Source of the DNA: an uncultured Nitratifractor sp.
GTDB taxonomy: Bacteria; Campylobacterota; Campylobacteria; Campylobacterales; Sulfurovaceae
Reading direction: 5' to 3'
DNA: 38,162 bases
NCBI GenBank assembly: GCA_947311565.1
Contig: CAMZLH010000060.1
Location: forward strand, 1 to 38,162
Below are positions 1-38,162 of the stretch, in pieces. The first letter of the stretch is position 1. The number at the start of each line of letters is the position of its first letter. The translations under genes were made by a program, and so were the position numbers. The notes beneath the pieces were generated by a model. It searched no databases, was not told the origin of the DNA, and saw nothing but the letters and a program-made list of their open reading frames with translations.

Positions 1-395
1 AATGTAATTACTTTATATCTTTTTTTATCAAAATTAGTCTGTCCATACTTTCTAGCAATCTTTAAAGCACCCTCATTTGCCTCTGCACCAGAATTTGCAA
101 AAAATAGTCTCATATCAAAACCACTTAAACCTACGATCTCTTTAGCAAGCTTTGCTTGTGGCTCTATTAACCAAAGATTAGATGTATGTAGGAGTCTTTT
201 AGACTGCTCACATATTACACTAGATAATCTCTCATTTCCATGCCCTACGCTACATACGCCAATTCCACTACTAAAATCTATATACTCTTTACCTTCACTA
301 TCGTAAAGTTTAGCATCTTTACCCTCTACAAAAGATGTTGCAATACGCCCATAAGAGTGTAGAATATATTCACTATCTAATTTTGTTATATCCAT
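1..395 (-). CDS. argD: Acetylornithine aminotransferase, N-terminal part (runs off left edge)
   Basis: Reading leftward from the ATG at 395 gives an open frame of about 131 residues that leaves the window without a stop, so it is missing from the ORF track. The translation starts MDITKLDSEYILHSYGR and contains SSGIGVCSVGHGN and FFANSGAEANEGALKIARK. These are hallmarks of class III PLP aminotransferases of the ArgD/AstC group (established family knowledge). ArgD converts N-acetylglutamate semialdehyde to N-acetylornithine in arginine synthesis and can also act on succinyl-diaminopimelate. The PLP lysine lies outside the window. A TGGTATAATA box on the minus strand at 461-470 is a plausible promoter. 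Another class III aminotransferase is possible, but the N-terminus matches epsilonproteobacterial ArgD well. Confidence 0.88.
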   Translation of the reverse strand, partial: MDITKLDSEYILHSYGRIATSFVEGKDAKLYDSEGKEYIDFSSGIGVCSVGHGNERLSSVICEQSKRLLHTSNLWLIEPQAKLAKEIVGLSGFDMRLFFANSGAEANEGALKIARKYGQTNFDKKRYKVIT

Positions 396-460
396 ATTAA
401 AAGCCCTTCTACATAAGTTTATATTTTATTATTAAAACTCATAGTTTTAAAAAATTACGA

Positions 461-470
461 TATTATACCA
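461..470 (-). promoter_or_regulatory. Extended -10 promoter for argD
   Basis: The minus strand reads TGGTATAATA, an extended -10 box (TGn-TATAAT type) about 65 bases upstream of the argD ATG. There is no clear -35, as is usual for sigma-70 promoters in Campylobacterota. The same stretch read on the plus strand (TATTATACCA) lies upstream of the EamA gene but is a weaker match. Confidence 0.5.
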
Positions 471-495
471 TTTGTATTTAAATCAAAGGTGGAAT

Positions 496-1380
496 ATGTT
501 ATCTAAAATAGATAAAGGTATACTATATATGCTATTAGCTTCTCTCTCATTTGCACTAATGGGAGGAGCAGTTAAGATGATCTCTTACCTACCATCTGTA
601 GAAATTACTCTATTTCGTAATATTTTTGGTGTAGCGATTATACTATTTGCTCTGCTTAAAAACCCTAGCAACTCAAAAGGTGGCAAGCCACTACTTCTAT
701 TTTTTAGAGGATTTATAGGTTTTTTAGCTCTACTTGCATACTTTTATAATATGGCAAATATACCTTTAGGAGTTGCCACAACTTACAATAAAACATCGCC
801 TCTATTTTTAGCATTTTTTGCATGGTTGTTTTTTAAAGAAGAGCCACCAAAACTAGCAATTTTAGCACTAGTTTTTGGCTTTTTAGGCTTAGTTTTAATA
901 GCAAAACCTGTAGGTTTTAGCCTTAGTAAGTATGATATATTAGGGTTGTTTTCTGGTATAGGTGCAGCAATGGCTTATACATCTATTAAAGAGCTTAAAA
1001 ACTACTACGATACAAGAGAGATTGCACTATCATTTATGCTTGTTGGAACTATTGGACCAATAGTCTTAATGGTAATTTCAGAGTTTTTTAAATTCGACAA
1101 GAGTGTAGATTTTCTCTTTAGCCAATTTATTATACCAAAGGGTATTGATTGGTTATTTATAATTATTATTGGTCTATTTGCTACAGCTTCGCAACTACTA
1201 ATGACAAAATCTTACTCTATAACAAAAGCCTCGATTGCTGGAACAATTACATATACACAGATAATATTTGGAGTAGTAGTTGGCACACTATTAGGAGATA
1301 TATTTCCAGATACATATACGTTAATTGGAATGTTATTAATTATATTTGCAGGTCTTTTAGTTACGCTACCAAAGAGGTAG
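496..1380 (+). CDS. EamA/DMT-family permease (RhaT/YdcZ-like), 10 TM
   Basis: An integral inner-membrane protein of 294 residues with about ten hydrophobic segments in two EamA repeats, the usual length and shape of the drug/metabolite transporter superfamily. The first repeat contains ASLSFALMGGAVKMIS and EITLFRNIFG, typical of EamA N-termini. The substrate cannot be inferred; relatives export amino acids, metabolites or cofactors. The track starts this ORF at a TTG (472), but an ATG at 496 is preceded by AAAGGTGGA at good spacing, so I chose 496. It converges with a second EamA gene only 3 bases beyond its stop, and a shared hairpin lies at the junction. Confidence 0.85.
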   Translation: MLSKIDKGILYMLLASLSFALMGGAVKMISYLPSVEITLFRNIFGVAIILFALLKNPSNSKGGKPLLLFFRGFIGFLALLAYFYNMANIPLGVATTYNKTSPLFLAFFAWLFFKEEPPKLAILALVFGFLGLVLIAKPVGFSLSKYDILGLFSGIGAAMAYTSIKELKNYYDTREIALSFMLVGTIGPIVLMVISEFFKFDKSVDFLFSQFIIPKGIDWLFIIIIGLFATASQLLMTKSYSITKASIAGTITYTQIIFGVVVGTLLGDIFPDTYTLIGMLLIIFAGLLVTLPKR

Positions 1381-1383
1381 CAA

Positions 1384-2253
1384 CTAAAGAGATAGCTTTA
1401 AATCTCTTTTTATAATTAGTTTATGTAGCCATAAAGAGAAGGCAATTAACCCACCACCAATTAGTAAGCTAGTATAGTTTATATCTCTGCCCCAAAGAAG
1501 TAAATTAACTACCAAACCAAGTGGAACAACCGCATTATTCATAATTGCCAATATTCCACTATCAACCTTTGTAGCTCCTCTGTTCCATAAAAAGTACCCA
1601 ATACCCGAAGCTACAACACCAAGCCATATAAGAACTGCTACTTGTGTAGTATCTAGATGCATTTTTGCACTGTTACCAAATAGTAAAAATGCTGCCAAAG
1701 AGATTAATAAAGCCCCAAAATGAAAATATCCAAAGATAGTCGATTGCTTAATATTTTGTAACTCTTTTTTCTCTAATAGCTTTTTATAAAGAACTTGCCC
1801 AAGAGCAAAAGCAACATTAGCCCCCTGAACCATCATAAAGCCTAAAAAGAAGTTATCATTTATTTGAGTCTGCTTAATTACATATGCCCCAAGTACAGCA
1901 ATTGCTGCAGTTACTATATATAAGAAGTTAAATTTACCTTTTAGAAAATCGTAAATTATAGTTACATAAATTGGTGTAAAGATAGTAAAAAGTAGAACCT
2001 CTGGTACACTTAAAAAGAGAAATGATTTAAAGAAAAATATATACATTATTCCTATTTGAATAACCCCAATACCCATAATCTTAAGCTTCAAAGAGTTTGC
2101 AACCTTAAAATTTGTAAACGGAATAAATATCAAAGAAGCCAAACCTACACGAATTAAAACCGAAAAGTAACTATCGACTTTGCCAGCTAAATAAACTCCA
2201 ATAAAAGAGAAAGAGAATGCCCATATAAATGTCATTATTGCTAAAAATCTCAT
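1384..2253 (-). CDS. EamA/DMT-family permease, second paralogue
   Basis: A 289-residue, roughly ten-TM EamA protein, convergent with the previous permease but not a recent duplicate of it: the sequences differ throughout. The N-terminus AIMTFIWAFSFSFIGVYLAG and the C-terminal LGVVASGIGYFLWNRGATKV are typical of the EamA superfamily. The ATG at 2253 is preceded on the coding strand by AAGGATCTTA, a good ribosome-binding site. It ends in the basic stretch HKLIIKRDLKLSL. The substrate is unknown. The gene is probably transcribed from its own promoter just upstream in the 2254-2329 gap. Two head-on permeases of one superfamily suggest independent acquisition or an old divergent pair. Confidence 0.85.
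   Translation of the reverse strand: MRFLAIMTFIWAFSFSFIGVYLAGKVDSYFSVLIRVGLASLIFIPFTNFKVANSLKLKIMGIGVIQIGIMYIFFFKSFLFLSVPEVLLFTIFTPIYVTIIYDFLKGKFNFLYIVTAAIAVLGAYVIKQTQINDNFFLGFMMVQGANVAFALGQVLYKKLLEKKELQNIKQSTIFGYFHFGALLISLAAFLLFGNSAKMHLDTTQVAVLIWLGVVASGIGYFLWNRGATKVDSGILAIMNNAVVPLGLVVNLLLWGRDINYTSLLIGGGLIAFSLWLHKLIIKRDLKLSL
1386..1411 (+). terminator. Rho-independent terminator of the EamA gene
   Basis: AAAGAGAT-agctttaa-ATCTCTTT is a perfect 8-bp stem with an 8-nt loop, running directly into a T stretch (TTTTTATAA) on the plus strand. It begins 6 bases after the plus-strand stop codon and lies inside the last codons of the convergent EamA gene. Confidence 0.6.
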
Positions 2254-2329
2254 TAAGATCCTTTTTATTATAAAATAAGTTTGGAATTATAGCAGAGATA
2301 CAACTTATTTGCAATAAAATAGCTATCGC

Positions 2330-3037
2330 TTACTTTTTGGCAATAAAAGTTACAAAATTTCCCCACTGAAAGAGAGTCTCTACACTCTTAAACCCAGCCT
2401 CTTTACACATTGTAATATTTTCATTTATTGTAAATGGAATAAGTACATTCTCTAAAGCCTCTCTTTTCTTTACAATCTCTGTTTCGCTATAGCCTTGACT
2501 TTTTTTGTATTTGTAGTAGATATCTATAATATCTTTATCTGTTTTTTTATCTTCAAATACTATCTTTTCACTAAAAATAAAAATCCCACCATCTCTTAAA
2601 CCATCAAATACTCTTTTAGTTAATTTTGGTCTATTTAGTGGGCGAATAAACTGTAAAGTGTAGTTAGCAACTATACAATTAAACTCTTTAATACTATACT
2701 CTAACATATCAGCATACTCAAAAGATATATTCTCTACCCCATAAGCTTTAACTTTAATATTTGCTTGTTTTAACATTGGCTTAGAGTTGTCAATTCCAAT
2801 AAGCTCTAAATCTTTAATTTGGCTATTTAAATTAATCAAAAACTTACCCGTAGAGCTACCAAGGTCTAAAACCTTATCTCCACTTTTTGCATAAAGTTTT
2901 AAAAAATCAATTATAAGCTCTTGTACCTCACTATAAAAAGGAACTGACCTATTTAACATATCATCAAAAACCGAAGCCACAGCCTCATCGAACTCAAACT
3001 TTTTATCTAACTCTTTACTAAAGACTCTATCTTTCAT
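2330..3037 (-). CDS. cmoA: Carboxy-S-adenosyl-L-methionine synthase CmoA
   Basis: A 235-residue class I SAM methyltransferase-fold protein. The N-terminal [20 protein letters not shown] signature is specific to CmoA. The SAM-binding glycine loop is [13 protein letters not shown], and [12 protein letters not shown] later in the chain is also characteristic. CmoA makes carboxy-SAM from SAM and prephenate; CmoB uses it to form 5-carboxymethoxyuridine at the wobble base of certain tRNAs (established). Length matches the family. The ATG overlaps by one base the TAA stop of an upstream reading frame (TAATG on the coding strand), as if the gene had been coupled to a now-decayed neighbour. No cmoB is visible in this window. 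Confidence 0.9.
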
Positions 3038-3158
3038 TAAACCTCAAATATCTCTTTTAATTCAATCTCTAAGCCCAAAGGTTCAACACTTATCTTAGCA
3101 TCTACGCCATTACACCAGTAAGCTTATACTCTTTGCCTATTAACTCAATTCTACACAA
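3037..3158 (-). pseudogene. 3' relic of an unknown gene upstream of cmoA
   Basis: On the minus strand a coding-like peptide GVDAKISVEPLGLEIELKEI runs to a TAA that overlaps the cmoA ATG (TAATG). Just upstream, in another frame, lies RIELIGKEYKLTG before a stop. The two pieces read as one C-terminus broken by a frameshift near 3105-3120. No further coding sequence is visible upstream, so only the tail seems to survive. I do not recognise the family. The evidence is the sensible amino-acid content and the operon-style overlap with cmoA, so this is an inference. Confidence 0.4.
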
Positions 3159-3399
3159 TCACATATTTAGCATTTACCAAAATCTACTCTACCTTCTGCT
3201 AAGTGCTACTTGCATTATTCAAATATCTGATACTTTAGCCTAACTTTAAGTTTTAAACTCTTTAAAGTTAAATTCAATATTAAAGATACTTTATATGAGC
3301 CTAAAACTCACATCTAAAACCAAAAACCAATCAGAAATTAACCAACACATAAGCTATAATTTATGCTAACTAAAACCTAAATTATAGCTACTTAACACT
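3159..3399. other. Gene-free stretch with one short dispersed repeat
   Basis: I see no convincing ORF. The segment 3295-3331 (TGAGCCTAAAACTCACATC) resembles the hairpin block at 11281-11312 downstream of glyS, so it is probably a member of a small intergenic repeat family. The rest is low-complexity AT-rich sequence. Confidence 0.4.
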
Positions 3400-4194
3400 C
3401 TACTTCTGATAAGTTCGTGTTCTTACAAACCATCCTTTTCTAAATCTCTTTAGGTTTCGCTTTGGTGGTGATACTTTTATTAGTCTATCTAAAATATATC
3501 TAGTAGAGTTTGCGAAGGCCATAAATTTATTTGGATTGGTTTCGTCGAAGTGCTCTAACACTTGGTATAGTCCCCAGCCTGTATTTTGGTATCGTTCTGT
3601 CTCTAGTGTGCCGTCGCCTTTAAAGTTGGTATAGTCTATTAGGCAGTATGCTCCTTGTGGGTCTATTGTACCATTTGATTTATATAAAAGTTTACTAAAT
3701 ACTCGTTTTATTTTTGCTCTCTCTTTTGCATTTGAAGCATAATTAATTAATTTTTTGTATGCACTATTTAATCTATACACCATAAATTGTGCTTGAAGAG
3801 CTTTTGTATTGTTTAGAAATGTTGTTAGCTCTTGCATTTTTGGAGTATTTAGTTTTTTTGCTCTTTTCCACTCGGCATAACTATTCCATACACAACTCAT
3901 ATTTGGATTTAGCCATTTTGGTGGCTTTGCTCCTCGTTTTGTTATAAACTTTAGCATATTTGGAAAGGCGTGATAAAACCACATTGGCTTATCTTTAGTA
4001 AACCAAATAAAGTGCCCTACCCCTAAACTTGCAAACTCTTCACCCTTATTCCACCACACTAAGTATTTATGCTTACCCGCACCTTCATTTATCCAAATCC
4101 TATTTGCTATAACTAGAGCATCTCTGTTACTAAGCTTAATATCTGCCGATAAAAAAGTACTAAAAAAAAGAGCTGCTATTAATAATTTTTTCAT
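3400..4194 (-). CDS. Exported lysozyme-like protein of unknown function
   Basis: A 264-residue protein with a clear Sec signal peptide (MKKLLIAALFFSTFLSA, cleavage near residue 17), so periplasmic or secreted. The mature N-terminus has NEGAGKHKYLVWWNKGEEF followed by ASLGVGHFIWF. This spacing recalls the catalytic Glu / Asp-loop / (T)xGxGH pattern of phage-type lysozymes, with Glu37 as candidate general acid and GVGH at 58-61. That analogy is my inference; the remainder (for example the YCLIDYTNFKGDGTLETERY region) does not match a muramidase I can name. AGGTAGG precedes the ATG. The C-terminus is strongly basic (RNLKRFRKGWFVRTRTYQK), which could bind an anionic polymer. The gene stands alone between cmoA and bcp. 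Confidence 0.72.
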   Translation of the reverse strand: MKKLLIAALFFSTFLSADIKLSNRDALVIANRIWINEGAGKHKYLVWWNKGEEFASLGVGHFIWFTKDKPMWFYHAFPNMLKFITKRGAKPPKWLNPNMSCVWNSYAEWKRAKKLNTPKMQELTTFLNNTKALQAQFMVYRLNSAYKKLINYASNAKERAKIKRVFSKLLYKSNGTIDPQGAYCLIDYTNFKGDGTLETERYQNTGWGLYQVLEHFDETNPNKFMAFANSTRYILDRLIKVSPPKRNLKRFRKGWFVRTRTYQK

Positions 4195-4264
4195 TTTACC
4201 TACCTCTTTATTTAATTAATAATTTTTGGAAATAGTCTTCTTCTATATTTTATCAATCTGCCAA

Positions 4265-4286
4265 TTGGTGCAACGCGTTACACCAA
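4265..4286. repeat. Imperfect palindrome downstream of bcp
   Basis: TTGGTG-c-AACG/CGTT-a-CACCAA forms nested inverted arms around the self-complementary centre AACGCGTT, with one C/A mismatch. It is GC-richer than its surroundings and lies between the bcp stop and the exported protein gene. It could act as a terminator (no T run follows) or be a short intergenic repeat. Confidence 0.4.
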
Positions 4287-4307
4287 CGCATAATAAACAA
4301 AAGCCAA

Positions 4308-4775
4308 CTATCCCTTAAGCTCTTTTAACTTTTCTAAAACCTCTTGTGCATGGTTTTTAACTTTAACTTTCTCCCATTTATGTGCAATATTTCCATCTGG
4401 ATCTATTAAAAATGTACTTCTAACTATTCCCATGTACTCTCTTCCATATAGCTTTTTTAACTGCCACACACCATATTTTTGAGCTAGTTCCTTCTCTTCA
4501 TCGCTTATTAATGTAATTGTTAAATCTTTTTTTGCAATGAAATTACAGTGTCTCTTAACAGAGTCTGGGCTAGCACCTAAAATTGTTGCGCCACTCTTTT
4601 CAAACTCATCTTTTAATGCTGTAAAATCTAGAGCCTCTGTTGTACAACCAGGTGTACTATCTTTTGGATAAAAATACAAAACTATCCAACTACCTGCAAA
4701 ATCTCTTAAACAAATCTCTTCACTATCTTGATTGGGCAAACAAAAATCTGGTGCCTTAGTTTCAATATCTACCAT
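4308..4775 (-). CDS. bcp: Bcp/PrxQ-family thiol peroxidase (peroxiredoxin)
   Basis: A 155-residue peroxiredoxin with the active-site segment YFYPKDSTPGCTTEALDF. Cys44 is the peroxidatic cysteine inside PGCT. It reduces hydroperoxides in the cytosol with electrons from thioredoxin (established for the family). The E. coli Bcp resolving cysteine, five residues after the peroxidatic one, is replaced here by Leu49. Cys77 in SVKRHCNF falls where PrxQ members with the resolving cysteine in helix alpha-3 carry it, so it probably fills that role. The ATG is preceded by AGGATATAAA. Length is normal. It is transcribed divergently from the UbiD-type gene. Confidence 0.9.
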   Translation of the reverse strand: MVDIETKAPDFCLPNQDSEEICLRDFAGSWIVLYFYPKDSTPGCTTEALDFTALKDEFEKSGATILGASPDSVKRHCNFIAKKDLTITLISDEEKELAQKYGVWQLKKLYGREYMGIVRSTFLIDPDGNIAHKWEKVKVKNHAQEVLEKLKELKG

Positions 4776-4972
4776 TTTATATCCTAATATAATTTTAAAC
4801 CATATCGTCTATACAGATACTCTATAATATATAAAGTATAAACTAGGTTATACTATTATATCAAAAAAATACTTATCACTATAGCAAAACTCTATTGATA
4901 GTTTTTCTACTGTTATATAGTAATTATATTAACTTTTTAAGATATTAAGTGCTAATCATAATCTCTTTTTTG

Positions 4973-4978
4973 TATAAT
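4973..4978 (+). promoter_or_regulatory. -10 box of the UbiD-type gene
   Basis: TTTTTTGTATAATAATAAG contains a consensus TATAAT 33 bases upstream of the ATG at 5012, preceded by a T-rich tract as is common in Campylobacterota promoters. Confidence 0.5.
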
Positions 4979-5011
4979 AATAAGCAAAATGTAGATGTAA
5001 ATGGAGATTAA

Positions 5012-6841
5012 ATGCAAGATGTTGTAGAGTGGCTAAAGCAAAATGGTAATTTAAAAGTAATAGATATACCTTTAGATATTGAGCTAGAGATTCCTCATGT
5101 AGCTTATGTAGAGGTTAAAGAAGATAACTCACAACCAATTCTATTTACAAAACCTATATATAAGAAAAAGGGTATCGAATATGATACTCCTGTTTTAATG
5201 AATATTTTTGCTAATAAAGATATTACTAGTAAAATATTTGCTAAAGAGCCAGACATTATAGGAGAGCAGATAGATAGTTTAATGAAATTCAAGCCACCAA
5301 AGGGGTTTTTAGATAAAATTAAGATGCTACCAAATGTAGTTAAACTTAAGAATATATTTCCTAAAAGAAGTAGCTCTAGAGGTGCATCTCAAGAGGTTAT
5401 TTGGCAAGGTAGCGATATTGATTTAGATAAGCTTCCAATTTTGAAAACTTGGGAAGAAGATGGTGGTAGATTTATAACTATGGGGCAAGTTTATACCCAA
5501 AGTCTTGATGGCTCTATGCAAAATGTCGGTATGTATAGGTTGCAACAGCTATCAAATAACACTCTTGCAATGCATTGGCAGATACACAAAGATGCAAGCA
5601 ATTTTTTTGACCAATATACTGAAGCTGGAAAGAAGATGCCAGTTAGCATTGGAATTGGTGGTGACCCTCTTTATATTTGGTGTGGTCAAGCACCTATGCC
5701 TCATGGAGTCTTTGAACTACTTTTATATGGACTTATTCGTAATAAAAATGCAAAATTGGTAAAAGGTATTACTAACGATATCTATGTACCAGAAGATGTA
5801 GATTTTGTAATAGAGGGGTTTGTTGATCCAACTAAATTTGCACCAGAGGGTCCATTTGGCGACCATACGGGTTATTATACTCTAATAGAGAATTTTCCAA
5901 TAATGGAAATTACTGCAATTACACACAAGAAAAACCCAGTATTTGCAGCAACAGTTGTTGGAAAACCACCTCTAGAAGATAAATATTTTGGATGGGCAAC
6001 AGAGAGAATATTTTTGCCACTTCTAAAGCCACTAGCCCCTGAACTAATTGATTATAATATGCCAGAAAACGGAGTCTTTCATAACCTAATACTAGCAAAG
6101 ATGCACCACAAATACCCAGGACATGCAAAGCAGTTTATGCATGCATTTTGGGGTGTTGGGCAGATGAGTTTTGTAAAACATGCAATATTTGTAAAAGATG
6201 ATGCACCAGAGCTTGAAGAGTTTGATAAGCTAACAAAGTATATTCTAAACAGAGTCAGCAAAGAGAGAATATTTATAAGTGAGGGTGTGGTTGATCACCT
6301 TGACCACTCAAGCCCAAAACAATTTGTAGGTGGAAAACTAGGAGTCGATGCAACTGGTGATATAGTAGAAAAAAGAGTTAAAGATATTAGCGATAAAGTG
6401 TTGCTTAAAAAGATGCAAGAGATTAATAGCAATATTTTATCACTAAAGAGTTACTACAAAGATACAGCAAATCCAATAACAGTAATTGCAGTTAAAAAGA
6501 GTGAATCTATGCTAAATCTATTTAAAAAGTTAGAGCCACTTAGTGAGTATTTATCTATATTGGTTGTAGTTGATAGCCAAAATAATGATTTAGATAACCC
6601 ATATATGTTAATTTGGAGAGTAGTTAATAATATTGATAGTAACCGTGATATTATTTTAGAGCCATTTATTGCCATAGATGGTACAAACAAAAATAAACTT
6701 GACGGATTTAACAGAGAGTGGCCAAAAGATGCAAACTGCACAAAAGAGGTACTTGATAGATTAAATAAGTTAAAAGTAATCGATATTGATGATGAGTTTA
6801 TAATTAAGCATAGCCTACTTGATTTTAATTTGTATAGATAG
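5012..6841 (+). CDS. UbiD-family decarboxylase, menaquinone biosynthesis type
   Basis: A 609-residue UbiD-superfamily protein, a cytosolic prenylated-FMN-dependent decarboxylase. Diagnostic segments are ITMGQVYTQSLDGSMQNVGM, VIEGFVDP, and APEGPFGDHTGYYT, which forms part of the cofactor/active-site region. The length of about 600 residues, longer than E. coli UbiD, fits the clade linked to the futalosine menaquinone pathway (the menaquinone decarboxylase family modelled on SCO4490). mqnC elsewhere in the window supports that role. The start at 5012 has GGAGAT six bases upstream. It is monocistronic and divergent from bcp. Decarboxylation of another aromatic acid cannot be excluded from sequence alone. 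Confidence 0.88.
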   Translation: MQDVVEWLKQNGNLKVIDIPLDIELEIPHVAYVEVKEDNSQPILFTKPIYKKKGIEYDTPVLMNIFANKDITSKIFAKEPDIIGEQIDSLMKFKPPKGFLDKIKMLPNVVKLKNIFPKRSSSRGASQEVIWQGSDIDLDKLPILKTWEEDGGRFITMGQVYTQSLDGSMQNVGMYRLQQLSNNTLAMHWQIHKDASNFFDQYTEAGKKMPVSIGIGGDPLYIWCGQAPMPHGVFELLLYGLIRNKNAKLVKGITNDIYVPEDVDFVIEGFVDPTKFAPEGPFGDHTGYYTLIENFPIMEITAITHKKNPVFAATVVGKPPLEDKYFGWATERIFLPLLKPLAPELIDYNMPENGVFHNLILAKMHHKYPGHAKQFMHAFWGVGQMSFVKHAIFVKDDAPELEEFDKLTKYILNRVSKERIFISEGVVDHLDHSSPKQFVGGKLGVDATGDIVEKRVKDISDKVLLKKMQEINSNILSLKSYYKDTANPITVIAVKKSESMLNLFKKLEPLSEYLSILVVVDSQNNDLDNPYMLIWRVVNNIDSNRDIILEPFIAIDGTNKNKLDGFNREWPKDANCTKEVLDRLNKLKVIDIDDEFIIKHSLLDFNLYR

Positions 6842-6967
6842 ATTAACTAATCACTCTTATGATAAAGAGAGATTACTCTATATTGCCTCACTAAGGTAAA
6901 TAGATCAATTTTTGATAGAGTGATTTTGAAGCCCTACTCTTAGCTAAGGCAAAAGAATTAACAGATA

Positions 6968-6996
6968 AGTATGGGTAAAAGTACTGTACCCATACT
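6968..6996. repeat. 10-bp perfect hairpin downstream of the UbiD-type gene
   Basis: AGTATGGGTA-aaagtactg-TACCCATACT is a perfect 10-bp inverted repeat with a 9-nt loop in the gap between the convergent ubiD-type and purH genes. No T run follows on either strand, so it may be a Rho-assisted terminator, an mRNA 3'-end stabiliser or a remnant. Confidence 0.5.
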
Positions 6997-7103
6997 GAAG
7001 AGCATTAGAAGGCAATCTGCAAGCAAAAAAACTTTTAAATTAAGAAGTTACTCCTAAAGATTTTTTAATATATTACCCACCTTAGTTCGTTTAATCATTA
7101 CTA

Positions 7104-8636
7104 TTAATGTAAGAAGTGTCTTACTGTAGTAAAGTACATAGAGATACTATGCTCATTAGCAGCCTCTATAACCTCTTCATCTCTAATACTTCCACCTGGT
7201 TGAATAATTGCACTTACTCCAGCAGCTGCCGCAGCATCAACAGAGTCTCTAAATGGGAAAAATGCTTCACTTGCTAGTGTTGAGCCACTAATATCTAGAC
7301 CCATCTCTTTAGCTTTTTTAATTGCACATTGTGCAGCATCTACACGGCTAGTCATACCCATCCCAACTGCTACCATTGCACCATTTTTTACATATACTAC
7401 ACAGTTACTCTTTGTAAGTCCTGCTACCTTCCATGCTATCTCTAAATCTAATAGCTGCTCAGCAGTTGCACTATCCGTTGTCACACATTTTGCATTTTTT
7501 ACTTCGTTATCGCATATACAGTCACTATTTTGATAGACAAATCCACCATTAATATGTTTAAAGTCATATTTATCATTAGAAGTTAATAGTCTTTCACTAT
7601 TAAAGCTAAATAGTTTTAATCTCTTCTTCTTACTAAACTCCTCTATAGCCTCTTTAGTAAAGTCACCTGCTACTATAACTTCTAGGAATATCTCATTCAT
7701 CTTTTTTGCAAGCTCTAAATCTACAACGCCATTTACTGCTACAACTCCACCAAATGCAGAGATAGGATCGCACTTAAGAGCCTCTGTATAAGAGTTAAAT
7801 AGTCTATCTTTAATTGCAAATCCACATGGGTTTCCATGTTTAACAATACAAACTGCATCTTTCTCTCCAAAACTTGAAGCTATCTTTAAAGCACCATTAA
7901 TATCTGTTAGGTTATTAAAACTAGCTTCACCTTTTACACTGTTAAAGTTTTGACTATAAAAGTTCTCAAACTCGTAAAGTGCACCATCTTGATGAGGATT
8001 TTCACCATATCTTGTATTAAATGCCTTTTTACCAACTATAAATTGCTTATCACCAAAGCCACTATTATATCTTTGATTCATATAGTTAGCTATCATACTA
8101 TCATATGCTGCTGTATGCTCATAAGCCTTTATCATTAAGTCTCTTCGGAATTCAAAACTATCACTCTTAGTTTTTACTGCCTCTATAACTTTAGAGTAGT
8201 CGCTACTATCTGTTACAATTAAAACATCTTTAAAGTTTTTAGCAGCACTTCTAACCATTGTTGGTCCACCAATATCGATATTTTCTATAATTTCATCAAA
8301 ATCATCTGTTCTCTCTATTGTCTCTTTAAATGGATATAAGTTTACACATACTAAATCTATGCCTTCAATTTCTAGCTCTTTTGCTTGCGATGCATGAGAC
8401 TCGTTATCTCTTTTGTATAAAATACCTCCATGTACATATGGATTTAGTGTTTTAACACGCCCCTCAAAGCACTCTGGAAATTTAGTAATTTTGTCTATTT
8501 CTACAACATCTATACCACTCTCTTGTAGTCTCTTATATGTACCACCTGTTGATACTATCTCAAACCCAAGGCTACTTAGCTCTTTTGCAAACTCAACTAC
8601 GCCGCTTTTATCACTTACACTTAAAAGTGCTCTCAT
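7104..8636 (-). CDS. purH: Bifunctional AICAR formyltransferase / IMP cyclohydrolase
   Basis: A 510-residue PurH catalysing the last two steps of IMP synthesis in the cytosol. The N-terminal MGS-like IMP cyclohydrolase domain (about 1-190) starts [20 protein letters not shown] and contains [10 protein letters not shown] and [15 protein letters not shown]. The C-terminal AICAR transformylase domain carries [15 protein letters not shown] and [16 protein letters not shown], all diagnostic. Length is normal. The ATG at 8636 has AAGGA upstream. It is divergent from kdsB across a 62-base gap containing a symmetrical -10 palindrome. Confidence 0.96.
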
Positions 8637-8661
8637 ATATAATTCCTTTTTACAAAATAAT

Positions 8662-8675
8662 GGTATAATTATACC
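8662..8675. promoter_or_regulatory. Symmetrical bidirectional -10 palindrome (purH / kdsB)
   Basis: GGTATAATTATACC is a perfect 14-base palindrome that presents TATAAT with an upstream GG on both strands. It is about 25-35 bases from the purH ATG on one side and the kdsB ATG on the other, so a single element can supply the -10 box for both divergent genes. Confidence 0.6.
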
Positions 8676-8698
8676 TAAATGCCCTTAGAAGGATAAAA

Positions 8699-9418
8699 AT
8701 GATTATTATTCCAGCAAGAGTAGAATCCTCTCGTTTTCCAAATAAAGTTTTAGCAGATATTGCAGGTTTACCTATGGTAATACGTACAGCAAAAGCAGTT
8801 GAAAATATCGATAGAGTAGTAATAGCAACTGATTCGCTAGAAGTTGTAGAAGTAGCTAAAAAGCATGGTTTCAAAGCAGTAATGACAAGTAGCAGTTGCA
8901 ACTCTGGAACAGATAGAATATACGAAGCTGCTAAAAAGTTAAATTTAAGTAAAAATGAGATTATAATTAATGTTCAAGCAGATGAGCCATTTATAGAAGA
9001 GTGTGTAGTTAAAAGCCTTTTTGAATTAACTAAAGAGAAAGCAGAAAATAGTGATATTCTTTTAACAACTCTTTATAAAATTGTAGATTTTAAATCTGCA
9101 AATAATCCTAACTTAGTAAAAGTTGTAACTGATAAAAGTGGTTTAGCTCTATATTTTTCAAGAGCACTAATACCTTACGATAGAGATGCAACTAAAGATA
9201 AATTTAAAGCTCATTTAGGTCTATATGGATATACCTACTCTAAGTTAGAGATGTTTTGTAAAATGGAGAGCTCATATTTAGAAAATAGAGAAAAATTAGA
9301 GCAACTAAGAGTATTAGACAATAGCTATAAAATAGCTATAAAAGAGGTAGAGAGTAGTAGTTTTGGTATAGATACTAAAGAGGATCTTCAAAAAGCATTA
9401 AAGTTTCACTCAATATAA
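8699..9418 (+). CDS. kdsB: 3-deoxy-manno-octulosonate cytidylyltransferase
   Basis: A 239-residue cytidylyltransferase that activates KDO as CMP-KDO for lipid A-core assembly in the cytosol. The N-terminal nucleotide-binding loop IIPARVESSRFPNKVLADI, VVIATDSLEV, and NVQADEPFI in the middle are diagnostic of KdsB. GLYGYTYSKLEMFCKME near the C-terminus is also typical. AGAAGGATAAAA precedes the ATG. It pairs functionally with kdsA at 35500-36294. An inverted repeat follows the stop. Confidence 0.95.
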   Translation: MIIIPARVESSRFPNKVLADIAGLPMVIRTAKAVENIDRVVIATDSLEVVEVAKKHGFKAVMTSSSCNSGTDRIYEAAKKLNLSKNEIIINVQADEPFIEECVVKSLFELTKEKAENSDILLTTLYKIVDFKSANNPNLVKVVTDKSGLALYFSRALIPYDRDATKDKFKAHLGLYGYTYSKLEMFCKMESSYLENREKLEQLRVLDNSYKIAIKEVESSSFGIDTKEDLQKALKFHSI

Positions 9419-9439
9419 CTTATCTATAGAAATATTACT

Positions 9440-9479
9440 TATCTTTTTAGTATCTCTTACAAATTATACTAAAAAGATA
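9440..9479. repeat. 14-bp perfect inverted repeat after kdsB
   Basis: TATCTTTTTAGTAT-(12 nt)-ATACTAAAAAGATA pairs perfectly over 14 bases, starting 22 bases after the kdsB stop. It could end kdsB transcription. Its right arm overlaps the end of the antitoxin relic (FNIFLV-stop), so the match may have arisen by duplication of that sequence. The T run is inside the arm rather than after it, which weakens a terminator call. Confidence 0.5.
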
Positions 9480-9569
9480 TTAAAAGCACCACTTAAACCC
9501 ATGCCATACTGTTTAAATATATCTTGTGCTTTTTTCTTTATATATATTTATTCTAATTTTATTACTCAC
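9464..9569 (-). pseudogene. RelB/DinJ-like antitoxin relic, frameshifted and truncated
   Basis: Minus-strand reading gives SNKIRINIYKE from a GTG at 9569, then, after a one-base frame change, KKAQDIFKQYGMGLSGAFNI FLV and a stop. The second part matches the conserved helix of RelB/DinJ antitoxins (pattern of the type AxEIFxxLGLxxSxAINxFL). The span is 106 bases, not a multiple of three, as expected for a frameshift. The DNA-binding N-terminal strand is present in recognisable form, but the C-terminal toxin-neutralising region is gone, and no toxin gene follows. Family recognition is by eye from a short stretch. Confidence 0.5.
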
Positions 9570-9711
9570 CGTAGTCACAATTTGATCCTCTATTATAAGT
9601 TAATATTATAATAAACAATCTCTATTTTGTAAAATTTGGAATCTATATTGAGCTCTTAAGTTTTAATATTTATAGAAAGTTTGATCTTGGTGGATAGATG
9701 CCAAAGCTACA

Positions 9712-9744
9712 GAGACTGCGAAAGAAGCAAGCCTTTCGAGTCTC
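9712..9744. repeat. GC-richer bulged hairpin
   Basis: GAGACTgCGAAAG-(aagcaagc)-CTTTCGAGTCTC pairs over 12 bp with a single bulged G. The surrounding 40 bases are clearly GC-richer than the flanks. No gene or RNA family is recognised. It may be the core of a repeat element or a small structured RNA. Confidence 0.4.
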
Positions 9745-9800
9745 AATATCCTAAATAATAACATTTTTTCTTCTAAAACTTGTAAAATTTATAATTGTTC

Positions 9801-9939
9801 TCATGTAAACTCACCACTAAAAACCTCTTTGCCATCTACCATACCTTTGACCTCTAAAATATACTTTTTGCCTTTAATCTCTTTTACATCAGCTTCAAAA
9901 ACAACTACATCTTTCTTAAATATGTGGTAAATTCTTACT
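9801..9939 (-). pseudogene. 3' relic of a hotdog-fold (FabZ/thioesterase-like) gene
   Basis: From the edge of the palindromic element to a TGA at 9801-9803, the minus strand encodes about 45 residues with strong coding character, including KKDVVVFEADVKEIKGKK and MVDGKEVFSGEFT. The alternating pattern ending in (V/I)xGKxVxxGEF is typical of the last strands of hotdog-fold dehydratases and thioesterases. The assignment is tentative. There is no start codon: a stop lies just upstream, inside the palindrome, so the 5' half of the gene has been removed exactly at the element boundary. Confidence 0.42.
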
Positions 9940-10016
9940 CGTTACGAAGTTGCACTTCGTAACGTATAGACAAAATTACAATTACTTATACAGTTTTTCT
10001 TACTTTACCAATACAA
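9937..10016 (-). repeat. Palindromic element, copy A
   Basis: The block consists of the hairpin CGTTACGAAGT-tgc-ACTTCGTAACG (9940-9964, perfect 11-bp stem) and about 50 further bases ending in TTATACAGTTTTTCTTACTTTACCA. It aligns by eye with copy B at 11102-11180; the best-conserved part outside the hairpin is TTATACAGTTTTTC. It separates the hotdog relic from the glyS 3'-end duplicate. Confidence 0.65.
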
Positions 10017-10019
10017 GCT

Positions 10020-10084
10020 ACGCCGTAAACTATTTTATATCTGCAATATCTTTAAACTCTTTATAAACTTACCTGATTGTATTT
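10020..10084 (-). pseudogene. Duplicated and decayed 3' end of glyS
   Basis: This stretch repeats the last codons of glyS (11314-11378): by my alignment about 5 mismatches over 64 bases, including some 38 identical bases around TATCTGCAATATCTTTAAAC. The copy encodes VYKEFKDIADIK like glyS, but has in-frame stops (TIR-stop and IK-stop), so it is non-coding. Copy A of the palindromic element follows almost directly after its stop, whereas about 130 bases intervene at the true glyS end. Confidence 0.75.
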
Positions 10085-10105
10085 CTCGTTACTTGAAGTT
10101 ACAAT

Positions 10106-10186
10106 TTAGTGTAAAGAGACTCGGACATGTCGGACATGGACATGGTAGCTTTTTTGGTAGTTATAGCATATCTCTACTTTGAACAT
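10106..10186 (-). CDS. 26-codon ORF with a strong ribosome-binding site (probable gene stump)
   Basis: Downstream of the metallophosphatase, GAGGAGATAAAGAG precedes an ATG at 10186. The frame reads MFKVEICYNYQKS and then runs through the tandem repeat (YHVHVRHVRV) to a TAA. The strong ribosome-binding site and plausible first 13 residues suggest the start of a real gene, cut off by the repeat block. I do not recognise a family. It is more likely a remnant than a functional peptide. Confidence 0.3.
   Translation of the reverse strand: MFKVEICYNYQKSYHVHVRHVRVSLH
10122..10145. repeat. Short tandem repeat (CGGACATGT-type, 9-bp unit)
   Basis: CGGACATGT-CGGACATG-GACATGG shows 2.5 imperfect copies of a 9-base unit, much GC-richer than the surroundings. 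It lies inside the 26-codon ORF and creates the odd histidine-valine-arginine peptide there. Confidence 0.55.
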
Positions 10187-10204
10187 CTCTTTATCTCCTC
10201 TTTT

Positions 10205-10915
10205 CTAACTCTCAAAAACCTCTTTTGTCTCCACACAATAAGCACTAAGCCTTGCTCTATCAAAAGTTTTTCCAGAACCTGTATCAACGCAAACATAATT
10301 TTTCCCTATCTTTACCTCTGAATAAACTACATGACCATAAATATTGAAAATTTCTGTATCTTGGCTTGGTACTTCTCGGTTACTTTGGCAAACCTCTTTA
10401 AAGGCTTGAAAGTTCTCATCTTTCAAATGCCAAAAATCTCCTGCACTTCCATGGGTGACGACAATAGGTAAATCATAACCCTCAAACTCTCCCAACTCCA
10501 AATAGCAAGGTAGAGACTCCATCCATGCTAAATCCTCTTTTAACTGCTCGATAATTAGGGGTTTGTCTAATATGTAAACCGCATCATCTATCTCATCTGT
10601 TACCAATCCATAAGAGCGTAAAACTTCTGTTCCATTGAGTCTGCTCCAAAAGTTTTTACGCCTATCTCTTCTGTAAATCTCAATAGACTCTAAAAAAAAG
10701 TTTGCATTCTCTAAAATATAACACTCATGATTTCCTTGAACGACTGCAAAAGCATTATTGCGTACAAACTCTATAACCTCCCTACTTTTAGCCCCTCTGT
10801 TTATTAAATCTCCTACAAATATAAGCTTTGCATCTTTTGGAAGTTTAGATACAAGAGAGATTAACATATCAAACTCTCCATGAACATCTCCTATAATATA
10901 GTGTTTACGCTTCAT
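10205..10915 (-). CDS. PPP-type metallophosphatase (calcineurin-like)
   Basis: A 236-residue phosphatase of the PPP/ApaH/PrpE type. The metal-site motifs are in order: GDVHG near residue 10, GDLINRG, GNHE, and histidines in VVTHGSAGD and YGHVVY. The usual DRG of the second motif is NRG here. Relatives hydrolyse phosphoserine/threonine, dinucleoside polyphosphates or similar substrates; I cannot choose between them. The track begins this ORF at 11104, but its first 63 codons are an ABC-ATPase fragment. MKRKHYIIGDVHG, starting at the ATG at 10915, fits the family's natural N-terminus. The ribosome-binding site GGGGGGGGAG is itself a G8 tract. The gene sits between two copies of the palindromic element. 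Confidence 0.82.
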   Translation of the reverse strand: MKRKHYIIGDVHGEFDMLISLVSKLPKDAKLIFVGDLINRGAKSREVIEFVRNNAFAVVQGNHECYILENANFFLESIEIYRRDRRKNFWSRLNGTEVLRSYGLVTDEIDDAVYILDKPLIIEQLKEDLAWMESLPCYLELGEFEGYDLPIVVTHGSAGDFWHLKDENFQAFKEVCQSNREVPSQDTEIFNIYGHVVYSEVKIGKNYVCVDTGSGKTFDRARLSAYCVETKEVFES

Positions 10916-11104
10916 CTCCCCCCCCTTGCTAACCATACTTTCACTCTTATCAATAGTTGTTTGACGGTGTGCAATTGTTATGACTGTTTTATTTTTAATA
11001 TACTCATCTAAGGCATCTAGTAATTTTGTCTCCGTATTGTGATCGAGTGATAATGTTGATTCATCAAATATAATTACATTTGGTTTGTCTAAAAGAACTC
11101 TCAC
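10916..11104 (-). pseudogene. ABC transporter ATPase 3' fragment, in frame with the phosphatase
   Basis: The first 63 codons of the 10205-11104 track ORF carry Walker B/D-loop (KPNVIIFDESTLSLD) and H-loop (VITIAHRQTT) sequence of an ABC exporter-type nucleotide-binding domain. Walker A, Q-loop and LSGGQ are absent. The fragment begins at RVLLDKPN, exactly where palindromic element copy B ends. It cannot fold as an ATPase and is best read as a beheaded gene relic. A read-through fusion with the phosphatase through the G8 tract is formally possible, because the frame is open. Confidence 0.7.
10918..10925 (-). repeat. G8 homopolymer tract (candidate phase-variation tract)
   Basis: The coding strand has eight consecutive Gs ending two bases before the phosphatase ATG (GGGGGGGGAGATG). 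Poly-G tracts of about this length are the classic slippage sites of Campylobacterota contingency genes (established). Here the tract is also the Shine-Dalgarno region and the junction with the upstream ABC fragment frame. Confidence 0.6.
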
Positions 11105-11180
11105 TCGTTACGAAGTTGTACTTCGTAATGCATACTCAAAGTTTCAATTTGTTATACAGTTTTTCCTAACTTTACCATAA
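11102..11180 (-). repeat. Palindromic element, copy B
   Basis: CGTTACGAAGT-tgt-ACTTCGTAATG (11106-11130, one C-to-T change from copy A, giving a wobble pair) is followed by about 50 bases ending in TTATACAGTTTTTCCTAACTTTACCA. It lies between the ABC relic and the glyS downstream region, in the same orientation as copy A relative to a 5'-truncated minus-strand gene. Confidence 0.65.
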
Positions 11181-11210
11181 GAAGCAGTGACAAGTTTATA
11201 AATAACAGAG

Positions 11211-11233
11211 ATTATCGGGTCAAGCCCGATAAT
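11211..11233. repeat. REP-like hairpin downstream of glyS
   Basis: ATTATCGGG-tcaag-CCCGATAAT is a perfect 9-bp stem with a 5-nt loop, followed by GACGC. It resembles the widespread intergenic repeat type GTCATT...CCGGGCTTGACCCGG.... It may also help end glyS transcription. Confidence 0.55.
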
Positions 11234-11280
11234 GACGCTTTAAACTAATAACCAATCTATCACTATCGACTATCACTCTA

Positions 11281-11298
11281 GTGAGCCTAAAGGCTCAC
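11281..11298. terminator. Small hairpin just after the glyS stop
   Basis: GTGAGCC-taaa-GGCTCAC is a perfect 7-bp stem 15 bases beyond the glyS stop codon. No T run follows on the minus strand, so termination is uncertain. A degenerate relative lies at 3295-3331. Confidence 0.45.
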
Positions 11299-11312
11299 AT
11301 CCAATAACCAAT

Positions 11313-13334
11313 TTACGCCGTGATCTCTTTTATATCTGCAATATCTTTAAACTCTTTATAAACTTGCCCGATTGTATTTTGTCTATTTGCTTTTAAGCTC
11401 TTATCTTCACTGTTTACCAGCACATTATCAAAATAGTTATCGAGTTTCTCTTTTAAGCCAAATAGGGCTTGTAGTTTATCTTTATAGCTTGGATAATCTT
11501 TTGATTTTATCTCTTTAAAGGCATTATACAACTCACTCTCTTGTAGTTCAGTAAATCTTGACTCATCTACCTTTAAATCACTCTCTAAATCTATATCTTT
11601 AGATATATTTGCAACTCTTTTGAATGTGGTAAATAGCTCTTTTGTATCTTGGTTTTTTAGTATTTCGTCTAAGGCATCTATCTTTTTAAAGATACTGTTT
11701 AGGTTTGTATCGCCACTGTTTAACACAGCTTTTACTATAGATGGGTTTGTTTTGGCTATTTTGTAGATTCTCTCGTATATAAACTCTTTTAGAGTGTTGT
11801 AGTCAAACTCTTTGTAGTTGCCTTCTATACTATTGAAAATTGTATCTAAATCGAAATCTAAATTGAACTCTCTAACAACTCTTATAATTCCATTTACTGC
11901 ACGGCGAAGGGCAAATGGGTCTTTGCTTCCTGTTGGGATTTTACCAACACTAAATAATCCAACTAGGGTATCTAGCTTAATAGAAAGGGCTACTAATGCA
12001 CTATCTACACTGCTTGGTAGCTCTGCATTGTCACCTGTTGGCATATACTGCTCTTTTATTGCGTTTGCTACCACTTTATCTTCGCCAAGGGCTTTTGCGT
12101 AGTAGTAGCCCATTAAGCCCTGAAGCTCTGTAAACTCATATACCATTTCACTCATTAAGTCGGCTTTTGCTAACTTAACAGCTTTTAAGATTAAATCTTT
12201 ACTTTTGATTTTATCGCTATAGAGTGTGCTTAAGACCTCTGCAATTTTTGCTTCTCTGTCTATCTTGTCCATTAAAGTGCCAAGTCCGTCGATAAACTGC
12301 ACTTTTTCTAAGCCGTCAGTGCTTAAGCCTCTTTTTAGGTCATTTTTATAGAAGAATAGCGCATCTTCAAGGCGTGGTCTTAGCACCTTCTCATTTCCTG
12401 CTACAATCTTGCTGAAATCATTAGTTACAGCGTTGCTTACTACTACAAAGTTGTTTGTTAATTTGCCATCTTTAAATACAGCAAAGTATCTTTGATGCTC
12501 TTTCATAGAGGTAATTATAACCTCTGGCGGTAGCTCTAAAAACTTCTCATCAAATGTGCCAAGTAGTGGTGCTGGGTTCTCTGTAATTGCTACAACCTCT
12601 CTTAAAAGCTCACTATCTAGCTCTACTTCTACACCATTTTTTGCCTCTATCTCTTTTATGCCATCAATAACTCTGCTCTCTCTTGCCTTGCTATCAAGCA
12701 ATACACTGCCACTATTTAAAATATCTTCATAAGTTGCAAAGCTAACCTCTTTCGGCTCATTTGTAACCATTCTGTGAACTCTTGTCGTATTGCCACTCTT
12801 TACTTTAAAAAGATCGATATCTACTACCTTATCATCTAGCGTTGCAACAATCCAGCGAATTGGGCGAATAAACTCTTCGCTCAAACTCCCCCATCTCATC
12901 ATTTTACCAAATGCCATAGAGGCTAACCACTCTTTTACCATTGGCTCTATAAGCTCTTTGCTATCAACCCCAAGGCTCTCTTTTTTGTAGTAAAGAACCT
13001 CATTTTTACCCTTTGTAGAAGTGCTAATTTGCTCCAAATCTACACCACATTTCTTAGCAAACCCAAGTGCCGCACCTGTTGGTTTGTCATCTTTGTATGC
13101 AATGTTTAGTGGTGGTCCAAACATCTCTACTACTTCATCGCTCTGCTTTAGTGGAAAGCTCTCGCTTCTAATTGTAAGCCTTCTTGGTGTATAGTCGAAC
13201 TTATAGTCGCTATCTAGCCTATTGCTCTTTAAAATATCTGCCCAACTTTTATCTATTTTATCTAAAATCTTTAGCAAAGGAACAGCTGGAAGCTCCTCGA
13301 CACCTATCTCTATTAAAAGTTTTGCACTACTCAA
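11313..13334 (-). CDS. glyS: Glycyl-tRNA synthetase beta subunit
   Basis: A 673-residue beta subunit of the alpha2-beta2 glycyl-tRNA synthetase, which charges tRNA-Gly in the cytosol. Diagnostic segments are LLIEIGVEELPAVPL at the N-terminus, EHQRYFAVF, KIPTGSKDPFALRRAVNGI, and the C-terminal anticodon-binding (DALR-like) region ending IGQVYKEFKDIADIKEI. Length is normal for Campylobacterota. The start is a TTG at 13334, supported by GGAGAG eight bases upstream; the nearby ATG is in another frame. glyQ is not in the window. The last 64 bases occur again, decayed, at 10020-10084. Confidence 0.95.
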   Translation of the reverse strand: MSSAKLLIEIGVEELPAVPLLKILDKIDKSWADILKSNRLDSDYKFDYTPRRLTIRSESFPLKQSDEVVEMFGPPLNIAYKDDKPTGAALGFAKKCGVDLEQISTSTKGKNEVLYYKKESLGVDSKELIEPMVKEWLASMAFGKMMRWGSLSEEFIRPIRWIVATLDDKVVDIDLFKVKSGNTTRVHRMVTNEPKEVSFATYEDILNSGSVLLDSKARESRVIDGIKEIEAKNGVEVELDSELLREVVAITENPAPLLGTFDEKFLELPPEVIITSMKEHQRYFAVFKDGKLTNNFVVVSNAVTNDFSKIVAGNEKVLRPRLEDALFFYKNDLKRGLSTDGLEKVQFIDGLGTLMDKIDREAKIAEVLSTLYSDKIKSKDLILKAVKLAKADLMSEMVYEFTELQGLMGYYYAKALGEDKVVANAIKEQYMPTGDNAELPSSVDSALVALSIKLDTLVGLFSVGKIPTGSKDPFALRRAVNGIIRVVREFNLDFDLDTIFNSIEGNYKEFDYNTLKEFIYERIYKIAKTNPSIVKAVLNSGDTNLNSIFKKIDALDEILKNQDTKELFTTFKRVANISKDIDLESDLKVDESRFTELQESELYNAFKEIKSKDYPSYKDKLQALFGLKEKLDNYFDNVLVNSEDKSLKANRQNTIGQVYKEFKDIADIKEITA

Positions 13335-13592
13335 AATATCTCTCCATATTTAAATTGTATTATTTTATCTAAATTGTTATAAAAGCTTGGATTGTCTTAC
13401 ACTGATTATTGATATTAAAAATTTACTTAGTTAGGTGATAATATACTCTTATAAATAGATATAGGGTTATAGAGAGCTAACTCTCTTAATTAATAGTATT
13501 TAATAAAATAACTACTTATTATAAAATAGATATTAAAATATAATAATTTAATTAAAGTTACCATATTATGGATAGTTTTAAGTTATCTAGTA

Positions 13593-13598
13593 TATAAT
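13593..13598 (+). promoter_or_regulatory. -10 box of the subtilase operon
   Basis: The 298-base gap between glyS and the subtilase is extremely AT-rich and contains TAGTATATAATAATAAA, with TATAAT 35 bases before the ATG. No other gene is visible in the gap. Confidence 0.45.
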
Positions 13599-13632
13599 AA
13601 TAAATATTTTTTTATATTAAAGGAGTTAAATA

Positions 13633-16600
13633 ATGAAAAAATTTTATCTTATATCTACTGTTGTAGCTTCTCTTCTTTTTGGAGCCCAAACAGATACTAA
13701 TATTCAAATGATATCAGATATAAATATAACACAACAGGCGCCTGCTTTAGAGGAAGCAATTATTATATTTAAACCAGGCATTAACATGGGTAGTATGATA
13801 TCTAAAATGGGTGGATTACTTAGTAGTTTTACTCATCATGAGTTTAAACTCATAAATGGTATGCATATTAAAGTTAAAGGTACAAGTTTTGAGACAATAA
13901 AAAATATTCTTTTAACACTACCTTTTATAAAAGACTCTATCGAATCTATTGAACCAAACTATGCATTTAAACCAATGGCTACTAGTAATGATAGTTACTA
14001 CTCTAATCTATGGACTATAGAGAATACTGGTCAAGAAGTAAATGGAAAAAGTGGAACTAATGATGCCGATATGGATGTAAAAGAGGCATGGGATATTACA
14101 ACAGGTAGTAAAGATGTTGTTGTAGCAGTACTAGATACAGGTATTGACTATACACATAATGATTTAGCAGATAATATGTGGAACGGTTCTACTAAACATG
14201 GTGTTGATTTTGCAGGAGACGATGATGGTAATAATGATGATGATCCAATGCCAGAAGAACCTTATAACGAAAATGGACACTACCATGGTACTCATGTAGC
14301 TGGAATTATTGGTGCAATAGGCAATAACAATAATGGTGTTAGTGGTGTTGCTCAAAAAGTACAAATAATGGCAGTAAAGATTTTTAGACCAAATGGATAT
14401 GGATATGCTAGTGATATTTTAGAAGGATTAGACTATGTTTCTGATCAGGTCGATGCTGGTGTAAATGTTGTTGCAATTAATGCAAGCTATGGTGGTGGTG
14501 GAAAGAGTGGTGATAGTATGGAAAAAGCTATTATCGAACTAGGTAAAAAAGGTGTAGTATTTTGTGCTGCAGCTGGTAATGATGGTAAAGATATAGATAG
14601 TGATCCTGTATATCCTGCTTCATATAATGCAGATAATATTATTACTATTGCAGCTAGTGATCAAGATGATAATTTAGCTAGTTTCTCTAATTATGGTGCT
14701 AATAGTGTAGATGTAGCAGCACCTGGCACAAATATTCTAAATACATATCCTGAAAATAAATATGTTTACTTACAAGGTACATCTATGGCAACACCAAATG
14801 TAACTGGTACTGTTGCTCTACTATCTTCTGTTGATCCTGACTCTAGTGTAGAAAGTAAAATAAATGCAATTAAAAGTGGTGTAGATGTTAAATCTACTCT
14901 TGACGGAAAAGTCTCTACAAGTGGTAGAGTTAATACTTTTACAGCTGTTAAAAGTTTAGATAGTAGCTCAACTAATCATAATCCAGTAGCAAATACAGAT
15001 AGTTCTATAGCAGAGTATGAGACTAAAATTATTATAGATGTATTAGCAAATGATAGTGATACAGATGGAGATACTTTAACAATTAAAAGTATCACACAAC
15101 CTAAAAATGGTAGTGTAGAGATTATAGATGGTAAAATAGAGTATACACCAAATAGTGGCTTTAGTGGTGATGATATATTTAATTATACAATTACTGATGG
15201 AAATGGTGCTAATGACAGCGCCAATGTAACTGTAACTGTAAATGAGAAACCAAATACACCTCCAGAGGCTAAATCTCAAAATATTACTATTAATGAAGAT
15301 AGTAAAAAAGAGATAGAGTTAACAGGAAAAGATATTGATAATGATAATTTAACATTTAAAGTAACTAGAGAACCATCTAATGGTGCATTAACTGGAACAG
15401 CACCTAATTTAACATATACTCCTAATAAAAACTATAGTGGTAAAGATAGTTTTGCTTTTGTTGCTAACGATGGAACTGTAGACTCTAAGAGTGCTGTAGT
15501 TAATATTGTTATTAACTCTACTAACGATGCACCTTTAGCTAAAGATGATAGTGTTAAAACAGATGAAGATAAAGAGATAACAATAGATGTTTTAGCTAAT
15601 GATAGTGATAACGATGGAGATAGTTTAACTATTAAAAGTGTTACAAATGCTACTAATGGTAAAGTAGAGATTAAAGATGGTAAAATAATCTATACACCTA
15701 ATAGTAACTTTAATGGTAAAGATAGTTTTACTTATACTATAGAAGATAGCAGTGCAACTCAAAGTAGTGCAACAGTAAATATAGTTATTGACTCTATTAA
15801 TGATGCTCCTTTAGCTAAAAATGATAATGTAAATACTAAATATGAGACAAAAGTAACAATTAATGTTTTAGAAAATGATAGAGATATTGATGGAGATAAT
15901 TTAACTATTAAAAGTGTTACTGAAGCTAAAAATGGTAATGTAGAAATTAAAGATGGAAAGATAGAGTATACACCAAATAGTGGCTTTAGCGGAAATGACC
16001 TGTTTAATTATCAAATAAAAGATAGTAATGGTGCAAACTCTACAGGTACTGTTAATATTATAGTAGAATCAAAGCCTAATACACCTCCTGTTGCAAACGA
16101 AGACAGTGTTAAAACAGATGAAGATAAAGAGATAACAATAGATGTTTTATCTAACGATAGTGATAACGATGGAGATAGTTTAACTATTAAAAGTGTTACA
16201 GAACCTAAAAATGGTACTACTAAAATATATAATGGTCAAGTAGAATATATTCCAAATAGTAATTATAATGGAGATGATAGCTTTACCTACACCATAGAAG
16301 ATAGCAGTAAAGCTACAGCTACAGCAAAAGTTAATATAGTTATAAAAGCAATTAACGATGCTCCATTAGCAAATGATGATAGTGCACAAACAGATATAAA
16401 TAAAACAGTAACCGTTGATGTTATAAATAATGATAGTGATATAGATGGAGACTCTTTAATAATAGAGAGTATATCTACGCCAACTTATGGAGATGTTGTA
16501 ATTAATAATGGCAAAGTAGATTATACTCCACATAAAGATTTTTCTGGTAAAGATAGCTTTACATATAAAATAAGTGATGGAGAGTTAGATTCAGAAGCTA

Positions 16601-16899
16601 CTGTAAATATTGAGGTTAAAAAAGCTAACAATATAGAACTGCCTATTATAAAGATAGACCCTATAGAAAATATATTTAAGATGTTTACCAAAACTGGTGA
16701 ATTAATATTAAAAGATAATGGTCTATATAGCTTTAACAACGACAATGGAGATATTGAACTAGATAAAGAGAACAATACAGCTCTCTTTAGACACAATACA
16801 ATTCCAACACCTATTGAAGCTATAAAATTAGATGATTTTAAAATTGATGCTAGTAAATTAGAGTTAAAGTTTAAAATGAATAGTAATATAAGATTTTAG
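13633..16899 (+). CDS. Secreted subtilisin-family (S8) protease with six Ig/cadherin-like repeats
   Basis: A 1088-residue protein. It has a Sec signal peptide (MKKFYLISTVVASLLFGAQ) and an I9-like propeptide to about residue 112. The S8 catalytic domain (about 125-440) has Asp168 in VVAVLDTGID, His218 in HGTHVAG and Ser384 in GTSMATPN, so the triad is complete. Residues about 448-995 contain six tandem 85-95-residue beta-sandwich repeats of the VCBS/cadherin-like type (NDAPLAKDDSVKTDEDK, VLANDSDNDGD), rich in calcium-binding DxDxDG-type turns. A unique C-terminal 90 residues follows, with no sorting or anchor motif I can identify. AAAGGAG precedes the ATG. It is probably cell-surface or secreted, and heads a unit with a small lipoprotein. 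Confidence 0.93.
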   Translation: MKKFYLISTVVASLLFGAQTDTNIQMISDINITQQAPALEEAIIIFKPGINMGSMISKMGGLLSSFTHHEFKLINGMHIKVKGTSFETIKNILLTLPFIKDSIESIEPNYAFKPMATSNDSYYSNLWTIENTGQEVNGKSGTNDADMDVKEAWDITTGSKDVVVAVLDTGIDYTHNDLADNMWNGSTKHGVDFAGDDDGNNDDDPMPEEPYNENGHYHGTHVAGIIGAIGNNNNGVSGVAQKVQIMAVKIFRPNGYGYASDILEGLDYVSDQVDAGVNVVAINASYGGGGKSGDSMEKAIIELGKKGVVFCAAAGNDGKDIDSDPVYPASYNADNIITIAASDQDDNLASFSNYGANSVDVAAPGTNILNTYPENKYVYLQGTSMATPNVTGTVALLSSVDPDSSVESKINAIKSGVDVKSTLDGKVSTSGRVNTFTAVKSLDSSSTNHNPVANTDSSIAEYETKIIIDVLANDSDTDGDTLTIKSITQPKNGSVEIIDGKIEYTPNSGFSGDDIFNYTITDGNGANDSANVTVTVNEKPNTPPEAKSQNITINEDSKKEIELTGKDIDNDNLTFKVTREPSNGALTGTAPNLTYTPNKNYSGKDSFAFVANDGTVDSKSAVVNIVINSTNDAPLAKDDSVKTDEDKEITIDVLANDSDNDGDSLTIKSVTNATNGKVEIKDGKIIYTPNSNFNGKDSFTYTIEDSSATQSSATVNIVIDSINDAPLAKNDNVNTKYETKVTINVLENDRDIDGDNLTIKSVTEAKNGNVEIKDGKIEYTPNSGFSGNDLFNYQIKDSNGANSTGTVNIIVESKPNTPPVANEDSVKTDEDKEITIDVLSNDSDNDGDSLTIKSVTEPKNGTTKIYNGQVEYIPNSNYNGDDSFTYTIEDSSKATATAKVNIVIKAINDAPLANDDSAQTDINKTVTVDVINNDSDIDGDSLIIESISTPTYGDVVINNGKVDYTPHKDFSGKDSFTYKISDGELDSEATVNIEVKKANNIELPIIKIDPIENIFKMFTKTGELILKDNGLYSFNNDNGDIELDKENNTALFRHNTIPTPIEAIKLDDFKIDASKLELKFKMNSNIRF
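15553..15645 (+). repeat. Intragenic repeat in subtilase, copy 1
   Basis: These 93 bases differ from 16108-16200 at only two positions by my alignment, although the neighbouring Ig-like repeats have diverged much further. This points to recent gene conversion or unequal exchange inside the repeat array. Confidence 0.85.
16108..16200 (+). repeat. Intragenic repeat in subtilase, copy 2
   Basis: This is the partner of 15553-15645, 555 bases downstream in the same frame. Recombination between them would delete or duplicate 185 codons, about two Ig-like domains, without breaking the frame. Confidence 0.85.
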
Positions 16900-16907
16900 G
16901 AGATATC

Positions 16908-17174
16908 ATGAAAAGAGTAATAACATTTTTAGCAGTAGTTGGTTCACTATTTGGATTTAGTGGTTGTAATAGTAGTGATATTCAAAATACACCTGAAAAA
17001 GAGAGCGTAGAGACAAATATAAGAATGTCTCTGCATAGAGAGTATATTGTACAAAAAGGTGATGAGATAGAAAAATTATCTGATGATGCAGAGTTAAAGA
17101 TAGTATCAGATTTCGATACTAACACTACAAAAGTAAGATTATTAAGTGGTGAGGCTGCAATTATTAAAAAATAG
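16908..17174 (+). CDS. Small lipoprotein downstream of the subtilase
   Basis: An 88-residue protein with a lipoprotein signal peptide and lipobox FGFSGC (Cys at 20), so a predicted periplasmic or outer-membrane lipoprotein. The mature part has no recognised domain: an acidic linker, then a compact region HREYIVQKGDEIEKL to KVRLLSGEAAI. Its ribosome-binding site AGGAGAT overlaps the subtilase stop codon, 8 bases before the ATG, so the two are almost certainly co-translated. A role as anchor, chaperone or inhibitor of the protease is inference from position only. Confidence 0.75.
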   Translation: MKRVITFLAVVGSLFGFSGCNSSDIQNTPEKESVETNIRMSLHREYIVQKGDEIEKLSDDAELKIVSDFDTNTTKVRLLSGEAAIIKK

Positions 17175-17176
17175 TG

Positions 17177-17182
17177 TATAAT
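17177..17182 (+). promoter_or_regulatory. Possible internal promoter before the NYN gene
   Basis: GTGTATAATAC starts right at the lipoprotein stop and contains TATAAT 19 bases before the NYN-gene ATG. The spacing to the start codon is short, so transcripts would have a very short leader. Confidence 0.35.
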
Positions 17183-17200
17183 ACTTTTAAAAAGAGTTTT

Positions 17201-17941
17201 ATGAATCAAAAAGATAAAATAGCCCTCTTTATAGATTGCGATAATATATCTTATCGCTCTATAGAGGGAATTATTAGTGAACTTAGTAAGTATGGTACTG
17301 TAAATATTCGCCAAGCTTATGGTAACTGGACAAAAGATAATCTTAAAAACTGGCAAGATAAGCTTCTAGAGTTTGCAATTAAGCCAATTCAGCAATTTGA
17401 CTACTCTAAAAGTAAAAATGCAACAGATATATTAATGACAATAGATGCCATAGACCTACTTCATACAAAAGATATAGATACTTTTGCATTCGCAACAAGT
17501 GATAGTGATTTTACACCTGTTGTTATGCGAGTATTAGCAGAAGGTATTAAAGTTTTAGGATTTGGAGAAAAAAAGACACCAAAGCCATTTATTGCAGCTT
17601 GCTCTCAATTTATATATACAGAACAGTTAGAGTCCACTCTAAGTAAAGATAAAGTTTTATCTACTAAATATACTGCTAAAAAAGAGAAAAAAAGTTTAAA
17701 AGATGATAGTTGGCTAGTACAACTTTTATATCGTGCATTAGAGCAGACTTCAGACGATTATGGGTGGGCAAACCTTGCTGATATTGGTGCATATATAAGT
17801 AACTCTACTTCATTTTCACCAATTAACTATGGATACAAAAAGCTAAGTACACTTATTAGAGATATTGAACTATTTGATATAGCATATGATGAAGTGAGCA
17901 AGATAATGAGTATTAGAGATAAGCGCTCAAAAATAGTATAG
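17201..17941 (+). CDS. NYN-domain nuclease-like protein with C-terminal LOTUS/OST-HTH domain
   Basis: 246 residues from the ATG at 17201 (the track starts nine codons earlier at a GTG overlapping a TATAAT; AAAAAGAG supports 17201). The N-terminal NYN/PIN-like domain (about 1-140) shows the acidic metal-site residues in ALFIDCDN, NATDILMTIDAIDLL and ATSDSDFTPVV. The C-terminal 70 residues (DSWLVQLLYRALEQTSDDYG through YKKLSTLIRDIELF) match the winged-helix OST-HTH/LOTUS module, which binds RNA or G-quadruplex in relatives (LabA/MARF1-like arrangement, established). It is probably a cytosolic RNase. It converges with the MGMT-type gene, overlapping it by 15 bases. Confidence 0.88.
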   Translation: MNQKDKIALFIDCDNISYRSIEGIISELSKYGTVNIRQAYGNWTKDNLKNWQDKLLEFAIKPIQQFDYSKSKNATDILMTIDAIDLLHTKDIDTFAFATSDSDFTPVVMRVLAEGIKVLGFGEKKTPKPFIAACSQFIYTEQLESTLSKDKVLSTKYTAKKEKKSLKDDSWLVQLLYRALEQTSDDYGWANLADIGAYISNSTSFSPINYGYKKLSTLIRDIELFDIAYDEVSKIMSIRDKRSKIV

Positions 17942-18235
17942 AGTCTCTTTAAAATTAACTACTTTACTATCTTTAATATCAATACCTTCATCTTTTAAAA
18001 GCTCTATTTTTCTATCTACCCCTAATATATGTGTGTAATTACCTATTCTACCACTACTTAAGACTACTCTATGACAAGGTACTTTTGGAGCAAAAGGATT
18101 TTTACCAACTGCCGTTGCAACTGCTCGAATAGCTTTTGAGTCTATTGCCTTAGCTAATAGTTTATATGTTGTCACTTTTCCTTTTGGAATTTCTCTCAAT
18201 TTATTCCATACTTTATTCTGTAGTTTAGTTGGCAT
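17927..18235 (-). CDS. Minimal MGMT-family protein (methylated-DNA cysteine methyltransferase domain)
   Basis: 102 residues comprising only the C-terminal DNA-binding/active-site domain of O6-alkylguanine-DNA alkyltransferase. It retains the acceptor-cysteine motif PCHRVV and the helix-turn-helix region (KVTTYKLLAKAIDSKAIRAV), so it is not an Atl1-type protein, where the cysteine is replaced. The N-terminal domain of Ogt/Ada is missing. The start at 18235 lies inside the CYTH-CHAD gene (11-base overlap), so the two are translationally coupled. It overlaps the NYN gene tail-to-tail at the other end. It probably repairs O6-methylguanine in the cytosol. Confidence 0.85.
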   Translation of the reverse strand: MPTKLQNKVWNKLREIPKGKVTTYKLLAKAIDSKAIRAVATAVGKNPFAPKVPCHRVVLSSGRIGNYTHILGVDRKIELLKDEGIDIKDSKVVNFKETLYYF

Positions 18236-19496
18236 CTTTTAAATACTTTTTAACTTCTCTATTCTCTATATAATTTATAGCTAAATTAAATAGATAACTA
18301 TCTTTATATTTTTTATATTTATTTTTTTTGATCATATTAGCTTTAAAATATTTTAAAACTATTTTAGACTCTTCAAGTACAGGCATAACTCTATCTATAT
18401 TTTTATCACTTTTTATAGCCTTAATGAATCTTTTTGTTGCTCTATTCATAGCGATATCTTTTAAAAAATAGAAAGGTTTATCTATATCTTTATACTTAAG
18501 CTCTTTAGTAGACTTTTTTAGAGATTCTGTATAAGCTTCTATATCTCTGTTAAGCAGTTCTCTTTTAAGTTTTTTCTCTTTTTGGGCCAATACTATTAAC
18601 TCTTTCAAAACAATATTTTGCATATTAACTAGAAATTGACTTTTCTTGTTAATTAATAGTTTAAATGTTTTATGAGTATTTATTAGTTTTTCAAACTCTA
18701 ATAGTAGTGCATTAATATTAAAAAATATTTTCTCATAACTACTCTTTTTTATAAATTTTTTATGTAACTTTAAAATAGTTTTAACTCGAAATAATGCCTT
18801 ATTTACTCTATACAAGTATGACAAATTTAAATTTTCTTTAAACTTTTTAAAGTTTAACTGATAAGATATTAGTAGTCTATCTAAACTATTTTTAAAAGCA
18901 TATTTTATATTTTCATAATCTGAAATATATAAATCAAAGGATGGTTTATATATTGAGTTACTCTTCTTTATATCGATTAAAGATAGAAAAGAGTCTTTTC
19001 TTAAAGGTATTTTCATAGAGAGAGATAGTGCTCCATTACTATATATACTCTCTTTTGTAATCTCTTTTATAATAAATGGTTTTAAAACTTCTGGTATTTT
19101 ATGCTCTGTAGCTTCATAGATATTTTTAAACTCTATCTCTAAAATAGATAATCCTTTTAGTTTACCTTTAAATTGATCAAACTCATACATATTACCATCA
19201 ACAAAAAATTTATATCTATCTTTTTTAATAATGCCACCACTATTTTTGCGCTTTGCCTTTTTGTACTCTTTTTTAGTAACTCTACTCTCAATCTCTTCTC
19301 TAACTAAACCACTACCCTTTTTGATATTTTTTATATAGCTATCACAATCTTTTCTATATCGAAGTGTCTCCTCTTTGGTAGCAAGTAGATAAAATTGCTC
19401 CAATTTAAATATAGCGTATGAAATCCCATCTTTTTTGAGTGCATCTAAAACAGTGTTTTTACAGAGAAATCTCTTCTCTATCTCTAAATTTGCCAC
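18225..19496 (-). CDS. CYTH-CHAD domain protein
   Basis: A 423-residue, very basic protein. The N-terminal CYTH triphosphate tunnel domain (about 1-175) begins with EIEKRF, close to the ExExK signature, followed by basic and acidic strand residues (LRYRKDC, YEFDQF, LEIEFK). The C-terminal CHAD domain (about 200-423) is helical, lysine-rich and carries conserved-type basic positions (YRVNKALFRVKTILKL, NRATKRFIKA). CHAD domains bind inorganic polyphosphate and CYTH domains hydrolyse triphosphates (established), so a link with polyphosphate is likely. It is co-transcribed with the MGMT-type gene downstream. Confidence 0.87.
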   Translation of the reverse strand: MANLEIEKRFLCKNTVLDALKKDGISYAIFKLEQFYLLATKEETLRYRKDCDSYIKNIKKGSGLVREEIESRVTKKEYKKAKRKNSGGIIKKDRYKFFVDGNMYEFDQFKGKLKGLSILEIEFKNIYEATEHKIPEVLKPFIIKEITKESIYSNGALSLSMKIPLRKDSFLSLIDIKKSNSIYKPSFDLYISDYENIKYAFKNSLDRLLISYQLNFKKFKENLNLSYLYRVNKALFRVKTILKLHKKFIKKSSYEKIFFNINALLLEFEKLINTHKTFKLLINKKSQFLVNMQNIVLKELIVLAQKEKKLKRELLNRDIEAYTESLKKSTKELKYKDIDKPFYFLKDIAMNRATKRFIKAIKSDKNIDRVMPVLEESKIVLKYFKANMIKKNKYKKYKDSYLFNLAINYIENREVKKYLKDAN

Positions 19497-19559
19497 CTTA
19501 TGCCTTTTGGGTTAAATTAATTATATTATAATATAATCTTAAAAACAAAAAGGTAAATT

Positions 19560-19718
19560 ATGAGATACTTATTAATTTTATTACTAACTTTGTTATTTTT
19601 AGATACAGGATGCACAAAAGATGTTAAAAAAAGAGAAATTTGTACAACTATAATAACAGAACCAGAAAGTTTACAAATATTAAATAAAAATAGTGGAGAG
19701 AACTTTGGCAAAAAATAG
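19560..19718 (+). CDS. 52-residue lipoprotein, absent from the ORF track
   Basis: ATG at 19560 with AAAAAGGTAAATT upstream. The protein is a leucine-rich signal peptide MRYLLILLLTLLFLDTGC with lipobox LDTGC (Cys18), then 34 hydrophilic residues. It is shorter than the track cut-off. No family is recognised; tiny lipoproteins of this kind can be outer-membrane or envelope-stress components, but nothing here fixes a role. Its last 14 bases overlap the TTG start of rsmD, suggesting co-translation. Confidence 0.65.
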   Translation: MRYLLILLLTLLFLDTGCTKDVKKREICTTIITEPESLQILNKNSGENFGKK

Positions 19719-20316
19719 AATAAAATACTTTAAGACACCAATAATAGCAGGTAAATATAAAGGTAAACAGATTGAAATACCTGCAATATCAACTACAAGA
19801 AGCTCTAAATCTATACTTCGAGAGTCTCTTTTTAATTCAATTTCATTAGAAGTCATCGGTTGTAATTTTGTAGAGCTATTTGCAGGTAGTGGCTCTATAG
19901 GGCTAGAAGCACTTAGCAGAAGTGCAAAAAAAGCTTACTTTTTAGAGCAAAATAAAAATGCATTAAGATTATTAAAAGATAACACATCTAATATTGCACC
20001 AGATAGTTCTGTTGTAATGGCAGGAGATGCATTTATACTTTTTGAGACTCTATATAGTAATTTAAAAAATAGTGGTGAGTGTAGCTTTTTCTATTTTGAC
20101 CCACCATTTAGTATAAGAGATGGTATGGATGATATTTATGATAAATGTATAGAGTTGATAGCACAAATTAAAGATCCATTTGCTAAGATGGTTATTGTAG
20201 AGCATATGAGCGAATTAGAACTTCCTAAAGAGATTGGTTATTTAGAGCTATTTAAGTATAAAAGATTTGGTAAAAGCTCTCTAAGTTACTATAGGCTAAA
20301 AGGTGAAGATGAGTAA
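19705..20316 (+). CDS. rsmD: 16S rRNA (guanine966-N2)-methyltransferase-like protein
   Basis: About 203 residues. The N-terminal IIAGKYKGKQIEIP and RSSKSILRESLFNSI follow the RsmD pattern (IIxGxxrgrkL..TRPTxxrvrEslFN). The SAM loop is VELFAGSGSIGLEAL, and the catalytic motif is DPPF. It methylates G966 of 16S rRNA during 30S assembly (established for RsmD). The track begins at a GTG at 19693; I favour the TTG at 19705, preceded by GGAGAGAAC, because MAKNRIKYFKT is a natural N-terminus. It overlaps the small lipoprotein gene upstream and the permease downstream. Confidence 0.88.
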   Translation: MAKNRIKYFKTPIIAGKYKGKQIEIPAISTTRSSKSILRESLFNSISLEVIGCNFVELFAGSGSIGLEALSRSAKKAYFLEQNKNALRLLKDNTSNIAPDSSVVMAGDAFILFETLYSNLKNSGECSFFYFDPPFSIRDGMDDIYDKCIELIAQIKDPFAKMVIVEHMSELELPKEIGYLELFKYKRFGKSSLSYYRLKGEDE

Positions 20317-21118
20317 GCTAAAGTTACCTAAAATATCTATAGCTATATTAGTAGTAATTATTATAATCTCTATTTTTGGATCTTTTTTATATACACAATC
20401 ACCTTATCAATTTAACAAAGATTCTATTTTACAAGCACCTAGCATGCAACATTTAATGGGTACAGATAGGCTAGGAAGAGATATCTTAGCTAGAGTAATC
20501 AAAGGCTCACAAGCCTCTTTAATAATTGGTGTAGGTTCAGCTTTAATCGCATCTTTAATTGGGCTATTTTATGGTGTAATTGCAGGATATTTTAGAGGTT
20601 TATGGGATAAAACTTTTGTATTTATCGTTGATATATTTTTAACATTTCCTACATTTTTCCTACTTTTAACTTTGGTTAGTTATATCGAGGCTTCATCTTT
20701 AATTTTAATTATAGTTATTGCTATTACTGGCTGGATGGGTACTGCAAGGTTAATTAGGTCTCAGAGTTATCAAATAGCAAATAAACCTTTTATAAAAGTT
20801 CTTAAAATAGCTAATGTACCTACGCTTAAAATAGTTCTAAAGTATTTTTTACCTCTTCTTGGTCCAATATTTTTTATTAGCTTCTCTTTTGGTGTAAGTG
20901 GAGCAATTTTAGCAGAGAGTGGTCTTAGCTTTTTGGGTTTAGGTGTTACACCTCCAAATATGAGCTGGGGATCTATTTTAAGTAGTGGAAAAAGTGTTAT
21001 GGAGATAGCTTGGTGGGTTAGCTTTTTTCCAGGATTTTGTATATTCTTAGTAACCTTTAGCCTAATTCAGGTATCAGATTATCTTCAAGAGTACTTTAAT
21101 CAAAAAGAGAAGATGTAG
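20309..21118 (+). CDS. DppC/OppC-like ABC transporter permease (orphan)
   Basis: A 269-residue inner-membrane permease with about six TM segments. The N-terminus resembles DppC/OppC, with HLMGTDRLGRDILARVIKGS in the periplasmic loop, and the C-terminal EAA-type loop includes LAESGLSFLGLGVTPPNMSW. Both are hallmarks of the peptide/nickel importer family. It stands alone: no ATPase, partner DppB-type permease or binding protein is nearby, so its partners must be encoded elsewhere. The ATG at 20309 has AAAAGGTG upstream and overlaps the rsmD stop by 8 bases. The track start at the GTG (20303) is less likely. Confidence 0.9.
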   Translation: MSKLKLPKISIAILVVIIIISIFGSFLYTQSPYQFNKDSILQAPSMQHLMGTDRLGRDILARVIKGSQASLIIGVGSALIASLIGLFYGVIAGYFRGLWDKTFVFIVDIFLTFPTFFLLLTLVSYIEASSLILIIVIAITGWMGTARLIRSQSYQIANKPFIKVLKIANVPTLKIVLKYFLPLLGPIFFISFSFGVSGAILAESGLSFLGLGVTPPNMSWGSILSSGKSVMEIAWWVSFFPGFCIFLVTFSLIQVSDYLQEYFNQKEKM

Positions 21119-21142
21119 ATATTACCTCACTAAGCCCATACA

Positions 21143-21159
21143 CTACCTTTTTTAGGTAG
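21143..21159. terminator. Small T-loop hairpin between permease and SulP genes
   Basis: CTACCT-ttttt-AGGTAG is a perfect 6-bp stem about 25 bases after the permease stop. No T run follows it. It could be a weak terminator or lie in the SulP leader. Confidence 0.3.
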
Positions 21160-21186
21160 AATTTCGCTAAAAAAATGGGGTATTTA

Positions 21187-22725
21187 ATGTTTAATATTAA
21201 AAACTATCAAATGGGAAACCTAAAAAATGAAATCCTCTCAGGGTTTGTTGTAGCTGTTGCTTTGGTTCCTGAAGCTATTGCTTTTTCTTTTATTGTAGGT
21301 GTTAATCCTATAGTTGGTCTTTATACTGCTTTTATACTAGGTCTTATCACATCTTTGTTTGGTGGAAAACCAGGAATGATTAGTGGTGCTACGGGTTCTG
21401 TTGCTGTTGTACTTGTTGGCTTAGCACTAGAGGCTACTAGATATCTACAAACTCAAGGTTTAAGTGGAGATGAACTTGCTATTGGAGTTCTTAGTTATAT
21501 TGCTCTTTCAGCAGTTGTTGCAGGTGTTATACAGATGCTATTTGGAGTGCTAAAACTTGGTAAATTTATTCGTTTAGTTCCACTACCTGCTATATATGGT
21601 TTCGTAAATGGTCTTGCAATTGTAATTGCATTGGCTCAACTTAAATTCTTTACAGGAGAGGGTTGGCAGATGTATACAATTGTAGTTGCCTCTATGGCAA
21701 TAATGTATATTTTACCAAAATTCACAAAAGCTATTCCTGCTGGACTTATAGCAATAGTTGCCCTAACTCTATTGGTATATTTTTTAAAGATAGATACAAA
21801 GACTATTGGTGATTTAGCTAACCTTACACAATTTAAAGGTGAACTGCCTAAATTTAATATTCCTGATACTATATTTAGTTTAAGTGCTATAAAAATGGTT
21901 CTTCCATATGCAATTATAGCTGCACTTGTTGGCTTAATTGAGTCTCTGCTAACACTTGCAGTTTTAGATGAAATTAGTGGAAAAAGAGGAAGTGGAAATA
22001 AAGAGTCTTTCGCTTTAGGTCTTGGTAACTTTACTTGTGGCTTCTTTGGTGGTATGCCAGGATGTGCAATGATTGGACAATCTGTAATTAACTATACATC
22101 TGGTGGTCTAGGAAGAGTCTCTTCATTTGTTGCATCAGTCGGTTTAATTACACTTGTAGCCTTTTTAACAGATACACTGCAACTAATTCCAATAGGTGTT
22201 TTAGTTGGTATTATGTTTATGGTCAGTATCGGTACATTTGAGTGGAGTAGTTTTTCTCACTTAAAAAAGATGCCAAAAGAGGATGCATTTATTATGGTTA
22301 CAGTAACTGTAATTACAATTTTCTTTGATTTAGCAGTTGCTGTTATTATTGGTTCTATTCTTTCGGCACTTGTATTTGCATGGAAGCAGGCAAAAATATA
22401 TGCTTACACCAAAGAGTTAGGTAGCAGTGCGAAATTATATGAGTTACATGGTCCACTTTTCTTTGGTTCGGTAGAGTCTTTCTCTGATGTTTTCGATATA
22501 GAAAATGACCCTAAAAATATTATTATAGACTTTAAAAGTGCAAGAGTAATGGATGCATCTGGTGTAGAAGCAATTGAAAAAATTACAAAAAAATATAGCC
22601 AATTAGATAAAAATGTTACACTTAGACACCTAAGTGGTGACTGTAAAGCTACACTGCAAAGAGCAAAAGCTAATATTGTAAATGAAGATGACGATCCAGA
22701 ATACAAAGTAGCTAGAGATTATTAA
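21187..22725 (+). CDS. SulP-family anion transporter with STAS domain
   Basis: 512 residues from the ATG at 21187; GGGG precedes it at good spacing, while the track's ATG at 21175 lacks a Shine-Dalgarno. The membrane domain (about 1-390) begins LSGFVVAVALVPEAIAFSFI and contains GLYTAF, GGKPGMISGATGSVAVV and GNFTCGFFGGMPGCAMIGQS, all typical of SulP. The C-terminal STAS domain (about 430-505) includes NIIIDFKSARVMDASGVEAI. SulP proteins move sulfate, bicarbonate or other anions across the inner membrane; the substrate is not decided here. It appears monocistronic. Confidence 0.93.
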   Translation: MFNIKNYQMGNLKNEILSGFVVAVALVPEAIAFSFIVGVNPIVGLYTAFILGLITSLFGGKPGMISGATGSVAVVLVGLALEATRYLQTQGLSGDELAIGVLSYIALSAVVAGVIQMLFGVLKLGKFIRLVPLPAIYGFVNGLAIVIALAQLKFFTGEGWQMYTIVVASMAIMYILPKFTKAIPAGLIAIVALTLLVYFLKIDTKTIGDLANLTQFKGELPKFNIPDTIFSLSAIKMVLPYAIIAALVGLIESLLTLAVLDEISGKRGSGNKESFALGLGNFTCGFFGGMPGCAMIGQSVINYTSGGLGRVSSFVASVGLITLVAFLTDTLQLIPIGVLVGIMFMVSIGTFEWSSFSHLKKMPKEDAFIMVTVTVITIFFDLAVAVIIGSILSALVFAWKQAKIYAYTKELGSSAKLYELHGPLFFGSVESFSDVFDIENDPKNIIIDFKSARVMDASGVEAIEKITKKYSQLDKNVTLRHLSGDCKATLQRAKANIVNEDDDPEYKVARDY

Positions 22726-22771
22726 TTAAAAACTCTAGCCTATTAAAACCATAAAGTTATTAAACTCTAAG

Positions 22772-22852
22772 ATGGATTACAGAACAATTTTTAAAACACT
22801 TGAAAAGTTATATGTTCCAAGTCGATGGCGTATAGACAAAATCATATTTTAG
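22772..22852 (+). other. 26-codon ORF in SulP-HEAT gap, possible gene scrap
   Basis: The frame reads MDYRTIFKTLEKLYVPSRWR and stops a few codons later. The composition looks protein-like, but there is no convincing ribosome-binding site or recognised family. It may be an N-terminal scrap left by insertion of the accessory pair that follows. Confidence 0.2.
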
Positions 22853-22918
22853 CAAAAGAGTATTTTATATCTTAAGTATCCAATCTCTAGATAAGAGTAT
22901 TAAAAATAAAGGATAAAA

Positions 22919-23626
22919 GTGACAATAGAAGAGTTAAAAAAAAGCTATCAAGAGGCAAAAGAACTTTCTTCTCAACTTAATTTTATTGAGAAGTTATTAG
23001 AAAGTAATGACAAAGATATCATTGAATACCATTATTCTCTTTTAAAATATAAAGAAACAGATTTTTTTTATTTGCTAAGAGCAAAATTTGTGAAAAGAGG
23101 TAATATTGGTTCAATATTCTTATTAGAAAAATTACAAAAAGAAAAGAATATTGCTTTAAAAGCAGAAGCACTTTTTATATTAGGATTATTAAGGGAAAAT
23201 TTGAATTTTAAAGAGATAAAAATATTAAAGTTTAATGCTAGTCAATTTATTTTAAAAAAAGAGAATTATGTAACCCAATATTATGGTATTATTGTTTTAG
23301 GTTGGATAGGACAAGAAAAGGAAGTAAAAATATTAGAAAATGAATTAAGTAATAATTTAGATGTAATATTAAGAAGTTATGCTAGTTCTGCTTTAAGGCA
23401 AATTTGGTTTAATCATGAAAATTTAAAAGAAAAAATATTAAGAATTTATTTTAATTCATTAAAAAATGAAGACAATAGCATAGTTAACAGTACATCTATT
23501 TCATGCATACAAGACTTGTTACAAAAAAAATTTGGAATAAATGAAGTGAATGGAAAAATATCAGGCAATGTTGAAAAAGCAAAAATAAAGGTACTAAATA
23601 TACTTGAAAAGGATTTTACTAAATGA
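22919..23626 (+). CDS. HEAT-like helical repeat protein, accessory pair member 1
   Basis: 235 residues, all helical by pattern. Repeats resemble HEAT units, for example LLEKLQKEKNIALKAEALFI, IVLGWIGQEKEVKILENEL and RSYASSALRQIWF. There is no signal peptide. The start is a GTG at 22919 with AAAGGATAAAA upstream. It is AT-richer than the flanking housekeeping genes and overlaps the next gene by four bases (ATGA), so the two are translationally coupled. HEAT-like proteins of this size often serve as immunity proteins or scaffolds in toxin and defence loci, but no toxin is visible, so the role stays open. Confidence 0.8.
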   Translation: MTIEELKKSYQEAKELSSQLNFIEKLLESNDKDIIEYHYSLLKYKETDFFYLLRAKFVKRGNIGSIFLLEKLQKEKNIALKAEALFILGLLRENLNFKEIKILKFNASQFILKKENYVTQYYGIIVLGWIGQEKEVKILENELSNNLDVILRSYASSALRQIWFNHENLKEKILRIYFNSLKNEDNSIVNSTSISCIQDLLQKKFGINEVNGKISGNVEKAKIKVLNILEKDFTK

Positions 23627-24429
23627 AGATATTTTATTATGATGCTGAAACACAAAATAATTTTGTAGGTGATAAAAAAATAGAAAATATTGATAAAGTT
23701 ATAGAAGATTTTTTTTATTTATCTGATATAGATGGTTCATTTTTTGGTTTAATAAGTGAGAATAAGCAAGTAATACAATTCTCATGGGAAAAAGATGATA
23801 TATGGAGTGTAGATATACCTTTAAAATCAACATTTGAAAGTGATGATATAAGAACATCTTTACAAAAATATGCAAACTACGATGAATGTATAAATATAAT
23901 AGAAAATACATACTATAATAGAAGTATTAACAATCTATATAAAGTTTTAATTATGAAGGAGACTTTAGAAGAAGTAAAAAGTAGAACAACAAATATTTCA
24001 AAATACAAATTAAATATAGAGGGTATAGAAAATATAAAAGAAGAGATAGTTTATCATGGATGGGAGAGAGGATTATTTCTTTATTGGTCATATAAGAATA
24101 ATTTATTAGTTCCCGAAGTGGAGAAGCAGAAGCTCATTGAACTCTATTTGGATGAATTAGAAAGCCCAACACATGAAATATTTTCAGAGGTTTTAAAAAA
24201 CTCTATTGGAGATAAGTTTGACTTACAGTTTTATAGGGAAGAGAGTAGAGAGTTTATTTTAGATTATATTTACTTTTCTACAGAAGAGTATGATTTTTAT
24301 ATTGATATAGAAAAACTATACCCAGAGATAAATAATACAACTGAAATATCTGAAACAGAAAAAGAGTATACTCAAATTATGAAAATATTTGATAGTAGAT
24401 ATGAAGAGTATCAAAAGATTAGAGAGTAA
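23623..24429 (+). CDS. Unknown acidic protein, accessory pair member 2
   Basis: 268 residues, strongly acidic, with no signal peptide or TM segment. The N-terminal 80 residues (DIDGSFFGLISENKQVIQFS then DDIWSVDIPLKS) look like a small beta-rich domain. This layout recalls immunity-protein families in polymorphic toxin loci, but I cannot name one. The C-terminal half (YHGWERGLFLYWS through ESREFILDYIYFS) is helical and ends in a coiled-coil-like tail. It is coupled to the HEAT gene by an ATGA overlap and followed by a clear terminator, giving a self-contained two-gene unit. Confidence 0.8.
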   Translation: MKIFYYDAETQNNFVGDKKIENIDKVIEDFFYLSDIDGSFFGLISENKQVIQFSWEKDDIWSVDIPLKSTFESDDIRTSLQKYANYDECINIIENTYYNRSINNLYKVLIMKETLEEVKSRTTNISKYKLNIEGIENIKEEIVYHGWERGLFLYWSYKNNLLVPEVEKQKLIELYLDELESPTHEIFSEVLKNSIGDKFDLQFYREESREFILDYIYFSTEEYDFYIDIEKLYPEINNTTEISETEKEYTQIMKIFDSRYEEYQKIRE

Positions 24430-24460
24430 AGGGAAACGGTTCAAATGTATATTTTATCCC

Positions 24461-24488
24461 TTATAGTAGAATAACTACTATAATTTAT
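24461..24488. terminator. Bidirectional hairpin between convergent genes
   Basis: TTATAGTAG-aataa-CTACTATAA is a perfect 9-bp stem with a 5-nt loop followed by TTTATC. It lies between the accessory pair and the convergent antiporter gene and can serve both. Confidence 0.6.
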
Positions 24489-24513
24489 CACATAGGAATA
24501 TTTATCTCAGTTA

Positions 24514-25698
24514 CTAACTATAAAGTGTAGCAATTGTTGCATAAGATGAAAAGAACATTAAATGAGAAATACCTTCGAAGTAGTTTGTCTCTCCATTATC
24601 TGTTGTTTTCCAAGCTAGTATTATGGTTAGAAGAAGTGCTCCAACTTGAAATGCATTAAAGTCTAATGTTAGCTCTATATTATTAGCATAAGAGAGCATC
24701 ATTAGTATAGGTACTGTAAGCATAATAGAGACGGTAGATGCACCCATTGCAATATTTATAACTCTTTGTATCTCATCCTCTTTTGCTGCTTTAATTGCAG
24801 TCATTATCTCTGGTGCTACTGCAATTATTGCAATAATTAAACCTGCAAGTCCTGTTGATATACCATACTCTTTAGCCAATATAATACCATTTTTTGCAAA
24901 AGTTTCTGCTAAAACACCTATAATAAAGATAAAAATAAAGATTAAAAAAAGATTTATTAAACTAGGTAGTTTTTCAAATATATAATCTTCGCTATCCTCT
25001 TCTATATACTCTTTACTTCTTTTGGCTCTTTTTTCTGCTCTTTTTTTAAGTATCTCAAATTTACTTTTACCATCTATTTTAAAAAACTCTTTATGAGTTT
25101 TAGTTTGAAATATAAAAATAAATATATAAAATATAAAAAGTAATACAGATATTGCAACAGATGCACTGAAAAGTTTTTGTGTATCTTCTGTATAGTTAAT
25201 AATACTCGGTACCAAAAGAGCCGATGTAGCAACAAGAAGAAGTGTTGTATATGTACTAGATGTATCTTCATTATGCTCTTGCTCTTTATAACTTAAGCCA
25301 CCAATTAAAACTGCAAGCCCAAGTAGTACATTCATATCTACAATTACAGCCGATATTATTCCTCCCTTTACAGTCTCTAGACCTTGAGTAGAATCAGAAG
25401 CGTGAATAATAATCATAAATAGTAATACAATCTCTACAATTACAGCAGAAAAAGTTAATACAAAGCTAGCATATGGTTCTTCAAATCTATCTGCTAAGAT
25501 ATCTGCAATTTCAGCAACTGTTAAAGAGAAAGCTCCAATCGCAATAGCAGTAGAGAGTACACTTAATCCTTGTTGACCTGTTGTGTAAAAATAATAAGTT
25601 AATATTGAAAAAATAATTCCTAAAATTATATCTAAATACTCATATATAATGCGTGAAAGATTCGATTTATGATTAATCGAGGGGGGTTGTGAGTCCAA
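24514..25698 (-). CDS. CaCA-superfamily cation:proton antiporter (ChaA-like)
   Basis: A 394-residue inner-membrane protein with about eleven TM segments in two halves, separated by a charged cytoplasmic loop (KRAEKRAKRSKEYIEEDSED). The alpha-repeat segments (AIAIGAFSLTVAEIADILAD...SAVIVEIVLL in the first half, GLIIAIIAVAPEIMTAIKAA in the second) fit the Ca2+/H+ or Na+/H+ exchangers of the ChaA type. The start is a TTG at 25698 with AGGAGAT well placed; no ATG is available. Codons 4-6 contain a C6 run (CAACCCCCCTCG). Cation specificity cannot be told from sequence. Confidence 0.85.
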   Translation of the reverse strand: MDSQPPSINHKSNLSRIIYEYLDIILGIIFSILTYYFYTTGQQGLSVLSTAIAIGAFSLTVAEIADILADRFEEPYASFVLTFSAVIVEIVLLFMIIIHASDSTQGLETVKGGIISAVIVDMNVLLGLAVLIGGLSYKEQEHNEDTSSTYTTLLLVATSALLVPSIINYTEDTQKLFSASVAISVLLFIFYIFIFIFQTKTHKEFFKIDGKSKFEILKKRAEKRAKRSKEYIEEDSEDYIFEKLPSLINLFLIFIFIFIIGVLAETFAKNGIILAKEYGISTGLAGLIIAIIAVAPEIMTAIKAAKEDEIQRVINIAMGASTVSIMLTVPILMMLSYANNIELTLDFNAFQVGALLLTIILAWKTTDNGETNYFEGISHLMFFSSYATIATLYS

Positions 25699-25739
25699 AT
25701 TTTTATCTCCTATTTTTTTATAATAATATAACTTTTATC

Positions 25740-26444
25740 TTAATTTTTGATTAATGGTATCTCTAAAAAAATATTATTTTCATTTAAATTTACAACTAAG
25801 CACAACTCTTTTGATAACTCTTTAATTCTACTATCATTACTGCAATATCTACCATTAGATTTAAACTCCAAAATAACAAGTGGATATCTTTTTTCATCTA
25901 AAACAATATGTTCACCAATACCAAGTTTTAGTGTAATATCTAAATAAGAGACAGATTTATATTCAGACAAGATAACTCTTATTAGTTTTAAAAAACTATT
26001 TTGATTTATCATGCTATTAGGGATATCTTGATCTGTAAATAGCCTAATATCAGCATTTGACTCTATTTTAAATTGAATAATTGCAATATCTAACATCTTA
26101 TTAAGATCTGTCATTGTATAGTTTTTTCTATTACTATTAATAGGTAACTTCTCTCTTGGTCTGTAGTATAGCCTTATAGCTATCCAACTATCACTATCAT
26201 AGCTTACATTTATAGCATAAAAATTTAAGTGATTATAGTTTAACTCTATCTGCGTAGTTTTACTACCATACTCTTTTGGTGCATTTTTTAATGATAAATC
26301 AAATATCTCTTTTATGCTTGCATAACTCATTAAAAGTTCTGCATTAGTATTTAAATATAAAATACTACCACTATGATTAAAAATAACAACAGGATTATTG
26401 TCAACCTCTAATAAAAATTTATAATCTACCTCAGAGATACTCAT
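25740..26444 (-). CDS. PAS-domain protein resembling a degenerate NtrB-type sensor
   Basis: 234 residues, cytosolic. Residues about 5-100 form a PAS-like domain (NNPVVIFNHSGSILYLNTNA). The rest resembles an NtrB-type histidine kinase, but without a recognisable H-box histidine or the N, G1 and G2 boxes of the ATPase. Only the overall pattern is left (NQNSFLKLIRVILSEY, later NNIFLEIPLIK where kinases have the last strand). It is therefore unlikely to phosphorylate. The ATG lies inside the upstream Fis-type gene (14-base overlap), with AAGGAAAAAG as ribosome-binding site. Coupled translation suggests the two proteins form a complex. Confidence 0.68.
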   Translation of the reverse strand: MSISEVDYKFLLEVDNNPVVIFNHSGSILYLNTNAELLMSYASIKEIFDLSLKNAPKEYGSKTTQIELNYNHLNFYAINVSYDSDSWIAIRLYYRPREKLPINSNRKNYTMTDLNKMLDIAIIQFKIESNADIRLFTDQDIPNSMINQNSFLKLIRVILSEYKSVSYLDITLKLGIGEHIVLDEKRYPLVILEFKSNGRYCSNDSRIKELSKELCLVVNLNENNIFLEIPLIKN

Positions 26445-27153
26445 TAATCTTTTTCCTTAATGTATTTCTATTTATGCCTAAAACATCAGATAGTTTTAAT
26501 TGGGACTTATATAACTCTAATCCAGCTTCGATTAATACTTTTTCAAATAACTCTATTTGCTCTTTATAAACACTATTCCCATCATAATTTTTTAAAAAAT
26601 AGTGATATAAAAGATATGATAGATCATCTTTATCTAAATTATTTAAAAGAATGTTTTTATATATAGAGCTCTTTAAACTCTTTAGGTTTTTAGATACATC
26701 TATCTCTAAACTATCAACTATAATATCTTTTTCTACATTAAAAATCTCTTTTGCCTCTTGTGTATAGTAATCTGCTAAAACTTTAATATCATCTTCTCTT
26801 TGTATAAGTGGTGGAATATGATATATAAATGCAAATTTATTCTCGACTCGTTTACTTAATCTATCACTATTGTATATTGCAACAACATTTACATTTTCAA
26901 AATTTAAAGAGTCTAAATCTGAAATTTTCTCAAAATTAGTAATAACAATATAGTGGTGTTCCTTTAGAGCTTTTTGAATATCTTGTAAATTAGAGCCATC
27001 AACCCAAAAAGAGTTTTTATAGACTTTTTTTACAATCTCTGTTTTACCACTATACCTCTCGGCATATATGACTGAAGATACAAAAATATCCATAGTAGAG
27101 CATAGCGACTGATAAATTTTATTAATCACAACAGAGTGATTTATTAAAAACAT
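26431..27153 (-). CDS. Degenerate NtrC-like regulator with Fis-type HTH
   Basis: 240 residues. There is no receiver domain. The central part resembles a reduced AAA+ sigma-54 activator: a P-loop remnant AERYSGKTEIVKK (first glycine lost), then HYIVITNFEKISDLD in the Walker B position and IPPLIQREDDIKVLADYY, the RxDI(xxL) segment typical of NtrC proteins. The GAFTGA loop needed to contact sigma-54 is absent. The C-terminus LKLSDVLGINRNTLRKKINE is a good Fis-type helix-turn-helix. It is therefore likely a DNA-binding protein that does not activate sigma-54 in the usual way. It is coupled to the PAS protein downstream. Confidence 0.75.
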   Translation of the reverse strand: MFLINHSVVINKIYQSLCSTMDIFVSSVIYAERYSGKTEIVKKVYKNSFWVDGSNLQDIQKALKEHHYIVITNFEKISDLDSLNFENVNVVAIYNSDRLSKRVENKFAFIYHIPPLIQREDDIKVLADYYTQEAKEIFNVEKDIIVDSLEIDVSKNLKSLKSSIYKNILLNNLDKDDLSYLLYHYFLKNYDGNSVYKEQIELFEKVLIEAGLELYKSQLKLSDVLGINRNTLRKKINEYL

Positions 27154-27283
27154 TTTAAGCCTTTATCTAATAATAGTATATTGATACTATATTGTATATT
27201 ATTATGCTTAAATTTTAGACAGTTAATAGAGTTAATAGATAAGTATATTAAATATAAAAGTACAATATTGATTATATTTAATA

Positions 27284-27325
27284 AAAAGTGATCTTAAGTA
27301 AATGATATATTCTTTGATTTACTTA
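27284..27325 (-). terminator. Terminator-like hairpin downstream of ppi
   Basis: On the minus strand TAAGTAAAT-(13 nt)-ATTTACTTA forms a perfect 9-bp stem, followed after a few bases by CACTTTTTATT. It lies 27 bases past the cyclophilin stop and upstream of the Fis-type gene, as expected for a terminator of the cyclophilin transcript. Confidence 0.45.
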
Positions 27326-27341
27326 TGCAAGAACTCTTTAG

Positions 27342-27360
27342 AGAGGTTAAATTAACCTCT
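27342..27360. promoter_or_regulatory. 19-base perfect palindrome over the ppi stop codon
   Basis: AGAGGTTAA-a-TTAACCTCT is perfectly symmetrical about one base and covers the last codons and stop of the cyclophilin gene. The single-base centre is too tight for an RNA hairpin at full length, so a protein-binding site or chance are alternatives. Confidence 0.3.
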
Positions 27361-27870
27361 ACTCTCTACTATTTTAATAGATTCAATATTATCATTTTGA
27401 TTAAGACTATCTAAATTTTTAAAACTCTCAATATCATCCTCTTCTATTCCACCAAAAACAGTATGTACACCATCTAGATGTGGAGTATCTACAAATGTAA
27501 TAAAAAATTGGCTTCCTCCAGTATTTTTACCAGCATGTGCCATAGATATTGCACCTCTTTTATGTTTTACGCCATTACTTGTTTCACATGCAATTGCCCA
27601 ATCAGGACCACCAGTTCCAGCTAATGATGGATTACTCTTAGAGTAAGGACAACCACCTTGTGCCATAAATCCAGGAATTACACGATGAAATTTCAAACCA
27701 TCATAAAATCCACTATTTGCTAATTGAGCAAAATTAGAAACAGTATTTGGTGCATCTTTTGGATAGAGTTTAATTACTATATCACCCTTATTTGTCTCTA
27801 CTATTGCATATTGAAGTTTATTAAGCTCTGATTCACTTAGATTATACTCTTTTAAATTTCTGCCAAACAT
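27352..27870 (-). CDS. Cyclophilin-type peptidyl-prolyl cis-trans isomerase
   Basis: A 172-residue cytosolic cyclophilin with the active-site motif FHRVIPGFMAQGG, then AMAHAG-type ISMAHAGKNTGGSQFFITFV and LDGVHTVFGGI. The N-terminus lacks a signal peptide, so it is PpiB-like in location. It speeds proline isomerisation during protein folding. Length is normal. CTGGAGATTTTA precedes the ATG, and GGTATAATAA on the minus strand at 27901-27910 is a likely promoter. It is divergent from pyrF. Confidence 0.93.
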   Translation of the reverse strand: MFGRNLKEYNLSESELNKLQYAIVETNKGDIVIKLYPKDAPNTVSNFAQLANSGFYDGLKFHRVIPGFMAQGGCPYSKSNPSLAGTGGPDWAIACETSNGVKHKRGAISMAHAGKNTGGSQFFITFVDTPHLDGVHTVFGGIEEDDIESFKNLDSLNQNDNIESIKIVESRG

Positions 27871-27900
27871 TAAAATCTCCAGTTTATTAAATTTTAGATA

Positions 27901-27910
27901 TTATTATACC
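27901..27910 (-). promoter_or_regulatory. -10 box of the cyclophilin gene
   Basis: The minus strand reads GGTATAATAA, an extended -10-like box about 33 bases upstream of the cyclophilin ATG in the 62-base divergent gap with pyrF. Confidence 0.5.
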
Positions 27911-27932
27911 AAAAAAAGTAAGGATAAAGCAT

Positions 27933-28619
27933 ATGAAGCTCTGTATAGCACTAGATTTACCCACAATTGATGAGAATTTGAAACTATTAAATAAGTTAAA
28001 AGAGTATGATAATTTATGGATAAAGGTTGGTTTTAGAAGTTACATTAGAGATGGTAAAGAGTTTTTAGAAGAGATTAGAAAGATTAACTATACATTTAAA
28101 ATATTTTTAGACCTTAAACTATATGATATTCCAAATACGATGGCTGATGCTGCAGAAGAGATAGCAAATCTTGGTGTTGATATGTTTAATATTCATGCAA
28201 GTAGTGGTAAAGTAGCTATGCAAACTGTCATGGAGAGATTATCTAAATTAGAAAAGAGACCACTAGTTTTAGCAGTAACTGCACTAACTTCGTTTAGTGA
28301 AGAGGGATTTCAAGATATCTATAACGATAATTTAAATAAAAAAACTATAGATTTTGCAAAACTAAGTTATGAAGCTGGATTAGATGGTGTTGTTTGTAGT
28401 GCATATGAGAGTCAAGGTATAAAAGATGCTACAAATTGTAACTTTTTAACACTTACACCAGGTATTAGACCTTTTGGAGAAGATAGTAATGATCAAAAAA
28501 GAGTTGCAACTATTGATTTGGCTAAAGATAATAGTGTAGATTTTATTGTTGTTGGAAGACCAATATATAAGAGTTCAGAACCCCTACTAAAGGTCAAAAA
28601 CATACTAGAAGCACTATAG
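27933..28619 (+). CDS. pyrF: Orotidine 5'-phosphate decarboxylase
   Basis: A 228-residue TIM-barrel enzyme catalysing OMP to UMP, the last step of pyrimidine synthesis. The catalytic array is seen in [18 protein letters not shown] (DxKxxDIPNT). LTPGIRP near the C-terminus and [12 protein letters not shown] for phosphate binding complete the signature. AAGGATAAAGCAT precedes the ATG. In Campylobacter jejuni pyrF follows nusB in the kdsA operon; here it is separate, on the opposite strand and about 6 kb from nusB. Confidence 0.95.
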
Positions 28620-28626
28620 AAGTGCT

Positions 28627-28737
28627 CTATTTATGTCCTGATCCCATAGATAATGCATTATCCATTCCTTCAATCATAAAGTAAACCCCAACGGCAAACA
28701 TTGCTAAAATAATTAATGGTGCGTATTTTTGTAACAC
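28627..28737 (-). CDS. 36-residue membrane protein, absent from the ORF track
   Basis: AAAGGAGAAAAA precedes a GTG at 28737. The product is one hydrophobic helix (YAPLIILAMFAVGVYFMIEG) with a short hydrophilic tail ending SMGSGHK. It starts 13 bases after the FUN14 gene stop, so the two are probably co-transcribed. No family is recognised. The very good ribosome-binding site and clean single-TM layout argue for a genuine small protein, perhaps a partner of the FUN14 protein. Confidence 0.6.
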   Translation of the reverse strand: MLQKYAPLIILAMFAVGVYFMIEGMDNALSMGSGHK

Positions 28738-28750
28738 TTTTTCTCCTTTT

Positions 28751-29083
28751 TTATCCAAATTTTAAGCCAGTAAAAAAACCAGCAACTATCGATGCACCGG
28801 CGATCGGCTCTAATGCTTTTATATGCTCATACACAAAACTATAAGAGCTCTTTAAACTGTATAAGAATGTATCAAAAATACTCATAATACTACTATTATC
28901 TATTGATAACAAACCTTTAGAGTTAAACCAAAAAATGGCTACTGTAGCTAATCCCAACATAAAAAGTAGCAGTTTAAAACTCTTTTTTAAAAAATATCCT
29001 ACAGATAAACCAATCATAAAACCAGAGCTAATTTGCCCTAATGGCATATTATTTAGTATACTTTCTTTTGAAATTTCATTCAT
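28751..29083 (-). CDS. FUN14-family small membrane protein
   Basis: 110 residues with three to four hydrophobic segments. The glycine-rich GQISSGFMIGLSVGYFLKKS near the N-terminus and IAGASIVAGFFTGLKFG at the end match the FUN14 domain as found in many bacteria and in the mitochondrial mitophagy receptor FUNDC1 (family knowledge). The bacterial function is unknown. It forms a probable two-gene unit with the 36-residue protein. Its start (ATG at 29083) has only a weak ribosome-binding site. Confidence 0.8.
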   Translation of the reverse strand: MNEISKESILNNMPLGQISSGFMIGLSVGYFLKKSFKLLLFMLGLATVAIFWFNSKGLLSIDNSSIMSIFDTFLYSLKSSYSFVYEHIKALEPIAGASIVAGFFTGLKFG

Positions 29084-29257
29084 ATTTACTACCTTAAACT
29101 TCTATATATTTCATGCTATTATACTACAATAAATTTAAAGCAGTTAGATTAGTTTTTAATATAATTACCATTATATCATAACAGTTAATATAATTATCCT
29201 ATAAAATTTTTAATGTTAATTTAATGTAAATTAAGTTTAACTAAACCCATTAATTGG

Positions 29258-29263
29258 TATAAT
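29258..29263 (+). promoter_or_regulatory. Extended -10 promoter of the ClpP/crotonase-like gene
   Basis: AATTGGTATAATTACT supplies TATAAT with TGG just upstream, 35 bases before the ATG at 29298. Confidence 0.55.
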
Positions 29264-29297
29264 TACTTTATAGAAAATTAAATATTAAGAGTCAATT

Positions 29298-30302
29298 ATG
29301 AAAATAAGCATTTTATCACTATCTTTAATTACAATAGCAACTACCATATATACAAATGCTATGAATTTTAGCATTAATAAAAACTATATGGGTTATAACT
29401 TAATATACGCATATGGAAATATAAGATATGGAGACACTTATAAACTAAAGAGAAAATATAACCAATTATCTAAAAATAGACAGACTTTAGTTATTTTTAA
29501 TAGTAATGGTGGAATCTTAGATGAGGGTATTAAATTAGGTAAATTTTTAAAATCTAATCATTTAGGTAGTGCTGTTAAACAAAATGGAGTATGTGCTAGT
29601 AGTTGTGCAATTGCTTTTTTAGGTGGTACTAGCAGAAGTAACAAAAAATTAATGATACTACCTAGCAACGCCCAGTTAGGCTTTCACTCTTTCTACTATA
29701 GTAAAAAGAAGATGAATGTTGAAAAAGTACAAAAAGATATGTCTAAAATCTTAAGATATGCAAGCTATGTTAATACTCCTAGCTCTTTGTTAGCAAATAT
29801 GTTTAGTACTACATCTAAACACATATACTGGATCAGAGGAGATGATAGAATAGTTCTCAATATTAAAAGAGGTCTACGTAAATTAAAAATAAGATCTACT
29901 AAAGCTAATAGTAAAAGTAATAAATATAGGTCAGTATCAAATAGAAAAAAAGCTACAAAATATGTTAAAGAGTATATTTCTAAAATAAACTCTTATCTTT
30001 ATGCTAATAGAGGATTAAAGTTTAGAAATAGTTCTTATGCATATAATAATTTAAATTATAATAGCTGGATAGGTCATAAATTAAGATATATTAAACTTAA
30101 AAGTATTAAATTAAAATCTCATAATAGAGTAGAAGCTAAAGTTATATACTCTTTAAAAAATGGGCAAAGAATTTGTGCTACTAATACTTATAAGTTATCT
30201 AAAAACTATAAGCACAGGTGGAAGATATTGAATAAAAAAACCGTAGGTTGTAACTATAGATCTAGAAAAATACTAAAAAAATTAAATGTAGCTCTGCCAT
30301 AG
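29298..30302 (+). CDS. Exported ClpP/crotonase-fold protein, possible serine hydrolase
   Basis: 334 residues, with a signal peptide to about residue 21 (SLSLITIATTIYTNA). The first 150 mature residues follow the periplasmic ClpP/SppA-like pattern: VIFNSNGGILDEGIKLGKFL, then VCASSCAIAFLGG with Ser101 as candidate nucleophile, then AQLGFHSFYY with His130. Cys99 and Cys103 may form a disulfide. The C-terminal half is lysine/arginine-rich, with long basic stretches and a YVKEYISKINSYLYANRG segment; it may bind peptidoglycan or nucleic acid, but no domain is recognised. Proteolytic activity is inferred only from the Ser/His pattern. It is monocistronic. Confidence 0.8.
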   Translation: MKISILSLSLITIATTIYTNAMNFSINKNYMGYNLIYAYGNIRYGDTYKLKRKYNQLSKNRQTLVIFNSNGGILDEGIKLGKFLKSNHLGSAVKQNGVCASSCAIAFLGGTSRSNKKLMILPSNAQLGFHSFYYSKKKMNVEKVQKDMSKILRYASYVNTPSSLLANMFSTTSKHIYWIRGDDRIVLNIKRGLRKLKIRSTKANSKSNKYRSVSNRKKATKYVKEYISKINSYLYANRGLKFRNSSYAYNNLNYNSWIGHKLRYIKLKSIKLKSHNRVEAKVIYSLKNGQRICATNTYKLSKNYKHRWKILNKKTVGCNYRSRKILKKLNVALP

Positions 30303-30373
30303 TTATAATTAATTCTCTTGCACAATCTTACATTTGCAAAACCCATTGTAAATGTCTAGGTTAAGTAGAGGAT

Positions 30374-32194
30374 TCAATTTATAGTTAATAGTTTTACTCT
30401 ATCCTTAGCTAATGCTATAATATCTTCATCATCAGCTAGGTTTAGCCAATTAAAACTTCTTCCACTTTGTATTGTACCATCTAATAAATCTCCACTACTT
30501 CTATATTTTAAATCTAATTTAGCAATTTTAAATCCATCTAATGTTTTACTAAACTCTTTTAATCTTTGTGGAGGCTCTTTATAGTTTGTATATAAAAAGC
30601 AGTAACTATCTATACCATAACGCCCTACTCTACCTCGTAATTGATGTAAAGTAGCTAAACCAAACCTCTCTGCACCTACTATTACAATTGTAGTAAGTCT
30701 AGGTAAAGATATTCCAACTTCTATAACTGTAGTAGCAAGTAAAATATTTCCACTATCTCTAAACTCTATTAAAACTTCATCTTTATTTTTATCTTTACCA
30801 TGAGTTGCATATACACCTTCGAATTTACCTTGCCAATAAGTTATAGCATCTGTTAGTGATGTATATGGTATCTCTTCGCTACTCTCAACTAATGGATATA
30901 CAATTAAAACTTGATGTCTATCTTTAATTTCACTCTCTATATGCTTTAATAGTTGTTTAAAATCACTTTTACCTATTGTTTGAGTATCTATTTTCTTCTT
31001 AAATGGCAATATTTTAATTGTAGATATATCTATTAATTCAGACTCTATTAATGCTTGACTTCTAGGAATAGGTGTGGCAGAAAACTGTAAATAGTGAGGA
31101 GATAGATCATTATCTCTAACTAAAGCATCTAATTTAGATCGCTGGTTTGCTCCAAATCTATGCTGTTCATCTACCATTACAAGAGAGACTTTTGGTAAGT
31201 CATCTTTATATAACAGAGCATGTGTACCTATAATAAAATCTGCATCTTTATACTCACCCTCAGTCACTTTTTGGCTTACAAATGCAATATTTAAAAATTT
31301 AGATAGGTATTTTTTTGCCTCTTCTAAAAGTTGATTTGCAAGTAGTGAGGTAGGTGCCATAAGTATAGATTTACCTCTATTAGCAATCATAGCAGCAGCT
31401 AAAATAACCATAGTCTTACCACTACCAACATCGCCAATTATTAACCTCTTTGCAGCTTTTATTGTAGAGTTTAAATCTACTTCTATATCAGCTATAACAC
31501 TTAATTGATCTTTTGTAAGTTTAAATGGTAACTCATTTAGGAAAATGTCCAAATCTGCTTTTAAAGCATTTATTGGCTTATTATAGACTCTTTTTTTTCT
31601 AAATTTAGCTAAATGGTTATATGCCTCTATAGATTTTAAATTTTGAATAATTTCAGCTCTATATTCGCTTCTATCTTTTATCTCTGTAATATTTTTAGGA
31701 TTATGTAACATAAGAATAGTATCTATTTCAGAGCCTAAAAGCCCTGTATTATATAGATTATCATAAGTAATATATCTTTTCATAAGAGCTCTAATATCAA
31801 TCTCTTTTAAAACTGTTTTATAAATTGGTGTTATCTCTCCAAAACTCTTAATAGATTTTGGTTGTGTAATCTGAAGTTCACCCCTAAAGTAGCTAGCTTT
31901 ACCACTAATTATATGTTTACTTCCCTCTTTAAAAAGATCTTTATGATACTTAGTAGTCTTAAAAAATATTGCTGTTGCTCTTTTATTAAACTCTATTAAA
32001 TAAAGAACTATCTGGAGTCTAAAATTAACTACCCTAGCAGATATAACTTCTACCTTTGCAACTAAGTTTCTTCCATCTACTATATCTTTACTAAGAGTTG
32101 TATCTTTATAGCTTTGTGGTAGTGTTAATGCAATATCTAGTAGAGTTCGCTTCTTTAACTTTTTAAGTAGAGTTATATCGCTACTACTAAACAT
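30374..32194 (-). CDS. recG: ATP-dependent DNA helicase RecG
   Basis: 606 residues, the short form typical of Campylobacterota. The wedge/OB region is N-terminal. The helicase core has Walker A GDVGSGKTMV, motif Ia MAPTSLLANQL, the DExH box as DEQHRFG, motif III FSATPIPRS, and motifs V-VI ATTVIEVGISL and HQLRGRVGRYG. It reverses stalled replication forks and migrates Holliday junctions (established). It starts 9 bases after the M16 gene stop with a weak Shine-Dalgarno, so it is probably translated from the same mRNA. Confidence 0.95.
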   Translation of the reverse strand: MFSSSDITLLKKLKKRTLLDIALTLPQSYKDTTLSKDIVDGRNLVAKVEVISARVVNFRLQIVLYLIEFNKRATAIFFKTTKYHKDLFKEGSKHIISGKASYFRGELQITQPKSIKSFGEITPIYKTVLKEIDIRALMKRYITYDNLYNTGLLGSEIDTILMLHNPKNITEIKDRSEYRAEIIQNLKSIEAYNHLAKFRKKRVYNKPINALKADLDIFLNELPFKLTKDQLSVIADIEVDLNSTIKAAKRLIIGDVGSGKTMVILAAAMIANRGKSILMAPTSLLANQLLEEAKKYLSKFLNIAFVSQKVTEGEYKDADFIIGTHALLYKDDLPKVSLVMVDEQHRFGANQRSKLDALVRDNDLSPHYLQFSATPIPRSQALIESELIDISTIKILPFKKKIDTQTIGKSDFKQLLKHIESEIKDRHQVLIVYPLVESSEEIPYTSLTDAITYWQGKFEGVYATHGKDKNKDEVLIEFRDSGNILLATTVIEVGISLPRLTTIVIVGAERFGLATLHQLRGRVGRYGIDSYCFLYTNYKEPPQRLKEFSKTLDGFKIAKLDLKYRSSGDLLDGTIQSGRSFNWLNLADDEDIIALAKDRVKLLTIN

Positions 32195-32203
32195 TAACTT
32201 TTA

Positions 32204-33484
32204 TTATCTATTAGTTACAATAAAAAGACTCATATCTAAAATCTCTTTATGCTCTTTAATAAAACTATTTACTTCATCTAACTTTAAATTTTCTATAATA
32301 TCCAACTCTTTTTGGCTAAATCCAAGACCTAAGCCACTATAGTACTCACTAAAAGCTCTACCTACTCTTTGCGATAGTATCTCTACACGAAGTGGCTCAC
32401 TACCTAAAAAGAACTTTTTAGCACTTTCTAGCTCATCATTAGTTATACCATTTTTAACAAAATTCTCTACCACCTCTTTAACTACACCTATAGCCTCGGT
32501 CTGTTTCTCTAATTTTGTTTGTAAATATCCACTAAAATAACTACTACTTCTATTTACAACAAATCTACTATATGCAGAGTAAGCAAGACCTCTTTTAACT
32601 CTTACCTCTTCCATAAGGCGACTACCAAAACCACTACTACCCAATATATGAGAAGCAACTTTACCTATAACTTTTTTTGTATCATTTACATCCATAGTAT
32701 ATGGTGCGCCAAAGTAAATATAAGCTTGTTTAGTATCTTTTTTTATACTTTTTGTCTCTTTAGAACTATTTGCAATATATTTACCAATTTCTTCTACTTT
32801 ACCTCTAGTTAAATTAGAGGCAAACTTTTTTACTATAGATTTAATCTCATCTTTAGTAAAGTTACCACCAGCAACTACAATTAAATTATCTAACCTAATG
32901 TGACTATTAATAAACTCTTTTAAATCATCTAACTTTAAAGCCTTAATAGACTCTTTTGTACCAAGAGAAGGCTCTTCTAAAGGTGTTCCTTTAAATAGTA
33001 TCGAGCGTAATCCATTAGCTGCTATGTAATCAAAATCATCTTGTTTTTTCTCTAAAATAGCTAATCTCTTCTTTACTATTTTTTTAAAGACTTCATCTTT
33101 ATAGTTAGGTGATTTTACTACACTTATTAGCTTATCTAAGGCAAAATCGAACTGCTCCTTTAGGGATTCAATAGTAAAGACTAGAGTCTCTCTACCATTA
33201 TGTACGCTTAAATCTATTGCTCTATTCTCTAACTCTTTAGCAAACTCTATAGAACCTAATTTAATATCACCTTCATTTAAAAGGCTACTGCTCATTGTTA
33301 CTAAACCATTTTTACTAGAGGCCAAATTACCACTATTTTTAAATATAAACTCAACAGTTGTTAAAGGTAGCGCACTACTCTCTTCAAAAACTACTGGAAC
33401 ATCTACACCATCTATAGTTACATGTAGTAAATTTGCTGCCATTAGGTATCCTTGTATTAAAATTAAAGGTAAAATTTTTTTCAT
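32204..33484 (-). CDS. M16-family peptidase-like protein without the zinc motif
   Basis: 426 residues with a signal-peptide-like N-terminus (KKILPLILIQGYLMAANLL), so probably periplasmic. The fold is recognisable from FIFKNSGNLASSKNGLVTMS, LRLDNLIVVAGGNF-type RLDNLIVVAGG and GSSGFGSRLMEEVRVKRGLA. It lacks the HxxEH zinc motif: the position reads MSSSLLNEGD. It resembles H. pylori HP1012 (PqqE-like), which I recall also lacking HxxEH. Non-catalytic M16 subunits normally pair with an active one, but none is present here. AAGAGGAATAT precedes the ATG. It lies between mqnC and recG on one strand. Confidence 0.88.
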   Translation of the reverse strand: MKKILPLILIQGYLMAANLLHVTIDGVDVPVVFEESSALPLTTVEFIFKNSGNLASSKNGLVTMSSSLLNEGDIKLGSIEFAKELENRAIDLSVHNGRETLVFTIESLKEQFDFALDKLISVVKSPNYKDEVFKKIVKKRLAILEKKQDDFDYIAANGLRSILFKGTPLEEPSLGTKESIKALKLDDLKEFINSHIRLDNLIVVAGGNFTKDEIKSIVKKFASNLTRGKVEEIGKYIANSSKETKSIKKDTKQAYIYFGAPYTMDVNDTKKVIGKVASHILGSSGFGSRLMEEVRVKRGLAYSAYSRFVVNRSSSYFSGYLQTKLEKQTEAIGVVKEVVENFVKNGITNDELESAKKFFLGSEPLRVEILSQRVGRAFSEYYSGLGLGFSQKELDIIENLKLDEVNSFIKEHKEILDMSLFIVTNR

Positions 33485-33555
33485 ATATTCCTCTTTTAAG
33501 ATTAAAGCTTAATATTATATCAAAATTAATCTCTACAAAATTTTATACTATAAGC

Positions 33556-34626
33556 TTAATAAAATCTCTCTAAAATATTATAAGCTGTATCTCTCTTTGC
33601 AGGGTTTTCTCCAATATCTTTAATAAGCTCTATCATCTCTTGCTGATTCATACTATTTTCTGCTCCTGCAGCTGATACTACATTCTCTTCCATCATTGTA
33701 GAACCTAAATCGTTAGCACCCCAAAGTAGTGCAAGTTGCCCAATATAGCTACCTTGTGTCACCCAAGAACTTTGTATATTTTTAACATTATCAAGGTATA
33801 ATCTTGCAACAGCAAGTAGTCTTAAGTATCTATTAGAGCTCTGCTTTTTAATATCTGGTCTCTTTTTCATAAGAGCAGTATTAGCACCTTGAAATGACCA
33901 CATAATAAATGCCCTAAAGCCACCTGTCACATCTTGTAGATCTCTTACAACTTCTAGATGTTCTAGTATCTGCTCATCACTTTCTACTGTTCCATACATC
34001 ATTGTTGCAGTAGACTTTACACCTACTTTATGAGCCTCTCTATGTACATCTAACCATCTATCTCTATCTAACTTTTTTGGTGCAATTTGATCTCGTACAT
34101 CATCATTTAAAATTTCTGCACCAGCACCAGGAATAGAGCTTAACCCTTTACTCTTTAGCCTTAGTAAAACCTCTTCTAAAGATATATTAGATCGTTTTGC
34201 TATATAGTCTATCTCTATAGCAGAGAAACCATGAATTGTAACCTGTGGATATTTTTTATGAATATGTTCTACTAAATCTTCATACCACTCTATCTCTAGC
34301 TTAGGGTGTACACCACCTTGAAATAGAATTTGTGTTCCACCAATTGCTAATAGTTCATCTATCTTATTATCTATCTCTTCAAAAGTTAAAATATATGCAT
34401 CTTCATCTTTTTCATGTCTATAAAATGCACAAAAATCGCAATCTACCCAACATATATTTGTATAGTTTATATTTCTATCTACAACAAAAGTTGTAACACC
34501 TTTAGGATGCAACTCTTTTTTCTTTTTAGATGCCAATTCGCCTAGCTCTTTTAAAGATGCATTTTTAAGTAGCCAAAGAGCATCTTCTTTAGATAATCTT
34601 TTAGAAAAATCTATGTTTAAACCCAA
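33556..34626 (-). CDS. mqnC: Cyclic dehypoxanthinyl futalosine synthase (radical SAM)
   Basis: A 356-residue radical SAM enzyme of the futalosine menaquinone pathway, cyclising dehypoxanthinyl futalosine. The [4Fe-4S] motif CWVDCDFCAF (CxxxCxxC) follows VDRNINYTNI. Also characteristic are GGTQILFQGGVHP, HGFSAIEI and the C-terminal NLGSTMMEENVVSAAG-type region. The start is a TTG at 34626 with AAGGAG upstream, two bases after the nusB stop, so it is tightly coupled in the kdsA-ribH-nusB run. It supports the menaquinone assignment of the UbiD-type gene. Confidence 0.94.
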   Translation of the reverse strand: MGLNIDFSKRLSKEDALWLLKNASLKELGELASKKKKELHPKGVTTFVVDRNINYTNICWVDCDFCAFYRHEKDEDAYILTFEEIDNKIDELLAIGGTQILFQGGVHPKLEIEWYEDLVEHIHKKYPQVTIHGFSAIEIDYIAKRSNISLEEVLLRLKSKGLSSIPGAGAEILNDDVRDQIAPKKLDRDRWLDVHREAHKVGVKSTATMMYGTVESDEQILEHLEVVRDLQDVTGGFRAFIMWSFQGANTALMKKRPDIKKQSSNRYLRLLAVARLYLDNVKNIQSSWVTQGSYIGQLALLWGANDLGSTMMEENVVSAAGAENSMNQQEMIELIKDIGENPAKRDTAYNILERFY

Positions 34627-34628
34627 AG

Positions 34629-35024
34629 CTACTCCTTGCCTAACGAATCTAACACACCATTTATAAATTGATGAGACTTATCATCTGCTAACTCTTTAGC
34701 TAGCTCTATCGCTTCATTAATAATTATAGCTTTATCATTACCATCTATTAAAATTTCGTAACAACCCAACCTTAAAATTGATCTCTCTATCTTACCTAAC
34801 TCATCAAAATCCCACTGATTAAGGTTCTTCTTAATTTCTTTGTCTATTGTCTCTAAATTCTCTACAGTACCACTAAATAGTTTTAAAGAGAACTCTCTTT
34901 GTTTATTACGTATTTTTTTCTCTTCTAAAATATCTTCGCAAAATTTTGTAATCTCTTCATTACCTAAGTCGTAAGCGTATAACAAACCAATAACAGCGGC
35001 TCTAGCTTGGTGTCTTGTAGCCAT
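34629..35024 (-). CDS. nusB: Transcription antitermination factor NusB
   Basis: 131 residues, all-helical. It opens with the RNA-binding [20 protein letters not shown] and contains WDFDELGKIERSILRLGCYE and AIELAKELADDKSHQFINGV, diagnostic of NusB. It binds boxA RNA with NusE/S10 during rRNA transcription (established). The ATG overlaps the ribH stop by one base (TAATG). Length is normal. Confidence 0.95.
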   Translation of the reverse strand: MATRHQARAAVIGLLYAYDLGNEEITKFCEDILEEKKIRNKQREFSLKLFSGTVENLETIDKEIKKNLNQWDFDELGKIERSILRLGCYEILIDGNDKAIIINEAIELAKELADDKSHQFINGVLDSLGKE

Positions 35025-35491
35025 TATGAAAGCTCACTATATAAATTGATCATCTCTACCAAACTAGCCATAGCCTCTGCACCTTTATTACCTGCTTTTG
35101 TTCCTGCTCTCTCAATTGCTTGCTCTATACTATCTACTGTAAGTACTCCAAAAGATACTGGTTTAGCATACTTTAATGCAACATTAGCAACACCTTTAGT
35201 TGCCTCTGCACTTACATAGTCAAAGTGTGGTGTAGCACCTCTAATTACTGCACCCAAACAGCATATAGCATCGTACTTGCCAGTAGCAAGAGCTTTATCT
35301 AAAGCAAATGGGATCTCAAATGCGCCAGGCACTAAAATTAGATCTAAATTATCAGAATTTCCACCATGTCTTGCATAAAAATCTTTAGCACCCTCAACTA
35401 ATCTATCTGTTATAAAATGATTAAATCTTGCACTAATTACTGCAACTTTTTTACTACTATCTACTTGTAAATTTCCTTCTACTATATTCAT
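35024..35491 (-). CDS. ribH: 6,7-dimethyl-8-ribityllumazine synthase
   Basis: A 155-residue lumazine synthase, the penultimate step of riboflavin synthesis. Signatures are [48 protein letters not shown] and [20 protein letters not shown]. It assembles into pentamers or 60-mers in the cytosol. AGGATTTAA precedes the ATG, 8 bases after the kdsA stop. Confidence 0.96.
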
Positions 35492-35499
35492 TTAAATCC

Positions 35500-36294
35500 T
35501 TATATTATTTGTATTTGTTTTATCTGTTCTACTAACTCTTTAAGCTTATCTAATTTTATCATATTAGCTCCATCACTTAATGCAATTGATGGGTCAAAGT
35601 GTGTCTCAAAGAAAAATCCATCAACACCTACAGCAGCTGCAGCTCTAGAGAGTGGTGGTACAAAAGAGCTGTCACCTCCACTACTTGCTCCACCACTTGC
35701 AGGCATCTGTACAGAGTGTGTAGCATCAAAAATAGTTGGTGCAAACTCTCTCATTACTACTAAGCTTCTCATATCTACAACCAAATTTCCATATCCAAAG
35801 CTACTGCCTCTCTCGGTTAGCCAGACACCATATTTCTTAGCTTCACTGTAGCTAACATCACCATTGAAGCCACGAGTTTTTAAAACCTTTTTAACAGAGT
35901 GCTCCATTGCTTGTGGTGCTAAAAACTGCCCCTTTTTAATATTTACAATAGATGCTGTATTTGCAGCAGCTACTAAAAGATCTGTCTGTCTACAAAGAAA
36001 AGCAGGAATCTGTAATACATCTGCAACTTCACTAACAACACTAGCTTGTGAACTCTCGTGAATATCAGTTAATATCTTATATCCAAACTCTTTTTTTACC
36101 TCTTCTAAAAGCTTTAGTCCCTCATCTACTCCTGGACCTCTAAAACTATCTATACTTGTTCTATTTGCTTTATCAAAACTAGCTTTAAAGTAAAAATCTA
36201 TACTACAATCTTCACTATACTCTTTAAGCTCTTCAGCAATCTTAAAAACATTATCACGACTCTCCAAAACACAAGGACCAGCAATTAAAATCAA
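35500..36294 (-). CDS. kdsA: KDO-8-phosphate synthase (3-deoxy-8-phosphooctulonate synthase)
   Basis: A 264-residue TIM-barrel aldolase condensing PEP and arabinose 5-phosphate to KDO-8-P for LPS. Motifs: [10 protein letters not shown] at the N-terminus, [33 protein letters not shown] and [10 protein letters not shown]. Cys11 in GPCVLES-type context suggests a metal-dependent class II enzyme, as in Helicobacter and Aquifex (inference). The start is a TTG at 36294 with AAGGTG upstream, and no in-frame ATG is closer. It heads the leftward gene run. Confidence 0.95.
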
Positions 36295-36452
36295 AATACA
36301 CCTTTTTTGATTGGATTATAGCAAAAATAATATTAATATTGTAGAAATATTACAAATACGACGCCTAAGTATTTAAATACGCAATTCTAAGCTCTATAAT
36401 CAGTAAAAATATAGAGTTGTTACTCTCTCTTTACTTAGCTACGACTAGCAGT

Positions 36453-36488
36453 AAACCTTAACAAAAGCTAGTGATGTTGTTAGGGTTT
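36453..36488. repeat. Imperfect 12-bp inverted repeat in the divergent gap
   Basis: AAACCTTAACAA-(12 nt)-TTGTTAGGGTTT pairs over 12 bases with a single T/G wobble. It may be an intergenic repeat or an operator. There is no T run, so it is unlikely to be a terminator. Confidence 0.4.
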
Positions 36489-36589
36489 AGGTTAATCAGA
36501 AGGTTCTATTTAACATAAATTATTTCAGAGTCTATAAAAGCCTATCTAAAGACTCAAAACTAGATACTTTATATTAGTATAAAATATGC

Positions 36590-36595
36590 TATAAT
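36590..36595 (+). promoter_or_regulatory. -10 box of the ATPase gene
   Basis: AAAATATGCTATAATTGG contains TATAAT 29 bases before the GTG start at 36624. Confidence 0.5.
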
Positions 36596-36623
36596 TGGCA
36601 CAATAATATAAAAAAGGCTACTT

Positions 36624-38162
36624 GTGGAACTTGTATATTTGTGGGTAGAAGAGTATAAAAATATTAAAAATCAAGGTTTTAACTTTTATCCAAGATTTAG
36701 GTATGAATTTAAAGCTGTTTATAAAAAAGATGAAAATGGTAAGAAAGTTTTAGATGAAGAGAATAGTGAATTAATTATAGAAGAGAATGATGACTATATA
36801 GAGAACTTTTTTGGCGAAAATATTAATGTGACAGCTATTGTTGGGAAGAATGGGAGTGGGAAGAGTAATACATTAGAATTATTAATTAAAATAGCGAATA
36901 AATATACTTTACTAAATACAACATGTTTTTTTATTTATAGAAAAATTGAAAAATGGTATATAGTAGGAAGGGTGATGCCTACTTGTAATGTTGATTTAGA
37001 AGATTCATTTTTTAATGGTAATGAGTCAATAAATTGGATTAATTATTTGTACTCACGAAATGATAATCTACTTAAAAAGTATATAGAACGACAAAGTATG
37101 TTTAATGGATACGGGGGTAATTATATATGGAAACATACACAAGTATATAATAGATTTTCAAATATTTTATCTTCATTAGAGAAGAAATATAAATTCAATA
37201 CATTTTTACTGAAAATAAAACTTGTGAATAAAAAAATTATAGAAGAGAAAGATTTTGACAATAATACAATTTTAAAAAGTGATACTATTAAATTTTGTGA
37301 AAAGATTATAAGTAGTTTTTATTCTAAAAAACAACGTTTGTCTGTAAACTCTATAAAAAATTTAACAATTGAATCATTATTATCACATAATGCTTTTTTA
37401 CTTTTTGTGACTTTTTATATTATGAATAAAGATAATTTAGAATTGACAGAAGATAACTTTGTAATTTGTCTCCAAGCTTTAGAAAATAATAATATTAATT
37501 TTATATTTGAAAAATTAGATGAGTTTAATAAATCACTTAATGAAGATAATGATTTTGAAATATATTTTCAACAACTTAAATTTTTAAAACAAAATATAGA
37601 TAAATTTGTTTTTGATGGTAATGAATTCTATATTTGGGAAGTTCCATTATCCGAGAAAGATACTATTTCGAAGATTATTGATAATACAAAAGTAATATCT
37701 GGAATTTTTGACCCTGCAACATTCTATTATCTAATAGAATCAGTTTATTATGATTTTTCCAATAATGAGACAAATATATTTTATAATGACTTATCTGAGG
37801 GAGAAAAAGAAATTTTTAAAATATCTATTGACTTTTTACATCATTTAGATTTTAACAGTAATGATTCTATATTTATTTTTGATGAAATAGATAATTCTTT
37901 GCATCCCATATGGAAAAAAGAAATTTTTAAAATTTTAATGAATCTTTTCAATCAATTTAAAAAAAAACATAATAATAAAAATATACATCTGATTTTAACA
38001 ACTCATTCTCCATTTTTATTGTCTGATATTCCAAAAGAAAATATTATTTTTTTAAAAGATGGAAAAAATGATAAAGGTATAAATCATAAACAAACCTTCG
38101 GAGCAAATATCCACACCCTTTTAAGCGATAGTTTCTTTATGGAAGATGGGTTGATGGGGGAG
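36624..38162 (+). CDS. ABC/AAA-type ATPase of defence-system kind, 3' end outside the window
   Basis: An open frame of 513 codons from a GTG at 36624 (AAAAAGG seven bases upstream) that leaves the window without a stop, and so is absent from the ORF track. Walker A is VGKNGSGKS at residues 73-81. After a roughly 300-residue insertion come the signature-like LSEGEKE (about 391), Walker B IFIFDEIDNSLHP (about 415) and H-loop LTTHSPFLL (about 460). This is the SMC/OLD-like AAA_15/AAA_21 architecture seen in PtuA (Septu), retron effectors and similar anti-phage ATPases. It is very AT-rich compared with the kdsA run. The missing C-terminus and any partner nuclease gene lie to the right. Confidence 0.85.
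   Translation, partial: MELVYLWVEEYKNIKNQGFNFYPRFRYEFKAVYKKDENGKKVLDEENSELIIEENDDYIENFFGENINVTAIVGKNGSGKSNTLELLIKIANKYTLLNTTCFFIYRKIEKWYIVGRVMPTCNVDLEDSFFNGNESINWINYLYSRNDNLLKKYIERQSMFNGYGGNYIWKHTQVYNRFSNILSSLEKKYKFNTFLLKIKLVNKKIIEEKDFDNNTILKSDTIKFCEKIISSFYSKKQRLSVNSIKNLTIESLLSHNAFLLFVTFYIMNKDNLELTEDNFVICLQALENNNINFIFEKLDEFNKSLNEDNDFEIYFQQLKFLKQNIDKFVFDGNEFYIWEVPLSEKDTISKIIDNTKVISGIFDPATFYYLIESVYYDFSNNETNIFYNDLSEGEKEIFKISIDFLHHLDFNSNDSIFIFDEIDNSLHPIWKKEIFKILMNLFNQFKKKHNNKNIHLILTTHSPFLLSDIPKENIIFLKDGKNDKGINHKQTFGANIHTLLSDSFFMEDGLMGE

Follow-up and report, generated by a model that had tools for sequence, protein, structure and literature searches.

The core regulon of the nitrogen regulator NtrC comprises glnA, amtB, glnBK and ntrBC, joined in some taxa by nirA and narK, and the regulon survey that describes it left out the epsilonproteobacteria, which have no orthologues of its target regulators, NtrC among these (PMC5343134). 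C. jejuni has been reported to be without PII, NtrBC and Amt (PMC12795558). The NtrC proteins of Caulobacter and R. capsulatus lack the GAFTGA loop and act on sigma-70 promoters with a phosphorylated receiver; VpsR, discussed in the same paper, is another GAFTGA-less, sigma-70 protein that keeps a receiver with its aspartate and serves a different regulon (PMC10274813). NifA is inhibited through contact with NifL, whose GHKL domain receives the input from GlnK (PMC9866876). A search of the open-licence literature found neither an earlier description of the gene pair analysed here nor a transcriptional nitrogen regulator for free-living Campylobacterota (Sulfurimonas, Sulfurovum). Here, we describe two overlapping genes in a window of 38,162 nucleotides (the whole stretch of DNA that was analysed) that encode a predicted sigma-70-type nitrogen regulator, REG, and a partner protein, and that very probably control ammonium and nitrate assimilation genes.

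Anatomy of REG and its partner

Both genes lie on the minus strand, REG (240 aa) at 26431..27153 and the partner (234 aa) at 25740..26444. The two frames are intact, with no frameshift, and share 14 nt (26431-26444), over which the start codon region of the partner overlaps the REG stop. As the preliminary description of this locus had proposed, the regulator is without a receiver domain and GAFTGA motif and has kept its Fis-type helix-turn-helix (HTH), which domain searches and 53 aligned orthologues confirmed. REG starts at its AAA+ core, and neither a receiver domain (Pfam search) nor a sigma-54 interaction domain (Sigma54_activat) or a GAF domain (domain search) was matched, while the GAFTGA loop and the Walker B acid are absent from all 53 orthologues in the alignment. 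The NCBIfam NtrC equivalog matches REG over the C-terminal 66 residues only. The HTH (residues 200-239; 26437..26556, minus strand), with the recognition helix LGINRNTLRKK, matches Pfam HTH_8 at 9.3e-8 and contains near-invariant columns; across REG, Gly36, Arg119, Asn156, Ser217, Asn228, Arg229, Thr231, Leu232 and Lys235 are invariant in 53/53 sequences. The damaged P-loop that had also been claimed turned out not to be a family trait. In the Walker A region (residues 31-38, AERYSGKT; 27040..27063, minus strand), for which the orthologue alignment gives the family form G-E-x-x-x-G-K, Gly36 is kept in all 53 sequences, Lys37 in 50 and the first Gly in 52, with the window copy having Ala at this position 31.

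In a PDB profile search REG matched NtrC1, FleQ, VpsR and Fis, and its structural model (pLDDT 90) matched NtrX, PspF, NtrC1 and FleQ, plus RuvB among other AAA+ proteins. On these profile and fold matches the REG core is assigned to the enhancer-binding type of AAA+ protein, making REG a receiver-less, GAFTGA-less NtrC-type remnant fused to a Fis-type HTH. The combination of an NtrC-type AAA+ core, a Fis HTH, a deleted GAFTGA loop and, as predicted targets, nitrogen genes with sigma-70 promoters likens REG to the NtrC proteins of R. capsulatus and Caulobacter; however, these have a receiver, require aspartyl phosphorylation for activation and are paired with the kinase NtrB, whereas REG is receiver-less, which also separates it from VpsR, and its partner has no H-box.

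The partner had been read as a PAS protein lacking an H-box and ATPase boxes. These motifs are indeed missing, but the protein is not PAS only. Its PAS domain (residues ~8-94; 26163..26423, minus strand) gave a sub-threshold Pfam match (E 0.14), although the partner profile matched the PAS domains of PpsR (E 0.002), and the retention of a PAS domain is supported by this profile match and the predicted fold. In the AlphaFold model (pLDDT 88) the PAS domain is followed by a kinase CA-like domain of GHKL/HATPase fold (residues ~110-230; 25755..26117, minus strand), and PDB matches of the model included sensor kinases, the NtrB CA domain (1r62) and the NifL-NifA complex (9qq6). The TM-scores of these matches are modest, about 0.35-0.6, as expected because the two-domain model lacks a DHp domain, for which there is no room between its PAS and CA-like domains. 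In the orthologue alignment, no conserved His column was found in residues 90-130, and the ATP-binding N and G boxes were not found. The partner therefore resembles NtrB in its PAS domain and CA fold but differs from it in having no H-box or DHp and no N and G boxes.

Conservation and gene neighbourhood

When the pair and its missing motifs were searched for among 60 relatives, the truncated form of REG was present in 53 and that of the partner in 52; among the 48 good genomes the counts were 43 and 42. Each gene occurs as one true copy per genome, with an open reading frame in nearly all. The two are found in the same genomes even where they are unlinked, the lone exception being a genome with REG near a contig end and no partner (G015). 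In a phylum-wide sample the partner was detected in 77/249 genomes and 36/56 genera. In the G045 family, a true REG occurs in about nine of 41 genomes; weak, partial matches to the REG profile in this family (E 1e-3 to 1e-8) belong to longer frames that probably encode sigma-54 activators, and these were excluded from the orthologue count. Distant matches in Rhodobacteraceae, which carry sigma-54 interaction domains, were also rejected, as they had been retrieved with a pattern that in itself selects for Fis-type helices.

Could an old NtrB/NtrC pair simply be on its way to losing function? The catalytic motifs have gone from both proteins, as plain decay would have it, but identical truncated forms, open frames and near-invariant HTH residues recur across the order, and this conservation led us to reject decay as extremely improbable. 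Since no aligned relative has canonical kinase or activator motifs, neither canonical homologues in close relatives nor frameshifted sister copies were encountered. Thus, on sequence evidence, the pair is not decaying and its truncated forms are conserved across the phylum. The words "damaged" and "degenerate", as applied in the preliminary description, are therefore misleading, while its idea of a repurposed, phosphorylation-free pair is supported by the sequences.

The neighbourhood of the pair varies among lineages. The genes for AmtB and PII follow or face it in many linked genomes, and glnD is the next gene after REG in two records of Arcobacter type; the linkage to amtB-PII is absent in several lineages. 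In Sulfurimonas, Sulfurospirillum, Sulfuricurvum and Hydrogenimonas-type records, REG is located in an ATP synthase/Tol-Pal/slyD/fabD region, and in order relatives with an unlinked pair the partner mostly sits just after rpoD. Nearly all genomes of the set have PII and GlnD-like genes. The same is not true of rpoN, which was not found in the window's genome (99.99% complete) or in most of its family. REG therefore cannot need sigma-54 in this genome. Gene context, together with the operators described below, points to a role in nitrogen assimilation that had escaped the preliminary description.

Two further features of these neighbourhoods were recorded. A conserved membrane protein with no Pfam family adjoins the pair and amtB in several lineages (L075:7069-7899, L145:875-1735 and L085:6344-7198), and within the window two neighbouring plus-strand ORFs at 22919-24429 have no clear family, the first giving a weak HEAT_2 match.

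A predicted palindromic operator and its candidate regulon

NtrC proteins recognise the consensus TGC-N11-GCA. A 17-bp palindrome, TGCTTAAAATTTAAGCA, occurs upstream of REG and, order-wide, of glnA, amtB and nirA/narK. In the window, the predicted operator TGTCTAAAATTTAAGCA (27205..27221, minus strand) precedes the REG start codon by 51 bp and is the sole site of the model in the 38 kb; an inverted repeat near 27172 (ATAGTAT-N4-ATACTAT) was dropped as a candidate once this conserved operator emerged. Most linked lineages have the form TGnnTA-N5-TAnnCA ahead of REG, and 13/49 REG-upstream operators are perfect 6+6 palindromes. The operator also precedes most amtB genes, glnA in 45 of the 50 genomes examined and PII in some genomes, and occurs in the nirA/narK intergenic region. 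For each genome, the glnA promoter was scored with a model built from the glnA sites of the other genomes; against a per-promoter 99% shuffle threshold of 10.5 bits, most sites scored 14-22. TGATTA-N5-TAATCA was found at 21 sites in eight genomes, compared to 1 for the reversed pattern. In the window's whole genome TGHNTAWWWWWTANDCA occurs seven times, compared to three for the reversed-pattern control, and six of the seven sites are at PII (two sites), glnA, nirA/narK, amtB and REG. By these predicted operators, the candidate regulon of REG (glnA, amtB, PII and its own operon) corresponds to the NtrC core. The pair would thus share with canonical NtrB-NtrC this core, the addition of nirA/narK and the operator spacing, but unlike it has no phosphorylation motifs and no sigma-54.

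Several individual sites deserve mention. The seventh site (G000:C67:29755-29771, locus L330; also L260) precedes a gene pair resembling the terminal heme-copper oxidase or NO-reductase type, the first gene of which has no Pfam match; a gene similar to the oxidase-like one lies near an operator site in G005. An operator-like site in G022 (L316:4050-4066) is located 88 bp before a gene for a LysR-type regulator, possibly a Nac-like relay. Two tandem perfect operators, 77-79 bp apart, stand between nirA and narK (L318:4729-4745 and 4808-4824; also L244).

We infer that REG is the protein on this operator. The glnA operator is present in 42/43 genomes with REG, counting the TGT-type site of G046, and was absent from four near-complete genomes without REG (G038, G043, G045 and G048). 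Three draft genomes (72-93% complete) have the glnA site with REG undetected, probably owing to assembly gaps. One genome, G042 (L069 and L301), has neither GlnD nor a glnA operator although it carries the pair and its REG site is perfect, a possible rewiring. A TGT..ACA variant of the operator accompanies the REG helices NRI, NRV or NRA in G011, G017, G046 and G053, while elsewhere the NRN helix pairs with TGC/TGA operators; G050 (NRV with TKK) and G047 (NRG) are exceptions that keep TGA sites, and the suggested covariation is weak, with few independent events. If another regulator owned the operator, REG and its partner would be merely one of its targets, and a site before REG would fit a plain target gene equally well. 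We nevertheless regard this as quite improbable: the glnA site is missing from the near-complete genomes that lack REG, the TGC-N11-GCA geometry is that expected for the target of an NtrC-type Fis HTH, the operator variant follows the REG recognition helix in part, and REG adjoins amtB, PII and glnD.

The position of the operator differs between promoters. At glnA, 40-41 bp separate its centre from the start of a downstream TATAAT-like -10 element in 43/45 genomes with the site, a spacing that implies a position near -52; at many amtB genes the distance is 30-31 or 40-41 bp. The probable -10 box of the REG promoter, TACAAT (27191..27196, minus strand), and the operator centre are 17 bp apart, which makes the operator overlap the -35 region, an arrangement seen in the window's genus; in Sulfurovum-type genomes the operator is downstream of the -10. 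This placement over or after the REG promoter suggests autorepression, and it is also what would be seen if REG were chiefly a repressor at every site. We consider so general a repressor role improbable, though a little less so than ownership of the operator by another protein, since the glnA and amtB operators precede the -10 by 40-41 or 30-31 bp, at a constant helical phase, which is the arrangement expected of an activator.

A proposed nitrogen switch

In Campylobacterota, REG and its partner are likely to form a minimal nitrogen regulator that works without sigma-54 and without phosphorylation. REG would be an NtrC-type protein that has lost its receiver and sigma-54-contacting loop, and its Fis HTH would bind the 17-bp palindrome. 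We infer that, from positions near -52 or -42, REG would activate the sigma-70 promoters of glnA, amtB, PII and nirA/narK, and that it would repress its own gene through the site that covers or follows the REG promoter. The partner, with a PAS-plus-CA architecture like that of NtrB and NifL and presumably unable to phosphorylate, would bind REG directly and switch it off when nitrogen is plentiful, under the control of PII, which GlnD in turn would set. A PAS protein acting directly on a DNA-binding protein, as previously suggested for this locus, is plausible.

By analogy, the best reading is that REG works on DNA like the NtrC of R. capsulatus and Caulobacter, and its signalling is perhaps like that of NifL-NifA. 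The NifL-NifA-GlnK system of Azotobacter shares the PAS plus GHKL partner, whose model here matches 9qq6, and works through protein contact and an input from PII; between REG and its partner, such contact is a proposal. However, NifA, which has a GAF domain, is a sigma-54 activator and controls nif, whereas REG has neither GAF domain nor sigma-54 and its predicted targets are glnA, amtB, PII and nirA/narK.

PAS domains are often redox or ligand sensors. The partner might thus be a positive co-factor, or a PII-independent sensor of redox or of a ligand such as 2-oxoglutarate, rather than an anti-activator, with REG still regulating nitrogen genes. We hold this to be unlikely, yet the most substantial of the alternatives: contact between PII and the partner is itself a proposal, and several lineages are without amtB-PII linkage, but the match of the partner fold to the NifL-NifA and NtrB CA domains and the linkage to amtB-PII and glnD elsewhere favour PII input. 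For the scheme with PII input as a phylum-wide one, an Ntr cascade made up wholly of protein contacts in which PII would act on a catalytically dead PAS-CA protein and this in turn on an NtrC remnant that has no receiver and is independent of sigma-54, our confidence falls slightly short of even.

Taken together, a phylum thought to lack a classical nitrogen regulator gains a candidate regulator together with a predicted operator and predicted targets, and the pair illustrates how a two-component system may retain its regulon after the loss of phosphotransfer and sigma-54.
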